Shown here piece by piece: positions 1 through 64,000 of a DNA stretch of 64,000 nucleotides. Under the pieces are notes generated by a model. The model worked only from the letters and a program-made list of their open reading frames with translations. It did no database searches and had not been told where the DNA came from. Source of the stretch: Sulfuricurvum sp. (GTDB taxonomy: Bacteria > Campylobacterota > Campylobacteria > Campylobacterales > Sulfurimonadaceae). The number at the start of each line of letters is the position of its first letter. Position 1 is the stretch's first letter. The DNA is taken from contig JAUYRN010000003.1 of assembly GCA_030696775.1 (NCBI GenBank), positions 1 to 64,000 on the forward strand, given 5' to 3'. The translations under genes were made by a program, and so were the position numbers.

Positions 1-326
1 AGAGCAGTAAATGCTGCTGCGTCGTTCATTGCCATATCAGCTAGAATTTTGCGATCAAGTTCGATGTTACCACGTTTAAGACCGTTCATGAAAACTGAGT
101 AGCTCATACCGTTCAAGCGACATGCCGCATTGATACGAATAATCCACAATTTACGAAATTCACGTTTTTTCTGTTTACGATCGCGGAACGCGTAGTACAT
201 ACTACGTTCAAGTTGCTCTTTCGCTTTACGGAAGTGCTTATGTCTTCCGCTATAGAAACCACGTGCAAGTTTCAAGACTTTCTTATGACGTCGGCGTCTT
301 ACAACACCTGTTTTTACTCTTGGCAT
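1..326 (-). CDS. rplT: 50S ribosomal protein L20 (3' end outside window)
   Basis: Component of the large ribosomal subunit that binds 23S rRNA early in assembly. Reading the minus strand from the ATG at 324-326 gives a protein starting [16 protein letters not shown], followed by the very basic L20 helix with [17 protein letters not shown] and later [14 protein letters not shown], both typical of L20. About 108 codons are present; the C-terminus lies beyond base 1. It is the last gene of thrS-infC-rpmI-rplT. In other bacteria L20 represses this operon, and two hairpins sit in the 101-nt gap upstream. Identity is certain from the sequence; regulation is inferred. Confidence 0.97.
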
Positions 327-374
327 ATTTTTCCTTTCTTTACCCGATTCATTTTAAAATTTAATGAATAGGTG

Positions 375-405
375 CCGCTTAGCGGACTTGCCCAGTATTT
401 ACTGG
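375..405 (-). promoter_or_regulatory. Two small hairpins in the rpmI-rplT gap
   Basis: The gap between rpmI and rplT contains CCGC-tta-GCGG (375-385) and CCAGTA-tt-TACTGG (392-405). Both are perfect inverted repeats upstream of the rplT start. L20 autoregulation through structured mRNA near rpmI/rplT is known in E. coli, so they could belong to such a control site or a processing site. The function is inferred only. Confidence 0.35.
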
Positions 406-427
406 AGAATTAAACAATCGAAGCTAA

Positions 428-622
428 TTAGCGTACGATCATCTTTTTGATGTTTTTCGCATCGACAGCAGCAACAATTTTAGGTGTTTTCTGCCCGCGA
501 CGAGTCCCTGCATCTTGTTTGGTCAAAATGTGACTGCGAAATGCTGTCCCACGTTTGAGAGTGCCGTTTTTCTTCACTTTGAAGCGTTTTACCGCCCCTT
601 TGACTGATTTCATTTTTGGCAT
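428..622 (-). CDS. rpmI: 50S ribosomal protein L35
   Basis: Small basic protein of the large ribosomal subunit. The 64 residues start [25 protein letters not shown], with the L35 pattern of clustered lysines, then [18 protein letters not shown]35 is usually 64-66 residues. It lies between infC and rplT in the usual order. The start is the ATG at 620-622. The 182-nt gap on its infC side contains an imperfect palindromic repeat, so part of its expression may come from a separate promoter or processing site. Confidence 0.97.
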
Positions 623-724
623 CGACTTGATCCTTTTGCAAAAATTCTCTGAATGAGACGCGGATTATACCATAAATTAAGAAAAAGTTAGTTTATATTG
701 AAATGAAAGAAGGCGACTCAAGAT

Positions 725-788
725 CCGTTCGCCCTGAGCTTCTCGAAGGGTGAAAGCATTCATGGTTCGACAGGCTCACCACGAATGC
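725..788. repeat. Small palindromic intergenic repeat
   Basis: A compound repeat between infC and rpmI. One half has CCCT...AAGGG arms around GAGCTTCTCG. The other is GCATTC-A-TGGT (756-766) facing ACCA-C-GAATGC (778-788) around a loop containing TTCGACAGGCTC. This TGGTTCGACAGGCTCACCA-type word is a dispersed palindromic element seen in many proteobacterial genomes. A close relative is inside the tamB reading frame at 44437-44464. A mobile repeat is inferred from the two copies. Confidence 0.6.
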
Positions 789-804
789 TAACACGTTAAA
801 TCTT

Positions 805-1335
805 TTATTTTTTATCGTCTTTTTTCGGATGGACCATCATATTACAATAACGACCTTCCATAGCAGGAGTTTTGTACATTAGTCCAATGTCTTCAACCAT
901 AGGCCAAACGCGATTTAAAACAGCGACAGCAGCTTCTGGATGCGCCATTTCACGTCCGCGTAAGAATACACGGAAGTGGACATGCTTACCTTCTTCGAGG
1001 AATTCACGCGCATGTTTCACTTTGTAACTCACATCGTTTTCAGCAATCTTAACTGAAAGTTTAATCTCTTTAACTTCCACTTTAGTTTGCTTTTTACGTG
1101 CTTCTTTTTTCTTTTTTTCTTCTTGATAATGAAACTTACCGTAGTCCATAATTTTTGCAACCGGAGGTTTTGCATCCGGAGAGATCAATACTAGGTCAAG
1201 CCCCAGTTCATTAGCTTTAGCCATCGCCTCTTGAATCGTTACAACTCCTAGTGCTTCACCACCATCTACTACACAACGTACCTCAGGAACTCGGATTTCC
1301 TCATTCATTTGGACTCGGTCTTGTTTTTTAATCAA
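805..1335 (-). CDS. infC: Translation initiation factor IF-3
   Basis: IF-3 binds the 30S subunit, blocks premature 50S joining and proofreads start codon pairing. The 176 residues have the N-terminal [12 protein letters not shown] segment, the linker [20 protein letters not shown] and the C-terminal domain with [16 protein letters not shown]. The chosen start is a TTG at 1333-1335 that overlaps the thrS stop (TTGA) and has GAGGTG six bases upstream. An ATG nine codons later (MNEEIR) is the alternative. Non-ATG starts on infC recall the AUU-based autoregulation in E. coli. It is cotranscribed with thrS. Confidence 0.96.
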
Positions 1336-3140
1336 AAATGCACCTCATTAATTTTTTCTTTTATTAAGTTCAAGAATTGTTCTTCACTTAAATTGTATTG
1401 TTCTCGCGAGCGACGATCGCGCACCGCAACACTCTTAGAGCCAACCTCTTCATCGCCCAAAACGATAATCATAGGAACACGCCCTTTTTCCGCCGTTCGG
1501 ATACGCTTATTGAGACTGTCGTTTTTATCGAAAATCTCATAATCCGCACCCATATCAATCAGCTTATTGCCCAATTCACGCGCATACGCAACGTGAGTTT
1601 CTGCAATCGGAACGATCGCAACCTGCGTTGGAGCGATAAACATTGGGAATTCCCCAGCGTAATGCTCCGTCAATATACCAATAAAACGCTCAAAAGAACC
1701 TAAAATTGCACGGTGAATCATTACAGGTTGAATTTTTACGTTCTCTTCCCCATTATATTCCAGCTCAAAACGCTCTGGAAGGTTAAAATCGAGTTGGATT
1801 GTTCCGCACTGCCATTCGCGTCCGATAGCATCAGTGATTTTAATATCAATCTTAGGGCCGTAAAATGCTCCGCCACCCTCATCAATCTCGTATGCGAGCT
1901 TATTTTTATCCATTGCATTTTTAAGAGCATTGGTAGAAATTTCCCATACTGCATCATCTCCAACCGCTTTTTCAGGTTTTGTAGAGATCATCATTTTATA
2001 GTTAAAATCAAAGGTTTTCATGATCTTATCAACGAAATCGACAACTTCGATGATTTGTTCTTCGATTTGATCCGGCGTACAAAAAATATGGGCATCATCT
2101 TGGGTAAATTCGCGAACACGGAAAAGCCCGTGAAGCGCTCCCGTCATCTCATGGCGATGAACGATTCCATACTCAAAGTATTTGAGAGGGAGATCACGAT
2201 ACGAACGTAAATCATGCTCATATACTTTGATATGCCCGACGCAGTTCATAGGTTTTACCCCAAACTCAATCTCATCGATATTCGTGAAATACATATTTTC
2301 GCCGTAATTTTGGTAGTGACCGCTCACTTTCCATAAATCAGAGCGAAGCATTTCAGGTCCGCGTACCGGCTCATACCCACGCTTGCGGTGAGCTTTGAAA
2401 AGAAGCTGCTCCAAACGTGAACGCATACGAGCTCCCGCAGGAAGCCAGATCGGAAAACCAGCGCCTACTTCTTCACGGAAGGTGAAAAGTTTCATCTCAG
2501 CACCGATTTTACGGTGATCACGCTTTTCGGCTTCTGCTACTTGTTCTAAGTATGCTTTTAGCGATTCTTTATCAGTAAATGCGATACCGTAAATGCGAGT
2601 CAACATCTCATTCTTACTGTCGCCACCAAGATACGCACCAGAAATTTTTGTGAGTTTGAAATAACGTATCATTCCTACATTAGGTAAATGAGGTCCACGG
2701 CAAAGGTCTTCGAATTCACCTTGCTTATAGATTGAAATCACATCATCAGGGATACGATCCATAACAGTTTGCTTCAAATGGTCATTTGCAAATTTTAGTC
2801 GTGCTTCATCTTTGGTAATCTCGTAACGCTCGATGACTACTTTGGATTTTGCAATATCGAGCATTTTTTTCTCGATCGTTTTCAAATCTTCTTCGCTAAT
2901 GGTTTCATTAACTTTAAAATCGTAATAAAAACCTTCTTTGACCACAGGTCCAACAAAGAATTTAGCATCGGTATAAAGTGCTTTAATCGCTTGTGCCATT
3001 AAGTGTGCACACGAATGACGAAGTACTTCAAGTGCGTCTGCAGAATTGTCCAGTTCTATTTCAGTACCGGTAATTCCACGTGAAAGTGCTGTTTGTAAAT
3101 CAACTATTTGATCATTATGCTTAATTGCAATAACATCCAT
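1332..3140 (-). CDS. thrS: Threonyl-tRNA synthetase
   Basis: Charges tRNA-Thr with threonine and edits mischarged serine. The 602 residues include the editing-domain HSCAH motif near residue 43, the second editing segment [13 protein letters not shown], class II motifs [20 protein letters not shown]-like and [16 protein letters not shown], and zinc ligands in MNCVGH, DDAHIF and MIHRA, followed by an anticodon-binding domain. E. coli ThrRS is 642 residues; here the N-terminal TGS domain is short, with only about 35 residues before the editing domain. It heads the translation operon and overlaps infC by four bases. Confidence 0.97.
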
Positions 3141-3239
3141 TGTAAAAGTTTCCAGTTCATAAGAAAAATAAGGCGAATTATACGATTTTGTTGATTGGTT
3201 TGAGTTTAAAGAGAGTTTTTAGGGAGAAATTTAAGAAGA

Positions 3240-3286
3240 AATGGTGGTCGCAACAGGATTCGAACCTGTGACCACTACCTTGTCGA
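3240..3286 (-). repeat. att site: displaced tRNA-Val 3' fragment
   Basis: These 47 bases are identical to 14656-14702 and cover the tRNA-Val 3' end from CCA through the T-arm to the anticodon region. After TGTCGA the sequence diverges from the gene, so this copy cannot form a tRNA. This is the expected product of integration into the 3' half of a tRNA gene, with the functional gene rebuilt at the other end. Confidence 0.92.
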
Positions 3287-3348
3287 AGTAATTTTAAAAC
3301 CCGATCTAAGCCCTATTTTACGGGCTTAGAGGCTTATTTTTTAGTCAC

Positions 3349-3371
3349 TTGTGTAACTATTGTGTAATTAA
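3349..3371. repeat. Integrase arm-type repeat, left end
   Basis: A 23-bp sequence containing TTGTGTAA twice (11 bp apart) is found here, just past the integrase stop codon. It recurs identically and in the same orientation at 14531-14553, near the other end. Paired short direct repeats just inside both att sites are typical of arm-binding sites for a tyrosine integrase N-terminal domain. The repeats are directly visible; their role is inferred. Confidence 0.65.
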
Positions 3372-4493
3372 TTATACACTTCCTCTGATCTTTTTGTCAA
3401 GCTCTTGACTTGCAAGAACGGCTATATCATTATTATTATGAATTGACTTGTAGTAAAATTTTTTTGTAACTGCTGAGCCAATGGCATGACCAATATTTGC
3501 TTGAATATATGATTCAGGAATATGACTATCATACATAATTGATACATAACTTTTTCGTGTTGCCTTAACCGTTTTATATTCAACCCCAATCGCCTTAAAA
3601 AGCGGTTTCACATGATTCTTAACAATAGTCGCATTGTCATAATGTGGTTTATCTTTATCTGAAACAAAAATCCATTTATCATTCTTCGCTTCTTGTGCAT
3701 AACTTTGAAGCAAATCTAACGCTTCAGGCATGAGATACACTTCTCGTCTATGATTCTTTTGTTTTGACGACATTTTGATCTTGCCTTGCGTTAATGATTG
3801 CTTTAGATTAATTATTTTTCTTTCAAAATCTATATGACTCCATTCAAGACCAAGTGCTTCTCCAACACGCATTCCAGTTGTAAACAAAATCGCAAAATAT
3901 ACTTTCAGCCAACCCTCGGAATTATCTAAAATTAAACGTATTTCATTTGTAGTATAAGCACTTAAGTCCACTTCATTCTCATCGACAAAAGCGTCTTGAA
4001 TTGGATTGGCGTGAATAAATGGATTCTCATTTATGAGTTTATATTTCAGTGCTTTTTTCATAATGCCATTTAGTATTCTTCTTATACGTCGTCGTCTATC
4101 TGCTGACAATTTCGCATGTAATTTCTCCCAACTCTCTATTTCTTTTATACCTATATCTTCCAGCTCATATTTCTCAAAAAATGGAACAATAAGTCTTTCA
4201 AAAATTGATAGATAATCTGCTTGCACTTCAGGACCACGTGCTTCAGCTGATTCTTCTATTGCAAGATAGCCTAAATTTTTTATTGTATATTCACTTTTTG
4301 GCTTTACTGCCATGCTAATAATTTTACTCAAAATATCCAATGGACGTTGCTTGGAGACCCAAGCAAGATTCATTTTTGTCGCTTTTTTTCCTGTAGATTT
4401 TCGTATAAATTTACCATTGATTGAACCTTGCACCCAAATAGTTTCACCACGGACGGTAAAGCTCCCGTCACCTCGTGTCTTTACATTACTCAT
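3372..4493 (-). CDS. int: Tyrosine-type site-specific integrase
   Basis: Catalyses integration, and with a helper excision, of the surrounding element at tRNA-Val. The 373 residues show an N-terminal arm-binding region (about 1-60), a core-binding helical domain (about 70-170) and a catalytic domain with Arg209 in GMRVGEALGL, Lys in the beta-hairpin KQKNHRREV, KATR at 310-313, His336 in NIGHAIG and Tyr347 or Tyr348 in KFYYKS. The box II HxxR is KxxR here, a substitution tolerated in some integrases. The ATG has AGGAG upstream and overlaps the preceding gene by ATGA. Its position beside the att fragment fits an integrase. Confidence 0.94.
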   Translation of the reverse strand: MSNVKTRGDGSFTVRGETIWVQGSINGKFIRKSTGKKATKMNLAWVSKQRPLDILSKIISMAVKPKSEYTIKNLGYLAIEESAEARGPEVQADYLSIFERLIVPFFEKYELEDIGIKEIESWEKLHAKLSADRRRRIRRILNGIMKKALKYKLINENPFIHANPIQDAFVDENEVDLSAYTTNEIRLILDNSEGWLKVYFAILFTTGMRVGEALGLEWSHIDFERKIINLKQSLTQGKIKMSSKQKNHRREVYLMPEALDLLQSYAQEAKNDKWIFVSDKDKPHYDNATIVKNHVKPLFKAIGVEYKTVKATRKSYVSIMYDSHIPESYIQANIGHAIGSAVTKKFYYKSIHNNNDIAVLASQELDKKIRGSV

Positions 4494-4753
4494 CTTATGC
4501 TCCTTAGCATGATTTGAGTGGCTACATCTTTTGTGGTATACATTTTTCCATGTTCAGTCCAAAAATCGACGTCAGGTTCATAATTCGCTATGATATATTG
4601 TCTAATAGCTTGACGACTCTTTCCTGTCATTCCTACCAAGTGCGCAATGCTCGTCTTGAGTGGAATAAACATATTTAGCATCGCTTGTTGCTGAAGAAGC
4701 ATACTTTTCAATTCTAAATACTCCATACTACTGGTTGCTGGGTTCATACTCAT
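4490..4753 (-). CDS. Small putative DNA-binding protein upstream of integrase
   Basis: The predicted 87-residue protein starts MSMNPATSSMEYLELKSM. This ATG has a strong AGGAGGTG ribosome-binding site six bases upstream; a longer reading with 14 more codons has no comparable site. The C-terminal half (SIAHLVGMTGKSRQAIRQYI, then DVDFWTEHGKMYTTKDVA) reads like a winged-helix or AlpA/excisionase-type fold with a helix-turn-helix. It overlaps int by four bases and is overlapped by a 55-aa ORF upstream. A role as excisionase or integrase regulator is inferred from position and HTH-like sequence; no family was firmly recognised. Confidence 0.7.
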   Translation of the reverse strand: MSMNPATSSMEYLELKSMLLQQQAMLNMFIPLKTSIAHLVGMTGKSRQAIRQYIIANYEPDVDFWTEHGKMYTTKDVATQIMLRSIR

Positions 4754-4895
4754 AACACACCTCCTCGTTTTTTTCCTCTTTTGCGATAAGTCCATTTTCT
4801 TTCAAACGAGCTAGATGTCGCACCTCCGCTTCTTTCAACATATCCATGAAGCGATTATTTTGAGTTCCTACAATTTTGATTGTTGTTTTTGTCAT
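4728..4895 (-). CDS. 55-aa hypothetical protein at head of integrase operon
   Basis: A short ORF starting MTKTTIKIVGTQNNRFMD and ending EYEPSNQ. The ATG at 4893-4895 is preceded by AAAGGAG at good spacing. The ORF overlaps the next gene start by 26 nt, and that gene's AGGAGGTG lies inside it, so the three genes look translationally coupled. The middle (LKEAEVRHLARLKENGLIAKEE) is a charged amphipathic helix. It is not a recognised family; size and place suit a small regulator. Confidence 0.6.
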   Translation of the reverse strand: MTKTTIKIVGTQNNRFMDMLKEAEVRHLARLKENGLIAKEEKNEEVCYEYEPSNQ

Positions 4896-4976
4896 TTTTT
4901 TCTCCTTTTGTTAAAACGGAAGTTTATAAATACGTTTTACAATTGGCATTATGAACCATACTAACTTAATCGGAAA

Positions 4977-5081
4977 TTAAGACATATTATTTCGGAAGTA
5001 TTAAAATATAATTATCATTTTAGATACTGAGATTTTATTTATTAATGGAATGTTAAGACATTCGATTTAGGAAGTTATTAA
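4977..5081. repeat. Imperfect 28-bp direct repeat in divergent promoter region
   Basis: Two related words, at 4977-5004 and 5053-5081, share TTAAGACAT, then ATTT(C/A)GGAAG and TATTAA. They lie between the integrase operon (minus) and the hypothetical gene at 5127 (plus), so they could be operators or IHF-like sites controlling both directions. Only the repetition is seen; the function is inferred. Confidence 0.45.
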
Positions 5082-5126
5082 TTCTTAAGCTATGCTCTGT
5101 TATCATTTTTGACCAAAGGATATTCA

Positions 5127-5552
5127 ATGACTATCGAAGACATTAAAGAACGTAATACAAAAATCCTCAATCATTTGATTGAAAAATATAAAATCAAATT
5201 TTCAGTAGATGAATTAATCAACAATTTCAGAACAATTTATTTACATAAAGTCGATTCTGAAATGTCGGAAATAAGAGTTCAAGGCGCTCAGACGCTTTAT
5301 AACACTTACGAACAAAATGGAGAGATTCATCGAATAGCTTCCAAAAAAACTCTTAATACCGCCATTTTTACATTAAGAAAAAAAGCTATCATAATCTACA
5401 ACCAAGAAGATCGCTTAGAAATTGTTCATGCCATGAATACATTTGTTCGTGTCATTCATGAAATGCACCTAATCAATGATTTAGAAACGTTTGAATCAGA
5501 ATTTCAGATATTAAATTATGGTTGCTATATAGATCAATCCTCATCGTCATAA
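5127..5552 (+). CDS. Hypothetical protein, 141 aa
   Basis: Start chosen at the ATG at 5127 (MTIEDIKERNTKIL), which has AAAGGA about seven bases upstream; a TTG six codons earlier would contain that site. The protein is soluble, rich in helices (EKYKIKFSVDELINNFRTIY) and ends in YIDQSSSS. No family was recognised. It runs convergently into the membrane-protein gene at 5534 and overlaps its 3' end by 19 bases. It is probably an accessory gene of the element. Confidence 0.6.
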   Translation: MTIEDIKERNTKILNHLIEKYKIKFSVDELINNFRTIYLHKVDSEMSEIRVQGAQTLYNTYEQNGEIHRIASKKTLNTAIFTLRKKAIIIYNQEDRLEIVHAMNTFVRVIHEMHLINDLETFESEFQILNYGCYIDQSSSS

Positions 5553-5956
5553 TATTTTCTCCTTGATCTTCTAATACCTCTTTCAACTGCTATAACTTCA
5601 CCGTTAAGCTCGCCTGCCGTTGAAAGTGCAATTATTACGATGAATAACGACGCTTTGGCGTTATATCGCTGATCACCAGCAAATCCAAAATCTGAATCCT
5701 TAGTGAGCCATACCCAAAAAAGCGTTCCCAAAAGTGTTACAACTATGATTGCGGGATTTTTAATTGAATCAAGAAAATTTCTATCAAACGACCACGTTCT
5801 TACAAAAAAGCTGAAAATGAAAAACAACACCGTGAATCCCGTGGCGAATCCTGCGACTGAGTTACTGGCAAACAAAAGGAAGAATCCTTTGATTGCAACT
5901 AAAATAAAGATGTAGGCATTTAGTAAATACCCACCGATTGTTAAAAAGACTTCCAT
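5534..5956 (-). CDS. Putative inner-membrane protein, 140 aa
   Basis: The sequence has four hydrophobic stretches (LLNAYIFILVAIKGFFLLFA, FTVLFFIFSFFV, PAIIVVTLLGTLFWVWL, ASLFIVIIALSTAG) and a charged tail (RRSRRKYYDDED), consistent with a small polytopic membrane protein. The ATG has AGGAATGGAA upstream and lies two bases after the stop of the gene at 5959, so the two form an operon. The family was not recognised. Small membrane proteins of this size in islands can be TraC/VirB3-like, holin-like or defence effectors, but nothing here decides between them. Confidence 0.65.
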   Translation of the reverse strand: MEVFLTIGGYLLNAYIFILVAIKGFFLLFASNSVAGFATGFTVLFFIFSFFVRTWSFDRNFLDSIKNPAIIVVTLLGTLFWVWLTKDSDFGFAGDQRYNAKASLFIVIIALSTAGELNGEVIAVERGIRRSRRKYYDDED

Positions 5957-5958
5957 AA

Positions 5959-6342
5959 TTAAAATTCCATTCCTAATTGATTTGCAATATTTCGAGCCGT
6001 TTCTTCAAAAGCGAACCACGCCAATAAATTTTGGTTTGTGGTATCAACACATAAAAAATCATCCGTATCGAATTTGTCGCCAAACAGTTCGCTAGGACAG
6101 CTCAAACCACATTCACTAAGCGTGTTAGAAAGCATTTGGTTGATTTCATCTTTATGTTTGGTAAAAAATTTGCTGGTCTCGGAGTAGTAGATCAAACCGC
6201 CCACCATTCCCGATTGACAACCGTTATTCATTAAATCGTTAAAGAAGCTCTCTTCGTAACCTTTTTCGAGATTGCTTTTTATGATCGCCAAAGTTGAACG
6301 CTCTAGTGTCGTAGTTGGTTTGTAGTTTGATAGTTTTTTCAT
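5959..6342 (-). CDS. Hypothetical protein, DUF7222-like
   Basis: A 127-residue soluble protein starting MKKLSNYKPTTTLERSTLAI, with AAAGGA upstream of the ATG. The core FFNDLMNNGCQSGMVGGLIYYSET and KHKDEINQML recalls a small domain (DUF7222-like) found on plasmids and phages of this phylum, with a conserved cysteine and an LIYY segment. I recall this only loosely. It is the first gene of a two-gene unit with the membrane protein downstream. The function is unknown. Confidence 0.65.
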   Translation of the reverse strand: MKKLSNYKPTTTLERSTLAIIKSNLEKGYEESFFNDLMNNGCQSGMVGGLIYYSETSKFFTKHKDEINQMLSNTLSECGLSCPSELFGDKFDTDDFLCVDTTNQNLLAWFAFEETARNIANQLGMEF

Positions 6343-6781
6343 CGTTTAATCCTTTTAAATAAGTTTTTTCTCTTTGTGAGCTTTGCTTGGAGACCTTTTT
6401 CTTCTTTTTTTGTTTTCAGAAGACAAAAATCAAGCCCCATAAGAGAGTTGAGGGCTTTTTCTCCCCGCTCACTTCGATGTATGACCCTTTTATGAGAGAA
6501 AAAGAAATATATTCATTGGGAAAAACCTTGACTATGTTAATGTTTGTGTCGATGAAAACGCAGTGGTGTATTTAAGAATGAATGGAAGAAAAGGTCAATC
6601 GTAGTGAGTGGGGCTAAAAGTCATTGTCTTATATTTTGGGTGATTTTGAGATGGCTTCTGATAAAAAACAAAAACTATTTATTGGTGTAAAGTAGTATGC
6701 CGTTTTCAATGCATAACCGTATAATCAGCTATTTTTCTAAAAGACTGTATTATTGATATATTACTTTAATGGATGTGCAAA
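6343..6781. other. Intergenic region with no clear gene
   Basis: This 439-nt AT-rich gap separates the minus-strand pair (5534-6342) from the plus-strand gene at 6782. A 62-codon ORF at 6387-6575 has no usable ribosome-binding site and a low-complexity start, so it is not called. The area probably holds divergent promoters; a TATTGATATATTA tract near 6750 could be a -10 region for the gene at 6782. Confidence 0.4.
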
Positions 6782-7003
6782 ATGACAAAAAGAAAAATGC
6801 TTAGTATTGAATTGTCTTCAGAAGAATATGGTGAATTGCTAGCAAAATTGGCTAATGAATTAGAAATTTATGACGACGAAGCAAGCGATTGGCTTAAAAG
6901 TGCTTATATCTCATTAATACGAGCAGATTTATTTAACGATTATTACGAAACAACCTTGATCAAAAAATGGAAAGAAAGACTGTTTGATCATATTCCAGAA
7001 TAA
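6782..7003 (+). CDS. Small acidic hypothetical protein, 73 aa
   Basis: The start chosen is ATG 6782 (MTKRKMLSIELSSEEYGELL), with GGA about eight bases upstream; an ATG three codons earlier is possible. The sequence is acidic and helical (LANELEIYDDEASDWLKSAY) and ends LFDHIPE. No family was recognised. It precedes the Xre gene on the opposite strand. A 22-codon ORF with GGAGATTGG upstream follows at 7041, but it is too short to call. Confidence 0.5.
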   Translation: MTKRKMLSIELSSEEYGELLAKLANELEIYDDEASDWLKSAYISLIRADLFNDYYETTLIKKWKERLFDHIPE

Positions 7004-7109
7004 CCTGAGCTTCAAAATATAAAATATCATTGGAGATTGGATGCAGCAATTCAGTGTATTAAACGAAACTCTAGCCGATAATTGGCTTAAGCATTTTTTA
7101 ACTTAACGA

Positions 7110-7379
7110 CTATAAATCATCCGCAAGCGGTGTAGGTTCAAAAAACTTAGCGATAGGCACATCCAAAACTTTACTCATTTTATACAGGTGTTCGATGTTG
7201 AAGTGTTTGTCATTACTGCATAATTCAGCAGCGGATACGAGGCTAACCGATTTGTATCCTATTTCATACGATAAAGCGAGCTGAGTCAACCCCCGCTCCA
7301 TTCTATAGTGCTTGACGTTTGCACCGATGAGTTTATAGATGTTTTGTATTTCTTCATCCGAAAAAGAGGACTGTGCCAT
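7110..7379 (-). CDS. Xre-family helix-turn-helix regulator
   Basis: An 89-residue single-domain DNA-binding protein. The Cro/C1-type HTH covers about residues 18-80: IGANVKHYRMERGLTQLALSYEIGYKSVSLVSAAE, then FNIEHLYKMSKVLDVPIAKFFEP, the usual end of these domains. It is probably the element's repressor. Operator-like words sit directly upstream of its start (7388-7452), between it and the plus-strand cargo genes, so it may control itself and the secreted-protein genes. No peptidase or toxin partner is visible, so a toxin-antitoxin role is less likely. Confidence 0.88.
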   Translation of the reverse strand: MAQSSFSDEEIQNIYKLIGANVKHYRMERGLTQLALSYEIGYKSVSLVSAAELCSNDKHFNIEHLYKMSKVLDVPIAKFFEPTPLADDL

Positions 7380-7387
7380 CTAGAAAC

Positions 7388-7452
7388 CCACCATAGTATT
7401 AGTATGGTTAAGTTTAGTTGGAATACAATACCCTATCAAACCACCATAGTGG
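7388..7452. promoter_or_regulatory. Putative operators for the Xre regulator
   Basis: The word CCACCATAGT occurs twice (7388-7397 and 7441-7450). The first copy forms ACCATA-N7-TATGGT (7390-7408), the second CCAC-cata-GTGG (7441-7452). Both lie between the divergent Xre gene and the cargo operon starting at 7527, as expected for operators of a dimeric HTH repressor. The repeats are visible; binding is inferred. Confidence 0.55.
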
Positions 7453-7526
7453 GTTATCATTAAAAGATTAAGATTAATTTGCTAATATTCACCAGCATTA
7501 TTAACAATTAACAAAAAAGGTTTTGG

Positions 7527-7859
7527 ATGAAAAACATTCTAACTATAGTAATATTGTTGCTTATAAGCAACCAAATCTGCTTCGCTGAAAGCGATGCTTA
7601 TAAAGCTTATTTAGCAAAGCACGCTGCTGCAAGTGAAAATAATCCGACTTTAGTTTTGGATCAAAATGCAACACCAAATGAGTCTGAAATAGACCCATCT
7701 GCTGTAGTAGATGAAAATTCAACAGTTACAAAAACTACACCAAAAAGTTCTAAAAAAATTGGTCTCACTCATACAATGGGTGGTGGTGGAGTAACTGGCG
7801 CTGCTGTTAGTGCTATTTTGTTTGGTGCAGCAGCACTTTACAATTCTGTAGTAGAATAA
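7527..7859 (+). CDS. Putative exported protein with C-terminal glycine-rich hydrophobic segment
   Basis: The 110 residues start with a signal peptide (MKNILTIVILLLISNQICFA, cleavage before ESDAY). A polar, Thr/Ser/Asn-rich middle follows, then a C-terminal hydrophobic stretch GGGGVTGAAVSAILFGAAAL that could span a membrane or form a glycine zipper. AAAAAGG lies upstream of the ATG. It is the first gene of the plus-strand cargo set (7527-10259). The family was not recognised. A periplasmic or envelope location is inferred from the signal peptide. Confidence 0.7.
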   Translation: MKNILTIVILLLISNQICFAESDAYKAYLAKHAAASENNPTLVLDQNATPNESEIDPSAVVDENSTVTKTTPKSSKKIGLTHTMGGGGVTGAAVSAILFGAAALYNSVVE

Positions 7860-7896
7860 TTTTTATTCTACTAATAAACCTTTAAGGATACCCATA

Positions 7897-8400
7897 ATGA
7901 AAATAAAATCCGCTGGTATCATTATTTTCACATTATTATTGGCAACTGTGGCGCAAGCAACACCTACAAAGATGAATGTTAGTGTCGGTGTTGCTTCTAT
8001 AGATGTAGGAGAGAAATCAGGTACTGGCTACGATATCGGATTTGGCTATGGTAAATATTATGACGCTGGAATGTATTGGGGTGGTGAATTTATCCTCGAA
8101 TACGCAGATATAAATGCGATTAATATTATTGGGTATGCGGCTGATATTAGACTCGGCTACACTCCTGTCAATACTGCTCTTAAAGATTTCACCCTCTATG
8201 GTATCGGTGCGGCTATGTATCAAAGTGTAGATGACCGTGAGAACTCAGGGTTTGGGTATGGTGCAGGGCTTGAATACAGAGTTACCAATACTGTTGGGGT
8301 GAATGTGGATTATAAGACTTTCAATATGACTCCCAGTAATATTGGGTTTTTGAATTATGACTATACAAAAACGGGTGTATCTGTTAAGTATATGTTTTGA
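7897..8400 (+). CDS. Outer-membrane beta-barrel protein (opacity/OmpA-barrel type)
   Basis: A 167-residue protein with a signal peptide (MKIKSAGIIIFTLLLATVAQA). Alternating aromatic/glycine strands follow (YDIGFGYGKYYDAGMYWGGEF, FGYGAGLEYRVTNTVGVNVDY), and it ends in KYMF, the C-terminal Phe used by the BAM complex. Size and pattern suit an eight-stranded outer-membrane barrel. The ATG follows AAGGATACCC. It sits between another exported protein and the Sel1 genes, making a surface-directed cargo unit. Its ligand is unknown. Confidence 0.8.
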   Translation: MKIKSAGIIIFTLLLATVAQATPTKMNVSVGVASIDVGEKSGTGYDIGFGYGKYYDAGMYWGGEFILEYADINAINIIGYAADIRLGYTPVNTALKDFTLYGIGAAMYQSVDDRENSGFGYGAGLEYRVTNTVGVNVDYKTFNMTPSNIGFLNYDYTKTGVSVKYMF

Positions 8401-8437
8401 CTATGTTGTATAGAAATTTAAAGTAAAAGGCAATTCC

Positions 8438-9481
8438 ATGTTAAGAAAAATGTTACTAATGGGAATTTTAGTCGGGTATGTGTTTGGCAGTAGTTTTAAC
8501 GATGAAATAAAAGCATTAGACAAGAAGGAGCATAAAAAAGCATTGGAAAGCTTTAAAAAAGCATGCGATAGTGGAGACGCTGGCGGATGCACTGGTCTTG
8601 GTATTATGTATGGCGATGCGTATGGAATAAAAAAAGACAGCTTAAAAGCAGTAAAGCTGTATAGCAAAGCATGTGATGGCGGAGACGCTGAAGGGTGTGC
8701 TATGCTTGGCGCTATGTATGGTCTGGGAGCTGGAGTAAAGTATGATAAGTTAAAATATATAGAGTTGAAAACTAAAGCATGCAATGGTGGATATGCTAGA
8801 GGATGCTACAGTCTTGCTATTTGTTATGCTGGTGGAGTTTCAGGTGTGGAGAAAGATGGCCAAAAAGCAGAAGAACTGTATGCCAAAGCATGCGATAACG
8901 GAGTCCCTGAAGGGTGTTCTGAGCTTGGTTCTATTTATGCCGAAAGAAGTGATGGTTTAAAAGCTGTAGAGCTTTACATTAAAGCCTGTGAAGGTGGAGA
9001 TACCATGGGATGCTTTAGTCTTGCTACTATCTATTCCAAAGGAATTGGAGTAGAGCAAGATAGCTCCAAAGCGGAAAAGTTGTATACCAAAGCATGCGAT
9101 GATAAAGTTGCTAGTGCGTGTTACACTCTTGGTGAGATGTATGAGAAGGGTGATGATATAAAACAGGATAGCTTTAAAGCAGTAGAGCTTTACACTAAGG
9201 CATGCGATGGTGGAAATGCTGGTGGATGTTCTAATCTTGGGATTTTGTATGCTATTGGCAATGGTGTTAAGCAAGATAGTCTTAAAGCAGTAATGTTATT
9301 TACTAAAGCCTGTAATGATAGAGATCCTGGCGGATGTAATAATCTTGGGAAAGCGTATGCCGAGGGGAATGGAATAAAACAAAATAATAAATTAGCTTTA
9401 AAATATCTTGGTATGGCGTGTGATATGGAAGTTGAAATGGGTTGTAAAAACTTTGCAATAGTAAAAAATAGGATGAAATAG
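8438..9481 (+). CDS. Sel1-repeat, cysteine-rich exported protein (Hcp-like), 347 aa
   Basis: A short signal peptide (MLRKMLLMGILVGYVFG) is followed by nine Sel1/TPR-like repeats of about 36 residues. Each repeat carries a cysteine pair spaced like ACDSGDAGGC (C-x7-C), as in the disulfide-bridged Helicobacter cysteine-rich proteins (HcpA family). Such proteins are periplasmic or secreted and act in protein-protein contacts; reported beta-lactam binding in the family is not a safe prediction here. The flanks and start are nearly identical to those of the next gene, showing a tandem duplication. Confidence 0.92.
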   Translation: MLRKMLLMGILVGYVFGSSFNDEIKALDKKEHKKALESFKKACDSGDAGGCTGLGIMYGDAYGIKKDSLKAVKLYSKACDGGDAEGCAMLGAMYGLGAGVKYDKLKYIELKTKACNGGYARGCYSLAICYAGGVSGVEKDGQKAEELYAKACDNGVPEGCSELGSIYAERSDGLKAVELYIKACEGGDTMGCFSLATIYSKGIGVEQDSSKAEKLYTKACDDKVASACYTLGEMYEKGDDIKQDSFKAVELYTKACDGGNAGGCSNLGILYAIGNGVKQDSLKAVMLFTKACNDRDPGGCNNLGKAYAEGNGIKQNNKLALKYLGMACDMEVEMGCKNFAIVKNRMK

Positions 9482-9530
9482 GCTGATTACTGACATTAAA
9501 GATTACAAAATTAAAATAAAAGGCAATCAA

Positions 9531-10259
9531 ATGTTGAAAAAAATGTTACTAATGGGAATCTTAGTCGGGTGTGCGTTTGGTGGTAGTTATGACGATGGCG
9601 TAAAAGCATATGAGAAGAAAGAATATTCAAAAGCATTAACCAGCTTTAAAAAAGCATGCGATAGTGGAGATACTGAGGGATGTTATAATGTTGGTGCCAT
9701 GTATTTCAGTGGAATTGGAGTAAAGCAAGATAGCCTCAAAGCGGTAAAGCTGTTTACCAAAGCATGCGATGGCGGAGATGCTGACGGATGTTCTAATCTT
9801 GGTCTTATGTATAGCAATGGAAATGGAGTAAAACAAGATAGCTTCAAAGCAGTAGTCCTGCACACTAAAGCATGCGATGGTGGAAATACTGCGGGATGTT
9901 CAAATCTTGCTACTATGTATGAGAAAGGAAAGGGGGTAAAGCAAGATAGCTTAAAGGCAGCCGCTCTATACACCAAAGCATGCGATGGAGGAGAATCTGT
10001 TGCATGCTCCAATCTTGGTTTTATATATCAAAGAGGAAACGGGGTAAAGCAAGATAGCTTTAAAGCAGTAAAGCTGTATACCAAGGCATGTAATGGGGGA
10101 TTTGCTTCTGGATGCTACAATCTTGGTCTTATTTATGCCAAGGGAAATGGAGTAAATAAAAATAAACAAAATGCTTTGAAATACTTAGGCATGGCGTGCG
10201 ATATGAAGGATGAAGAGGGCTGTAAAGACTATGCAATAGTAAAAAATAGGATGAAATAG
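9531..10259 (+). CDS. Sel1-repeat, cysteine-rich exported protein (Hcp-like), 242 aa
   Basis: Paralogue of the gene just upstream. The signal peptide MLKKMLLMGILVGCAFG is followed by six cysteine-pair Sel1 repeats (KACDGGDADGC type) and the same C-terminal cap (GMACDMKDEEGC... AIVKNRMK). Its 5' leader (AAAATAAAAGGCAATC) and 3' end match those of its neighbour almost exactly, so copy number of internal repeats, not the ends, differs between the two. Cys17/18 near the signal peptide end (VGCAFGG) might allow lipidation, but the lipobox is poor. It is probably periplasmic. Confidence 0.92.
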   Translation: MLKKMLLMGILVGCAFGGSYDDGVKAYEKKEYSKALTSFKKACDSGDTEGCYNVGAMYFSGIGVKQDSLKAVKLFTKACDGGDADGCSNLGLMYSNGNGVKQDSFKAVVLHTKACDGGNTAGCSNLATMYEKGKGVKQDSLKAAALYTKACDGGESVACSNLGFIYQRGNGVKQDSFKAVKLYTKACNGGFASGCYNLGLIYAKGNGVNKNKQNALKYLGMACDMKDEEGCKDYAIVKNRMK

Positions 10260-11087
10260 GCTGATTATTAACCTAGAAAATACAAAATTAAAAAAATGAA
10301 TAGCACGCAGATAATTTTTTCATTCATTCAGTAGCCTTCTTGCATAACTAACTTTTTATGAAGAGCTGGATTCCCGCTTGCGCGGGAATCCAATTGTAGA
10401 AGGTTGTGCAAGAAGTTTAGTTAAAAATGAATCAAAATACCGTCGGATACGTGCATTTCAGCGGTCTCTCTATAATGTTAATTGTAGAGAGACCGCTGGT
10501 GGCTTCAATCAATTAAAAACCGCCTAAATTCTCCTAAAAAATGCTCTAAAACTCCCATAAAAAGCCATTTCGAGCAAACTGCTTCAAAAGTGCCGATTCC
10601 GTATCATTTGCGCATTTTTTTCGTATGTTTTTTCAAAAAACTTGAAACGACTCAAAAATTGCAAAAGAATTTGCATTTTCTTACCAACTCCTTATATTTT
10701 TTTAAATGTGTTCGTATAACAAAACATAAACATTTTTACGGAGACCCCATGTCATTTTCTTAATATATATTTTACTTATTTTTCTCGCCTGAGCTATGAC
10801 AACGCTCCATACAATCCTGCACCAACTATATTAACCTTTTTTTTAAAACCCTTTCAATGCAGTGTATGACCAATGGAATTTCCCTCTAAATCTGTTTTTA
10901 TACAGTCTAAAAGTTTTCGCCGATGATCTCAAAATCGCATGTCTAATCTACCCTCGACCATAACAGCTCATTGAAAAATCGAGCTGTTCCTTTTGGTGGT
11001 GGGATGAAAAGAATAAGCTATAAAAACGCTTTAAATAAGCACCCAACCTTCAAGGTCGGCAATAATAATAAAAGGAGGTAAATAACC
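10260..11087. other. 828-nt non-coding region with several strong inverted repeats
   Basis: No ORF with a plausible start was found on either strand. It contains a nested long hairpin (10336-10415), a perfect 14-bp inverted repeat with 12-nt loop (10459-10498, arms CAGCGGTCTCTCTA) and AACAGCTC/GAGCTGTT (10962-10988) followed by CCTTTT. It ends at the AAAGGAGGT ribosome-binding site of the gene at 11088. Possible roles are terminators, a small RNA, or a recombination site for the recombinase downstream. Confidence 0.5.
10336..10415. repeat. Nested long hairpin
   Basis: Outer arms CTTCTTGCATAAC (10336-10348) and GTTGTGCAAGAAG (10403-10415) pair with one mismatch. The inner arms TGGATTCCCGC (10367-10377) and GCGGGAATCCA (10382-10392) pair perfectly around TTGC. 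The inner GATTCCCGC-type stem resembles dispersed palindromic repeats found in many proteobacteria. It follows the Sel1 genes and might also end their transcription, although there is no T-run. Confidence 0.6.
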
Positions 11088-11459
11088 ATGTTCAGTGAAA
11101 TAAAAATTAAGACCTACAGTGCCCTACTCGGGCTGACTCCAAGTGAGTTGGATGACTTTATGAGACGATATAAATCATACTTATTAACGCAAAAGGTGAT
11201 CACAAAATCAGTGCTAATTAATGGATTATTTATCCTTGAAAAAATCCATGCTGAGAAATGGCTCATTGCTTCGGAAAAGGTGAAGTTAAAAACCAAAAAC
11301 ATAACCATTATTAGGTATTCTGAAAAAATAGTTGAACTTTATAAAAGCGGCATGGGAACGGCAAAAATAGTCAATCATCTCAAACTCAACCATCGTGTAA
11401 CCATTTCTAAGAGTGCGCTTGATCGTTTTATTACGGCTAATCGAATCAAGCGGGACTAA
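11088..11459 (+). CDS. Small HTH-like protein paired with a tyrosine recombinase
   Basis: A 123-residue basic protein with a perfect AAAGGAGGT ribosome-binding site. The N-terminal half (LLGLTPSELDDFMRRYKSY) is helical. The C-terminal half (KIVELYKSGMGTAKIVNHLK, then TISKSALDRFI) looks like a helix-turn-helix of the resolvase/transposase type. It ends six bases before the recombinase gene at 11466, so the two are probably an operon and may act on the same DNA site. The family was not firmly recognised; DNA binding is inferred from the HTH pattern. Confidence 0.7.
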   Translation: MFSEIKIKTYSALLGLTPSELDDFMRRYKSYLLTQKVITKSVLINGLFILEKIHAEKWLIASEKVKLKTKNITIIRYSEKIVELYKSGMGTAKIVNHLKLNHRVTISKSALDRFITANRIKRD

Positions 11460-11465
11460 AAAGGC

Positions 11466-12332
11466 ATGGCGAATTTAAGAGGTTCAAGTCTAAATAGGCA
11501 AATTGCTGACGCTTTCCACAGAATGGAGTCTTTTGGAGTAAAAAGACATGGCTCAAATGATCACCTCACTCACAGTGGTGCTGTTGCCAGCAAGCGTGAA
11601 ATGTATTTACGAGATTTCAAAAATTTTATGGAAAATAATCAGATCGACGGAAAACTCAACCAAGCCATAACCGCTGAAAATATGGATAAATTTTTGGAAC
11701 AACGAATGGAAAACTTATCACGAACTTCTCGTGAATCTTATACGAGAAGTTTTTCATCTATGTTGCGGGGATTACAAGAATCTAATGTTTCAATTGATTT
11801 GGATAAAACTTACTTCGATCAAAAGGTCGCTGAGATAAAGGAAATGCCCTCAGAAGAAGTGATAACAGGTCGGGCGGTAAAAGATGTAGAGAACGTCATT
11901 AAAGAGCTTTATAGCACACGTTACGAATCGGGTGTTATATCAGAAGTGCAATATTCACTGGGATTACGTGTAAGTGAGGCTATTGAACTTGTCCAAAATC
12001 ATGAAAAATACATTGATCATAATGAAGTTGTCGGATTGGTCGGCAAGGGAAATCATACATACGAGCCAAAAGACATTTCGCCTCAACTGGTAGCAAAAAT
12101 AATGACTGCTGAAAATATCCCCTCACAGAGCACCTATCGCAATGATTTATCTGAAGTTACCGATAATCAGCACACGCCACACGATTTTCGGTACAGTTAC
12201 GCTGAAAGAGAATATCACTCTAAAATTGAAGATGGCGTTGAATATCACCAAGCTCTTAAGGAAGTTTCGGAGGGCTTAAACCATAGCTTAGAGCGTGAGT
12301 CTATGACTCTTTATTATTTGAAGAGAGCCTAA
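11466..12332 (+). CDS. Second tyrosine recombinase of the element
   Basis: A 288-residue recombinase with a SAM-like core-binding domain (about 40-110) and a compact catalytic domain. Arg168 is in SLGLRVSEAIEL, Lys194 in VGKGN, HxxR is TPHDFR (His239, Arg242), His273 is in GLNHS and Tyr283 or Tyr284 in MTLYYL, so all catalytic positions are present. It is quite different from the integrase at 3372 and lacks the N-terminal arm-binding region. Possible jobs are dimer resolution of a replicating form, inversion of a local segment, or excision help. The adjacent 828-nt hairpin-rich region is a candidate site. Confidence 0.88.
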   Translation: MANLRGSSLNRQIADAFHRMESFGVKRHGSNDHLTHSGAVASKREMYLRDFKNFMENNQIDGKLNQAITAENMDKFLEQRMENLSRTSRESYTRSFSSMLRGLQESNVSIDLDKTYFDQKVAEIKEMPSEEVITGRAVKDVENVIKELYSTRYESGVISEVQYSLGLRVSEAIELVQNHEKYIDHNEVVGLVGKGNHTYEPKDISPQLVAKIMTAENIPSQSTYRNDLSEVTDNQHTPHDFRYSYAEREYHSKIEDGVEYHQALKEVSEGLNHSLERESMTLYYLKRA

Positions 12333-12360
12333 TAACGGCTATAGAAGCCGTTATTGAGGG

Positions 12361-13881
12361 CTAAAATTCTAAAGGTTGATTCATTAAAAAATCCCCCTCT
12401 AGTTGCACGGATTCTTCTTCGGAAAGAGTCATTCCAATTCTTCTACCTCTCGTTTTTTCGCCTTTGACTCTTTGAGTAATTGACTCGCCAAGGTTCGAGA
12501 ATATGACTTTGTTTCTATACTGAATATCATTTGACTTTTCAGTTACCAGCAACACAAACAAAAAATCTAATGACTTTGCAGAAATAAATCTGTGCTCAAA
12601 TTCATCTTCAAGATTTTTCAACATTGCTCTATGCTTTTTAATGTAGATTATAAAACTGTCTGAAAATCCTGAAGCAAATTCTAAGGATTCGTAACCATCT
12701 ACGACTGCTTCAATCTCTTGAGTCACTCCAAGAATATTCAACTTCTTGATATAACCAAAAACAAGTTCAACATTTCCAGTGGTAGCCACTTTCGCCATTG
12801 CTTTGCTTTTAGTTTCAAATAGCGACGTAGTTCTCTTTCTGTCAAATTTATATCTCGCTAAAATTTCTATAAATTTTAACTGTTCTTTTTTGAGTAGCAC
12901 AATGAATTCGCCTATCTCTAAATTGAATTTTTCTTTTGCAATGGTAGCTAATGACTTTTCTTGCTTAAAATAATTAAACCGTCTATCATTAGGCGAAATT
13001 TTAACTGCCAACGGGTGATTATTGCACAAAAATGTTATGAAATTGTTTTCGCACCTATAGGTCTTTTCGCTTTTTATATTTGCCGTAAAATAGGCATTGG
13101 TAATAAACTCTTTTACCTTTTCTATTGTGCCAGTTGATTTACTAAAATCACTTTTTACTTCGTCAAAACATACAACTAGCTTATTGATAATATAGCCATT
13201 AAATGAGCTTTCAAGATTGCTCGCATTAATATTTTCACAATATTCACCAAAAATATGTGCCAACACCACCTCTATCAAGACTCCCTTTCCTGCCCCTTCC
13301 GTTCCTGAAAGAAGAAATGCAGATGGAATTTTTTCTCTCTCGTTTACAAATACAGATAAATAATTGATAAAATAATCGACAGCTTCATGATTGTCTTCAA
13401 ATAGATTTAACAGCAATGCGTACGTTAATGGAATCTCTTTTTTAAATTCTTCCGCCGTATAGTCGCATTTTTTCATTTTTTTTCTCATCTGATCAATCTC
13501 TGCGAGCTTAGTTTTCTTCTCATTAAATTCATTCAGATAAAAATCACCATCCTCGGTAAAGCTAAATGGTTTTTTAATATCAAAAACAGTATTGACTTTT
13601 TTAAGTCCGAGTAGGAATTTATCTTTGACATCTTCCATAAGAGGAAATGCCATTTTGATATGTTGCTTAGCTGCCAATGAAGTCAAAAGCTCAATCTCAC
13701 CTGTTTTGCTATTAAAAAGTATGTATGAGCTTCTTGTAAAGTCAAAAAATAAATACTTATTTGGTCTTATCTCACCAGTTTCACGTAATCTTTCGGCTGT
13801 AAAGGTTGATACTTTTTTTGCTGGAGGATTTACCACCTCTACTGTTTCGATGGTAGCGTCAATAGTTTGCAATGCAGACAT
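12361..13881 (-). CDS. Superfamily 3 helicase / DUF5906-type replication protein
   Basis: A 506-residue protein whose central part is an SF3 helicase: Walker A GTEGAGKG (about 193-200), Walker B KLVVCFDE (about 234-241) and motif C with NFITFLCNN (about 280-288) followed by the arginine pair at 300-301. This layout matches phage/plasmid primase-helicases such as P4 alpha and NrS-1-type proteins, but the N-terminal 150 residues show no primase motif, so it may be helicase only. It probably unwinds the element's origin; an iteron-like array lies about 300 nt upstream. The ATG follows GAGGTGG, and the 47-aa ORF upstream is cotranscribed. Confidence 0.88.
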   Translation of the reverse strand: MSALQTIDATIETVEVVNPPAKKVSTFTAERLRETGEIRPNKYLFFDFTRSSYILFNSKTGEIELLTSLAAKQHIKMAFPLMEDVKDKFLLGLKKVNTVFDIKKPFSFTEDGDFYLNEFNEKKTKLAEIDQMRKKMKKCDYTAEEFKKEIPLTYALLLNLFEDNHEAVDYFINYLSVFVNEREKIPSAFLLSGTEGAGKGVLIEVVLAHIFGEYCENINASNLESSFNGYIINKLVVCFDEVKSDFSKSTGTIEKVKEFITNAYFTANIKSEKTYRCENNFITFLCNNHPLAVKISPNDRRFNYFKQEKSLATIAKEKFNLEIGEFIVLLKKEQLKFIEILARYKFDRKRTTSLFETKSKAMAKVATTGNVELVFGYIKKLNILGVTQEIEAVVDGYESLEFASGFSDSFIIYIKKHRAMLKNLEDEFEHRFISAKSLDFLFVLLVTEKSNDIQYRNKVIFSNLGESITQRVKGEKTRGRRIGMTLSEEESVQLEGDFLMNQPLEF

Positions 13882-13891
13882 CTAAACCACC

Positions 13892-14035
13892 TCACTTGGC
13901 GGTAAAAACAAAAAGGCCTTCGCTTTTGTTTTTACTTACAAAATATTTTGCTGTTGTCATCTCATCGGATGGACTTTGGATTCGCTTCATGGAATCGACA
14001 TTCACGTTAAACGTGTTAGCTTGATTTGTCTTCAT
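13892..14035 (-). CDS. 47-aa hypothetical protein upstream of SF3 helicase
   Basis: A short ORF starting MKTNQANTFNVNVDSMKRIQ and ending EGLFVFTAK. The ATG at 14033-14035 has GAGGTAAC upstream, and its stop lies ten bases before the helicase start, whose ribosome-binding site overlaps the stop region. The tight spacing suggests translational coupling. Its 3' end carries a 12-bp perfect inverted repeat. No family was recognised; it could be a copy-number or helicase-partner peptide. Confidence 0.55.
   Translation of the reverse strand: MKTNQANTFNVNVDSMKRIQSPSDEMTTAKYFVSKNKSEGLFVFTAK
13902..13935. repeat. 12-bp perfect inverted repeat before helicase gene
   Basis: Arms GTAAAAACAAAA (13902-13913) and TTTTGTTTTTAC (13924-13935) flank a 10-nt loop, inside the last codons of the 47-aa ORF and just upstream of the helicase start. 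In mRNA it would fold next to the helicase ribosome-binding site; in DNA it would be an AT-rich palindrome near the presumed origin. Confidence 0.55.
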
Positions 14036-14216
14036 TTAGTTACCTCTTATATTTAGATTAAGAATGGAAGTATTAACTTCTATTCCTTGACGACATTATG
14101 CTTTTATTAAACTTAATGGAAGCTTACACTTTCGTTTTTATATTTTACTTGACTAGCTTTATTATTTTTGTTGATTGTTTATTCATCCGCTCTTCCCTCT
14201 CTTAAATCATTACTGC

Positions 14217-14511
14217 GCCCCGAAGGGGCAAAATACATTAGTCTGAAGAGTTGGAACGAAGCGGAACGACTTTTAAGGAATAGGTTCCAATGACGTTCCA
14301 GCTGAAACCACGTATATGTGGCGTTTATATATCTATTGGAACTATGGAACTCTATATTTAAAAATAATTCTAAAGTAAAGGATATAAGAGAGAGTCTACA
14401 TAAAAGACTATCAGCAAAAAAATAAAGTAGCGTTCCACCAGCTTCATGCTTGAAAAATTCGTACGACAGGGAGCTGTAGATGGAACGCCAATCTTTAAAA
14501 AGAACGTTCCA
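14217..14511. repeat. Iteron-like TGGAAC/GTTCCA array, putative replication origin
   Basis: In about 260 bp there are eight copies of TGGAAC or its complement GTTCCA (at 14252, 14284, 14295, 14337, 14345, 14432, 14481, 14506) plus CGGAACG at 14262. Five are the 7-mer TGGAACG/CGTTCCA. Several pairs are spaced 8-10 bp apart, about one helical turn. A GCCCC-gaa-GGGGC hairpin (14217-14229) stands at the left edge. The array lies in the 622-nt non-coding stretch (14036-14657) upstream of the SF3 helicase, the usual place for an iteron origin. The 114-codon minus-strand frame through it is not called. Confidence 0.6.
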
Positions 14512-14530
14512 TGCAAAATTCACAGAAAAA

Positions 14531-14553
14531 TTGTGTAACTATTGTGTAATTAA
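14531..14553. repeat. Integrase arm-type repeat, right end
   Basis: Identical 23-bp copy of 3349-3371 with two TTGTGTAA words, in the same orientation, about 105 bp inside the right att repeat. See the left copy for interpretation. Confidence 0.65.
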
Positions 14554-14657
14554 GTTGTCAATTTATTGTCGATTTTGACAATTTTTACGATAAAAATAGA
14601 GTGTGATTTTAGTGCTTAAAAAGCGTTTGTAAAGCCTATGAGGAGGGGGTTTGTGAA

Positions 14658-14733
14658 TGGTGGTCGCAACAGGATTCGAACCTGTGACCACTACCTTGTC
14701 GAGGTAGTGCTCTACCAACTGAGCTATGCGACC
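14658..14733 (-). tRNA. tRNA-Val (GAC)
   Basis: A 76-nt gene including CCA. On the minus strand, the acceptor GGTCGCA pairs with TGCGACC, the D-arm is TAGCTCAGTTGGTAGAGCA, the anticodon stem CTACC flanks the loop TCGACAA (anticodon GAC), and the T-arm is ACAGG-TTCGAAT-CCTGT. It is the integration site of the element; its 3' 45 bases are part of the 47-bp att repeat. Confidence 0.97.
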
Positions 14734-14773
14734 ATTGGGGCAGAATTATAATGAGTAAGAGGTTAAATATGAC

Positions 14774-15217
14774 TTAACTCTTACACATCTTCGGTTTATA
14801 ATTTAAAATAAACAACCACAGGACTGCAATATCAATCATCACATCCGCTGCATTAAACACCGCAAAATTGAAACCGCAATGCCAATACACGTAATCAACC
14901 ACTCCGCCGTAAATAAAACGGTCAATTACATTTGAAAGTCCAGCCCCCACCATTATTCCTACTGGAAGTAGGTAGCATTTTTGTTTTAACCAAAGCGTGT
15001 AGGCTACAACCCCCGCTAAAAGAGCAAGCTGTATCCATTTTAACGACTCTTCCAAAAAGGCAAACATTGAAAATGCCACCCCTCTATTGTAAACTAAAAT
15101 CAAATCAATACACTGAGTATAGGCACGAAAACCCTCAACAAAAAGAGTTTTAAGCAATTGGTCGGCAACAAAAACTCCGATAACTACTAATATAAAAAGG
15201 ACAAAAGACTTAGCCAT
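14774..15217 (-). CDS. lspA: Lipoprotein signal peptidase (signal peptidase II)
   Basis: Inner-membrane aspartic protease that cleaves the signal peptide of diacylated prolipoproteins. The 147 residues have four membrane segments and the two catalytic aspartates in [18 protein letters not shown] and [12 protein letters not shown], plus the conserved [10 protein letters not shown] region. The usual length is about 150-165. It overlaps the glmM 3' end by eight bases and is the last gene of that unit before tRNA-Val. Confidence 0.96.
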
Positions 15218-16550
15218 TTAATGCCTTTTCAAAAAATTCCACCAATCTCGCCATCTCTTTTTCCATTACTTTTGAGTCTTTGCTTTCCATTAGAATCCGG
15301 AGCTTATTTTCAGTTCCTGAGTAACGTATAAGATGCCGAACATGAAGAGCTTCAGTCTTTTTTAGTTCCTCTTCAAGCCCTTCGATTTCAGCTAATGGCT
15401 TTTTATTTTTAACTTTGATATTTACCAGCTTTTGAGGATAAAGCTTAAATGGACGAAGAACTTTACTCGCCTTTTGCCCTGTCGTGAGAAGTAATGACAA
15501 GATTTGGAGCGCACTCATCAATCCGTCACCCGTTTTAGCATAATCATGCAAGATAATATGACCGCTTTGTTCTCCTCCAAAGTTAATACCGTTCTCTCGC
15601 ATCACTTCCAATACATATTTATCCCCGACGTTAGATCGGAAAAGTTTCAGCCCATTTTCTTTCATGCTATCTTCGAGGGCTTGGTTACTCATAACAGTGG
15701 CAACAACACCACCCCCTTTGAGCTGACCATTTTTATTTAAAAAGAGCGCTAATGCCCCAAGAATCTGATCCCCATCGACCTCATCTCCCTTTTCATCGAC
15801 AACAATAAGACGATCCGCATCTCCATCGAGAGCCAAACCAATATCAGCACGATATTTTTTCACTGCTTCGCGCAGATCTTTGGTATGCAGTGCTCCGCAT
15901 CCCTCATTAATGTTAAATCCATTAGGTTTATCATGCAACACGATCACTTCAGCACCCAACTCTTCAAGCACCGTTGGTCCCACTTTATACCCTGCCCCAT
16001 TGGCCGTATCTAATACGATACGTAACCCTTGCAGTGTCAATTCACGACTGAATGAGTTTTTGAGCTGAACGATGTAGCGACCGATAACGTCATCAATTCG
16101 TTTTGCTGCACCGATTTGTTTACCTATAACCTGTCCCTCTTCCAGACGGGCTGTGTCCTGCGCGATCGCTTCAATTTGGGCTTCAATCTCTTCGGAGAGT
16201 TTATTTCCTTGAGCATCGAAAAATTTAATCCCATTATCTTCAAACGGATTGTGACTTGCCGAAATCATAATCCCAGCATCACATCGCATATTCAACGTCA
16301 AAAATGCAATTGCCGGAGTCGGCATTGGACCGATTTCTATTACATCATATCCCACGGCTGTCAGTCCGCTTACAATTGCGTTTTCAATCATATAGCCACT
16401 TTTGCGGGTGTCTTTACCGAGTAAAATCTTTTTGGTTCGGGCATGAGCGCTAAAATAAATTCCTGCTGCCATCGCTACGCGCATCGCCAATTCTGCCGTT
16501 AAAAACGAGCCCGCTTCACCACGTACACCATCTGTTCCAAACAATTTCAT
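15210..16550 (-). CDS. glmM: Phosphoglucosamine mutase
   Basis: Converts glucosamine-6-phosphate to glucosamine-1-phosphate for UDP-GlcNAc synthesis. The 446 residues start [14 protein letters not shown], with the active-site phosphoserine loop [12 protein letters not shown] (about residue 100), the metal loop DGDADR (about 240), the sugar-binding GGEQSGH and the C-terminal phosphate-binding [10 protein letters not shown]. All family motifs are intact. It is divergent from rpsT and overlaps lspA. Confidence 0.97.
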
Positions 16551-16644
16551 AGTAATTTCTCCCTACTGTATAAAATTTAACTTAATTTTAATTATCTTTA
16601 AGGTAGTATTCTACCCTAAAAAAAATTCGACAAGGATAAATGCC

Positions 16645-16911
16645 ATGGCAAACCATAAGTCAGCATTGAAACGTATCCGTCAGACGGAAAAACGCACTGA
16701 GCGTAACCGATTCTACCGCACACGTGTAAAAAACATCGTTAAGGCCGTTCGTACTGCAGTAGACGCAGGGAACAAAGAAGAAGCACAAGCAGCACTTGTT
16801 ATTGCAAATGCAAACTTACACAAATACGTTAGCAAAGGTGTCTTGAAAAAAGAAACTGCTGCTCGTAAAGTAAGCCGTCTTCACCTCGCTGTTAACAAAC
16901 TCGCAGCGTAA
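16645..16911 (+). CDS. rpsT: 30S ribosomal protein S20
   Basis: Primary 16S rRNA-binding protein of the small subunit. The 88 residues start [20 protein letters not shown], with the basic three-helix pattern and the C-terminal [21 protein letters not shown] typical of S20. AAGGA lies upstream of the ATG. prfA follows 68 bases downstream. A GGTAG-tatt-CTACC inverted repeat overlaps the likely promoter at 16602-16615. Confidence 0.97.
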
Positions 16912-16979
16912 ATTTTTGCCTTAGGGCAAACTTTCCTCTTATTATCCACTTTTTTTAACTCCTCTTTTAGGAATCACTT

Positions 16980-18047
16980 ATGTTATCCGATAAACTCACC
17001 CCTTTTATTAACCGTTACAACGAGCTCACAACACTTTTAAGTTCACCTGACATCGGAAACGATATCAAACGCATGACCGATCTTTCCAAAGAACAATCCT
17101 CTATTGCTGCCATTTATACCAAAGCAACCGAATATAAAAAAGTATTGGAAGAGATTGAAGAGAACAAAGCTCTCGCATTTGATGCAGAATTGGGTGAACT
17201 TGCAAAAGAAGAACTCAAAATATTAGAGCCTCGAGTGGGTGAGCTCGAAGAAGAGATCAAAAAACTTCTTATTCCGACTGATCCTAACGACAAGCGTAAT
17301 ATCTTTATTGAATTACGGGCGGGAACAGGCGGAGATGAAGCGGCGATTTTTGTCGGTGATTTGTTTAATGCTTATGTCCGTTATGCGGATGTACGTGGAT
17401 GGAAAATCGAACTCATGAGCACCAGCCCCTCAGATGCCGGCGGATTTAAAGAAGTCATTGCCCTTATTAAAGGCGATCAAGTCTATTCACGCCTCAAACA
17501 CGAAGCGGGTGTCCACCGTGTTCAGCGTGTCCCTGCTACGGAGTCTCAGGGACGTGTTCATACTTCAGCGATTACCGTTGCCGTTATGCCGGAAGTTGAT
17601 GACGTAGAAGTTGTCATTAATGAAAGCGACCTCAAGATCGACGTTATGCGCTCATCCGGCTGCGGCGGACAAAGTGTCAATACCACGGACTCTGCGGTAC
17701 GGATTACCCACCTTCCAACAGGTATCGTCGTCAACAACCAAGATCAAAAATCGCAGCACAAAAATAAAGATAAAGCGATGCAAATTCTTAAAGCCCGTAT
17801 TTATGATATGCAAATGCATGAAGCGAAAGAAAAAGAGATGAATGAGCGTAAAGATCAAGTGGGAACTGGGGATCGAAGTGGACGTATCCGAACCTACAAC
17901 TACCCTCAAAACCGCATCTCCGATCACCGCATTACGCTGACTCTTTATCGACTCGAAGAGATTATGCAAGGGGGATTGATGGATGATATTATCGAACCGT
18001 TGATTGCCGATATGCAGTCAAAACTGATGGAGAGAAACGGGTTATAG
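16980..18047 (+). CDS. prfA: Peptide chain release factor 1
   Basis: Recognises UAA and UAG stops and triggers peptide release. The 355 residues include the stop-codon tripeptide in [10 protein letters not shown] (PAT, as in RF1 rather than SPF of RF2) and the catalytic loop GCGGQSVN with the methylated glutamine. E. coli RF1 is 360 residues. It follows rpsT, a common pairing in this phylum. A 63-codon overlapping frame at 17611 is not a gene. Confidence 0.97.
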
Positions 18048-18055
18048 GCATCTCT

Positions 18056-18083
18056 ATACTTTTCTTTTTAATAAGAAAAGTAT
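18056..18083. terminator. 11-bp hairpin after prfA
   Basis: Arms ATACTTTTCTT (18056-18066) and AAGAAAAGTAT (18073-18083) with a 6-nt loop lie between the convergent prfA and dapF. There is no classical T-run, so terminator activity is uncertain; position between convergent genes is the main support. A 12-bp palindrome TGCACTAGTGCA follows at 18128-18139. Confidence 0.4.
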
Positions 18084-18182
18084 CAAAAGAAAATCGTCCC
18101 CTCAACAAATCGCTACCGATATGCTAATGCACTAGTGCACTCAATCGGGCTCTTTGTATGTTGCGGAGACACTATTTAATGA

Positions 18183-18932
18183 CTATTCTCTCCAAATAGT
18201 TTCAAAAACTCCCTGAACTTCGCCTTTGAACGTTATCGTCCCCTCGTCTAATCCTAGATAAAGCGTTTCACCGCTTTTTGGATAGACACGAGCGTTATCC
18301 GCGACAGAATTTTCGATAGAAGCCCGATAAAAACACGCAGCCATTCCTGTTCCGCATGCCAATGTCTCATCTTCTACTCCGCGCTCATAGGTACGGACTT
18401 GAATCGCTCCATTGCTCTGTACATACGCAATATTAACATTGGCATTGTATTTGTGGCGAAGGGTACGCGCCATTTCTATGTCAAAGTTTCCCATATCCGC
18501 ATCAAAGGTGACGAGATGAGGAACGCCGGTATCGATAAGCCACCATCGCATCTCATTTTCAACAATCTCATCGTTAATGACAAAGGGAGGCGTTAAATCA
18601 CTTTGAACCATATCACCCTCAACACTTGCCTTTATCACCCCAGCACCCGTCAAAAACTCCATACTGGACTCTGCCAAACCAAAACGGTGAGCATAGTGAG
18701 CACATGCACGGCTTCCGTTACCGCACATTGAGGCGGTGGAACCGTCTGCATTGTAAAACTCCCATTCAAAATCATACGTTTCATGGGGAAGCAAAACGAT
18801 CAATCCATCTGCGCCGATTCCATTTTGACGGTCACAAAGAATCCGTGCAAGTCCGGAACGATCTGCTCCGTTAAGGGTGTGAAAAATGACAAAATCATTA
18901 CCGCTTGCGCAGTATTTAGCGATTTGAAGCAT
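18183..18932 (-). CDS. dapF: Diaminopimelate epimerase
   Basis: Interconverts LL- and meso-diaminopimelate for lysine and peptidoglycan synthesis. The 249 residues contain both catalytic cysteines, in MCGNGSRACAHYA (about 75) and ETLACGTGMAACF (about 195), and the start GNDFVIFH. It is slightly shorter than E. coli DapF (274). coaE follows upstream on the same strand with a 27-nt gap. Confidence 0.95.
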   Translation of the reverse strand: MLQIAKYCASGNDFVIFHTLNGADRSGLARILCDRQNGIGADGLIVLLPHETYDFEWEFYNADGSTASMCGNGSRACAHYAHRFGLAESSMEFLTGAGVIKASVEGDMVQSDLTPPFVINDEIVENEMRWWLIDTGVPHLVTFDADMGNFDIEMARTLRHKYNANVNIAYVQSNGAIQVRTYERGVEDETLACGTGMAACFYRASIENSVADNARVYPKSGETLYLGLDEGTITFKGEVQGVFETIWRE

Positions 18933-18959
18933 GGATGTCCTTGCAATAAAAGTAAGGGA

Positions 18960-19565
18960 TTATACCTTAGGGGCGGGGTAGAGTTCTTTAATTGATTCAA
19001 CAAACTGTTCACATTGTGCTTGAAGATGTTTAAGATTGGAAGAATTATCGATTACCCACGTTGCTCGTGAGCGCTTTTCTTCGATGTCCATTTGAGTCTC
19101 GATTCGACGAAGTGATTCTTCAGCTGTAAAGCCGTTGCGTTTCATAAATCGCTCAAGCTGAAGTTCTTTGGGAGTGTAAACAACCACTGAATTTTTAATC
19201 GGATACGAGGAGGTTTCAAAAAAGAGAGGGATATCTATAAGATAAGGATATTTTAGGAGGTCTTGTTTTTCACTTGCTTCTTCGATAGCAGCACGAATTT
19301 TTGGGTGTAAAAAAGCTTCGAGTTCTTTTTTTGCTTTTGGATCGGAAAAGATTATTTTTCCTAATTCGGGACGATTGACTTTATTTCCGTGAATGTACTG
19401 TTCACCAAAATGTTCACGTATCCAAGCAGAATTTTCATCTAAAAGACGATGAGAAATAGCATCTGCGTCAATGATACGTAAGCCATTAAGTCCTAAAAGA
19501 GACGCAACAGTACTTTTGCCTGTAGCAATCCCTCCTGTCAATGCAATCGCGTACTGATACGCCAT
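18960..19565 (-). CDS. coaE: Dephospho-CoA kinase
   Basis: Last step of coenzyme A synthesis: phosphorylation of dephospho-CoA at the ribose 3' hydroxyl. The 201 residues have the P-loop LTGGIATGKSTVA near the N-terminus, IDADAISHRLL, the ...IDIPLFFET segment and RFMKRNG of the lid. Its ATG overlaps the stop of a 35-codon ORF upstream (TAATG), and AGGAGAC supplies the ribosome-binding site. Confidence 0.95.
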   Translation of the reverse strand: MAYQYAIALTGGIATGKSTVASLLGLNGLRIIDADAISHRLLDENSAWIREHFGEQYIHGNKVNRPELGKIIFSDPKAKKELEAFLHPKIRAAIEEASEKQDLLKYPYLIDIPLFFETSSYPIKNSVVVYTPKELQLERFMKRNGFTAEESLRRIETQMDIEEKRSRATWVIDNSSNLKHLQAQCEQFVESIKELYPAPKV

Positions 19566-19672
19566 TATAGTCTCCTATAATGACGTGAGCTTTCTGCTGA
19601 AGACAAAGTGCCCTGTGGGTGAAACCAAGCGTTAGTGTAGCCAATCGGGATGTATTCCGATGGCGTATTCAT
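19565..19672 (-). CDS. Possible 35-aa small protein between speE-like gene and coaE
   Basis: This short ORF (starts MNTPSEYIPIGYTNAWFHPQ, ends SSRHYRRL) fills the gap exactly. It begins 15 bases after the spermidine-synthase-like stop, with GGCGGACC upstream, and its stop TAA shares a base with the coaE ATG. Such spacing is common for real genes in this window. The composition (aromatic, no long charged run) is compatible with protein, but there is no homology evidence. Confidence 0.4.
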   Translation of the reverse strand: MNTPSEYIPIGYTNAWFHPQGTLSSAESSRHYRRL

Positions 19673-19686
19673 TAAGTGGTCCGCCA

Positions 19687-20301
19687 TTAATTACGGATAA
19701 TTCCCAAATAGTTTTTACGCACATATTGAGGCATAGCGAAAGAAGCAGTTTGAACATCACAGTTGTAATACTGATGCCCTTCGAGCAAATCACTGCGCTG
19801 CAAAATTATATCGGCTGTTGGATGGTACTCTTTGGAGCATAACAACAAGGTTGTCCCATTTTCGAGATGATACGGCATAATGATTTTGAAATAATTTCCC
19901 AAAATTTGCATTAAACTCGTATTTGCACCTACCTCATCCAAAGAAGGATGCTGCATGACGACTAAACCATCCTCTTTTAATATGCGGTTGATATGGGCGA
20001 TTACCGCACTGTCGTCGGTGATACTGTCCAATAAAAGTACATCAACACTTTTATCTTCTACATTTCGAAACGACTCGAGAAGATTTGTACTGCTAACGCT
20101 CGTTACAGCAGATTCACGGTAGCGAGAAAGTTCGCCAAGTAGTAATTCTCGATTATCGCTTGCGAGCAATACAGAGGTTGGTAGTTTATGTGTACACAAA
20201 GCGACGTGCACCATCATTTCTGGATAAATAAATGTTTTCATTGGTGTAAACTCTTCAGGGTTAATTTTAAGCGATTGTAACACGTAGAGATTAAACCTCA
20301 T
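19687..20301 (-). CDS. Spermidine-synthase-like protein, degenerate
   Basis: The 204 residues resemble polyamine aminopropyltransferase (SpeE). The C-terminal YYNCDVQTASFAMPQYVRKN matches the SpeE signature YYN..hh.A.FALPQ, and the middle has a Rossmann-like VDVLLLDSITDDS. The SAM-binding loop GGGDG is absent (VLLASDNRELLLGE instead) and the N-terminal domain is very short against about 280 residues in E. coli. It may be a non-catalytic or divergent form. The start at 20301 is uncertain. It lies upstream of coaE on the same strand. Confidence 0.75.
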   Translation of the reverse strand: MRFNLYVLQSLKINPEEFTPMKTFIYPEMMVHVALCTHKLPTSVLLASDNRELLLGELSRYRESAVTSVSSTNLLESFRNVEDKSVDVLLLDSITDDSAVIAHINRILKEDGLVVMQHPSLDEVGANTSLMQILGNYFKIIMPYHLENGTTLLLCSKEYHPTADIILQRSDLLEGHQYYNCDVQTASFAMPQYVRKNYLGIIRN

Positions 20302-20353
20302 TGAAAGAGTAGATGAAGCCTTTATCTTACAGATGAAAACAAAATTATTAGCA

Positions 20354-20359
20354 TATAAT
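20354..20359 (+). promoter_or_regulatory. -10 promoter element
   Basis: TATAAT at 20354-20359 would start transcription near 20366, after the first in-frame ATG at 20361. This supports the start of the next gene at 20397. Confidence 0.5.
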
Positions 20360-20396
20360 TATGCCAAATTTTTATTATAACTTGGAGAATACTAAT

Positions 20397-20597
20397 ATGT
20401 GTGCAGAAAAAATACAACGTCTTTTAATGGCAATCGTTCTAACCATCTCAATGGTTCTCTTTATTCAAGGCTTTACACTTTATGGAATGATACTTCAAGG
20501 ATTCGTCATTCTGATGATTTTGGTATGGGCATTCGTAGATTTTTGTCCTTCTATCTGGGTATTTAGTAAACTATTTGGAAAGTGCCCAACCAAATAA
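20397..20597 (+). CDS. Small membrane protein, 66 aa
   Basis: The start chosen at 20397 (MCAEKIQRLLMAIVLTISMV) has GGAG nine bases upstream, and a perfect -10 box lies too close to the earlier ATG for that to be used. Two hydrophobic segments (LLMAIVLTISMVLFIQGF and MILQGFVILMILVWAFVDF) are followed by CPSIWVFSKLFGKCPTK, which resembles the C-terminus of small YgaP/DUF2892-type membrane proteins with a Cys-Pro pair. The function is unknown. It precedes purM by 59 bases. Confidence 0.75.
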   Translation: MCAEKIQRLLMAIVLTISMVLFIQGFTLYGMILQGFVILMILVWAFVDFCPSIWVFSKLFGKCPTK

Positions 20598-20656
20598 ACT
20601 TCTACTAACATCCAGTTTGCTATAATTTCACCACTAAAACAGGTGGAGAATCTTAA

Positions 20657-21652
20657 ATGAGCCAAATCAGCTATAAAGATGCCGGTGTCGATATTGACGC
20701 AGGCAACAGTTTCGTCGAAAACATCAAACCGCTTGTCAAATCGACTAGAATTCCAGGTGTACTAGGTGGAATCGGTTCATTTGCCGGAGCGTTTGAACTC
20801 CCAACCGGTTACCGTGAACCCGTTATGCTTGCAGCGACTGATGGTGTTGGAACCAAGCTCAAACTGGCTATTGACTCAGGTATTCACAGCACTGTAGGTA
20901 TTGATCTCGTTGCTATGTGTGTCAATGACCTTATCTGTAACTTCGGAACTCCTTCGTTTTTTCTTGATTACTATGCAACAGGGAAGCTCGATGTTAAAGC
21001 TGCTACCGCAGTTGTATCAGGAATTGCAGAAGGCTGTATTCAAGCAGAATGTGCTCTTATTGGCGGCGAAACAGCTGAGATGCCAGGAATGTACCACAGT
21101 GATGACTATGACCTTGCTGGGTTTGCCGTAGGTGTTGGAGAAAAAAGTGAACTTGACCGAACCGCTCATGTCAATGCAGGAGACATTCTTATTGCACTGC
21201 CAAGCTCAGGGCTTCATTCCAACGGCTTTTCATTAGCACGTAAAGTGTTGTTTGAAAAAATGGGAATGAAATTTGAGGATGATTTCAACGGAAAACCTCT
21301 TATTGATACGCTGCTCACTCCAACACGTATCTACGTTAAAACTTTTAAAGAACTCAAAGATAAAATTCAAGCACTCGCGCACATCACCGGTGGTGGAATT
21401 GTTGAAAATCTTCCACGCGTACTCCCTGATAACATGCGTGCCGTTATCACTGAATCTTCTATTCGTGTATTGCCAATTTTTGAACTTATCGGTCAACATG
21501 TTGCGCGTGCTGAAATGTTCCGTGCATTCAATATGGGTGTCGGGATGATTCTCGTTGTCAAATCAGAAAATGTAGAAGATGTTTTAAATGCAACCGACGG
21601 GTACGTTATCGGACATCTTGAAGTTGGCGTTAAAGAAGCAATACTGGTATAA
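20657..21652 (+). CDS. purM: Phosphoribosylformylglycinamidine cyclo-ligase (AIR synthetase)
   Basis: Fifth step of purine synthesis: ATP-dependent ring closure of FGAM to AIR. The 331 residues begin [17 protein letters not shown]. They contain [23 protein letters not shown]-type [24 protein letters not shown] and the C-terminal [15 protein letters not shown], all PurM motifs. GGTGGAG precedes the ATG. Confidence 0.97.
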
Positions 21653-21687
21653 TCGTCATGTAAATTCCATTTTAAAAGGATGTACTC

Positions 21688-22128
21688 ATGATCGGTAAAA
21701 TTTTCGCAGGCGTAGTGGTAGCAGCTGTAGCCATACAGTTCGTCCCCTACGGCAAAAATCACACAAATCCTCACATAATCAGCGAACCTCAGTGGGATTC
21801 ACCCCGAACTAAAGAACTTTTTAATAATGCCTGTGCTGACTGCCACTCTCATGAAACCAAGTATCCTTGGTATAGCGATGTTGCTCCTGTTTCATGGTTG
21901 CTACAGCGTGATATAGACGAAGGGCGTGAGCACTTCAACGTCTCAACATGGGGTGCTCAGAAAAAAAATGAAGGCAAAGAGGCTGCTAAAGAAGTACGTG
22001 AAGGAGAAATGCCACCATGGTTTTATCTTCCAACACACCCAGAAGCCAAGCTCACAGATATCCAGAAACAAGAACTCGTAAATGGTTTAGAAAAAACATT
22101 TGGGAAAGAAGAAGCAGCAGAGAAATAG
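21688..22128 (+). CDS. Haem-binding domain protein (periplasmic)
   Basis: A 146-residue protein with an N-terminal hydrophobic anchor or signal ([19 protein letters not shown]) and one haem-attachment motif in [19 protein letters not shown] (CxxCH). The rest, [20 protein letters not shown] and [18 protein letters not shown], matches the Haem_bd family of small periplasmic proteins with a cytochrome-like fold. AAAAGGA is upstream. It is convergent with ccoG. Its redox partner is unknown; a link to respiration is inferred. Confidence 0.88.
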
Positions 22129-22165
22129 CCTGAAAGCATTTCTCTTTTTTATATAGAGAAGAGAT

Positions 22166-23635
22166 TTAATCCTCTTCTTTTTTATCCTTGTCATCTTCTA
22201 ATAAATCTTCTCGCGGGAATGTAAACGTAGACTGACGGACAACCATTACCTTCATTTTATCATCCATTGCATACGCTTTAATCGTAATAGGAATAACCGT
22301 ATCTTTACGATCATCTTTAACAAGTATCTCATCTGCATACAGAACAATTACTTTTTTCTTGACAACACCCGGCTTAACTTTAAACGGCTCAGTAGGTGTC
22401 CCTATTTTAATCTTGCCTTCCATACCTTTGGGTGCAATAACATCAAAGTAATAGTCGTGATCTTCATTGAGAGTATTTTGCAATAAGAAGGTATAGGCGT
22501 TATCAACTCGTATTTTCCCCTCATCCGTATGATTGATCGAATAAAGACGATTCTCTTTGTTGATGTTAAGAAGCATATATTCTTTCTTACTGCCCATCAT
22601 CCCCAAAATAATACTGACGACAATCAAAATACCAATATAGCCTAAAATCTTAGGGCGGAAATAATGTGTTTTACCCTTCATAAAAAGAGTCTCTTTTTCA
22701 CTTGACCACTCAACCAAACTTGGCTTTCCGAGCTTGCCCATGACTTCTGTACATGCATCGACACACTCTAAACAGTTAATACATTCCAGTTGAAGCCCTT
22801 GACGGATGTCAATGTGGGTAGGACACACAGTAACACAACTTTCACAGGTAGTACACTCTGCATTCGTATTCACACTTAACAAATCTTTTTGTTTTGTGAA
22901 TAACTTCTCTTTTTGCTCATTATAAATCTCGCCACCACGATTAGGGTTATAAATCGCCATAATCGTATCGTCGTCGTACAATACCGATTGAATACGTGAA
23001 TAAGGACAGACATAAACACAAAAATTTTCTTGCAAGAAAATGACATCATAAACCAAAAAGAGAACAATACCAACAATCGAACCGATAAGAACTAAATGCT
23101 CATTAGGATTTTGGATGTACGCTAAAAAATCCTCAGGAGGGACAAAATACCACATCAAATCCGCAGCAGCAATAAATGCCAATCCTGTCCAGATTAAAAT
23201 TGCGACCAAACGCTTAATCTTATTTTCTGCTTTTGAATAATCAGGTTCTTGCTGCTTATTTTTAATACGTTTGCGCAGACCCAAAAGTTTTGTTTCGATT
23301 AAATCACGGTACACAACTCTAAAAATAGTTTGAGGACATATCCATCCGCAAAAAACACGGCCACCTAAGACGGTAATACCAAAAACACCAATAAATAAGA
23401 GCATAAGCAAAAAGGGCATCAGGTAAAGCTCTTGCATATCAAACTGAATAAACATCAGGTGAAGTTTTAACTTATCAAAACTCAATAAAAAGAGATGATT
23501 TCCATCAATACGTATCCATGGAATAATCAATGACAAAATGGTCACAAATCCATAAAACCAATACCGTTTGATTCTCCATGGAACCCACTTATTCAAATAA
23601 GCTTTTCCCTTAAGGGATACTTCTTCTGTACTCAT
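22166..23635 (-). CDS. ccoG: Cytochrome c oxidase accessory protein CcoG (FixG/RdxA-like)
   Basis: Inner-membrane iron-sulfur protein needed for copper delivery and assembly of cbb3 oxidase. The 489 residues have several membrane segments, an N-terminal CGWICPQTIFR motif, two 4Fe-4S ferredoxin clusters (CTTCESCVTVCP and CINCLECVDAC) near residues 260-300, and a C-terminal Ig-like domain. The acidic tail DDKDKKEED is normal variation. It overlaps the regulator gene upstream by ATGA, an unusual operon partner. Confidence 0.96.
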   Translation of the reverse strand: MSTEEVSLKGKAYLNKWVPWRIKRYWFYGFVTILSLIIPWIRIDGNHLFLLSFDKLKLHLMFIQFDMQELYLMPFLLMLLFIGVFGITVLGGRVFCGWICPQTIFRVVYRDLIETKLLGLRKRIKNKQQEPDYSKAENKIKRLVAILIWTGLAFIAAADLMWYFVPPEDFLAYIQNPNEHLVLIGSIVGIVLFLVYDVIFLQENFCVYVCPYSRIQSVLYDDDTIMAIYNPNRGGEIYNEQKEKLFTKQKDLLSVNTNAECTTCESCVTVCPTHIDIRQGLQLECINCLECVDACTEVMGKLGKPSLVEWSSEKETLFMKGKTHYFRPKILGYIGILIVVSIILGMMGSKKEYMLLNINKENRLYSINHTDEGKIRVDNAYTFLLQNTLNEDHDYYFDVIAPKGMEGKIKIGTPTEPFKVKPGVVKKKVIVLYADEILVKDDRKDTVIPITIKAYAMDDKMKVMVVRQSTFTFPREDLLEDDKDKKEED

Positions 23636-24294
23636 TCACTCTCCTTTTTATTTGGTTCAATGTTTGGGCATTGAATGGTTTCGATCATAATCGCACGTGC
23701 ATCTGAGGCGTTATTCGAAAGAACAACTCCTTGCACCAAAGCTTTTAACTCTCGCGATTCGACATAATCTTTTAATGAGCTGCGACTCACTTTCATTTGA
23801 CGAGCTATTTCACTAACACTATTACCCTGTTTTAGCAGGGAAATAATTTGATCTAACTTTAAATCAAATTTTGATACTGATTTAGACCCGCGTGGTCGAC
23901 CAATACCTTTTTTATCATCATTTTGAACCATTTGTCGAAGCTGATCGATAAGGCCTAAAACGACCATTATATCACTCTGGGTATTGATTATAATCCCTTG
24001 TTTTACACAATGAATTGTATTCGCATTTTTTAGAAGACAACTCATTACCTGGACTACATCTTCGATATTAACGCTCAGTACCCACACGTCATAAATCAAT
24101 AATGTATCTGCTCGCAAGGAACGAAAGAGCTCCACTACATTATTTCGCTCACTTATCCGTTTATTTTGGGAAATCTGGTCTATCAGTTCTCTATCAATTG
24201 GGAGTTTCATTTGATCGCTATAAGCATTAATCAATTTTAATTGCTCATAAACATTATCAAAATCTTTATCAGGACGAATATAGCTCACAGTCAT
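23632..24294 (-). CDS. Serine-recombinase-like regulator lacking catalytic residues
   Basis: The predicted 220-residue protein has a resolvase-like N-terminal domain followed by a basic linker (GIGRPRGSKS) and a resolvase-type HTH (GNSVSEIARQMKVSRSSLKDYV). The catalytic serine of YARVSTxDQ is lost (VSYIRPDKDF) and the DRLGRS arginines are replaced (DVWVLSVN), so strand exchange is unlikely. The start at ATG 24294 has GAGAGGA upstream; an ATG 13 codons earlier would put a 9-bp inverted repeat inside the gene. It is cotranscribed with ccoG (ATGA overlap) and is probably a domesticated transcription factor. Confidence 0.82.
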   Translation of the reverse strand: MTVSYIRPDKDFDNVYEQLKLINAYSDQMKLPIDRELIDQISQNKRISERNNVVELFRSLRADTLLIYDVWVLSVNIEDVVQVMSCLLKNANTIHCVKQGIIINTQSDIMVVLGLIDQLRQMVQNDDKKGIGRPRGSKSVSKFDLKLDQIISLLKQGNSVSEIARQMKVSRSSLKDYVESRELKALVQGVVLSNNASDARAIMIETIQCPNIEPNKKESE

Positions 24295-24298
24295 TGCG

Positions 24299-24327
24299 GT
24301 TAAATTCCTCTCAAAGTTGAATTTAAC
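24299..24327. promoter_or_regulatory. Perfect 9-bp inverted repeat at regulator start
   Basis: GTTAAATTC (24299-24307) and GAATTTAAC (24319-24327) around an 11-nt spacer lie directly upstream of the ATG of the resolvase-like regulator. It is a candidate autoregulatory operator or an mRNA hairpin that would enclose the GAGAGGA ribosome-binding site. Confidence 0.5.
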
Positions 24328-24373
24328 CGTCATAATAGCTTATTTCGACGACTTAAGTCAATAAAGAATCTAT

Positions 24374-25168
24374 TTATTTCGTCACAATCGTATCACTCAA
24401 GATGACAACTTCACATTGCAACTCGATTGAGAACTGTTCAAGCACCTTTTTTTGGGCTTCCTTTATCAGGAAAAGGGCATCTTCATAGTCACCGCCACCA
24501 TAGTTGACGAGAAAATTAGCATGAACTTCACTAAACGCCATTGCCCCCACCCGGATTCCTTTTAATCCTACTGCCTCAATAAGCCGACCCGCATAATCAT
24601 TTGGAGGATTTTTAAAACAACTCCCGGCACTGGCTTCATTGGGTTGATTAGAACGCATTTGGGCAAACAGTTCAAGCCGTTCAAAAGAAAATCCCGCTTC
24701 AAGCTCAAATACAGCCTCAAAAACGACATCATTAATGGATGTCTTTCGATAGCCATACTCTATTTCATTTTTTTGTTTCCATCCGCTTTGGGTACGAATC
24801 GCAATCAGATGATTAAAAATTTCATACTCTTTGAGTCCCGCATTCATTTTTAACATTCCACCCAATGTTCCCGGAAGTTTTGAAAGATACTCAAAATGAG
24901 CAATATTATTTTTTTTGCAAAACGACACGACTCTTCCTCCGGGAGTTGCCGCACCGATGATCAGACGATTACCCTCTACTCGAATAAAATCATATTGTTT
25001 TGAAAGCATCATTAGCGGTGGAGGAGTAGGAGAAACGAGCACGTTATTTGCACTTCCCACAATTACGTGTCCTACTGGAACAACGTCATTTTCAATGAGC
25101 ATTACATCAACGATAGGACCAATACGAATAGAGCTGAATTTTGAAAAATCAATAACTTTAGACGTCAT
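24374..25168 (-). CDS. murB: UDP-N-acetylenolpyruvoylglucosamine reductase
   Basis: FAD/NADPH enzyme that makes UDP-MurNAc for peptidoglycan. The 264 residues contain the FAD-binding GSANNVLVSPTPP and GTLGGMLKMNAG segments and the proton-donor serine in SAGSCFKNPP. The C-terminal EVVIL carries the catalytic glutamate. The length is at the short end of the type II family. It overlaps fliQ upstream by four bases. Confidence 0.95.
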   Translation of the reverse strand: MTSKVIDFSKFSSIRIGPIVDVMLIENDVVPVGHVIVGSANNVLVSPTPPPLMMLSKQYDFIRVEGNRLIIGAATPGGRVVSFCKKNNIAHFEYLSKLPGTLGGMLKMNAGLKEYEIFNHLIAIRTQSGWKQKNEIEYGYRKTSINDVVFEAVFELEAGFSFERLELFAQMRSNQPNEASAGSCFKNPPNDYAGRLIEAVGLKGIRVGAMAFSEVHANFLVNYGGGDYEDALFLIKEAQKKVLEQFSIELQCEVVILSDTIVTK

Positions 25169-25434
25169 TGAATAAAAGTCGGAATCATATTAAACATCCG
25201 AATGGTAAAATCTTGCATCTCATTCATCATCCATGGCATTGTCAAGATAATCACAATAATAATTCCAACAATCTTAGGAATGAAACTCAGCGTCATCTCA
25301 TTAATTTGGGTAGTGGCTTGGAAGATACTGACTGCAAGTCCCAAAAACATCCCTACAAGCAAGGCCGGCAGTGATAAAATCAACGCAACTTTAAAGGTTT
25401 CAATTCCTAAACCAACAAGTTCTTCTTGCATCAT
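25165..25434 (-). CDS. fliQ: Flagellar export apparatus protein FliQ
   Basis: Small inner-membrane component of the flagellar type III secretion gate. The 89 residues have two membrane helices and the family sequence LALPALLVGMFLGLAVSIFQATTQINEMTL-like region (here SLPALLVGMFLGLAVSIFQ, then TTQINEMTLSFIPKI). It lies between mqnD (one-base gap) and murB (four-base overlap), a typical scattered flagellar gene location in this phylum. Confidence 0.96.
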   Translation of the reverse strand: MMQEELVGLGIETFKVALILSLPALLVGMFLGLAVSIFQATTQINEMTLSFIPKIVGIIIVIILTMPWMMNEMQDFTIRMFNMIPTFIQ

Positions 25435-25435
25435 G

Positions 25436-26299
25436 TTAGTTATTCCTCAATGCGGTGTATTCTTGCGGAATACAAAAATCACGTGCATCCATTTTTTGAT
25501 CAAAAAAGTTGTGTTTATTTCCTATCTCAAAGAGCTTGTTAATCGCTTCAAATTGTATATCGCTTAGACTTATTGATTCATCATTCGCATACAATTCAAG
25601 ATATTTTTCCAATGTTGCTGCATCAATACGAACTAAAGACCGCTCAATAAGCATTTTTGAAAGAAGCTCTTTGTGATCTCGTGCTACCTGCACCGCTTTA
25701 GTAAGAAGATTTTCATACGAAATAGCCGATGTAAGCGGTAGCGAACGTCGAATCGCCATCCCGCCGAGCGGTAATGGTAGAGAACCACCGCTTAACTCAC
25801 ACCAAATATCCCATAATTCTCTCTCGACAACCAAAGAATCATCGTATCCTAAAATACTTTCATGAATCAATACGCCGGCATCGACCGTACCATCTATAAC
25901 CGCTTGCTCGATCTCCAGAAAGTTCATATACACGATCTTTGCATCAGGATACGCTACACGGAAAAGAAGAGCATTGGTCGTATATTTTCCACTAAGCGCT
26001 ACTTTAAATTTACGTTTTAGTACCGTATCGCGCTTACGAATAAGTTTGGGACCGTACCCGCTTCCAAAACTTACCGCTGTACGAAGAAGCGCGTATTCTT
26101 GGGCGATATGAGGGTACAATCCAAAACTTATAGCGCTTATATCGTAGGTCCCTTTGAGGGCTTCCACATTAAGTGTTTCAATATCAAGTGCTATATTTTC
26201 GAAAATGGTATTCTCACGGCCTACCCATCCAAACTTGATGGCATAATACATAAAAATATCGTCCGCATCAGGAGAGTGAGCAATTACCATTTTTTTCAC
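25436..26299 (-). CDS. mqnD: 1,4-dihydroxy-6-naphthoate synthase (futalosine menaquinone pathway)
   Basis: Converts cyclic de-hypoxanthine futalosine to 1,4-dihydroxy-6-naphthoate. The 287 residues have the periplasmic-binding-protein-like fold of MqnA/MqnD with HSPDADDIFMYYA at the N-terminus, DISAISFGLYPHI, GYGPKLI and LPLPLGGMAIRR, matching MqnD of this phylum. MqnA is the paralogue and the main alternative. Menaquinone is the expected respiratory quinone. It heads the mqnD-fliQ-murB unit. Confidence 0.9.
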   Translation of the reverse strand: MKKMVIAHSPDADDIFMYYAIKFGWVGRENTIFENIALDIETLNVEALKGTYDISAISFGLYPHIAQEYALLRTAVSFGSGYGPKLIRKRDTVLKRKFKVALSGKYTTNALLFRVAYPDAKIVYMNFLEIEQAVIDGTVDAGVLIHESILGYDDSLVVERELWDIWCELSGGSLPLPLGGMAIRRSLPLTSAISYENLLTKAVQVARDHKELLSKMLIERSLVRIDAATLEKYLELYANDESISLSDIQFEAINKLFEIGNKHNFFDQKMDARDFCIPQEYTALRNN

Positions 26300-26391
26300 T
26301 AAAAATACCTCTAAGTTTACAAATCTATGTAAATTTTAACGAAATAACGCTAAAATATCTCTATAAATATTCGAATGAATATATTGTATTG

Positions 26392-26434
26392 CAATTTGTC
26401 ATATTTTTAACAAATACTTTCAATTTGTCATATT
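26392..26434. repeat. 14-bp direct repeat in the recA promoter region
   Basis: CAATTTGTCATATT occurs at 26392-26405 and again at 26421-26434, 29 bp apart and upstream of a TATATT (26447-26452) that could be the recA -10 box. Three helical turns of spacing suggest a two-site operator. Many Campylobacterota lack LexA, so a different regulator is possible. Confidence 0.5.
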
Positions 26435-26476
26435 ATTGTCTAACTTTATATTTTACCCTTTTAGGAGAACACGACA

Positions 26477-27517
26477 ATGATGGATCCAAACAAACTAAAA
26501 TCGCTCGAATTGGCTATGAAGCAAATCGATAAAACATTTGGTAAAGGGACGCTTATGCGTCTTGGAGACAAGGTTATTGAACCAATAGGATCTATTAGCA
26601 CTGGCTCACTGGGGCTTGACTTGGCATTAGGAATCGGCGGAATACCAGAAGGCCGTGTCGTTGAGATTTACGGACCTGAGAGCTCAGGTAAAACGACACT
26701 TACCCTACATATCATCGCCGAATCACAAAGAAAAGGTGGAGTATGTGCCTTTATCGATGCAGAACATGCCTTAGATGTTGGATATGCTAAAAACCTGGGA
26801 GTTGATGTTGAAAACCTCCTCATCTCTCAGCCTGACTACGGCGAGCAAGCACTCGATATCGTTGAAACTATTGCACGCAGCGGTGCTGTCGATTTGATCG
26901 TTATCGATTCTGTTGCAGCCCTTACTCCAAAAGTGGAAATCGAAGGAGAGATGGGTGATCAGCAAGTAGGCGTTCAGGCACGTCTAATGTCAAAAGCCCT
27001 TCGCAAACTCACTGGCGTTTTGCATAAAATGAACTGTACCATTATCTTCATCAATCAAATCCGTATGAAGATCGGTACGATGGGTTACGGTTCACCCGAA
27101 ACAACCACAGGTGGAAATGCCCTTAAATTTTATGCATCTGTACGTATCGATATCCGTAAAATTGCAACACTTAAACAAGGTGAAAGCCAAATTGGAAACC
27201 GCGTTAAAGCTAAAGTTATTAAAAATAAAGTGGCGCCACCGTTTCGTCAAGCAGAATTTGATATTATGTTTGGAGAAGGAATTTCCAAAGAGGGTGAACT
27301 TGTTGATTACGGCGTCAAACTCGATATAATTGACAAAAGCGGAGCATGGTTCAGCTTTGAAGATACGAAACTTGGCCAGGGCCGTGAAAATGTCAAGCAA
27401 AAGTTCAAAGATGAACCCGAGTTAGCGAAGAAAATCGAAGAAAAAATTAAAGCCGCAATGGGTGTTAACAACATCATGATTATGGGTGAATCTGAAATGA
27501 ATGAGGTGGATGAATGA
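26477..27517 (+). CDS. recA: Recombinase RecA
   Basis: Forms the ATP-dependent filament on single-stranded DNA for homologous recombination and repair. The 346 residues have the Walker [14 protein letters not shown], Walker [11 protein letters not shown], loop L1/L2 region with [22 protein letters not shown] and C-terminal acidic tail. AGGAGAA precedes the ATG. It overlaps eno by ATGA. Confidence 0.98.
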
Positions 27518-28782
27518 TTTTTATTGATGAAGTAAGTGCAATTGAAGTAATGGATTCTCGTGGTAATCCAACCGTAAAAGCAACAGTCCAGTTGAGTGAC
27601 GGAACACGCGAAAGCGCAATCGTTCCAAGCGGAGCAAGTACAGGCAAGCGTGAAGCGCTGGAATTACGTGATGGTGATAGCCGTTACATGGGCAAAGGCG
27701 TGCTTAAAGCTGTAGGTCACGTCAACAATGAAATCGCTGACGCTATTATGGGTCTTAGTCCGTATAATCAAGCAATGGTTGATGCCGTTATGAAAGAGAT
27801 CGATGGTACTGAAAACTATGGTAACCTTGGTGCAAACGCCGTGCTAGGTGTCTCTATGGCGGTTGCTCGTGCAGCGGCTAAAAGTTTAAATATTCCTCTA
27901 TATCGCTATCTCGGTGGAGCAAATGCGATGGTTATCCCTGTTCCGATGCTCAACATCATCAACGGTGGAAGCCATGCAGATAACAGCGTTGATTTTCAAG
28001 AATACATGATCATGCCGATTGGTTTTGACGATTTTAATGAAGGGTTACGTGCTTCTGCTGAAGTCTATCACAATCTAAAAGGCATATTAAAAGCCAAAAA
28101 ACACAATACAGCATTAGGTGACGAAGGTGGTTTTGCTCCGGATTTAAGTTCCAACGAAGAGCCTATTCAAATCATAATGGAAGCGATCGAAAAAGCAGGC
28201 TATAAAGCAGGATCTCAAATCGCAATCGCACTTGACGTTGCTGCGTCTGAGCTTGTAACCGAAGGCGGATATAAACTTGATTCAGAGAACAGAACGGTTA
28301 CATCAGCTGAGCTGGTTGATTACTATGTTGATCTTTGCTCTAAATATCCTATCGTCTCCATTGAAGATGGTTTGAGTGAAGACGATTGGGCGGGATGGAA
28401 AATTCTCACAGAAAAGCTTGGATCTAAAATTCAGCTCGTTGGAGATGATTTATTTGTAACCAATGCTAATATTTTGGCAGAAGGAATTGAAAAAGGGATT
28501 GCTAACTCAATCCTTATAAAGCCAAACCAAATCGGTTCCGTTTCTGAAACAATGCTAACCGTTCGTTTGGCTCAACGTAATGGTTATAAATGTGTTATGT
28601 CTCACCGTTCAGGTGAAAGCGAAGATGCCTTTATTGCTGACTTTGCTGTTGCGCTTAACTGCGGTGAAATCAAAACGGGTTCAACTGCACGAGGAGAACG
28701 TACTGCCAAATACAATCGTTTACTCGAAATTGAAAACGAAGTGATGTACGGAGAATACCTCGGGAGCTCATTGTTTAAATAA
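27514..28782 (+). CDS. eno: Enolase
   Basis: Interconverts 2-phosphoglycerate and phosphoenolpyruvate. The 422 residues contain MDSRGNPTV, the lid [19 protein letters not shown], the metal ligand region [11 protein letters not shown] and the catalytic lysine/signature [13 protein letters not shown], with SHRSGESED near the end. It is translationally coupled to recA and to an FtsB-like gene downstream, an order seen in related genera. Confidence 0.98.
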
Positions 28783-29099
28783 TGAACTATCAAGAGCATA
28801 ACCAAATACTCGACTCAAGCATCTCTGAAGAGAGTTTTAGCGAGCGTCGTTTTGGGCTCTCAACCCCGAAATTTTTTCTCGTAGTCGGGTTGATTGTAGC
28901 AATATTATTCTACCTTAGTGTACTTATTTTTGGAAATAATTCTCTTTTAGTTTTAATCAATCTTGAAGAGTATCAAACCTTTCTCACCGAAGATATTGAA
29001 CGCCTAAAAAGTGAAAATGCCTCTTTGCAAAAGCAATATTTTGAACTAAAAGAATTGGATGCAGATTCCGGATCAACACAACGAGGTGAGCAGCCATGA
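28782..29099 (+). CDS. FtsB/DivIC-like septum-formation protein
   Basis: A 105-residue single-pass membrane protein: cytoplasmic N-terminus, one membrane helix (FFLVVGLIVAILFYLSVLIF), then a short periplasmic coiled coil (LTEDIERLKSENASLQKQYFELKEL). This layout is that of FtsB/DivIC, which bridges FtsL and FtsQ in the divisome. The start shares a base with the eno stop (TAATG). Position after eno supports FtsB, as in many proteobacteria. Confidence 0.8.
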   Translation: MNYQEHNQILDSSISEESFSERRFGLSTPKFFLVVGLIVAILFYLSVLIFGNNSLLVLINLEEYQTFLTEDIERLKSENASLQKQYFELKELDADSGSTQRGEQP

Positions 29100-29710
29100 A
29101 AAAAATACTTCTTCTCTCGTCTCTTTTAGTAACCTCCCTCTTTTCACGAGAAAATCCTTTTTTTTCTCTATCAGAAGGAGCTACTCTTCCTGTATCATCT
29201 GAAATAAATGATCATAAACCCGCACTTACTTCAATGACCTATAATTTTCCGAACAATTCACGCCTACTCAAAGATGTGAGCTTTACACTTCAAAACGTTG
29301 ATGGAAGTTTCGAAACTCGAAAGCTTGAAATTGATCAAAGTATTGATTGGCGATCACCTCTAATCCTCTCACAATCAAATTCTCGAACGAATTCATCAAC
29401 CACTGAAGGAAAAACTTCTTCTTCAACTATCAGTTTTATGCAATTTAGTGGCTCGGGTAATCGAATGTCTATCGTCGTGAAGGAACCTATGTTACGTCAC
29501 TTTACTCTCAGTGATCCAGATAGTATTGTGGTAGATTTTAAGCACAATGGGGTATTTGAGTTGTATCAAAAAGAGCTATCTTCACTTCCCTATACAAAAG
29601 TTAAAGTAACCAATCATGGCAGCTTTGCTCGAGTAATTCTTACCCTTGATGGACCTCATATTTGTAATGTTTCTAAAACTGCCCAAGGCGCTAGTGTTAT
29701 TTGTAAATAA
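29096..29710 (+). CDS. AMIN-domain periplasmic protein
   Basis: A 204-residue protein with a signal peptide (MKKILLLSSLLVTSLFS). The C-terminal half contains an AMIN-like domain: MRHFTLSDPDSIVVDFKHN, then LSSLPYTKVKVTNHGSFARVILTLDG, the strand pattern that targets proteins to peptidoglycan or secretins. No amidase domain follows, so it is a stand-alone AMIN protein. It overlaps the FtsB-like gene by ATGA, which suggests a role in division-site envelope remodelling. Confidence 0.8.
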   Translation: MKKILLLSSLLVTSLFSRENPFFSLSEGATLPVSSEINDHKPALTSMTYNFPNNSRLLKDVSFTLQNVDGSFETRKLEIDQSIDWRSPLILSQSNSRTNSSTTEGKTSSSTISFMQFSGSGNRMSIVVKEPMLRHFTLSDPDSIVVDFKHNGVFELYQKELSSLPYTKVKVTNHGSFARVILTLDGPHICNVSKTAQGASVICK

Positions 29711-29838
29711 AGAATGAAGTGTGATTACTAAAAAAGAAGAATGAGACCTGCATTCCCCCCTTTTTCTTAAAGGGAATGGGATGACAGGTGAACAAAATTT
29801 CCACCGTCCGAAAGACGTTGGTAGCTTTAGGGGGTTGT

Positions 29839-29883
29839 AGGGACTTTTGTCCCTGCGATTAAAACGGATATATTCGTTTTAAT
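29839..29883 (-). terminator. Two adjacent hairpins downstream of tpx
   Basis: AGGGAC-tttt-GTCCCT (29839-29854) and ATTAAAACG/CGTTTTAAT with an 8-nt loop (29858-29883) lie just past the tpx stop, in the convergent gap with the AMIN gene. The second stem ends in T-rich sequence on the minus strand. Termination of tpx, and possibly of the eno operon, is likely. Confidence 0.5.
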
Positions 29884-29894
29884 CTATAATAAAC

Positions 29895-30398
29895 TTACGC
29901 TACAGCAGCCAAAGCAGCATCGTAGTTAGGCTCTTCAGTGATTTCAGGAACGATTTCTTTGTATGTAACGATACCGTCAGCATCTACTGCGAAGATTGCG
30001 CGGCAAGTTACACCTGCAAGAACTGAACCACCAAGCAATACACCATAAGCATTTGCAAATTCTTTGTTACGGAAGTCAGAACATACAGTCAAGTTATCAA
30101 TACCTTCTGCTTGGCAAAAACGGCCAGCAGCGAATGGAAGGTCAAGAGATACGATAGTTACTGTAACATCAGAAAGACCTGCAGCTTTTGCATTGAAGTT
30201 ACGAGTTTCAGTAGCACATACACCTGTATCTAAAGAAGGAACAACAATGATAAGTTGTTTTTTGCCAGTTGCGCCACCTACAGTAATGTCACCAAGTCCT
30301 GCTGAATTTACTACAGTAATTGCTGGTGCTTTATCGCCAACGTTAACAGTGTTTCCTAAAAGTTCTACGTCTGTACCTTTGAATTTTGTTGTTGCCAT
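29895..30398 (-). CDS. tpx: Thiol peroxidase
   Basis: Thioredoxin-dependent peroxidase reducing lipid and hydrogen peroxides. The 167 residues have the peroxidatic cysteine in PSLDTGVCATETRNF (about residue 61) and the resolving cysteine in GRFCQAEGI (about 94), the Tpx arrangement. CAGGAGCC precedes the ATG. It is a single-gene unit convergent with the eno operon. Confidence 0.96.
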   Translation of the reverse strand: MATTKFKGTDVELLGNTVNVGDKAPAITVVNSAGLGDITVGGATGKKQLIIVVPSLDTGVCATETRNFNAKAAGLSDVTVTIVSLDLPFAAGRFCQAEGIDNLTVCSDFRNKEFANAYGVLLGGSVLAGVTCRAIFAVDADGIVTYKEIVPEITEEPNYDAALAAVA

Positions 30399-30491
30399 GT
30401 TGGGCTCCTGTTTTTATTTATGTGAGGAATTGTACAAAAATCAGACAATTTTACTCTGAATTCTAAAATATATATTTTGATTTAAGCTAAA

Positions 30492-31469
30492 TCACAGTTT
30501 GCAACGAGGATTAATCGCCACATCCGTATGATTCACAAAGAATTCAAGTGCATATGCTTCGAGTGCGCATCGACCAATCATAGCCGCATTATCCGAGCAA
30601 TACTCTAATGGAGCTAACAACAAGGGTGCTTTATAGGCAGTGAGCATCTGCTGTACTTGTGAACGCAAATAGAGATTGGCGCTTGCACCACCTACAATAG
30701 CAAAACGTATCGGCGGGTTGGTCTTGAAATATTTTTTGAGCTTTTGGACCAAATGATCCGTAGCGGTTTTTTGAAATGCAGCGGCTATATCAGGATATGT
30801 TTCAGATGATGCAGATTCAACCGCTAAACGAACCTGATTTTTAAGCCCCGAATAACTAAAAGCAATTAATGGTGATTGCCAAAGAGGAACGGTAAATGAC
30901 TGTTTCGATGCATCACCGCTGTGAGCCAACTGTTCAATTACCGGGCCACCTGGATAACCAAGCTTCATCATTTTGGCTACTTTATCAAAGCTTTCACCGT
31001 AACTGTCATCCATCGTCGTTGCAACAGTCTCCATCTGGGAGTACGATTTGACCTCAATCAGCTGCGTATGTCCACCAGAGACAAGCAATACGGTCAGTGG
31101 CAGTTGAGATTCTTTTTCAATAAAGAGGGAGTATATATGCCCCTTTAGATGATTAATGGGCAGGATTGGAATATTCAGCGCTATAGAGAGTGCTTTTGCC
31201 ATCACAACGCCTTCGATCAGCGTTACCCCTAATCCCGGTTCACTGGTTACCGCAATGGCTTTTAACTCATTAAACCATGGCTTGCATTCGCTCAAAATAG
31301 CCGGAAGAGCAATAGCATGAAGACGACTGGCTAATTCAGGAACGACACCGCCGTATTGAGAATGTTCAAGTTCTTGGGATATTTTTTTATGATATATGAG
31401 TTTTTTGGTTGCTATTTCTGTAATCGCGATTGAACTATCGTCACACGAACTTTCGATACTCAAAATCAT
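30492..31469 (-). CDS. tsaD: tRNA N6-adenosine threonylcarbamoyltransferase
   Basis: Transfers the threonylcarbamoyl group to A37 of ANN-decoding tRNAs. The start at 31469 ([16 protein letters not shown]) overlaps the upstream hydrolase stop by ATGA, and it matches the usual family N-terminus; an in-frame start ten codons earlier lies inside that gene. The 325 residues contain the metal-binding HLKGH and the ASKH-fold motifs [20 protein letters not shown] and [11 protein letters not shown]. It is the last gene of the cdsA-dxr-hydrolase-tsaD operon. Confidence 0.96.
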
Positions 31470-31999
31470 TGCATCACCCACTCTTTTACCCACGGCCACT
31501 CTCCATAGCCTGAATCAGCATTGAGATGTCCAGCATTGCTTATCACCTTCATCTCTATACCAAGCGCCTTTTGCAGCTCTAACGCCTCTTCTTGGTTCAT
31601 GTAAGGGTCATTATCCGAGGTTACCAACATTGCTTCATTTGTATACAACGAATTCGGAGCTTCTAGGGGAAAAAAGCTTTTGAGAGTTTCAAGTTCGCAG
31701 GTCAAACGGGGAGGAGCGACTAAAAGAAGTCGTTTGACCGGAGAGATCTCACCCTCATTGCACAGATGCAACCACAGGATACATCCAAGCGAGTGGCAAA
31801 TAACGATCTCATGCTGAAATTCTTTTAAGAGCTCTTTTACTTGCTTTATCCATCTATTTTTACTCGGGAAATGAGGATTGTCTAAAAGGGGAAACGCTAC
31901 GGTTCCGTAATCTTTGGCTATTTCACCTGCGAGCCATGCTTGCCAATGAGGATCATCACTTCCTCCCCAGCCGTGCAAGATAAGAGTTTTTTGTCTCAT
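31466..31999 (-). CDS. RBBP9/YdeN-type alpha/beta hydrolase
   Basis: The 177 residues start [19 protein letters not shown], the typical opening of the RBBP9/YdeN serine hydrolases. The nucleophile lies in [10 protein letters not shown], the acid in VTSDNDPYM and the histidine in [13 protein letters not shown]. The substrate is unknown. It overlaps both neighbours by ATGA, so it is firmly in the cdsA-dxr-tsaD operon. Confidence 0.9.
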
Positions 32000-33069
32000 A
32001 TGAGTTTCCTGACATACTGACGTACTTCATTGTTGAGATAAAAGATATCTTCAATGCTTTTAGGCTCTTGCTCAAAGCGTTTAAAAGCATCCATAACCCG
32101 CGTCGATATTTCCAAAAAGGAAATTTTCCCCTCAACAAACTGCTCAATTGCCACTTCATTAGCAGCATTAACGATAACACCTCGGGCAGGATTGGCTAAT
32201 AACTCTTGACGAATATCCCAAATAGGGTAGCGATCACTTTTAATCTCTCGAAATTCCAAAGATCCTACTTCAAGCAAATTAACCGACTTCAAAATCTTTT
32301 CATCACTCTTTCCCATCAACGCATACGCAATAGGCAATTGCATATTGGCATTCGCCAAATGCGCCGTAGTTGATCCGTCTTGGTAATCAATCAGAGCATG
32401 AATAATGGATTTTGTTTCAATAATCGCATCGTATTCACCCTCACCAAAAAGCCAGCGAGCTTCTAAAAGCTCAAACATTTTGTTCATCATCGAGGCACTG
32501 TCAATCGTAATTTTTTGCCCCATCGACCAATTGGGATGATTGAGAGCATCTTTTAAGGTTGCTTCTTGAATTTTCTCAATCGGCCAGTCTCTAAACGCAC
32601 CGCCACTGGCAGTAATGAGCATGCGAGAGATAGGACGAGCGGTTTGATTAAGATACCACAATCCAAAATGTTCACTGTCGATAGGGATAATGCGGGAAGT
32701 ATCCACGAATGCTCCGCCCACCACAAGTGATTCTTTGTTCGCCAATGCGATACGCTTGCCGCACTCCAACGCTTTTAATGTCGGACGGAATCCTGCAAAT
32801 CCGACAAGGGCATTAACGACGAAATCGGAGGCAGATGACTCGATCGCCTCTAAAATCGCTTCTTCTCCCGCATGAACATTGGGATGATTGACGCTGGCGA
32901 TGTCTTGGGGATTTAAAACGACGACGCACTTGGGAGAAAATTTTTGGATTTGCTGATTAAGAAGGGTAATATTTCGCCCTGCTACGAGGGTATCGACACT
33001 TAAACCGAAGCGCTCTGCAATAGCAAGAGCATTGACACCGATAGAACCTGTAGATCCTAAAAGGATCAA
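31996..33069 (-). CDS. dxr: 1-deoxy-D-xylulose 5-phosphate reductoisomerase
   Basis: Second enzyme of the MEP isoprenoid pathway, making MEP with NADPH. The 357 residues have the N-terminal GSTGSIGVNALAI, the ALANKESLVVGG segment, the substrate loop ITASGGAFRDWPI and PNWSMGQKITIDSASMMNK. It overlaps cdsA and the hydrolase gene by four bases each. Confidence 0.97.
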   Translation of the reverse strand: MILLGSTGSIGVNALAIAERFGLSVDTLVAGRNITLLNQQIQKFSPKCVVVLNPQDIASVNHPNVHAGEEAILEAIESSASDFVVNALVGFAGFRPTLKALECGKRIALANKESLVVGGAFVDTSRIIPIDSEHFGLWYLNQTARPISRMLITASGGAFRDWPIEKIQEATLKDALNHPNWSMGQKITIDSASMMNKMFELLEARWLFGEGEYDAIIETKSIIHALIDYQDGSTTAHLANANMQLPIAYALMGKSDEKILKSVNLLEVGSLEFREIKSDRYPIWDIRQELLANPARGVIVNAANEVAIEQFVEGKISFLEISTRVMDAFKRFEQEPKSIEDIFYLNNEVRQYVRKLI

Positions 33070-33827
33070 GCAAGTCCCCGTAAGAAAATAAGCATAACGA
33101 TTGCTCCAAAAAGATACCCATCAATACGATCAAGTATCCCGCCATGACCCGGAAGAATATTTCCACTGTCTTTTACGCCTGCTTGGCGCTTTAAATAACT
33201 CTCAAATAAATCCCCAAAGACTGCGGCCATCGCCGTAAGCATCGAGATAAGAATGGCTTGCGTCATGTTTTCAACGATACTGATGCCGACAAAGAAACCA
33301 GCTACTGTGGCTACCACTATTCCGCCGTACACACCTTCACGTGTTTTACTCGGACTTGAGATCGAAAAGGGTGTGCGCCCGATGCTTTTTCCTACGAAAT
33401 AAGCACCAATATCTGCCGAAGCGACAACAACAACAAGCCATAATAACGCGCTAATACCATATTCTTGGTACAAGCTTAGAACATAGAGCATTCCTGCCGT
33501 AGGGTATAAAAAGGGAAGAAAATTTCGAAAAGGGATGTTTTGAGTATACGCAACAGCCCCTACAAATATCAGTCCCGAAATCACCAGTAAATCTTCACTG
33601 TAAGGATAGATGGATGCAATAATCCATAGAATCGCGGCGTACGCATAAAGGGAATTATTGTTAATTCCAAAAAGACGTGTTGCTTCGTGAAATGCGAGCA
33701 TATAAACTGCGCCTAAAACAAGCCATATAAGCCAAAAGTTGTTAATAAGTCCAATCGCGAGAACCCCTAGTCCTAAAAAAGTAGCGGTAATAATGCGTGT
33801 TTGTAGCGCATTTGAGGAAGGTTGCAT
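33066..33827 (-). CDS. cdsA: Phosphatidate cytidylyltransferase
   Basis: Inner-membrane enzyme producing CDP-diacylglycerol for phospholipid synthesis. The 253 residues have about seven membrane helices. The C-terminal signature is DSGNILPGHGGILDRIDGYL, with the metal-binding aspartates, preceded by DIGAYFVGKSIGRTPFS and SPSKTREGVYGG. It heads the four-gene overlapping operon. Confidence 0.97.
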   Translation of the reverse strand: MQPSSNALQTRIITATFLGLGVLAIGLINNFWLIWLVLGAVYMLAFHEATRLFGINNNSLYAYAAILWIIASIYPYSEDLLVISGLIFVGAVAYTQNIPFRNFLPFLYPTAGMLYVLSLYQEYGISALLWLVVVVASADIGAYFVGKSIGRTPFSISSPSKTREGVYGGIVVATVAGFFVGISIVENMTQAILISMLTAMAAVFGDLFESYLKRQAGVKDSGNILPGHGGILDRIDGYLFGAIVMLIFLRGLA

Positions 33828-33894
33828 CGGGTTTCCTGATGGAGGTGTTTAAATTATCGCGATTATACCATTTTTAAATACGCTTTTTATAATT

Positions 33895-34200
33895 TTATAC
33901 TTTAACATCTAAAATATGGAGCGATTTTACCGTGGGCTCTTCATTTTGAGGATGCTCTTCATCACTTGAACGACGTTCTTCTTGCTCAGCTTGTTCTTTC
34001 GTATGTTCACGATTAGGGTCAACCCCTTTATTCTCTTCCGTAGGACGGACTTCTTGTACTTCTTTTTTTTGATCACGCGCGAGTGCTTGCGCTGCAATGG
34101 CTTGCAGTTCAAAGCGATTTTGCACTGCACCTACTTCAGCAGCAATGCCTGCCATTTGCTGATTTGCATAAATAACGCCACCAACAGGAGAAATTGCCAT
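33895..34200 (-). CDS. Hypothetical protein with acidic, charged C-terminus
   Basis: The start chosen is ATG 34200 (MAISPVGGVIYANQQMAG), which has AAAGGA upstream; an earlier ATG eight codons before would overlap rqcH. The 101-residue protein has an Ala/Gln-rich helix (FELQAIAAQALARDQKKEV) and a highly charged, probably disordered tail (KEQAEQEERRSSDEEHPQNE). The family is not recognised; similar short proteins occur near cdsA or flagellar genes in this phylum, but that is recalled loosely. It lies directly downstream of rqcH. Confidence 0.7.
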   Translation of the reverse strand: MAISPVGGVIYANQQMAGIAAEVGAVQNRFELQAIAAQALARDQKKEVQEVRPTEENKGVDPNREHTKEQAEQEERRSSDEEHPQNEEPTVKSLHILDVKV

Positions 34201-34210
34201 AAAAAATCCT

Positions 34211-35536
34211 TTACCGCTTATCAATCACCAATGTTTTAAAGTTCGTATAGAGGACATTTGCCCCCTCTTGAACCCGCACTTCTCTTCTTGGAGTATAATC
34301 GACCAAATACGATCCTTTTTCAAATACAGAAAAATCAACGCACAGTTTTGCAGCAGCTTCCAAAATATTACGAGGAAGCTCTTGTTTATCGGTGGTAATG
34401 ATGACGTGGGCTGAAGGTCTGTCTTTTAGGTGCAGCCAAACATCACGGGCACGGGCATTACGCAGCAGTTCAATATTTCCTCGCTCACTTTTACCCAGTG
34501 AAATTTTTATCCCCTCCACCCAAAACAATGCAATAGACTCAGGCTGTTGGTTTTTTACTCCTCGCAGTTTTGCAGGAAACAACATCGCAATTTCTTCAGG
34601 ATGCAACGCTTCGTGTATCGTATGAAGAAACAACTCCAGATGATGGATTTTTTCCTCAAGATTTTCACGTTCTTTGAAAAGTCCGAGTGCTTTTTGTTTA
34701 GCTTTTTTGGAACGCCTAAAAAACATTTCTGCCATCCGAGCGCCGGTGTGATACCCCTCTGGTATCGCTATCGCTATCTCATCTCCATTAAAATCACTTA
34801 AAACTACCTCAGTTTCATACCCTTTAATGCGGTGAAGATTTGCTAATATCAGATGTCCTGCATGTTGTGAGTATGCCGATTCACGTAACAGTTCCTCTTC
34901 ATTAATGAGCCCTGCTAAATGGGTACGAAGTTGTCCTAAACGCTTTTCAATGAGCGTACTTTTTTCTTTTTTTAATTTATTCAATTGTCCTTGCGCATAT
35001 AGATCATACGTATTGTGCAAATAATCTTCTACATTTTCCAAGGGATAAAATACAGGTGTAAAGTCGGGACGCGGAGGATTAAGAAGAACCTCTCCGACTC
35101 GGACGCTACGCACGGAGACATTTTCATCGATATGACGCAATGCTTCTAAAACAATTTCCTCTTTATCGAGCAAAATGGCATTCGTATATTTTCCCGTAAA
35201 TTCAAATTGCAATAGGGTAATTTCACTCTTATATGACCCGCTTTGCGTCACTGCAATACGCACTATTTTATCATCATTATGAAGGGTGATTGATTGGATG
35301 ATTGAGCGATTAAATCGTTTTGCAAGCAATACATCAAAAGGAGCCTGATACACTTTTGAGCGTTTTGAATTAGGTGAGATAAAAATAGTTGCGTTATCGC
35401 GTCGCATATCAAATGTCCACACCGAATCTCGATCAAATTCAAGGCTTACCTGGGTGTCACTTACACGATATGCCCGCTCTATTTGTTTAAATTGCTGCAT
35501 CGTTTCAACGATTTGTTGCAAATGGGAATGTTTCAT
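34211..35536 (-). CDS. rqcH: NFACT-family ribosome quality control protein
   Basis: Homologue of RqcH/Rqc2, which binds stalled 50S-peptidyl-tRNA and recruits tRNA-Ala for C-terminal tailing. The 441 residues have an NFACT-N-like start (about 1-160), a coiled coil with helix-hairpin-helix area ([20 protein letters not shown] to [15 protein letters not shown]) and a C-terminal NFACT-R domain with [18 protein letters not shown]. It is shorter than the B. subtilis protein (about 570). The role in tailing is inferred from family membership. Confidence 0.88.
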
Positions 35537-35616
35537 ATAAATTATATTTCCTTATTTCAGAAGCGCTTTATCAAAAAAGAATTAGAATAGATGAACCAAA
35601 CAAAAGGCGGGTTCAC

Positions 35617-37194
35617 GTGAGTCTCTTTACAACAATTAAATCAAAGTTTATTTTTAATCTCGTAGCCGCTGTGGGCGCAGTGTTATTTAGCGTCATTGTA
35701 GCATATTTCATCGCCACCTCCTCCATCAAAGAGATTATGACAAGTGACCTTAATACGGTTGCCAATGCACTGGAAAAAAACATCAATTACATCGCTTTGA
35801 TCAAACCGGATGCGTATAAGGATGAATCCTTTAAAAATGACATCAAAAGCATTAAAATCGGCAACAGCGGTTACGTCTATTTTATCAATGCCGACGGGGT
35901 TATGACTATCCATCCCAAACCCGCAGATGAGGGGAAAAGCAAAGCAGGACACGACTATATCGACCACATCCGCTCCGATAAAGCAGGAGGGATTTACGAA
36001 TACGTTTCTGCGACTACCGGTCAACACAAAATCGCGGCTTATCGCTATATCAAAGAGTGGGACATGTGGGTTATTCCAGGAATTAACAAAGCCGATTATT
36101 TTGACGCGCTTCAAATGAGTTTCATAAAATGGTTTGCTTTCCTAGGAAGCGTTTTAGTGAGTATTTTAATCGCGATTAACTACATTACAGGAACCAGCAT
36201 TATCCGTCCTATTGAAGAGCTTGATAAAGTTTCCTCTGATTTGGCTCATGGAAACGGGGATTTGACGAAACGTCTCCCGATTTTAAACGCAAATGATGAA
36301 ATTGGGATTGCAAGTTCTTACGTCAATACTTTTATCGATAAAATCCAACTTACCATCAATGACACGAAACAAATTACCTCTTCTGCTGTGGTATCTACGG
36401 CAACGCTCAACACCGCTGCAACTAACTTAGCCGAGCAATCCCAGAAAACCAATACTATTGCGCAAAATACGAGTACAACTGCATCTGAAGTCAACCGTTC
36501 TATCGAGCAAAGCGTCTCAACTGCCCGAGATTCTCTTGAAAATAATCAAAATAGTGCGCATGAACTCGAAGAAGTTCGTTCCATTGCTCACGATATTACC
36601 CGCGAGATTCACAATACAACCCAAATGAATAACGACCTAGAAGAGCGCTTTGCACAACTTACACAAGAGGCATCCAGCGTCAACGGAGTGCTTAGCATCA
36701 TTTCAGATATCGCCGATCAAACCAATCTACTCGCGCTCAATGCTGCAATCGAAGCTGCACGCGCCGGCGAACACGGGCGCGGGTTTGCAGTAGTTGCCGA
36801 TGAAGTACGAAAGCTCGCAGAACGAACGCAAAAAAGCCTCACCGAAATCAATGCCATCATCTCAGTAGTCATTCAATCCATCTCCGATTCATCTGATATG
36901 ATGAACACAAATAGTGAAAACATTGAGCGTCTCGCTGAAAAAAGTTCTAAAATTGATATAAAAATCGATTCTACTTCTAAAGTTCTGCACAACAATGTTA
37001 ATACAAGTCGTCAAAGTGTCGAAGACTCTGAAGTTATGGCAAACAAAATCAATGAAATCATTGCAAAAATTTCTGAAATGTCAAATCTCTCTCAAAAAAA
37101 TCAAGATGACATTAAACAAATTTCTCACATTGCAGGCGAACTCTACGGTTCAGCAACCGATCTCAATGCCAAGCTCGGACAGTTTAAGTCCTAA
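35617..37194 (+). CDS. Methyl-accepting chemotaxis protein with single Cache domain
   Basis: Transmembrane chemoreceptor of 525 residues. It has an N-terminal helix (about 10-30), a periplasmic sCache domain (about 35-160, with [22 protein letters not shown]), a second helix (about 167-190), HAMP (about 190-245) and a signalling hairpin tip [20 protein letters not shown]. The start is GTG with AAAGGCGG upstream. No C-terminal methyltransferase-binding pentapeptide is seen. It probably senses a small organic acid-like ligand; the ligand is unknown. Confidence 0.95.
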
Positions 37195-37205
37195 GCTCAT
37201 TTTGC

Positions 37206-37236
37206 TATAATCCGCCCAATAAATAAAAGGCGGATT
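37206..37236 (+). promoter_or_regulatory. Promoter with overlapping 8-bp inverted repeat
   Basis: A TATAAT box (37206-37211) overlaps the left arm of AATCCGCC (37209-37216), which pairs with GGCGGATT (37229-37236). The repeat straddles the likely transcription start, as a repressor operator would, upstream of the 54-aa ORF and the TonB-dependent receptor gene. Confidence 0.45.
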
Positions 37237-37244
37237 TAACTATC

Positions 37245-37409
37245 ATGCAGGCACCTCGCGGATTTGGTAAGAACTATTTTTCTCTGACTGCCATCCAAGC
37301 GTATGCCTCTGAAGTTCGCCTTCTTCAAAACATTACTCGTATTGAGCTCGTCGCTCCTGTTTGTCCTATCTACATCTACTCTGCTATTTCTCCACCGCCT
37401 ATCGATTAA
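37245..37409 (+). CDS. Possible 54-aa leader or small protein before TonB receptor
   Basis: The ORF starts MQAPRGFGKNYFSLTAIQAY and ends CPIYIYSAISPPPID, with AAAAGGCGGA about ten bases before the ATG and a TATAAT box upstream. It stops 49 bases before the receptor ATG. It contains one cysteine and a proline-rich end. It could be a small protein, a regulatory leader of the receptor gene, or a chance frame in a 5' untranslated region. There is no homology evidence. Confidence 0.4.
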   Translation: MQAPRGFGKNYFSLTAIQAYASEVRLLQNITRIELVAPVCPIYIYSAISPPPID

Positions 37410-37458
37410 TTTTACTTTTTCGTCCAAACAAAAATTATTATAATCGTTAAGGATACTT

Positions 37459-39378
37459 ATGTTCAAACACACACTTTCTCTCGTTGCATCTGCAACACTT
37501 GTTGCCTCACTTGGGGCGGATACCCTTCAAATCGAGCCTATTGCTATTACTTCTAATGCGATTGAAACCAATGAGCTACAAGCTCCATACGCAACTGAAA
37601 TTTACACCTCAAAAGAAATTGAGGCCTCTCATTCAATCAATATTTATGAATTTTTCAATCAACACACATCACTAATTACCTCATCTGGTTATGGAAATTC
37701 GTTTGCACAAAAACTTGATGTTCATGGCTATGGAATAGGAGATGGATACCAAAATATCGTAGTTACCATAAACGGTCGTCGCCTCAATAATATCGATATG
37801 ACTTCTCAACTGTTAGGTTCTATTCCCTTAAGCACTATTGAAAAAATCGAAATTTTAAAAGGTGCAGGTTCTGTTATGTATGGGGATGGTGCTAACGCAG
37901 CTGTTATTAATATCATCACAAAGCAAGGTGATCATAATGAACTTGGTTTTTACGCAGGTAATTATCACTCTCTAGGGCAATCACTCTATCTCTCCTCGGC
38001 TAAAGAGCGTTATTCGTATGCACTTCATTTGGATCATTTTGACACTGACGGTACCCGTGTTATCGATGCCGAAGGAAATCGTGATAGCCAAAAAAGTACC
38101 AACGGAGGAGTTGAACTCTCTTACAAAGCAACCGATTCACTCGAAGTTCATGCAAATGCTGGATTTGCTAAAAATGATTCTTTTTACGGTCGCCCTATGA
38201 CGATCTTGGAATATAACGAAAATCCGGCACAAGAAGGTTCAGCAGGATTTGGAAGCACACAGCAGCAATTTAAATCAAACGTTCTGGGCTCTGGATTAAT
38301 TTACACCCTTAACAATAACTATTCCCTTGAAATTGACGGATCACGTGAAGTAAAACAAAGCAACTATATCACCTATAACAGTATTGCCAACTACCGTTAT
38401 AATGAACTTCGAGCGCAAGTCAATTATACCGATGATGCGATCAAAGCAACACTTGGAACTTCTGGAACATGGGGAAAACGTGAGGGATATGGAAATATAA
38501 CGACAAAAGACAACTCAAGCCTATACCTTTCCTCTGAATTGCATTTAGGTGACCATACCTTTATAGTAGGCGGACGTACTGAAAAAGTAACCTATGATTA
38601 TCAATCAACCACTGCCTCAAAATTCAAAGATGATACTCTCTACGCAGCTGAAGCAGGTTATGCTTTTAATGTCAGTAAAAACTCTTCCTTTTTTACCAAT
38701 TACGCTCACTCTTTTCAGGCACCTGACATTGACCGATTTTTTAACTGGGGAGGAGCGTTTAATGGATTTATAGAGCCAATGAAAAGTGACACTTATACTA
38801 TCGGCTATACGCTCATCACACCCAAAAATAAATTCAAAACGTCTATTTTTTATGCGAACTTAAGCAATGAAATTTATTACTACTCAGATCCAGCTTGGAT
38901 GAATTCAAAAAACACAAATATCGATAAATCTCATAAATACGGTTTAGATCTCTCTGACCAATGGGTAATCAACGAGCAGTTCAATCTAAGTGCAAACTAC
39001 AATTATGTCCAAGCACTAATCGATACAGAACAGCAAAATGGTGAAGTTTACGATGGCAATCACCTTCCCGGCGTTTCTGATCATAATATCAAAGCAACAT
39101 TTTCCTATCTTCCAAATACTAACACTACGTTAGCATTAACCCAAATTTATCGTTCGCAAGCGTATGCACAAGAAGATTTCGCCAATAATTTCACACAAAA
39201 ACAAGATGCCTACAAATCAACTAATATTTCTGTCACGTATGCAAAAGATAATTATGAAATGTTTGCTAAAATTAATAATCTTTTCGACCAATCTAACGGT
39301 ATTTGGATTAATAACGATGAAATCTATCCCATCGATTTCACCACAACGTTCACTGCCGGCTTGAAATTTATTTTCTAG
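37459..39378 (+). CDS. TonB-dependent outer-membrane receptor
   Basis: A 639-residue receptor: signal peptide (about 1-20), plug domain with VHGYGIGDGYQNIVVTINGR and IEILKGAGSVMYGDGANAAV, and a 22-strand-type barrel ending in FTAGLKFIF. The size resembles BtuB (614) or small siderophore receptors. AAGGATAC precedes the ATG. Downstream genes encode a membrane protein (6-nt gap) and a Cys-rich protein that recalls cobalamin-linked small domains, so cobalamin or a metal chelate is a possible substrate. No B12 riboswitch word was found upstream. Confidence 0.93.
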   Translation: MFKHTLSLVASATLVASLGADTLQIEPIAITSNAIETNELQAPYATEIYTSKEIEASHSINIYEFFNQHTSLITSSGYGNSFAQKLDVHGYGIGDGYQNIVVTINGRRLNNIDMTSQLLGSIPLSTIEKIEILKGAGSVMYGDGANAAVINIITKQGDHNELGFYAGNYHSLGQSLYLSSAKERYSYALHLDHFDTDGTRVIDAEGNRDSQKSTNGGVELSYKATDSLEVHANAGFAKNDSFYGRPMTILEYNENPAQEGSAGFGSTQQQFKSNVLGSGLIYTLNNNYSLEIDGSREVKQSNYITYNSIANYRYNELRAQVNYTDDAIKATLGTSGTWGKREGYGNITTKDNSSLYLSSELHLGDHTFIVGGRTEKVTYDYQSTTASKFKDDTLYAAEAGYAFNVSKNSSFFTNYAHSFQAPDIDRFFNWGGAFNGFIEPMKSDTYTIGYTLITPKNKFKTSIFYANLSNEIYYYSDPAWMNSKNTNIDKSHKYGLDLSDQWVINEQFNLSANYNYVQALIDTEQQNGEVYDGNHLPGVSDHNIKATFSYLPNTNTTLALTQIYRSQAYAQEDFANNFTQKQDAYKSTNISVTYAKDNYEMFAKINNLFDQSNGIWINNDEIYPIDFTTTFTAGLKFIF

Positions 39379-39384
39379 GGCATC

Positions 39385-39945
39385 ATGAAACTCCTATTTC
39401 ACCCCTATCTCCGCTATAAATTCTTCAACTCTCTCTTTACAGGGGCGGTTGGCGGATCGGTATTTACTGTTTATGGATCACTCAACCCCAGTACCTTTTC
39501 TATCGGCGGGATACTTCTTGCCCTTGGGCTGATGGGGATGGCGTACTTTTATCACTATTTTATGAAACTAGAGCATTTCTTTCGTTTTTCACTCGCGGCA
39601 GAAGTTATTATGTTAGTTATGATCATTTATTTTTTAGCTTTTCCCGCTCAAATACTCACAGCGCTGATCGTCTATGGAGCCTATCAGCTTTCCTTTATGT
39701 TTGGAGGCTATTTGGTGCGGGCTGAGACTCATTTTGCTAAACATGCGCGTATTATGGGGTGGATTGATGTGGTCAAACAACAAGGCTACCTCGCGGGGCT
39801 ATTGCTGTCTTATGGATTTTATAAAAGTCTTGAATTTTACGGTATCACTCAAGCCATGACGCAAGTGTATTGGCTTCATCTCTTTTTGTTACCTCTTGAA
39901 ATTGTTATTATCGTGTTACTGCGAAGAGGGTTTAAATCCCAATGA
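39385..39945 (+). CDS. Polytopic membrane protein, 186 aa
   Basis: Five to six hydrophobic segments (FFNSLFTGAVGGSVFTVYG, GGILLALGLMGMAYFYHYF, AAEVIMLVMIIYFLAF, IVYGAYQLSFMFGGYLV, GYLAGLLLSYGFYKS, HLFLLPLEIVIIVLL) and a conserved-looking loop ETHFAKHARIMGWIDVVKQQ. It may be half of a larger transporter-type fold. It starts six bases after the TonB receptor and overlaps the next gene by ATGA. The family is not recognised; it probably works with the receptor. Confidence 0.78.
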   Translation: MKLLFHPYLRYKFFNSLFTGAVGGSVFTVYGSLNPSTFSIGGILLALGLMGMAYFYHYFMKLEHFFRFSLAAEVIMLVMIIYFLAFPAQILTALIVYGAYQLSFMFGGYLVRAETHFAKHARIMGWIDVVKQQGYLAGLLLSYGFYKSLEFYGITQAMTQVYWLHLFLLPLEIVIIVLLRRGFKSQ

Positions 39946-40361
39946 CCTACCAAGAATGGTTTAACGCACACGCGTCCAAACACGCTGTTATAATGGAAAA
40001 GCTTACTGCTTTGAGTGAGTCAGAGGTGATTGAGTATTTTCGATTTGAAAACATGGTGGTCAATGAACCTAATTTTTGTCTTTTGTACGCTGAAAATAAA
40101 AAGTGCCATGAGACGGAATATCTCAACTGCTACTGGTGCGCGTGTCCACATTTTCGTTTTAATGATAAAGGGTTTTCATCGCAAGAAGGAAAAACACTTT
40201 ACAGCACCTGCGCTATCGACTGCAAAGAAGGAAAACGCTTTATTAGTGATACCGCTATCCATCAAGACTGTACAAGCTGTTTGATTCCCCATCAAGAAAA
40301 AATCCTAAAAAAATATTTTAATCGCAATTGGCGTATCAGTATGGGAAAAGCACCCTGCTAA
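39942..40361 (+). CDS. Cysteine-rich small-domain protein
   Basis: A 139-residue soluble protein with ten cysteines: CLLYAENKKC, then NCYWCACPHF, CAIDC and DCTSCLIPHQ. The pattern C-H-C-x2-C-x-CP...DCxxCxxPH recalls the Cys-rich small domain (PF04071-like) sometimes seen beside cobalamin genes. Metal or Fe-S binding is likely. It is the third gene of the TonB receptor operon (ATGA overlap). Assignment to PF04071 is from memory of the pattern. Confidence 0.72.
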   Translation: MTYQEWFNAHASKHAVIMEKLTALSESEVIEYFRFENMVVNEPNFCLLYAENKKCHETEYLNCYWCACPHFRFNDKGFSSQEGKTLYSTCAIDCKEGKRFISDTAIHQDCTSCLIPHQEKILKKYFNRNWRISMGKAPC

Positions 40362-40389
40362 GCACCAAAATATCCTTTTGAATTGCCTC

Positions 40390-41511
40390 TTATTTTCCTT
40401 TTCTTTTTTTCTGTTCTTCATCTATTAGTACACTTAAGAGATTAAAGACTTCTCGACTTGCTGATTCTGCATCTTTAAAATAGCTCATTACATTTTTCGA
40501 ATTTTCTCCGCATGTGCCTGCTTTCACACAGTGAATGGCATCATGAATACGGTCATGCACCACTTTGTGCGGAGATTCAAGCTTAGAAAAACTTGGAACC
40601 GATCCAAATACTTCTTTTCCAAGTCCATACTCATACCATTTACCCAAACGGCATCCATGATGATCTGCAAACTCATCATCCACACTATTTAAAAATACTG
40701 TTTTGTATCCTCTGGATTTAAAGAGAAGATGATCCAGTTTTACAAGCACAATGAAAGTTGAATACAATACATCTCGTGAGCAGTTGTCTATGTCCATCGT
40801 ACGATGATTTAACTCACCTAGTGAAGATTGGAAACGATTAAGCTTGTTGCTGGAGTCAGAAGACATTGTCTCCATGGTGCTAGAGCGTTCATCAATCTCT
40901 GTTGCATTTTGCTTAAGACTCTGAACACTCATTTCAACTTCTTGCGTTGCCTTTTGCGTTCGTTCTGCGAGCTTTCGTACCTCATCGGCAACTACAGCAA
41001 ACCCTCGTCCGTGTTCACCTGCTCGTGCGGCTTCAATCGCAGCGTTTAGTGCTAACAAGTTAGTTTGATCTGAAATATCTTTAATGAGGCTAATCACAGC
41101 ACTAATCGATTCCACACTTCCACTAAGTTGTGAAGCTGAATTGTAATTATTGGAGATATTATCTGCTAACTCCTGTTGTGTATTAAGAAGGTCATTAATC
41201 TCATCATTGATCTCGACAGAAGACACACGATTGAGACGATTTAACTCAGAAATCTCCCCCAGTTCTTCAACATTATGTCCAAGATCTTTTTGAAGTACCG
41301 CAAGATCAGTTTCAGAACCAGAGATAAGGTTTTCTGTGAGTTCATGAATAAGGGTATACATTACCTTATCATGACGGGCTGTAGTGTTTTGCTCATTAAG
41401 TCGTTTATTTTCTTCACTCATTTTCGCCATAGATTCTTCAATCACTATCATTTTACTTTTTAATATTTCATGTTCACGAACTTGATCTAAATATCTTTTC
41501 TTATAAAACAT
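40390..41511 (-). CDS. Soluble chemoreceptor with CZB zinc-binding domain (TlpD-like)
   Basis: A 373-residue cytoplasmic chemoreceptor without membrane helices. The N-terminus is a coiled coil, the middle is the signalling hairpin with [20 protein letters not shown], and the C-terminus is a CZB domain with zinc ligands in [22 protein letters not shown] and [11 protein letters not shown]. This is the TlpD layout of Helicobacter, which senses oxidants such as HOCl and zinc state. It is divergent from the HDOD gene. Confidence 0.92.
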
Positions 41512-41688
41512 TTTTACCTCTTAATTATAAATATTTATTTATTATACGCTTTTTTTCTTCACCTAGCACAATTTAATCATAATTAAATCACAACATCTAA
41601 AAAGAATAGTAAAATTAAGAAGAAATAATACTTATGTGCTAAAATATATTCAATATAACTTTAAAAAAAACTTTTATGGAGATAATAA

Positions 41689-42507
41689 ATGGATCATATT
41701 TCTGAGCAAATTTTACATGTTAGCGCTTTACCCCCGATGCCTGACAGTATTATAAAAATTCAAAAAATTTCAAGTGATCCGCTCAGTTCACTCAAAGATC
41801 TGGCAGCTGTCATTCATGATGATCCGATGTTGACAGCCGATATTTTAAAACTCGCAAATTCTCCTATTTATGCTCTAAAAGAACATATTAATACCCTTCA
41901 GCAAGCCATCTCTATGTTTGGTATTTCCAATATTGTTGGATTTGCTATGGCGTATGCAATCGAACAAGCACTCAGTGTCGATCTTTTACCGTACGATATC
42001 ACACCTGAAGATTTTTTAAAAGTAGCTCAGACACAAAATGCTCTTGCATTTCATTGGCTCGAAGGACTTGACTCTAACACTGCCAATATTTTACTTACCT
42101 CATCTTTTCTCATGGAAATGGGATCTCTCCTCATTGCAGATTATATTATGAAAAAAAACATTGTCGAGCAATTTCGTATTGCACTTCAAAGCGATGCGAA
42201 TCTCGATGAGATAGAATTTAATATATGTGGGTTTAATCATAAAACTATCAGTGCAAGTATGTTTGAGTCCTGGGATTTTGATGAGCGGATTGTTGAAGCC
42301 ATTCGCCAAAGCGCTATCATTAATCAATCACTTGAAACGAGCAGTATCAGTGCACGGCTTGCTGTCATTTCAACGGCTGTCAATCTCAAAGAACAATTTA
42401 CCGAACACTCCATCGCATCAGCAGTTGAATTAGCCGATAAAATTGGGTTAGATGGAAATCATTTTAAAAAAATTGTTACATTGGTTCGTGAATCAACAGA
42501 AAACTAG
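41689..42507 (+). CDS. HDOD-domain signalling protein
   Basis: A 272-residue HDOD protein (HD-related output domain, no catalytic activity known): LPPMPDSIIKIQKISSDP, DDPMLTADILKLANSPIY and AISMFGISNIVGFAMAYAI are hallmarks. The HD catalytic pair is not conserved. HDOD proteins often act as hubs in motility and c-di-GMP pathways. It is a close paralogue of the protein at 59137. The downstream gap (42508-42700) shows no gene. Confidence 0.9.
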   Translation: MDHISEQILHVSALPPMPDSIIKIQKISSDPLSSLKDLAAVIHDDPMLTADILKLANSPIYALKEHINTLQQAISMFGISNIVGFAMAYAIEQALSVDLLPYDITPEDFLKVAQTQNALAFHWLEGLDSNTANILLTSSFLMEMGSLLIADYIMKKNIVEQFRIALQSDANLDEIEFNICGFNHKTISASMFESWDFDERIVEAIRQSAIINQSLETSSISARLAVISTAVNLKEQFTEHSIASAVELADKIGLDGNHFKKIVTLVRESTEN

Positions 42508-42700
42508 CTCATGTGGGTGGCTTCCAGAAAGAAAATTCATACTCGTACTAAAAAAATTATACCGATGATGATGCCCTTGAGTTTTTTTAGGCTCTAGCAA
42601 AACCCAGCATTAAAGAACAACCGCCTATCATGAAGAGCAAGTAAGGAGATGGATGCTAGAAATAGGATAAAATAAGACAAGTATATTTGCGAGGGTATAA

Positions 42701-44389
42701 ATGCGTCTTGTTTTCATGTTATTCACATTGCCATTTTTACTCTTTGCCAAACCGGTTCCGTTGCTTTTTTCGGGCAATGAAAAAATTTCCTCACGAGCTT
42801 TATATGATGCTCTTGGACTCCGGCTTCCCTATGCTATCGAAATATGGGAGGATAAACCCTCTATAGAACCCTCGATTTCATCTCAAAGCGTCACTGCTCT
42901 GACTAGCTACTATCGTGCCAAAGGCTATTTTGGGGCTAAAATAACCCCCGTTATAACCGACACTTCTATTACCTTTTCTATCCAAGAAAATGATCCTATT
43001 GTCGTTATCGATATTCAAGTCAACAGTATTCTAGCCATCGATAACGCCATCGAACTTCATCCAAATACGCTCTTTGATCAAGATAAATTTACTGCTTCAA
43101 AAACACAGATTAAAAAACGTTATCACGATGAGGGGTACTGCAACGGGACATTCAATTCCAAAGCATGGGTCGATATTGAAACTCATGAAGCGCACCTGCT
43201 GTTTGAAGCAACTCCAAATGAACAATGCACCTTTGGACCGATCCTTGTAGAATCTACTCCCAATATTGACGGTACACTCGCTGCATCTATGCTTCGATTT
43301 GATGAGGGGGACACGTACAGTCTTGAAGCGATACAAAAAAGCTACGAAGCTCTCTATGCGCAAGAGGCAATTGCGCGCGTCTCTATCAACGATACCGACC
43401 GTACGGGCAGTGTCGTTCCCATAACCATAGGGATTGAGGAAGTAGACAAGCCGATTCGATTCAGCGCAGGATTGGGTGTCAGCAGTGACCAAGGTTTAGG
43501 TGGACAAATCGGCTTAAAACACCGTAACTTTTTGGGGAATCTCAAAACCCTCTCTCTGGAGGCAAAATTTACAGAAATCAAAAAAACAGCTGCCAGCATC
43601 CTCTCTGTTCCCCTCTATAATCATCTTTTTGGATACGGTGAAGTTGGATATTCGGATGAACTGTTTGACGGATACCGATCCGAGAGTGTTTTTGAAAAAC
43701 TAACCCTAAAACATCAAGCTTATCCAACATCCATTCTAATGTCTTTACTGTTTGATCAAGCCAAAACGTATGAAAGCAGCAATATCGCGGCATTTCCAAA
43801 CTCCAATCTTTTTATCCCCTCTCCTATGGCGGAAATCAATTTTGACACACGAGATAAACTCCTCGAACCGACAAGAGGCAACTGGATCAACGCCAAAGCA
43901 CAAGGCTCACTCTACTCTGGAATCTCCGATGCTACCTATTTTAAAACACTTCTTGCAGGAGCGCACATAGAAAGTTTCGGTGAACACATCATCGCTGTCC
44001 GGTCACAATGGGGAGTATTACGAACCTACGAGGGAGACGTTCCTAGCGCCTACCGTTTTTACGCAGGAGGGATGAATTCTAACCGAGCGTACACGTATCG
44101 TGATTTGGGACCAAAAGACATCCATGGCAATCCTCTTGGATTCAATTCTCTGATTGAAGGGACACTCGAATACCGTTTTCCTATCTATGATTCTATTCGT
44201 GGAGTTCTTTTCACAGATATCACCTATGGTTCGGATAATTACCTCCCCGACTATTCGACTCCCTATTGGGGAACAGGAATTGGATTGCGCTATGTTACGC
44301 CGATTGGTCCAATTGCTATTGATGTCGGATTTGATCCCAATGATTTTGGGCAAAATGCGTTTCACTTTCGAATCGGGGAACTGTTTTAA
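42701..44389 (+). CDS. tamA: Outer-membrane translocation/assembly protein TamA (Omp85 family)
   Basis: A 562-residue Omp85 protein: signal peptide (MRLVFMLFTLPFLLFA), POTRA-like domains (about 20-250, including VTALTSYYRAKGYFGAKI) and a 16-strand barrel (about 255-562) with the RFYAGGMNSNRAYTYRDLGP lid motif and C-terminal FHFRIGELF. Together with TamB it inserts or feeds outer-membrane proteins and probably lipids. It is coupled to tamB by TAATG. BamA would be longer with five POTRAs. Confidence 0.93.
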   Translation: MRLVFMLFTLPFLLFAKPVPLLFSGNEKISSRALYDALGLRLPYAIEIWEDKPSIEPSISSQSVTALTSYYRAKGYFGAKITPVITDTSITFSIQENDPIVVIDIQVNSILAIDNAIELHPNTLFDQDKFTASKTQIKKRYHDEGYCNGTFNSKAWVDIETHEAHLLFEATPNEQCTFGPILVESTPNIDGTLAASMLRFDEGDTYSLEAIQKSYEALYAQEAIARVSINDTDRTGSVVPITIGIEEVDKPIRFSAGLGVSSDQGLGGQIGLKHRNFLGNLKTLSLEAKFTEIKKTAASILSVPLYNHLFGYGEVGYSDELFDGYRSESVFEKLTLKHQAYPTSILMSLLFDQAKTYESSNIAAFPNSNLFIPSPMAEINFDTRDKLLEPTRGNWINAKAQGSLYSGISDATYFKTLLAGAHIESFGEHIIAVRSQWGVLRTYEGDVPSAYRFYAGGMNSNRAYTYRDLGPKDIHGNPLGFNSLIEGTLEYRFPIYDSIRGVLFTDITYGSDNYLPDYSTPYWGTGIGLRYVTPIGPIAIDVGFDPNDFGQNAFHFRIGELF

Positions 44390-47319
44390 TGCCTAATCAT
44401 CCCGATACCATTCATACTGATCATGCTGAAAAGTCTATTCATGGTTCCACTGGCTCACCACAATCGGGAATATCCACAAAACCATACCTAAAACGACTTT
44501 TACGAGCCCTCAAGCATCTCTTTGTCGCGCTTCATGCCCTTACTGTCATGGCGATACTTCTGTTATCTGCCCTCTTTTACATCGCTTTTCGTCCCGATGG
44601 GCTTGAACTGCTTAACAAAATGATCCTGACTCCTATGGGGATCGGGTACACCTCTGCTGAGGGTTCACTCTCGCAAGGGATAACCCTGCACAATCTCCAT
44701 TCCCAAAGTATTGATGCCAAAACTCTTACTCTGGATTATAATCTCACGGCTATTTTGAATGGAAAGCATGTTATTGACTCGATAAACATTGACGGATTGC
44801 AAATTCATTTGGAGGATTTCATCAGCGACGATGACGCCCCTAATCTTCCACTTCCGATATTTGCACTCAAAGAAGTGACATTAACCAATCTTCAGCTTAT
44901 CAGCACCTACCCAATCGAGCTTGATATTCACGGTAAAGAGGGTTCATTTAACGGCAAAAATCTTAATTTTAGAACCATCACAGCATCGGTAAGAACCCAA
45001 TACGCAAGCGGTGCCTTACAGGGAACAGTCAAAAATAATGCCATTACAGGAAAGGGAATTGTCTATCCCAATGCATCCCAGCTTGACCCCTATCTTGCCG
45101 ATTTCGTCACGCTCCCTGCTTCGCAGTCTGTTGATATTTTGGAACTTTCCGACTCTAACGTACGATTATCAACCCATTTTAATACCCTAAATGCCAATTT
45201 TGATCCAAAAATATCCCTTAACGCGATAACGGTAGGGATGGATTATCACTATAAAAATCATTACCTTGATTTTACAGCTCTTTATACACTTCTTCGAGAT
45301 AGCAATCGGATGCAAACTTCCCAAAAGCTCCGCTATACTTTAGATGGAGTTACTACCAGTGCATTTAAAGGAGAACTTCTCGCATCTACCCTTCCACTCC
45401 CGGCTAAAATCATTACAGGAAGTTTTCGTGATGATGCCGAAGGACTTGCAGGGAAACTCTCTCTGGCAAAAACTTCTCTGCTTCTACAAAGCGGTGATTA
45501 TGAAGATTTCAAATGGCATTTTACGACTCTCAACGATAGCCTTAATTTTCTCCCGATGCTTCCGGAAATGGTTAAGAACTCACCCTTTACAGGATCGGCC
45601 AATGGACATTATCATCGCATTAGCAAAATGCTAAGCGGAACTTTTGATGCTCAACACAATCACGCTGATATCAATGGAACGATACTTTCTCACGAGAACA
45701 AACTTCAGCTAAACGGAAAGCTATTCCTTCCGCCCAATGCTCCAACTTGGAAAGAATGGAGCATGAAACCGCCATCTGAACTGGACTTTTCCCTTACTCA
45801 AGAAGCGGAGATAACACATCTCTCTCTTAATGGTCAGGACTTTGCTCTCTCGCTGCAGCGCCACAATGAGATGATCCACGGTTCTGGGAACTATATGGCA
45901 AGTTTTTTTGATATTAGCGGTAACCAGAGTGATACCTCTACGACTATGATCATCACCACTCTCACGCCATCTCTCAATAAAACACTGACTCTGAATTCCG
46001 CCATAACACTTCCTGAAACAGGGTATTATGATGCCGAAATACGCTCTTCTACCCACATTACGTATGATACTGCGCTTCACATCTATACCAATATTGAGAT
46101 ACCATGGTACGCAGCTGTTGTCGATTCCAAGCATCAATACAGCGGAACTAACAGCGCCCTCTCTCTGAGCTACAATGCCAATCAAATTATTATCGACCAA
46201 TACAATCTCGATATTGCCAATCACACTATCACATCCCCGCGTAAGTCCTATTTGCACATTGATCCCGCTGGAAATCTTATTATTGATGAAATTTGGATAT
46301 TTGATGCTCTACGTTTGGATGGAATGGTCGATACAAGTACGTTAAATACTGTACTCAATCTAAAATCGGATAGCTTTACCTACAACGGACCGGAAGGGGA
46401 AGCGCATGTTGCTCTTGATTTGCACTACAACCGTGATACCAATACAACCCAAAAACTTGCCGGTAATATCACCGTTTTGGATGGACAAATCACATACCTG
46501 CCACTTCAGCAGTTCAAAGTAATGGACGACGATGTCATCATTGTCCAAGACGTCACTGCCCCCAGTAAATCTTCTCTCGCCGTTGAAATAAAAATAGATG
46601 CACTAAAACCCATCCACTACCTTACTAAAGAGCTCGATATCGACTTGATTCCAGACTTCACCCTCTGGAAAGACCCAAAAAATGATATGCAAATTTTGGG
46701 AATGGTCACTCTTCCAAACGGTACGATTACTACCAGCGGTAAAACTTTTACCCTTCGTCCCAGTTACGTTTATTTCGGTGGTGAAATCCCCAATAACCCG
46801 TATCTTGATATTACGGTCAACCATGAAGTGGATTATAAAAAAATTCAAATCTACATTACACACAGACTGGATTCTCCTATCTTTTTATTCAGTTCGGATC
46901 CCGTCATGAGTCAAAATGACATCATGAGCTATATCCTCTTTGGTGCTTCATCCGATGCCTCACTCAATTCTGGCAGTGGCAGTAACATCAGCGCACGAGC
47001 TGATGCTACCAATTTTATGCTCGGTGCTGGACTCAAAGGTCTCATCGGAGGAGCCACAAAACTTCAAATTGATACCATGAACATCCTCACCACAAAAGAG
47101 GGAGGAATGGGGTTTGAAGTGGGAGCGCGCCTCAACAAAGATTTCCGTGTTGTTTATAAAAATGATGCTATTTCGAGTGTTTTAGTGCAATATACGGTCA
47201 ACCGATGGCTGCGTCTCGATGCAGATATTCACGAATTAGGACAGGGGATAAACGCCATTTATATCAAAGACTTCCGTGATTTCCTCCCCCACAATAGTGT
47301 TCAAAAAACAAAACCTTGA
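44389..47319 (+). CDS. tamB: Translocation and assembly module protein TamB
   Basis: A 976-residue inner-membrane-anchored, periplasm-spanning AsmA-like protein. It has one N-terminal membrane helix (LFVALHALTVMAILLLSALF), a long beta-rich body and the C-terminal DUF490 domain (IQIYITHRLDSPIFLFSSDP to WLRLDADIHELGQG). The cytoplasmic N-terminus carries the peptide IHGSTGSPQSG, encoded by a copy of the small palindromic repeat also present at 725-788. It partners TamA. Confidence 0.93.
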   Translation: MPNHPDTIHTDHAEKSIHGSTGSPQSGISTKPYLKRLLRALKHLFVALHALTVMAILLLSALFYIAFRPDGLELLNKMILTPMGIGYTSAEGSLSQGITLHNLHSQSIDAKTLTLDYNLTAILNGKHVIDSINIDGLQIHLEDFISDDDAPNLPLPIFALKEVTLTNLQLISTYPIELDIHGKEGSFNGKNLNFRTITASVRTQYASGALQGTVKNNAITGKGIVYPNASQLDPYLADFVTLPASQSVDILELSDSNVRLSTHFNTLNANFDPKISLNAITVGMDYHYKNHYLDFTALYTLLRDSNRMQTSQKLRYTLDGVTTSAFKGELLASTLPLPAKIITGSFRDDAEGLAGKLSLAKTSLLLQSGDYEDFKWHFTTLNDSLNFLPMLPEMVKNSPFTGSANGHYHRISKMLSGTFDAQHNHADINGTILSHENKLQLNGKLFLPPNAPTWKEWSMKPPSELDFSLTQEAEITHLSLNGQDFALSLQRHNEMIHGSGNYMASFFDISGNQSDTSTTMIITTLTPSLNKTLTLNSAITLPETGYYDAEIRSSTHITYDTALHIYTNIEIPWYAAVVDSKHQYSGTNSALSLSYNANQIIIDQYNLDIANHTITSPRKSYLHIDPAGNLIIDEIWIFDALRLDGMVDTSTLNTVLNLKSDSFTYNGPEGEAHVALDLHYNRDTNTTQKLAGNITVLDGQITYLPLQQFKVMDDDVIIVQDVTAPSKSSLAVEIKIDALKPIHYLTKELDIDLIPDFTLWKDPKNDMQILGMVTLPNGTITTSGKTFTLRPSYVYFGGEIPNNPYLDITVNHEVDYKKIQIYITHRLDSPIFLFSSDPVMSQNDIMSYILFGASSDASLNSGSGSNISARADATNFMLGAGLKGLIGGATKLQIDTMNILTTKEGGMGFEVGARLNKDFRVVYKNDAISSVLVQYTVNRWLRLDADIHELGQGINAIYIKDFRDFLPHNSVQKTKP
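44437..44464 (+). repeat. Palindromic-repeat copy inside tamB coding sequence
   Basis: ATTCATGGTTCCACTGGCTC followed by ACCACAAT matches 758-786 (ATTCATGGTTCGACAGGCTC, then ACCACGAAT) apart from two substitutions and one base. It is in frame and encodes IHGSTGSPQ before the TamB membrane helix, so the repeat has been absorbed into the protein. Confidence 0.65.
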
Positions 47320-47379
47320 TATCCGTCAATGTTTTGTATTACTTCAAACGCTATACTTTGAAAAAAGCGGAGAACCCCA

Positions 47380-47814
47380 ATGATTTTAGAATTTATGCGA
47401 GACGATCACCGAGCCTGCGACCATCTCTACACCGAAGCTGAAAATGCCCTTGCTGATAAAAAAATAGACGAAGCCAAAACTCTTTTTGATGCGTTTTATC
47501 GTGCGACTAATCACCATTTCGACATGGAAGAGCGCGAACTTTTTATTACGTTCGAAAAGCGAACCGGAATGATGGGCGGACCGACGCAAATGATGCGATA
47601 CGAACATCAGCAATTACGCGCACAGTTGGAATCCATGCTCAAAGCACTCACCGAGGGCAAGTATGATGATTTTTTCGGTATCGGCGAATCCTTTATGATC
47701 ATGCTGCAGCAACACAACATGAAAGAAGAGCAGATGCTCTATCCTATGATTGATCGTGCACTAGAAGGTGATGCCGAAATTATGATCCAAACATTAAAAG
47801 AGATGCCACTGTGA
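47380..47814 (+). CDS. Hemerythrin-like domain protein
   Basis: A 144-residue four-helix protein with the di-iron ligand pattern DDHRACDHLY, FDMEERELF preceded by NHHF, RYEHQQLR and QQHNMKEEQMLYP, i.e. histidine and carboxylate ligands on all helices. Such proteins bind O2 or NO or act in iron/NO repair (YtfE-like). It overlaps a DUF2249 gene (ATGA), and a polytopic membrane protein follows. Confidence 0.92.
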   Translation: MILEFMRDDHRACDHLYTEAENALADKKIDEAKTLFDAFYRATNHHFDMEERELFITFEKRTGMMGGPTQMMRYEHQQLRAQLESMLKALTEGKYDDFFGIGESFMIMLQQHNMKEEQMLYPMIDRALEGDAEIMIQTLKEMPL

Positions 47815-48053
47815 TTCTCATCGATGCGCGAGAACTGGAACACCCTGTCCCGTTGGAAATGGCGGTCGATGCGTTTAAAAATCTTATAGGCTCAGAAGTG
47901 ATCCATTTCATCAACCGACGCGAGCCCCTGCCTCTGTTTGAGATTCTCACTAAAAATGGGGGCTTTTATCTCTCACGCCAAAATAGCGAGGGAGTATGGC
48001 ACATTCACATTACCCGTGATCCGAACCTCGACTTAAAAGCCATCCATGTTTGA
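47811..48053 (+). CDS. DUF2249-domain protein
   Basis: An 80-residue protein with the DUF2249 (TusA-like fold) pattern: LIDARELEHPVPLEMAVDAF, then EVIHFINRREPLPLFEIL and GVWHIHITRD. DUF2249 is often fused or adjacent to hemerythrin domains. It overlaps genes on both sides (4 and 8 bases). Confidence 0.88.
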   Translation: MILIDARELEHPVPLEMAVDAFKNLIGSEVIHFINRREPLPLFEILTKNGGFYLSRQNSEGVWHIHITRDPNLDLKAIHV

Positions 48054-49314
48054 GGGACTATCTCTCGATCAAGCCCCTCCACTTTCGGTGGTGATGCGCT
48101 TTTTTCTCACCCTTCCCACGTTTGGATTATTCTTAAGCCTCCTTATGATCTTTGCCCCTCATGATGTTCTCACCCTTAGCCATCCGCTATCACTTGCAAG
48201 TATTCATTTACTCTTTTTAGGAGTCATATCTATGGGGATGATAGGGGCACTGTTTCAGATGCAAAGCGTCTTAGGCGGTAAACCCATCCCAAACCCGCAC
48301 GGGAACTCCCTGATCATACACACCTTATTTACACTTGGGACCCTCTCTCTAGTATGTGCCTTTGCGTTTGGAATCAGTGAGCTTTTTATCATAGCAGGAG
48401 TATTTTTAGGAAGTGCCGTCGTCTATTTTGCCCAAATCCTCCTACCCCTATTGTTTGGAACTATCACCCATGATACCCTCAAAGGGATGCGCTTGGCAGT
48501 CATAGCATTTGCGTTAACTGCCACGTTAGGCATCGTAATGGCAACATCCTATGCTAACGGAACTTTTGGAGACTACCATGCCCTCATCCGTACGACACAC
48601 TACTCACTGGGGCTTATCGGCTGGATTGCAATATTGATTGTTCACGTTGCGTTTCAAGTGGTTGAGATGTTCTATGTCACCACCCCCTACAGCGATTGGT
48701 GTAAACACAATGTCGGACGGATACTCGTAGGCGCGCTTGTCCTGAAAGTTCTTTGGCTCTTTTTAAACCTCCCTTTCCCATGGCTAACCGATATGATTGC
48801 TGTCTCCCTGCTGTTTGGATTTGTCGTAACAACAATGAAGCGGTTACAGATGCGCAAACGACGCGTTAGTGATGTTAGTATTTGGTTTTGGAAGGGAGGA
48901 GTCGCTTTACTTGGACTCGCGCTTATGTCTTATAGTGGTTATCTCTTCAGCGATTATACCCCTCTTGAAACGGTAAGCCTTATCGCCTTTGCCTTATTTG
49001 CATTGTCCATTATTTTGGGGATGATGGGGAAAATCGTCCCTTTTTTGGTATGGTTTCATCTCAGTTCATCGGGCTTTATGGATACTCCGATCATGTCGAA
49101 TATTATCCCGCAAAAAAGACTAAAAATCACTTTTTGGCTTTTTTCCGCCACAGCGATATCAGCCCTTCTCGCCCCTTTTTATGCAAATATTTTAATCCTC
49201 TGCGGTCTTACAAGCACCGCTATGTTTGCTCTGTTGCTTTTTAATCTCATCACCGCCAAACGACTCTATCACCATACCCTCGAGCACGGGACAAAATTCA
49301 CCTTTCAGAGTTAA
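48046..49314 (+). CDS. Polytopic membrane protein with conserved His residues (haem-copper-oxidase or NnrS-like)
   Basis: A 422-residue protein with about twelve membrane helices. Histidines within helices include ASIHLLFLG, RTTHYSLGLIG, ILIVHVAFQVVEMF and PFLVWFHLSSSG, a layout similar to haem-ligating subunits of haem-copper oxidase/NO reductase relatives and NnrS. It closes the hemerythrin-DUF2249 operon. A haem-bearing role in NO or O2 handling is inferred; the family was not fixed. Confidence 0.72.
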   Translation: MFEGLSLDQAPPLSVVMRFFLTLPTFGLFLSLLMIFAPHDVLTLSHPLSLASIHLLFLGVISMGMIGALFQMQSVLGGKPIPNPHGNSLIIHTLFTLGTLSLVCAFAFGISELFIIAGVFLGSAVVYFAQILLPLLFGTITHDTLKGMRLAVIAFALTATLGIVMATSYANGTFGDYHALIRTTHYSLGLIGWIAILIVHVAFQVVEMFYVTTPYSDWCKHNVGRILVGALVLKVLWLFLNLPFPWLTDMIAVSLLFGFVVTTMKRLQMRKRRVSDVSIWFWKGGVALLGLALMSYSGYLFSDYTPLETVSLIAFALFALSIILGMMGKIVPFLVWFHLSSSGFMDTPIMSNIIPQKRLKITFWLFSATAISALLAPFYANILILCGLTSTAMFALLLFNLITAKRLYHHTLEHGTKFTFQS

Positions 49315-49643
49315 TCTCGACTCATTATCTTTTGTTTTTCTGCTTCAAACTCGGCTTCGTTAATGGCTCCATTATCGTAAAGCTGTTTGATCCGCTCTAG
49401 TGCATCATATTTTTGATTAGAGCTGGTCGTATTCTGAGGGACTTTTGTCGATTTTCCCAAGATAACATACAAAATAAACCCAAGAAACGGGATACAAAAC
49501 ACCAGTAAAAACCATACGATTTTAATCGCAACATCGGTAAATGTGGAGCGGATAATATCTACCAATGCCCATATCCACAATGCAAAAACCGAAATGGCAA
49601 GTAATAACCAAAGCACCCCGAACATCATTATCGAATTTTCCAT
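49311..49643 (-). CDS. PLDc_N and SHOCT domain membrane protein
   Basis: A 110-residue protein: two membrane helices forming a phospholipase-D-nuclease N-terminal-like domain (LLLAISVFALWIWALVDI and IVWFLLVFCIPFLGFILYVI, then LGKSTK), then a C-terminal SHOCT motif (YDALERIKQLYDNGAINEAEF, EAEKQKIM). AGAGGT precedes the ATG. It overlaps the 3' end of the preceding gene by four bases on the opposite strand. The function is unknown, perhaps membrane stress. Confidence 0.85.
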   Translation of the reverse strand: MENSIMMFGVLWLLLAISVFALWIWALVDIIRSTFTDVAIKIVWFLLVFCIPFLGFILYVILGKSTKVPQNTTSSNQKYDALERIKQLYDNGAINEAEFEAEKQKIMSRD

Positions 49644-49772
49644 CTTTTACCTCTTTTATGTATCCAAAGTGCAGTTATTGTAACACAGATTTAAAAACAC
49701 TTCCGCCCAAAACACTCTAAAATTAAGTGAAAATTTTAGATGAAAACGGTATAGTTTCATCCTTCCAACAAT

Positions 49773-49860
49773 GGACAGCTGGCCGAGTGGTCGAAGGCGC
49801 ACGCCTGGAACGCGTGTAAAGGGCAACCTTTCTAGGGTTCGAATCCCTAGCTGTCCGCCA
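49773..49860 (+). tRNA. tRNA-Ser (GGA)
   Basis: An 88-nt class II tRNA with encoded CCA. Acceptor GGACAGC pairs with GCTGTCC, the anticodon stem CACGC/GCGTG flanks the loop CTGGAAC (anticodon GGA), a variable arm follows, and the T-arm is TAGGG-TTCGAAT-CCCTA. The flanks show no integrated element. Confidence 0.97.
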
Positions 49861-49911
49861 CATTCTCCTAAAAACACTTATTTTTAAATCCAAAAAAAGT
49901 CTTCAAATACC

Positions 49912-50223
49912 ATGAAACATAAAATAAAATCCAAAGTTCAACAGCTCGCCAAAAATCCTATTGCCAAAAAAGCGTTTCTTTCTATGAAACCGGACAAATC
50001 ATTCTGGGGATTTTTGGGGATTATCTTCTTTTTTATTGTGCCTGAAACCATCGCTTTTATTTGGGGAGTAAATATCACGGCGTATGCTAAAGCTCAGCTT
50101 CCCTTAGCTACCTTTTTTATTGATGAGCAGTATTACAAGCTTCTAATAATGCTATTTGAAGAAGGGGGAAGCTGGGTCAATATAGGTATAGGGATTGTAT
50201 TATTGATTTGGCTTTTTTTCTGA
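49912..50223 (+). CDS. Small membrane protein, 103 aa
   Basis: A basic N-terminus (MKHKIKSKVQQLAKNPIAKK) is followed by a hydrophobic helix (FWGFLGIIFFFIVPETIAFIW), a periplasmic-type loop and a C-terminal helix (IGIGIVLLIWLFF). The family is not recognised. No strong ribosome-binding site is visible. It precedes a DUF350 gene by 92 bases. Confidence 0.6.
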   Translation: MKHKIKSKVQQLAKNPIAKKAFLSMKPDKSFWGFLGIIFFFIVPETIAFIWGVNITAYAKAQLPLATFFIDEQYYKLLIMLFEEGGSWVNIGIGIVLLIWLFF

Positions 50224-50315
50224 TTTTGAAGAGAGCCGATCTTCTCGCATTCGTACATCGTTGGGTGAACCATTAGTTCTATTTGGGTATCATGTTTTAA
50301 AAAAAAAGGTATGAC

Positions 50316-50720
50316 GTGTTTCTTGAATATTTTCTCTCTTTCGGTCTCTTTTTCCTAACAGCACTTGCGATATTTGGCATTTTTCTTTTTCTGTACGCTA
50401 AAGTGACACCGTACGATGATTATAAAATGATCTTTTCTGACAACAACACCGCAGCCTCTCTTGGACTGGGTGGAGCTGTTTTAGGATTGTGTATACCTTT
50501 GTATAGCGCGTTGGTTCACAGCGTCTCTTATATCGATTTTGTTATGTGGGCGGGGGTTGCGATCTCTATTCAGCTTATCTTTGCTTTTTTCCTCACGCGT
50601 CTAAGCGGCAAATATTCCGTTGAAAAACACATCAATAACGGAGATATTTCTGTCGGTGCCCTGATGGCATTCATGTCTATTTCTATCGGCTTGATCAATG
50701 CCGGATCAATGAGCTACTGA
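50316..50720 (+). CDS. DUF350 membrane protein
   Basis: A 134-residue protein with four membrane helices (FLSFGLFFLTALAIFGIFLFL, SLGLGGAVLGLCIPLYSALV, FVMWAGVAISIQLIFAFFL, ISVGALMAFMSISIGLINAG). The DNNTAASLGLGGAVLG motif is typical of DUF350/YjfL. Its biochemical role is unknown; envelope-stress associations are known for the family. AAAGGTATGACG precedes the start. Confidence 0.85.
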   Translation: MFLEYFLSFGLFFLTALAIFGIFLFLYAKVTPYDDYKMIFSDNNTAASLGLGGAVLGLCIPLYSALVHSVSYIDFVMWAGVAISIQLIFAFFLTRLSGKYSVEKHINNGDISVGALMAFMSISIGLINAGSMSY

Positions 50721-50782
50721 GGCATGGACAGGTTAACTTTCTCTTCTATCTCTAATTTCCTATCGTCAACAGGGTGTCTTCC

Positions 50783-51670
50783 ATGTCAAAAAGTGTAAAA
50801 GCTGCACTGCTGGCAAACGGGGCGATTGCAATTGCAAAAGGTTTAGCGGCATTTTTCACAGGTTCTGCTTCCATGATGGCGGAAGCGATTCACAGTACAG
50901 CCGATTGCGGCAATCAAATACTGGTCATGGTTGGTCAAAAACAAGCAGCCAAGGGAAAATCTGAGTTCCATGCCTTCGGACAAGGAAAAGCAAACTTTTT
51001 TTGGTCTTTTGTTGTCGCTGTTGTTCTCTTTTTATTAGGAGGGCTTTTCTCTATCTATGAAGGAATTCACAGAATTAGCGATCCTAAACCCATTGAAAAT
51101 CCACTGCTCATTATTGGGATCATTGTTTTTGCCATCATTCTTGAAGGAAGTGCATTAAGAATAGCCCTCAAAGAGAGTAATTCAAAATTAAAAGATCTTT
51201 TTTCGACGATTAGAGAGAGTTCATCTTCTCATATTTTAGTTGTTTTAATCGAAGATTCAGGCGCATTGCTGGGGTTGGTTATTCTCTCTTTAGGATTGGT
51301 CTTATCCGAGTTTGTTGATCCGATATTTGATGGTATCGCAGCTTTAATGATTGGACTTCTTTTGATAGGACTATGCACCGTCTTATTTATTGAACTCAAA
51401 AAATTACTGATCGGCGAAAGTCTTGATCGTGAAACCACCAAGAAAATAAAAAATCTTATCAAAGATGAGTCGAATGTAATGGTTCACATCAATGCGGTAA
51501 GAAGCATGTTTATCGGTTCCAACGAAGTTCTGCTGATCATTTCGATGAACGTTCAGGATGACGCATCCGGTCATGCAATCGAGCAGGATATTAAAGAACT
51601 AAAATACAAACTGCAAAAAATGTTCAAACAGCATAAGATGCAGATATACATCGATGTGTTTGAATTTTAA
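50783..51670 (+). CDS. Cation diffusion facilitator family transporter
   Basis: An inner-membrane divalent-cation/H+ antiporter of the CDF family. The start chosen is ATG 50783 (MSKSVKAALLANGAIAIAK) with AGGG upstream; a GTG three codons earlier is possible. The 295 residues have six helices, the first-helix SASMMAEAIHSTADCGNQ with metal-site residues, FHAFGQGKANFFW, and ALLGLVILSLGL... PIFDGIAALMIG. Unlike ZitB-type proteins the helix 5 site is EDSGALL. Zn2+, Fe2+ or Mn2+ is possible. Confidence 0.9.
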   Translation: MSKSVKAALLANGAIAIAKGLAAFFTGSASMMAEAIHSTADCGNQILVMVGQKQAAKGKSEFHAFGQGKANFFWSFVVAVVLFLLGGLFSIYEGIHRISDPKPIENPLLIIGIIVFAIILEGSALRIALKESNSKLKDLFSTIRESSSSHILVVLIEDSGALLGLVILSLGLVLSEFVDPIFDGIAALMIGLLLIGLCTVLFIELKKLLIGESLDRETTKKIKNLIKDESNVMVHINAVRSMFIGSNEVLLIISMNVQDDASGHAIEQDIKELKYKLQKMFKQHKMQIYIDVFEF

Positions 51671-51680
51671 TGCTGGATCG

Positions 51681-52361
51681 TTATTTTTCTGATTTTGAAC
51701 AACGGTAATCGACAGTAGCTTCAAGACTCGACTCTGAATCACTTTGAATCGGGCTCTCCGTAGAAACACTATCCGCCATTGCCATAGCTTTCATCATCAT
51801 CGGTTGCACCTGCGAAGTGCCGCCAAAATTAACCGAAGCGATTTCACACCTCATCCCCGTCTCTTTAGCAAATGACGAAGCCTGAACACCAGCCTTCCGT
51901 AAAAGCTCTAGCCGGAGGCGATTTTGGGTTTCACGCTCGCTTTGGACACTCACACCCAATGCTAACTCCCCCTGACTCTTACGAACGCTAGACGCGGTCA
52001 CTTTATCGATTGAAGCACTCAAAGCATTGTATTGCTCGATACTGACAAATTCACATCCAAAAGAGAGATTGCCGCTGTATCCGATAAACTCTTGTTTTTG
52101 ATCTTTGTAGTTGTACCGTGGAGAGAGATTATATCCGCCGCCGCGACAGACTTCTCCCTTTGGATCCGCACGCTTTACCTCAGCAACAATGGCATTGAGA
52201 TGTTCTTTAATCGTATTGGCGTTTTTGCTTTGTTCTTCAAAATTCAAACTCCCGCGTAACACATCCGGCTTTACATTGGTGGCAACACGCTCAACAGACG
52301 TAATATTCATCTGAGCACTCGCCAATATCGGCAAAAGAATGGAAGCTATATATTTTTGCAT
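51681..52361 (-). CDS. SIMPL-domain (DUF541) periplasmic protein
   Basis: A 226-residue protein with a short signal peptide (MQKYIASILLPILASA). A SIMPL/DUF541-like body follows (GSLNFEEQSKNANTIKEHLNA, YIGYSGNLSFGCEFVSIEQY-type segment, then GVSVQSERETQNRLRLELLRKA, MRCEIASVNFGG). The family includes oxidative-stress defence proteins; activity is unknown. Convergent with the CDF gene. Confidence 0.82.
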   Translation of the reverse strand: MQKYIASILLPILASAQMNITSVERVATNVKPDVLRGSLNFEEQSKNANTIKEHLNAIVAEVKRADPKGEVCRGGGYNLSPRYNYKDQKQEFIGYSGNLSFGCEFVSIEQYNALSASIDKVTASSVRKSQGELALGVSVQSERETQNRLRLELLRKAGVQASSFAKETGMRCEIASVNFGGTSQVQPMMMKAMAMADSVSTESPIQSDSESSLEATVDYRCSKSEK

Positions 52362-52460
52362 ATCAACTCCTAAAATAATGATTTAAAAACTATTGTAACA
52401 CTTGATTGTGAAGGAATTGTCTAAAGAACTTTTGATGAGTATATTTTTTGTAAAAATGGT

Positions 52461-53648
52461 TTAAAAGGAATAGCTTGCCAAAAACCTCATTTGGAGTGAA
52501 TCCGCTTCATCTCCGTTTGTAAGATGCACTATTCGACCTTCCATTGCTATTTCATGAATCATTTCCCCAAGACTCACAGATGTTTCATGGAAGTGAATAT
52601 TATGCTCGACCAAATCGGTATAAGCGGCTTTCATCCCCAGCTCACGAAAAGCACTATCGCCCCATTCCAATCCAATTTTATAGCCTCCTGCACCGTGACG
52701 GCTGTGAGCCGATTCATAATATCCTGAAGTATAAAGAACATCACCCGAGCCATAACAAAGGTCGGGAGAACCTTCGCTCTGATTATGACTCTTTGCCCAT
52801 GTCTGATTGTATGCAGCAGTGAATGTAAGTCCCGATTGATCGTAATGCCAAGCTCCATCAATTCCCATAATAGTGTGATTGATCCCTATTGCAGAACCTG
52901 AGTTGCGATAATCCTTAAGTGCACCAATCATGTCTTGGTGAAGTAATTGGAAACCGATATCGGTAGCATCGAAAGAATGCGTAATTTCAAAATAAGCTTG
53001 ATCCATAATTTCACTTACTCTTCCACCCCATATCTGAGCTGTTTGATTTTCAGAGTTGTAGTTGACACCGGCGAGGGTAACGGTAATATTGTTGGATGCA
53101 TAAGGAGAAGCAAAAAAAGCAGGCATTGAGCTATAAAGGGCTTCTGATATGGGTACAAAAGCAAACGGATCACTCCCATTCTCCCATCCCGCCATCTTTC
53201 TTGCATGACCTAAAGTGAAAGCCCAATGCTGATCGTAACGAGTATGCACATCTATCGCTTCAAAGAGATTTGGCATCAATGACATGTCATTAGAGTTTAA
53301 AAGAGGCCAATCAAGACGTATCCTCCCTATTCGTGCAGAGGAGGAATCAGATTCTATCTCAATCCATGCTTCGCCTAAAATCGCATCGGCACGACCATTG
53401 GGACCTAGAAGTTCTCCAGGCGTAGAACGTATGGGAAGCGCTCCATATACTGCTGCACCCCCTTTTAGATAAGAAGCCAGTTCAGATTCGATACCAAGCT
53501 TGAGGAGAACAGCACCTTCTGTATGGTGGACATCCGCATAGCGATCTTGCTGAAGAATCATACGAAGTTCGTTGGAATAATCGGCAGCGCATATTGGTGA
53601 AATGGATGATAAAAAAATTAAATAGAGAATAATTCTCAATTTACACAT
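52461..53648 (-). CDS. Outer-membrane porin, Opr-like
   Basis: A 395-residue protein with a signal peptide (MCKLRIILYLIFLSSISPICA, cleavage before ADYSN). The body has porin-like beta strands, including EAWIEIESDSSSARIGRIRL, FEAIDVHTRYDQHWAFTLGH and GGYKIGLEWGD, ending in MRFLASYSF with C-terminal Phe. It resembles the Opr-type porin family of this phylum. Substrate is unknown. No ribosome-binding site is obvious beyond AAGGAAT. Confidence 0.82.
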   Translation of the reverse strand: MCKLRIILYLIFLSSISPICAADYSNELRMILQQDRYADVHHTEGAVLLKLGIESELASYLKGGAAVYGALPIRSTPGELLGPNGRADAILGEAWIEIESDSSSARIGRIRLDWPLLNSNDMSLMPNLFEAIDVHTRYDQHWAFTLGHARKMAGWENGSDPFAFVPISEALYSSMPAFFASPYASNNITVTLAGVNYNSENQTAQIWGGRVSEIMDQAYFEITHSFDATDIGFQLLHQDMIGALKDYRNSGSAIGINHTIMGIDGAWHYDQSGLTFTAAYNQTWAKSHNQSEGSPDLCYGSGDVLYTSGYYESAHSRHGAGGYKIGLEWGDSAFRELGMKAAYTDLVEHNIHFHETSVSLGEMIHEIAMEGRIVHLTNGDEADSLQMRFLASYSF

Positions 53649-53753
53649 ACTGACATTCCTTAAAAATAAGTTTTTTTAATACTTTTTACTTTACTAGTGT
53701 ACCATTTACTTTAGTATCTTCGGTAGAGTTCAATCAGGTCTTGAAGATTATTT

Positions 53754-53902
53754 TGTAAGCAGGTAAAAGAGGTTCTGAATGTTATTTCTGACATCGCCGA
53801 TCAAACGAATTTATTAGCGCTGAATGCGGCAACCGAAGAGTAGAAGAAATAGCAACTTCAGCTAATCATCTCAATGCCCAGCTCAGACAATTTAAACTTT
53901 AA
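53754..53902 (+). pseudogene. Relic of a methyl-accepting chemotaxis protein gene
   Basis: The frame [20 protein letters not shown], then ALNAATEE and a stop, matches the signalling-hairpin core of chemoreceptors up to where [12 protein letters not shown] should follow. After a frameshift the sequence resumes as VEEIATSANHLNAQLRQFKL and stop, matching the C-terminus ([13 protein letters not shown]) of the receptor at 35617. The hairpin tip and everything upstream are missing, so this is a decayed fragment left by deletion. Confidence 0.85.
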
Positions 53903-53944
53903 AGATTGATCTATAATAAAATTGGATGAAGTAAATATGTAGAT

Positions 53945-54020
53945 TGGTGGACCCTAGCGGGATCGAACCGCTGACCTCGTCGCTGCCAGCGACGCGCTCT
54001 CCCAGCTGAGCTAAGGGCCC
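53945..54020 (-). tRNA. tRNA-Ala (GGC)
   Basis: A 76-nt gene including CCA. On the minus strand the acceptor GGGCCCT pairs with AGGGTCC, the D-arm is TAGCTCAGCTGGGAGAGC, the anticodon stem GTCGC/GCGAC flanks a loop with anticodon GGC, and the T-arm is AGCGG-TTCGATC-CCGCT. Confidence 0.97.
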
Positions 54021-54153
54021 AAAAGAATTCTTTTGGATGGGAATGTAATTATAGACACTCGCTCCTTAATATTTGTTTGAAAGTGTGTTTAAAGTTTTGA
54101 ACACGAATGTCGATATACTATTTCATAATTATCACAAAAAAGGTATGTAAACA

Positions 54154-54765
54154 ATGAAAAAAATAGCATTTTTAATGATGATAGGAATGGTAAGTTTCGT
54201 ATGGGGTACGGAAGATGTGACCGTCCAAGTGATCAGTGCCGTTTACGAAAAATCTATAACACCTGCATTTGATGCAAAGTTGAAAAAAACTGGGCTTGAT
54301 ATTCATAAAAAAATTGAAAATGGTCGTTACGTGGTAACGCTTGGAACTTATCCTGCTGCAAAAAGTGCGAAACCTGCTCTTAAAAAAGCTCGTACTGTGG
54401 TCACCAAAGATGCATTTATCCGTCTCGTCAATCGTAATATTACCGCAGTGGCGCACAGCAGTGTTGCAAAGCCTACCGCACACACCAATGCTCAAGAACA
54501 TACAGCAGCTGCCGCAGTCGCTGAAGTAGCTAAAACAATTGAAGTAACCAAAGCAATCGAAGCAATCAAATCAGTTGAGACACCAAAGCATGAAACTTCT
54601 GTTGCACCTGTCATCGTTCACGAAGTCAAACAACCCGTTATTGTAGCAGCAGCACTCACTGAATGCGATAAAAAAGAGTTACGGAAAGATGCCTTTGCAG
54701 AAGCGATTAACTACTACAAAACATCACCTTATCACCGGTTTGAGCCAGCTGGAATCCGTCAATAA
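54154..54765 (+). CDS. Exported SPOR-like protein
   Basis: A 203-residue protein with a signal peptide (MKKIAFLMMIGMVSFVWG). A SPOR-like domain follows (VTVQVISAVYEKSITPAFDA, KIENGRYVVTLGTYPAAKSA), then an Ala/Thr/Val-rich linker and a C-terminal segment (CDKKELRKDAFAEAINYYKT). SPOR domains bind denuded glycan at septa. AAAGGTATG precedes the start. Confidence 0.75.
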   Translation: MKKIAFLMMIGMVSFVWGTEDVTVQVISAVYEKSITPAFDAKLKKTGLDIHKKIENGRYVVTLGTYPAAKSAKPALKKARTVVTKDAFIRLVNRNITAVAHSSVAKPTAHTNAQEHTAAAAVAEVAKTIEVTKAIEAIKSVETPKHETSVAPVIVHEVKQPVIVAAALTECDKKELRKDAFAEAINYYKTSPYHRFEPAGIRQ

Positions 54766-54774
54766 TATTGAGTG

Positions 54775-55200
54775 TCAGCTCTTAGAAGAACTTAACAGAT
54801 CGTAGAGACAATCGAGATTTATTTGGTTCACCTTTTTAGCTTCTAAATGAAGTGACTCCAACAATTCTGTTGGATTTTCCCCATTCACAGGATAACAAAC
54901 TGCCGCAGATGGGATATTGCGAGCAAAGACCTGATCTACCATTCTCTTAACAATCCCTGTCCCATAACGATCCGTATACGGCATAACAAAAAAGTAATAC
55001 TGCTCATAATGAACAATAGAATCGGAAGTTCGAAGTAATGTAAGGAGATTATCATCGATCACATTTTGGGCAACCCCTGTAAAATCACAAAACAGTATGG
55101 TAAAACTCTCAGATCGGTTTTCATCCAATCGGCTTGCGATTCCGATATTAAGATCGATCAATGCTATAAAATTAGTAAACGAAAAAGTAACACCAGCCAT
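54775..55200 (-). CDS. Degenerate GGDEF-domain protein
   Basis: A 141-residue protein with the diguanylate-cyclase fold pattern: FIALIDLNIGIASRL, then LLTLLRTSDSIVHYEQYYFF, VMPYTDRYGTGIVKRMVDQVF. The GGDEF signature position (usually RxGGDEF) reads HYEQYYF, so catalysis and probably metal binding are lost. It has no N-terminal sensor. It lies convergent with the SPOR gene and divergent from the HD-GYP operon and could bind nucleotide or a partner protein. Confidence 0.72.
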   Translation of the reverse strand: MAGVTFSFTNFIALIDLNIGIASRLDENRSESFTILFCDFTGVAQNVIDDNLLTLLRTSDSIVHYEQYYFFVMPYTDRYGTGIVKRMVDQVFARNIPSAAVCYPVNGENPTELLESLHLEAKKVNQINLDCLYDLLSSSKS

Positions 55201-55341
55201 AGCTCACATCCTCTTTTAAAATCATCTAAAAAGCAGTATAGCATAAAGAAGTAATCCGGCTCAACCGAATTTAAAATATCTAAGTGTAAACTGTTTAACT
55301 TTATAATTTTTTTTGAATTAACAGATAAAAAAAGGGCCTCA

Positions 55342-56427
55342 ATGCAAACGGTACGAATATTAGCTGTTGACGATCAAGAGTTTAATTTAGATTTAATTGA
55401 GCTCGCGTTTATGGAGCACGAGCATGTTCAGGTCATTAAAGCCGTAAATGGTCAAGAAGCGCTCAATATATTAAAAAATGATTGTAACTTTCACGTTATT
55501 TTACTCGATCTTGCCATGCCAGTTCTCAATGGATTTGAAACACTTGAACGACTTAAAGCCCATCATATTTGGAAGCAAATCCCTACGATCATCGTTACAG
55601 CAAATAAAGAAGAAAAAATTCGGGCCCTTGAGATTGGCGGAGATGATTTTATCAGCAAGCCGTATGACGTTGAAGAGCTGAAACTGCGAACCTTTAATTA
55701 TGCCAAAATCAAAGACTACCAAGACAATCTAGACCTGATGGTTCAAGAAAAAACTGCAAAATTGCAAGAGGCTTTAATATTAGCCAAAAAAACGGAGTAT
55801 GAAATTTCAGCACGACTGGGAAAAGCTTCGGAGTATCGTGATTTAGAAACAGGGATGCACATCAAGCGTATGAGTCATTATTCTGCTAAACTTGCAGAAT
55901 TAGCGGGTTTGTGCGAAGATGAAGTAGAATTAATACTCTATGCTTCACCTCTTCACGATATTGGAAAAGTGGGGATACCCGATCAGATTTTGCTCAAACC
56001 GGGGAAATTTACCCCTGATGAGTTTGAGATAATGAAGCTCCACTCCGTTCTTGGAGGAAAAATGCTTGAAACAGATGGAAACTATCCTGTTCTTGAAGCA
56101 GGACGAATCATTGCTCTGCAGCATCATGAAAAAATCGACGGTACCGGTTATCCGGCAGGACTTGCAGGCGAGAACATTCATATTCATGCACGTATCGTCT
56201 CTATTGCCGATGTGTTTGATGCTCTAAGTTCTGAGCGGGTGTATAAAAAAGCGTTTAGCGTTAAAAAAACTCTCGAAATTATGCAAGAGGGTTCAGGAAC
56301 ACATTTTGATACGGTATTGCTTGATTTACTGATAAATAATCTCAATCAGTTTTTAACTATCAAAGAGGCGTTCCCTGATGAGGAAGAGACACCATCCATA
56401 ATGAATTTGATGGACCAGTTGCAATAA
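55342..56427 (+). CDS. Response regulator with HD-GYP c-di-GMP phosphodiesterase domain
   Basis: A 361-residue two-domain protein. REC (about 1-125) has phospho-acceptor Asp56 in ILLDLAMPVLNG. A coiled linker (about 130-160) leads to an HD-GYP domain with HDIGKVGIPD (His205-Asp206) and DGTGYPAGL (Gly-Tyr-Pro at 269-271), all intact, so c-di-GMP hydrolysis is predicted. It is the first gene of the 55342-64000 signalling operon, eight bases before the CheY-like gene. Confidence 0.95.
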   Translation: MQTVRILAVDDQEFNLDLIELAFMEHEHVQVIKAVNGQEALNILKNDCNFHVILLDLAMPVLNGFETLERLKAHHIWKQIPTIIVTANKEEKIRALEIGGDDFISKPYDVEELKLRTFNYAKIKDYQDNLDLMVQEKTAKLQEALILAKKTEYEISARLGKASEYRDLETGMHIKRMSHYSAKLAELAGLCEDEVELILYASPLHDIGKVGIPDQILLKPGKFTPDEFEIMKLHSVLGGKMLETDGNYPVLEAGRIIALQHHEKIDGTGYPAGLAGENIHIHARIVSIADVFDALSSERVYKKAFSVKKTLEIMQEGSGTHFDTVLLDLLINNLNQFLTIKEAFPDEEETPSIMNLMDQLQ

Positions 56428-56435
56428 AGGAAATA

Positions 56436-56798
56436 ATGATGCGAATTTTAATAGCGGAAGATGAAGAGTACAATCAAATGGTAGTTCAAGCGATGGTCGA
56501 GCTTCTCTATCCGGATGTGACTATGGAGATGGTTGACAATGGGCTTCAGGCACTCGAAAAGCTTAAGACAGAGAGCTTTGATTTACTATTATCCGATGTA
56601 GATATGCCCGTTATGAATGGGTATGAACTGGTCAATGAGATCAAAAAAATGGGACTTACTCTTCCCCTCATAAGCGTTACAGCATTTGCAATTAGCGGTG
56701 ATCGAGAAAAGCTTTTAATGCATGGATTTGATGACTATATCTCAAAACCCATCGACATGGATGCGATGAAAGTAGTATTGGATCGGTATATTTCTTAA
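56436..56798 (+). CDS. CheY-like response regulator receiver
   Basis: A 120-residue stand-alone REC domain with acidic pair AEDEEYN, phospho-acceptor Asp54 in LLLSDVDMPVMNG, Thr in SVTAF and the C-terminal lysine in YISKPID. The start is ATGATG (56436 or 56439), with AAAGGAAA upstream. Its stop overlaps the ATG of the globin kinase by one base (TAATG), so it is likely its phosphorylation partner. Confidence 0.95.
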   Translation: MMRILIAEDEEYNQMVVQAMVELLYPDVTMEMVDNGLQALEKLKTESFDLLLSDVDMPVMNGYELVNEIKKMGLTLPLISVTAFAISGDREKLLMHGFDDYISKPIDMDAMKVVLDRYIS

Positions 56799-59134
56799 TG
56801 CGAAAATCATTTAATTCTTCTAGCTTGATTGCTTTTTTTGGCTTGGATGAAAAACATCTCGAGCAACGTGAAAAAGTAGGAACGTACATCCACTCCTTTG
56901 GGACACTGATTGCTGATCGAATGTACAACCATTATTTGCTCAAAGATCCCGTTTACCGAAATATCCTCTCTTCTTCTGATACCCCTCGACTGGTTCGAAT
57001 GTTTGGAGAGTATTTTAGTTCTCTCTTTATTCACCCTTTTGATGAGCGCCTTATCGAACGGACGCGTCAAATATCCGAAATTCATATCGCCATTGGACTT
57101 GAATCTATCCATATTTCCAGAGGGTTTGATATTCTTAATGAAATCATCGTTGATTTGGCTCGGGTTAATGTCCAGGTGCAGGAAGATTTGACCATTATCC
57201 TTAAAATGCTTCGTATCTGTGAAGCCTTAATGAATGAGAGTTATCGTGATCGCGAAGCAAAACATTTAGATGAAATTAAAAAAGAGAACGAAATTCTCAA
57301 TATTTTTGACAAGCTGTATGCTGCCCTTACTATTCATAAACAAAGTCAGCAAAAGCTAACCCGCTATTGGTCAAATAAAGAAAACTCTACAGAAGACAAA
57401 GAACATTTTCACGATGAAGCCTCCTGCTCTTTTACTCACACACTAAACGAGCTTGCCTTAAAAGATACCATTTTGATGGGATTTGGCATTAATCTTAACG
57501 AAGTAAGAGAACTGCATCACAACTACCACGAAAAGCTAAATACTCTAATAGAAATGGCGCAAGGTGATGGGGAAGATCTCTACAATGAGATTTGTATTCT
57601 CTCGGAAACTCTTTATAAAATCATCGACAAACCCTTGCAGGACATATCCGCAACCTCCTATATGGGAGTGCACTCAGGAATCGAGTTTTTGCAGGCGTGT
57701 TCTCATTCAATTTATGAGAGTGGAAGTACCTATAATCCCGATGAACTTGTCGGCGGATTAAGAGATAAGCTTTATGCGCAACTCGAACAAACGCTTGGGT
57801 GGTGTATCGAAGGAATGTATGTCGGTGAGGGAGAAATATCCGGCAGTGATGCTTACGATGTTCATGGAAAAATTATTTTAAATGAAAGACGTATCAATAT
57901 CGGTGTCGCGATCAAAGAGATTCCCAATAAAACGTATATGATCGAAATCATTCGAATTTTACTCGAAATTATGCGCCAAAATTTTCAAAATCGAGAGCGT
58001 GAGCATACCCTTGTGCGTCTTGTCGATGAAGCAGAACGAGCGAGCACTTCCAAAAATATGTTTTTAGCCAATATGAGTCACGAATTGAGAACTCCGCTTA
58101 ATGCTATTATTGGATTTTCACAGATTTTGATGATGAATAAAACCCTTCCGGAAAACTTGGCTCCGTACATTCAAAAAATGGGAATTGCAGGCAATAATCT
58201 TCTAACATTGGTCAATACTATTTTAGATTTTGCCAAACTTGAAGCCGGTAAACTCTCCTTTAAACCTGAGATCAATCTTGTTTCGACTATTATCCGGGAT
58301 ATTGCAACCATCATCGAACCCATGGCACAAAAAAAATCGATTATTTTTCACTACCCTGAGCTGATCTCATTGGGTCTTTATCTCGATAAAGGGTTGATCG
58401 TTCAAGTACTGCTTAATCTATTAAGCAATGCTGTAAAATTTACTCATGAGGGAGGGGAGATCACCCTAACCATAGATTACGATGAAGTAGCACGTTCTTA
58501 CAAAATTGGGATTCGTGATAATGGTATCGGTATCGACGTCAGTGATATTGCGACTCTTTTTGACCCCTTCACCCAAGTTGAAAATCCTTTTCAAAAAAGT
58601 GCAAAAGGGACAGGACTTGGTCTTGCAATTTCAAAACGAATTATCGAAGATTTACACGGTGGACGTATTTGGGTTGAGAGTGTTGCAGGGGAGGGCTCTA
58701 CCTTTTATTTTACCATACCGGTATCCTCCTCTCAAAGTACGCTTGAGCGATATGTCTCTTCTAATCCTGATGCCTCACGCGCATTGATAGTCGAAGACGC
58801 TGTTGAGTATCAGCAAGTTCTCATCGATCGCTTAGGGGAAAATTTTCATCTAACCGTAACCAACTCTGTCAATAAAGCCAAAGAACTTCTCGAAAACGAA
58901 AAATTTGATTTTATCATTCTGGATTTCTTTCTTGTCGATGGGATCAGCTCTGAAGTATTACAGTTTATGGATACCAATAATATTCAAACTCCCTCCATCA
59001 TCATATCCGCCGAAGACGACAGTAAACTCATCGCTCATTTCCCAGATGCTCAAAATGTTGAAGGAATTTTCAACAAAGCGCACATCAATGAAATATGTGA
59101 TTTTCTCACATTTAAGATCAAGCATAAAGGCTAA
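56798..59134 (+). CDS. Globin-coupled hybrid histidine kinase
   Basis: A 778-residue cytoplasmic hybrid kinase. Residues about 5-160 form a protoglobin-type haem sensor with the proximal His96 in EIHIAIGLESIH. A helical middle domain (about 210-390) of unknown type follows. The kinase core has His428 in NMSHELRTPLNAI, N box SNAVKFT and G boxes DNGIGID and GTGLGLA, and ends in a REC domain (about 660-778) with Asp709 in IILDFFLVDG and Lys in FNKAH. O2 or NO sensing is expected of the family. Confidence 0.9.
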   Translation: MRKSFNSSSLIAFFGLDEKHLEQREKVGTYIHSFGTLIADRMYNHYLLKDPVYRNILSSSDTPRLVRMFGEYFSSLFIHPFDERLIERTRQISEIHIAIGLESIHISRGFDILNEIIVDLARVNVQVQEDLTIILKMLRICEALMNESYRDREAKHLDEIKKENEILNIFDKLYAALTIHKQSQQKLTRYWSNKENSTEDKEHFHDEASCSFTHTLNELALKDTILMGFGINLNEVRELHHNYHEKLNTLIEMAQGDGEDLYNEICILSETLYKIIDKPLQDISATSYMGVHSGIEFLQACSHSIYESGSTYNPDELVGGLRDKLYAQLEQTLGWCIEGMYVGEGEISGSDAYDVHGKIILNERRINIGVAIKEIPNKTYMIEIIRILLEIMRQNFQNREREHTLVRLVDEAERASTSKNMFLANMSHELRTPLNAIIGFSQILMMNKTLPENLAPYIQKMGIAGNNLLTLVNTILDFAKLEAGKLSFKPEINLVSTIIRDIATIIEPMAQKKSIIFHYPELISLGLYLDKGLIVQVLLNLLSNAVKFTHEGGEITLTIDYDEVARSYKIGIRDNGIGIDVSDIATLFDPFTQVENPFQKSAKGTGLGLAISKRIIEDLHGGRIWVESVAGEGSTFYFTIPVSSSQSTLERYVSSNPDASRALIVEDAVEYQQVLIDRLGENFHLTVTNSVNKAKELLENEKFDFIILDFFLVDGISSEVLQFMDTNNIQTPSIIISAEDDSKLIAHFPDAQNVEGIFNKAHINEICDFLTFKIKHKG

Positions 59135-59136
59135 CA

Positions 59137-59934
59137 ATGTTCGAAGAGATTAAAAATTTTCCCCCGCTTCCGGCATCCATAGCAGCTATTCAAGAACTTT
59201 GTATGGCACAGGATGTTAACATAAATGCGCTTACCAAAGTCATTGAAAACGACCCCATGCTCAGTGCTAATATCCTAAAATCCGTCAATTCACCTTTGTA
59301 TGGGATGAGTAAAGAAGTCTCCTCTGTCCATCAGGCAGTTATGCTCTTTGGTGTCTCCATGATACGAGGTTTTGCCGCAGCCAATGCTATCAAAAAAACA
59401 CTTCCGCTTGATCTTTCACCGTACAATATTACCATCGAAAAACTCACTGAGACATCAACATTACAATTAGCATTATTACGAGAGTGGTATGGGATTGTCG
59501 ATAAACAACGACTTCCACAGCTTGTTAGCGCATCCTTTTTGATGGAACTTGGGAAACTTGTTGTCGCTCAAAAAATAATTAAGTCTGGTGAAAAAGAGGC
59601 TTTTTTACACCAAACAGCCGAGGGCAAGACTCTAAGCGATATTGAAAAAAGCTACACAGGTCATGAGAGCTATGAAATTGCCGGAATGATGTTTAAACAT
59701 TGGCATTTTGAAACATCTCTGATTGAAACACTAAGCAGTATGCACAATCCAAGTCATGGGGAAAATGGAGAGATACTCAATGTCATTTCCTGCGCTATTA
59801 ATGTGCATGAAGTTTTAACTGAAGACTCATTGGCACGGGCTTATCATGCGATTGCAGCCTTTGGACTTGATGGTATTGCTTTTGAAAAAGCAGTTGAACT
59901 CGTTAAAATAAATATCACAAAGGATACAAAATGA
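59137..59934 (+). CDS. HDOD-domain signalling protein
   Basis: A 265-residue paralogue of the protein at 41689 (same opening FPPLPASIAAIQEL, then NDPMLSANILKSVNSPLYGM, QAVMLFGVSMIRGFAAANAI). No catalytic HD pair. It sits between the globin kinase (two-base gap) and the FIST gene (ATGA overlap), suggesting it is an output module of this pathway. Confidence 0.9.
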   Translation: MFEEIKNFPPLPASIAAIQELCMAQDVNINALTKVIENDPMLSANILKSVNSPLYGMSKEVSSVHQAVMLFGVSMIRGFAAANAIKKTLPLDLSPYNITIEKLTETSTLQLALLREWYGIVDKQRLPQLVSASFLMELGKLVVAQKIIKSGEKEAFLHQTAEGKTLSDIEKSYTGHESYEIAGMMFKHWHFETSLIETLSSMHNPSHGENGEILNVISCAINVHEVLTEDSLARAYHAIAAFGLDGIAFEKAVELVKINITKDTK

Positions 59935-61055
59935 GGAGTGAACAAATCAGATGGAACTCAAAATCAGGATGGAGCGGACACGATGAACTACGTGCAGCTT
60001 CCAGAGATTTAGTTTTGGTTTTCTTTGATCACCCTGCATGTTTAACCCAAGAATGGTATCAAGAACTAAGCCAGATGTATCCCAACGCTATTATTGCCGG
60101 GGCAACCAGTGCAGGAAATGTTTTAGATACCATTATCAGTGATCAAGATGCAGTTGCTACTGCTATCACCTTTGAGCGCTCTCAAGTGCGATGTATTTCT
60201 AAAAAAGTTTCTGAATTTACCGACATGGAAGAATTCGGAAGTTCCTTAGGAAGAGACCTGCTTGCTGATTCGTTACGTCATGTATTTATACTCTCAGATG
60301 GACTAATAGTAAATGGAAGCGAATTGGCACGCGGATTATCAAACGTATTGCCTGATGGAGTCAGCATAACTGGTGGCATGGCGGGTGATGGAACACGTTT
60401 TGGTGCAACATACGTAGTGGCACAAGGGCAAGCAGAAACGGGAATCGTCGCTGCAATAGGCTTTTATGGAGAAACGCTTCGCGCTCAAAGCGGATGTTCT
60501 GCCGGATGGGAAGAGTTTGGAGCTGAGCGCCATATTACACACTCTGAGGGCAATGTTTTATATACCATTGATAACAAACCGGCACTCGAGCTTTATAAGA
60601 GCTATCTAGGAGAATTTGCAGCTGATTTACCCGGAAGCGGTTTACGCTTTCCAATGAGTGTTCGTAAAAATGTCACCTCATTTCCTTTAATTCGAACGCT
60701 TCTCGCTATTGATGAGGAAACTCAAAGTTTGACGTTTGCAGGAGATATTCCAAACGGCGGCTTATGTCGTTTGATGAAAACGAATATGGACAGTCTCATC
60801 GAGCATGCAGGATTAGCGGCAGAAACATCAAAAATAGATCAGGAAGAAGAATTCTTAGTATTACTGGTAAGTTGTGTAGGCAGACGTTTAGTTCTGGGGC
60901 AACTGTGTGAAGAAGAGCTTGAAATTATCCGTGAAATCCTTGGAGAAAAAGCCATTTTAACCGGTTTTTACTCCTATGGTGAGCTATCAGAGGTTGGCGA
61001 ATCACGATGTACGCTTCACAATCAGACCATGACTTTAGTTAGCTTATACGAATAG
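59931..61055 (+). CDS. FIST-domain sensory protein
   Basis: A 374-residue protein with FIST_N (about 20-220: DLVLVFFDHPACL, IIAGATSAGNVLDT, HVFILSDGLIVNGSELARGL, ITGGMAGDGTRFG) and FIST_C (about 220-370: VSCVGRRLVLGQLCEEELEI, ILTGFYSYGELSEVG). FIST proteins are ligand sensors; the haem-binding form NosP senses NO and works with a neighbouring kinase. Here the gene lies 15 bases before a PAS histidine kinase. Haem binding cannot be shown from this sequence. Confidence 0.92.
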   Translation: MRSEQIRWNSKSGWSGHDELRAASRDLVLVFFDHPACLTQEWYQELSQMYPNAIIAGATSAGNVLDTIISDQDAVATAITFERSQVRCISKKVSEFTDMEEFGSSLGRDLLADSLRHVFILSDGLIVNGSELARGLSNVLPDGVSITGGMAGDGTRFGATYVVAQGQAETGIVAAIGFYGETLRAQSGCSAGWEEFGAERHITHSEGNVLYTIDNKPALELYKSYLGEFAADLPGSGLRFPMSVRKNVTSFPLIRTLLAIDEETQSLTFAGDIPNGGLCRLMKTNMDSLIEHAGLAAETSKIDQEEEFLVLLVSCVGRRLVLGQLCEEELEIIREILGEKAILTGFYSYGELSEVGESRCTLHNQTMTLVSLYE

Positions 61056-61070
61056 AAATAGGAATAAAGA

Positions 61071-62759
61071 ATGGGAGAGTTGCCTTATCATCGATTGTTA
61101 ATTCGTCAAATGCGTCGATTTGTTCGACCAGATTTAATTGATGAGCTATCTCCTTTTTTAAACAGCGTTAGCGAGTTTTACATTGGTGTAGACAAAGAGA
61201 GACGACTCCTGGAGCATACACTCGATGTGAGCTCAAAGGAACTCGAAGAAGCTAATCGTACCTTAAAGCAGCAGCATGAAGAGATGCACCATTCAATTCT
61301 AAATGCACTTAATATTGGACTTTTTGCAATTGATAATGAAGGTAAAATTATTTTTGCCAATGAAAGTGCTCACTATCTTTTTGGTTACAATGACCATGAA
61401 CTCGTAGGGCGTGATATTTCAACCTTTATTCACGACCAAGAAATTGCTGACATTATCGAATACGGCGTTGGATTCGGACGCCGTGAAGGGGAATCCGAGC
61501 TGTTTGATGCGCATCAAACCCGTATCCCCATCCGCTATTCAGCCTATCCTATTTTACATGAGTCACTTCCAAAAGGGACAGTATTTTCACTCACCGATAT
61601 TACCTTGGACCAAAAACGTGAAGGGCTGATTGATCTTCAACAGCTGGCCCTTGAATCAACCGCTACCATGATGCTTATCGCCGATGATGAGGGACATATC
61701 CAATACGCTAACAAAGAGTTTGTACGTGTTAGCGGATTTGAAGTTGAAGAACTGATAGGTGAAAGTTCCCGCTATATCATTGACGAGCAAATAAATGACC
61801 CTGAAATGGTCAAGCTTTGCTGGGAAACGGTAAAAAGCGGTAAAGCATGGGAGGGAGAAATTCTCGCTCAATCCAAAGATGGAAATGTTTATTTTGAGGA
61901 GCTGACACTCACACCTCTCGTTGAACGCGGAAGCGTTACCCACTTTGTTGCCGTTAAAAAAGACATCAGTGAACGAATACGGGCCCAAGAGGAGTTAAAA
62001 CTTGCCCGCGATGAGGCGATTATGGCAATGAATCAAGCCAGAGAAGCCAATCGTGCTAAAGACACTTTTCTCTCAAGTATGAGTCATGAACTGCGTACTC
62101 CGCTCAACGCTATTAACGGATTTTCGCAAATCTTGCTGGCAAAAGCTGATACTCCTGAAAATGCAAAAAAGTTTATTGAAAAAATCAATATCTCAGGAAA
62201 TAATCTCCTCGCTCTGGTGAATACTATTTTAGATTTTTCGAAAATTGAAGCAGGAAAAATGGAGCTTCATTATGTACCATTTCTCATGCACGAGCTCACC
62301 AAAGAAGTTCGTATTCTCGTCGAATCTATGGCACATAAAAAAAATCTTTCACTTGATTTAGTTCTAAATGCAGAGATGATTATCAATGCAGATCGGCAGT
62401 TAATCAAACAAGTGTTAGTCAATTTACTCAGTAACGCGATTAAATTTTCTCCTGATGGTGAAGCGATTACACTCACTTACACTGCAGATGAAACGCACCA
62501 TGTATTTGGTGTTGCCGATCATGGGCATGGTATACCTGCCGATAAAATTGCTACATTATTTGATCCTTTTGTCCAAATTAGAGAGCATCAGAACGAGTCC
62601 ATAAAAGGAAGTGGTCTAGGACTTTCTATTGTCAAAAAAATCATTGAACTGCACCATGGTAACGTATGGATTGAGAGCTCCATTGGAAAAGGAAGCTGTT
62701 TTTACTTTAGTTTGCCAAAAAATCTTACCATCTCCTCGAAAGAATCTTATGAGTCTTGA
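61071..62759 (+). CDS. PAS-domain histidine kinase (FIST partner)
   Basis: A 562-residue cytoplasmic kinase. It has an N-terminal helical region (about 1-70), two PAS domains (about 75-185, LFAIDNEGKIIFANESAHYL; about 190-305, with SGFEVEELIGE and VKKDISERIRAQEEL), a HisKA domain with His339 in SMSHELRTPLNAI and HATPase with SNAIKFS, ADHGHGIP and GSGLGLSIVKK. The layout resembles NahK-type kinases next to NosP. It overlaps the next kinase by eleven bases. Confidence 0.94.
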   Translation: MGELPYHRLLIRQMRRFVRPDLIDELSPFLNSVSEFYIGVDKERRLLEHTLDVSSKELEEANRTLKQQHEEMHHSILNALNIGLFAIDNEGKIIFANESAHYLFGYNDHELVGRDISTFIHDQEIADIIEYGVGFGRREGESELFDAHQTRIPIRYSAYPILHESLPKGTVFSLTDITLDQKREGLIDLQQLALESTATMMLIADDEGHIQYANKEFVRVSGFEVEELIGESSRYIIDEQINDPEMVKLCWETVKSGKAWEGEILAQSKDGNVYFEELTLTPLVERGSVTHFVAVKKDISERIRAQEELKLARDEAIMAMNQAREANRAKDTFLSSMSHELRTPLNAINGFSQILLAKADTPENAKKFIEKINISGNNLLALVNTILDFSKIEAGKMELHYVPFLMHELTKEVRILVESMAHKKNLSLDLVLNAEMIINADRQLIKQVLVNLLSNAIKFSPDGEAITLTYTADETHHVFGVADHGHGIPADKIATLFDPFVQIREHQNESIKGSGLGLSIVKKIIELHHGNVWIESSIGKGSCFYFSLPKNLTISSKESYES

Positions 62760-64000
62760 TAGTAAAAAGATTGCCTTTGCGTTTTTCTTTTTTATGGTTA
62801 CGATTATTCTTTTTGGCTATTACCGTTTTGAACAAGAAAAAGATCATATCAATCTATCCATCAATGAGACTCTTTTACGTTCCGTAGAGATTGCAAAAGT
62901 TGTTGTTGGAGATCACTATCACGACCGTGTATCTGCCACTCCGCCAAGCTTCCATGAAGAAATGCAAATCATTGTAGACCTATCTGCTCTCGCAAAAGCA
63001 GAAAAAGTTGAATACATCTATACAATGATTTTAGATGAAAATAAAACATTGCGTTTTACTTCCAGCAGCGCAACTGACGAGGAGTTGCGTACCGGTAAAA
63101 ACTTGTCACGTTTTTACGATACATACGATGCTGACCCAAATATTTTTGACGCTTTTCGTGGTAAGCAAAATATATTTACAGAGATTACAGACCAATGGGG
63201 ACATTTTAGGAGTGTTTTCGTGGGATGTAAAACGTCCTCAGGGCTTACCTATGTCATTGGTGCAGATATTCGTATTGACTCGATAGAAGAACTTTCTCGC
63301 ACAGCAGCACTTAAAGCGCTTATGGGATCTATCGTGATTTTTTTTGGAGCCTTGCCATTTTTACTATTGTATCGGCATGTAGCTCGTAAAAATAATATTA
63401 TACTTGAAGACCAAGTTCAAATAGCCACAAAAGATTTGAAAGAAGCACGCGACAATGCCGTTCTGGCGATGCATCATGCTGAAGAAGCAAATCGCGCAAA
63501 AGATACTTTTCTCTCAAGTATGAGTCATGAACTTCGAACCCCGCTCAATGCCATTATCGGCTTTTCTCAAATTTTAGGTCATCGTCCTGAACTCTCAGAG
63601 AGCGTTAAAAGTACCATCGAAAAAATCAATATTTCAGGTAAAAATCTTCTCACTTTGGTCAATACCTTGCTTGATTTTTCAAAGATTGAGGCGGGTAAAA
63701 TGGAGGTACAACGAATCGATTTCAGTCTAGAGCATCTTTTAAATGAAGTGAATGTTCTCGTAGAATCCATGGCACAGAAAAAAGAAATTATATTAGCACT
63801 TAATATCGATGAAAATCTTACATTATTAGCCGATCGGCAGCTTATCAAACAAGTGATTGTCAATCTCATCACCAATGCGATTAAATTTTCTCCTGTCTCC
63901 TCTACAATCACAGTGGAGCACCATAGTGACTCACAAAAAGATGTATTTGGTATAAGAGATCAAGGGATGGGGATTGCTCACGATAAGATAGAGACGCTCT
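62749..64000 (+). CDS. Membrane sensor histidine kinase (3' end outside window)
   Basis: ATG 62749 overlaps the previous gene by eleven bases; no stop before the window end. It starts MSLDSKKIAFAFFFFMVTII, has a periplasmic sensor region (about 32-185), a second membrane helix (MGSIVIFFGALPFLLLY, about 190), a coiled linker and a HisKA domain with His260 in MSHELRTPLNAI, followed by an HATPase domain with N box TNAIKFS and start of the G box DQGMGI. The HisKA/HATPase part is very close to the kinase before it, suggesting duplication. Confidence 0.93.
   Translation, partial: MSLDSKKIAFAFFFFMVTIILFGYYRFEQEKDHINLSINETLLRSVEIAKVVVGDHYHDRVSATPPSFHEEMQIIVDLSALAKAEKVEYIYTMILDENKTLRFTSSSATDEELRTGKNLSRFYDTYDADPNIFDAFRGKQNIFTEITDQWGHFRSVFVGCKTSSGLTYVIGADIRIDSIEELSRTAALKALMGSIVIFFGALPFLLLYRHVARKNNIILEDQVQIATKDLKEARDNAVLAMHHAEEANRAKDTFLSSMSHELRTPLNAIIGFSQILGHRPELSESVKSTIEKINISGKNLLTLVNTLLDFSKIEAGKMEVQRIDFSLEHLLNEVNVLVESMAQKKEIILALNIDENLTLLADRQLIKQVIVNLITNAIKFSPVSSTITVEHHSDSQKDVFGIRDQGMGIAHDKIETL

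Follow-up and report, generated by a model that had tools for sequence, protein, structure and literature searches.

The window, as we call the whole 64-kb stretch of Sulfuricurvum sp. DNA analyzed here, carries an integrative element of ~11.4 kb inserted at tRNA-Val (Table 1). We derive this size from a 47-bp att repeat together with an empty site in a relative, G461, in which window flanks 1–3290 and 14656–18046 join at one tRNA-Val (L294, 3880–3930). Compared over its full length, the GlmM protein of the window shares 84–94% identity with Sulfuricurvum records. Near both ends of the element lies an exact 23-bp repeat, and related sequence is found beside tRNA-Val in G437 and also in a sister element in G435; these repeats are probably integrase arm sites, distinct from the iterons described below. 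The original prediction placed the end of the iteron region at 14553, but that coordinate belongs to the right copy of the 23-bp repeat. A sub-threshold Rfam match to the HPnc0260 antisense RNA (window 14545–14696; 53.7 bits against a cut-off of 59) overlaps the tRNA-Val 3′ end on the opposite strand and is probably driven by the tRNA sequence.

The element encodes an integrase and a rep-like helicase, along with a second tyrosine-recombinase-like gene that might resolve multimers of a replicating element. The module containing this second recombinase has homologues in G412 and G461, at 85–86% protein identity, within otherwise different elements. The element also encodes Sel1-repeat genes, outer-membrane-type genes, and an HTH_3 protein (7110–7379). 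Just upstream of the helicase gene is a 47-aa ORF with no family match. Among the element ORFs checked, we recognized no primase and no partition or packaging gene, and no PICI hallmark genes (terS, capsid interference) were recognized in the element.

Table 1. Features of the element and its repeat array, in window coordinates.
Feature	Position	Strand	Remarks
attL, 47-bp core copy	3240–3286	+	direct repeat; partial tRNA-Val 3′ end
Left arm-type repeat	3349–3371	+	exact 23-bp copy of 14531–14553
Element integrase (tyrosine recombinase)	3372–4493	-	Phage_integrase 1.2e-19
Small ORF (11088–11459) and second tyrosine-recombinase-like gene (11466–12332)	11088–12332	+	weak XerC/D matches
SF3 helicase (DUF5906 / P4-family primase_Cterm), 506 aa	12361–13881	-	NrS-1 polymerase C-terminal-region type
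Small ORF, 47 aa	13892–14035	-	same direction as helicase gene; AGAGGT-like ribosome-binding site
TGGAAC, either strand	14252+, 14284-, 14295-, 14337+, 14345+, 14432-, 14481+, 14506-		word count
TGGAACG, either strand (n = 5)	starts 14252, 14294, 14431, 14481, 14505		word count
Variant CGGAACG	14262–14268		GGAAC core from 14263
Left putative iteron group	14252–14350		GGAAC-core sites 14252+, 14262+, 14284-, 14295-, 14337+, 14345+
Iteron-free AT-rich spacer, ~81 bp, 77% AT	14351–14430		candidate DNA-unwinding element
Right putative iteron group	14431–14511		CGTTCCA 14431–14437 (-); inverted pair TGGAACG-N17-CGTTCCA 14481–14511
Right arm-type repeat (TTGTGTAACTATTGTGTAATTA...)	14531–14553	+	exact 23-bp copy of 3349–3371
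attR, 47-bp core copy	14656–14702	+	in intact tRNA-Val(GAC) gene 14658–14733 (-)

The helicase carries the SF3 signature (Walker A, Walker B, the motif C Asn, and an arginine finger), and G193, G198, K199, E241, N288, D299, and R301 are invariant across 21 homologues. It matches Pfam DUF5906 above the cut-off (7.8e-14) and TIGR01613, the P4-family primase C-terminal model, below the curated cut-off (3e-11). The best structural match of its predicted model (mean pLDDT 75.7, with only modest confidence in the C-terminal part) is 6k9c, the C-terminal region (CTR) of the NrS-1 polymerase (Z 31.9; 407 aligned residues, spanning model residues 27–483); a profile search agrees (E 2.6e-68), and the next structural match is the SaPI5 primase-helicase at Z 17.2. 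The rmsd of 11.4 to 6k9c suggests that the domains of the model are displaced relative to one another. As modeled, residues 27–483 adopt the CTR fold, with head, helicase, and tail domains like those of NrS-1 (PMC7102993, PMC8718748). The NrS-1 protein also has an N-terminal PrimPol and an HBD, whereas the window helicase matches the C-terminal region alone, has neither of these domains, and gives no PrimPol family hit. Residues 408–481 (three helices, two strands) give the impression of a winged helix, in a region modeled with modest confidence. Single-protein scans of genome contigs and viral contigs returned no close helicase relatives; none were found among plasmids, and phages gave distant ones only.

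A repeat array between the helicase operon and the element end

Between the helicase operon and the right end of the element, ~370–630 bp 5′ of the helicase, eight exact TGGAAC/GTTCCA words and one CGGAAC are packed into 14252–14511, with the end of the array 145 bp from attR. The original prediction had described eight copies of a 6-mer, five of them as TGGAACG/CGTTCCA, plus one variant within ~260 bp, beside an SF3 helicase gene and near the element end, and we located all of these. It had also described copies paired at 8–10 bp; start-to-start spacings of 8 and 10 bp were found, although 11 bp also occurs, and the remaining spacings are irregular. The array follows a simple plan, with six GGAAC sites, a ~81-bp AT-rich spacer, and then three further sites. 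Against a background AT content of 62%, 80-bp windows as AT-rich as this spacer or more make up 1.8% of the element.

TGGAAC is not enriched in the 64-kb window as a whole (34 observed, 29.0 expected), and it is the clustering alone that is exceptional. No other 6-mer cluster in the window, homopolymers aside, ranks above the eight copies in 260 bp, which have a log10E of –5.4 when scored against the window and –6.9 when scored against the element. The claim that this density is beyond chance held up under Markov resampling of the 774-bp intergenic region, in which none of 3000 randomized sequences reached eight copies and the best cluster of any non-AT 6-mer had six. Clustering across the 2.55-Mb genome was assessed through paired-word patterns. 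We counted nine direct-orientation TGGAAC pairs separated by 2–14 bp, of which two fall inside the array, and TGGAACG-N0-30-CGTTCCA has a single occurrence, which is the array itself. On the point of density elsewhere in the genome, on which the original prediction hung, the word is not equally dense elsewhere in the window, and close pairs are rare genome-wide.

The second-best word cluster of the window, six copies of ACCGCT at 25639–25904, lies in a coding gene (25436–26299), and this word is frequent across the window (42 copies). A hairpin-like GCCCCGAAGGGGC is present at about 14217–14229, just outside the array. An ORF that runs across the array (14179–14523, minus strand) has no family match and was judged spurious.

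Word clusters beside homologous helicases

We collected homologous helicase loci across the phylum Campylobacterota and the family, 28 in addition to the window. Apart from copies of the window's own locus, no stretch of 300 bp next to another helicase or recombinase contained more than three TGGAAC words. When the intergenic region was used as a DNA query, no conserved array emerged, and the only hits were short and partial, some of them to arm-site-like sequence. Because TGGAAC is not densely clustered beside the other helicases, we recast the test as one for any clustered word, a change made only once the outcome for exact TGGAAC had been seen. For each locus, we took 5 kb on each side of the helicase ORF and scored the most improbable cluster of 6–8-mers on either strand, calling it significant at log10E ≤ –3; same-composition random sequences never fell below –2.0.

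A significant cluster was present in 15 of the 28 divergent Campylobacterota loci, and in 11 of these 15 it lay ≤700 bp from the helicase ORF, where ~13% would be expected by chance; the corresponding P = 2.1e-7 is optimistic, as the loci are partly dependent (the word of G447, for example, recurs in G452) and we set both the 700-bp limit and the log10E –3 limit ourselves. There were two near misses. The array of G375 lies at +850 because the ORF as read ends at an in-frame stop. In G258, an array adjoining the gene is outranked by another repeat. With this exact-word method, 13 of the 28 loci had no significant cluster. The pattern was weaker in an IMG/VR set, in which the proteins are mostly longer: 18 of 80 loci had a significant cluster, 6 of the 18 near the helicase. 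On the search for the same array upstream of homologous helicases, which the original prediction had proposed, the arrangement is conserved and the word is not. A cluster often adjoins the gene, but TGGAAC itself is not conserved, and the arrays of relatives lie mostly just 3′ of the helicase gene.

The clustered words vary among elements and include AGTGTAAC, GATACTAA, AGGGTCTA, GGTGCA, GGGTGGA, CTGTGGCA, and AGGAAC, among others, a variation to be expected of initiators that each recognize an iteron of their own. G143 has GGTGAACA repeats 3′ of the helicase. G487 shares the GGAAC core with the window array; there, two sets of seven GGAAC copies, inverted relative to each other, flank a spacer of 116 bp that is 77% AT. 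Beside the other homologues the window word is not conserved. In G056, where the array lies 5′ of the gene, 8 + 8 copies surround 137 bp at 73% AT, and the array spacers of G143 and G258 reach 90% AT. The spacers of G447, G452, and G565 are short and not AT-rich, so a plan of iterons, AT-rich spacer, and iterons is common but not universal.

Other short features appeared in these loci. Small CCCTA...TAGGG-like hairpins (e.g., CCCCCTATTTTAGGG) are found in or near the array spacers of L046, L047, L048, L062, L112, and L117, and could possibly be priming or structural sites. L117 also has five copies of TATTCACA at about 7247–7388, near the contig end of G487:C365, which we take to resemble a DnaA-box-like word. 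In G163 (L102, 12022–12175), six copies of GGTGATAA overlap the start of ORF 12099–12641, and these read as a GDKV/GDKK-like coding repeat.

Sister elements that lack the helicase offer a further comparison. The G435 element has a 76% identical integrase and the same att core, and G412 and G461 carry the second-recombinase module. No helicase homologue was detected in any of the three, and the stretches of them that were examined had no strong word cluster, indicating that the array accompanies the helicase and not integration or the second recombinase. Near its recombinase, G435 has a replication-like gene of a different type (Replicase/PriCT-like), and so does G412, judging by sequence resemblance.

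The phage NrS-1 (AB746912) provides the same arrangement around a studied enzyme, its polymerase gene, like the window helicase gene, adjoining an iteron-like array. The best word cluster of its genome is AGTGTAAC, with 11 copies at 17062–17377 (log10E –24.4), just 3′ of the primase-polymerase gene 14895–17051 (L293), and all 11 GTTACAC words of the 37-kb genome fall within this interval. The array overlaps the annotated gene NRS1_29 (17055–17456), which may be spurious. In PMC8718748, the priming word of the NrS-1 polymerase is given as 5′-TTTGGTTA-3′; we found one exact match in the genome, at 17198–17205 on the minus strand, within the array. PMC7102993 places the 8-nt sequence in NrS-1 twice, once per strand, near the genome center, as compared to our exact count of one, and proposes that these sites possibly serve as an origin. 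The array goes unmentioned in the passages of PMC7102993 and PMC8718748 that we consulted.

A candidate replication origin and its alternatives

We hypothesize that the array is an iteron origin of the ~11.4-kb element, resembling those of PICIs and SCC and read by the element's own SF3 helicase. This is very probable in our judgment, since the genes of related helicases are often accompanied by a repeat cluster of their own with a different spelling. The suggestion of a possible iteron origin in the original prediction thus gains support, as an interpretation, from the cluster statistics and from the helicase-array association among homologues.

Several known systems bear on this proposal. 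Classical iteron plasmids (Rep_3/RepA) have tandem direct iterons of ~17–22 bp with regular spacing and a Rep_3-type initiator. We rejected an origin of this class for the window, as its words are short (6–7 bp), occur in both orientations with irregular spacing, and neighbor an SF3 helicase. The alpha protein of P4-type satellites, which has a fused TOPRIM primase and an iteron origin with the iteron word GGTGAACA, is like the window helicase an SF3 protein of the TIGR01613 P4 family, the window match being below the curated cut-off.

PICI origins consist of two iteron sets flanking an AT-rich region, an organization described as unique to PICIs (PMC6092414). The PICI/SaPI rep-ori and the window have in common an integrative element, an SF3 helicase-type initiator, and an element-specific iteron word, and the six and three GGAAC sites around the window spacer follow the PICI-type plan. 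The PICI origin lies immediately 3′ of the initiator gene, whereas the window array lies 5′ (–630 to –370), and for this reason we do not file it as a PICI origin. NrS-1 differs in a similar way, with a 3′ array of the word GGTTACACTTT in a complete phage as opposed to a 5′ array in an integrative element. The SCC helicase Cch2, of the D5 type, uses its C-terminal domain to bind short direct repeats next to its gene (PMC7581432). Judged by this description, Cch2 of SCCmec resembles the window protein in that both are helicases of the D5/Primase_Cterm type, belong to integrative elements, and have short direct repeats nearby; it differs in reading three AAGTG repeats 3′ of the gene and in working beside the CCPol-MP primase (PMC7581432).

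The array could instead be mainly a transcriptional operator of the helicase operon, bound by the helicase, the 47-aa protein, or the HTH protein (7110–7379), with the origin elsewhere. Its location upstream of the operon and the presence of an HTH_3 protein in the element fit this idea, and autoregulation through iteron binding is frequent in plasmids. However, nine sites around an AT-rich spacer, spread over 260 bp and starting ~220 bp upstream of the operon, would make a large operator, most relatives have their arrays 3′ of the helicase gene, where an operator is not expected, and there are no TGGAAC copies near the HTH gene. We consider this explanation improbable. Still less probable is that the repeats are accessory or arm sites for the integrase, the second recombinase, or an excisionase, as the proximity of the array to attR and the two tyrosine-recombinase-like genes might suggest. 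The 23-bp TTGTGTAAC repeat near both ends fits integrase arm sites better, the left element end has no GGAAC array, and elements with a 76% identical integrase or an 86% identical recombinase do not have such an array.

Clusters of short repeats can also serve as partition, packaging, or incompatibility sites. A site of this kind in place of an origin is about as improbable as recombination sites, given that we recognized no matching genes among the ORFs checked and that the association is with the helicase gene. Least probable of all is that the repeats form the stems of a structured RNA transcribed across the region. On both strands, the region is predicted to fold more stably than its shuffled versions (z –4.3 and –3.5), but a similar signal on both strands is what DNA sites in both orientations would give, and no Rfam family covers the array at threshold. 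We judge the fold signal a by-product, because inverted copies of any word can pair with each other. Each of these readings, whether operator, recombination, RNA, or partition/packaging, is at odds with at least one comparative observation.

Returning to the array as an origin, we infer a mechanism from features read in the sequence, namely the element with both ends, the array with its plan, the family of the helicase, and the association of array and helicase across homologues. Copies of the 506-aa helicase, the proposed iteron-binding initiator, would bind the GGAAC-core iterons flanking the spacer, either on the excised circular element or upon induction. They would then form hexamers, melt the AT-rich spacer, and load themselves to serve as the replicative helicase. 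Synthesis would presumably fall to the primase and polymerase of the host, since we found no primase in the element. Because the iterons lie upstream of the helicase operon, their binding may also keep that operon repressed. Counting against an origin are the irregular spacing and orientation of the sites, the 5′ position, a word that is mostly unconserved, the lack of a recognized primase, the 13 of 28 loci free of clusters, and the weak IMG/VR pattern, as well as the modest model confidence in the C-terminal part of the helicase, where an origin-binding domain would lie.

More broadly, and with little more than even confidence, we suggest that helicases of the NrS-1 C-terminal-region type, whether or not fused to a PrimPol, make up a wide class of enzymes in the mobile elements of Campylobacterota that read origins and load themselves, each paired with a short iteron word of its own on either side of an AT-rich region that melts. 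On the same footing, TTTGGTTA would be a piece of the iteron array at the true NrS-1 origin, and the PICI-like plan would not be confined to PICIs.

With this analysis, an integrative element from an environmental bacterium of the Sulfuricurvum type gains a candidate origin. The helicase family, known chiefly from a single enzyme of a deep-sea phage, may also follow a general rule by which each initiator gene moves along with an iteron array of its own. The comparison with NrS-1 would give the phage origin a place that extends beyond an 8-mer, and would extend a PICI-like plan beyond PICIs. Matched pairs of initiators and iterons would aid in comparing how SF3 initiators alter their DNA specificity.
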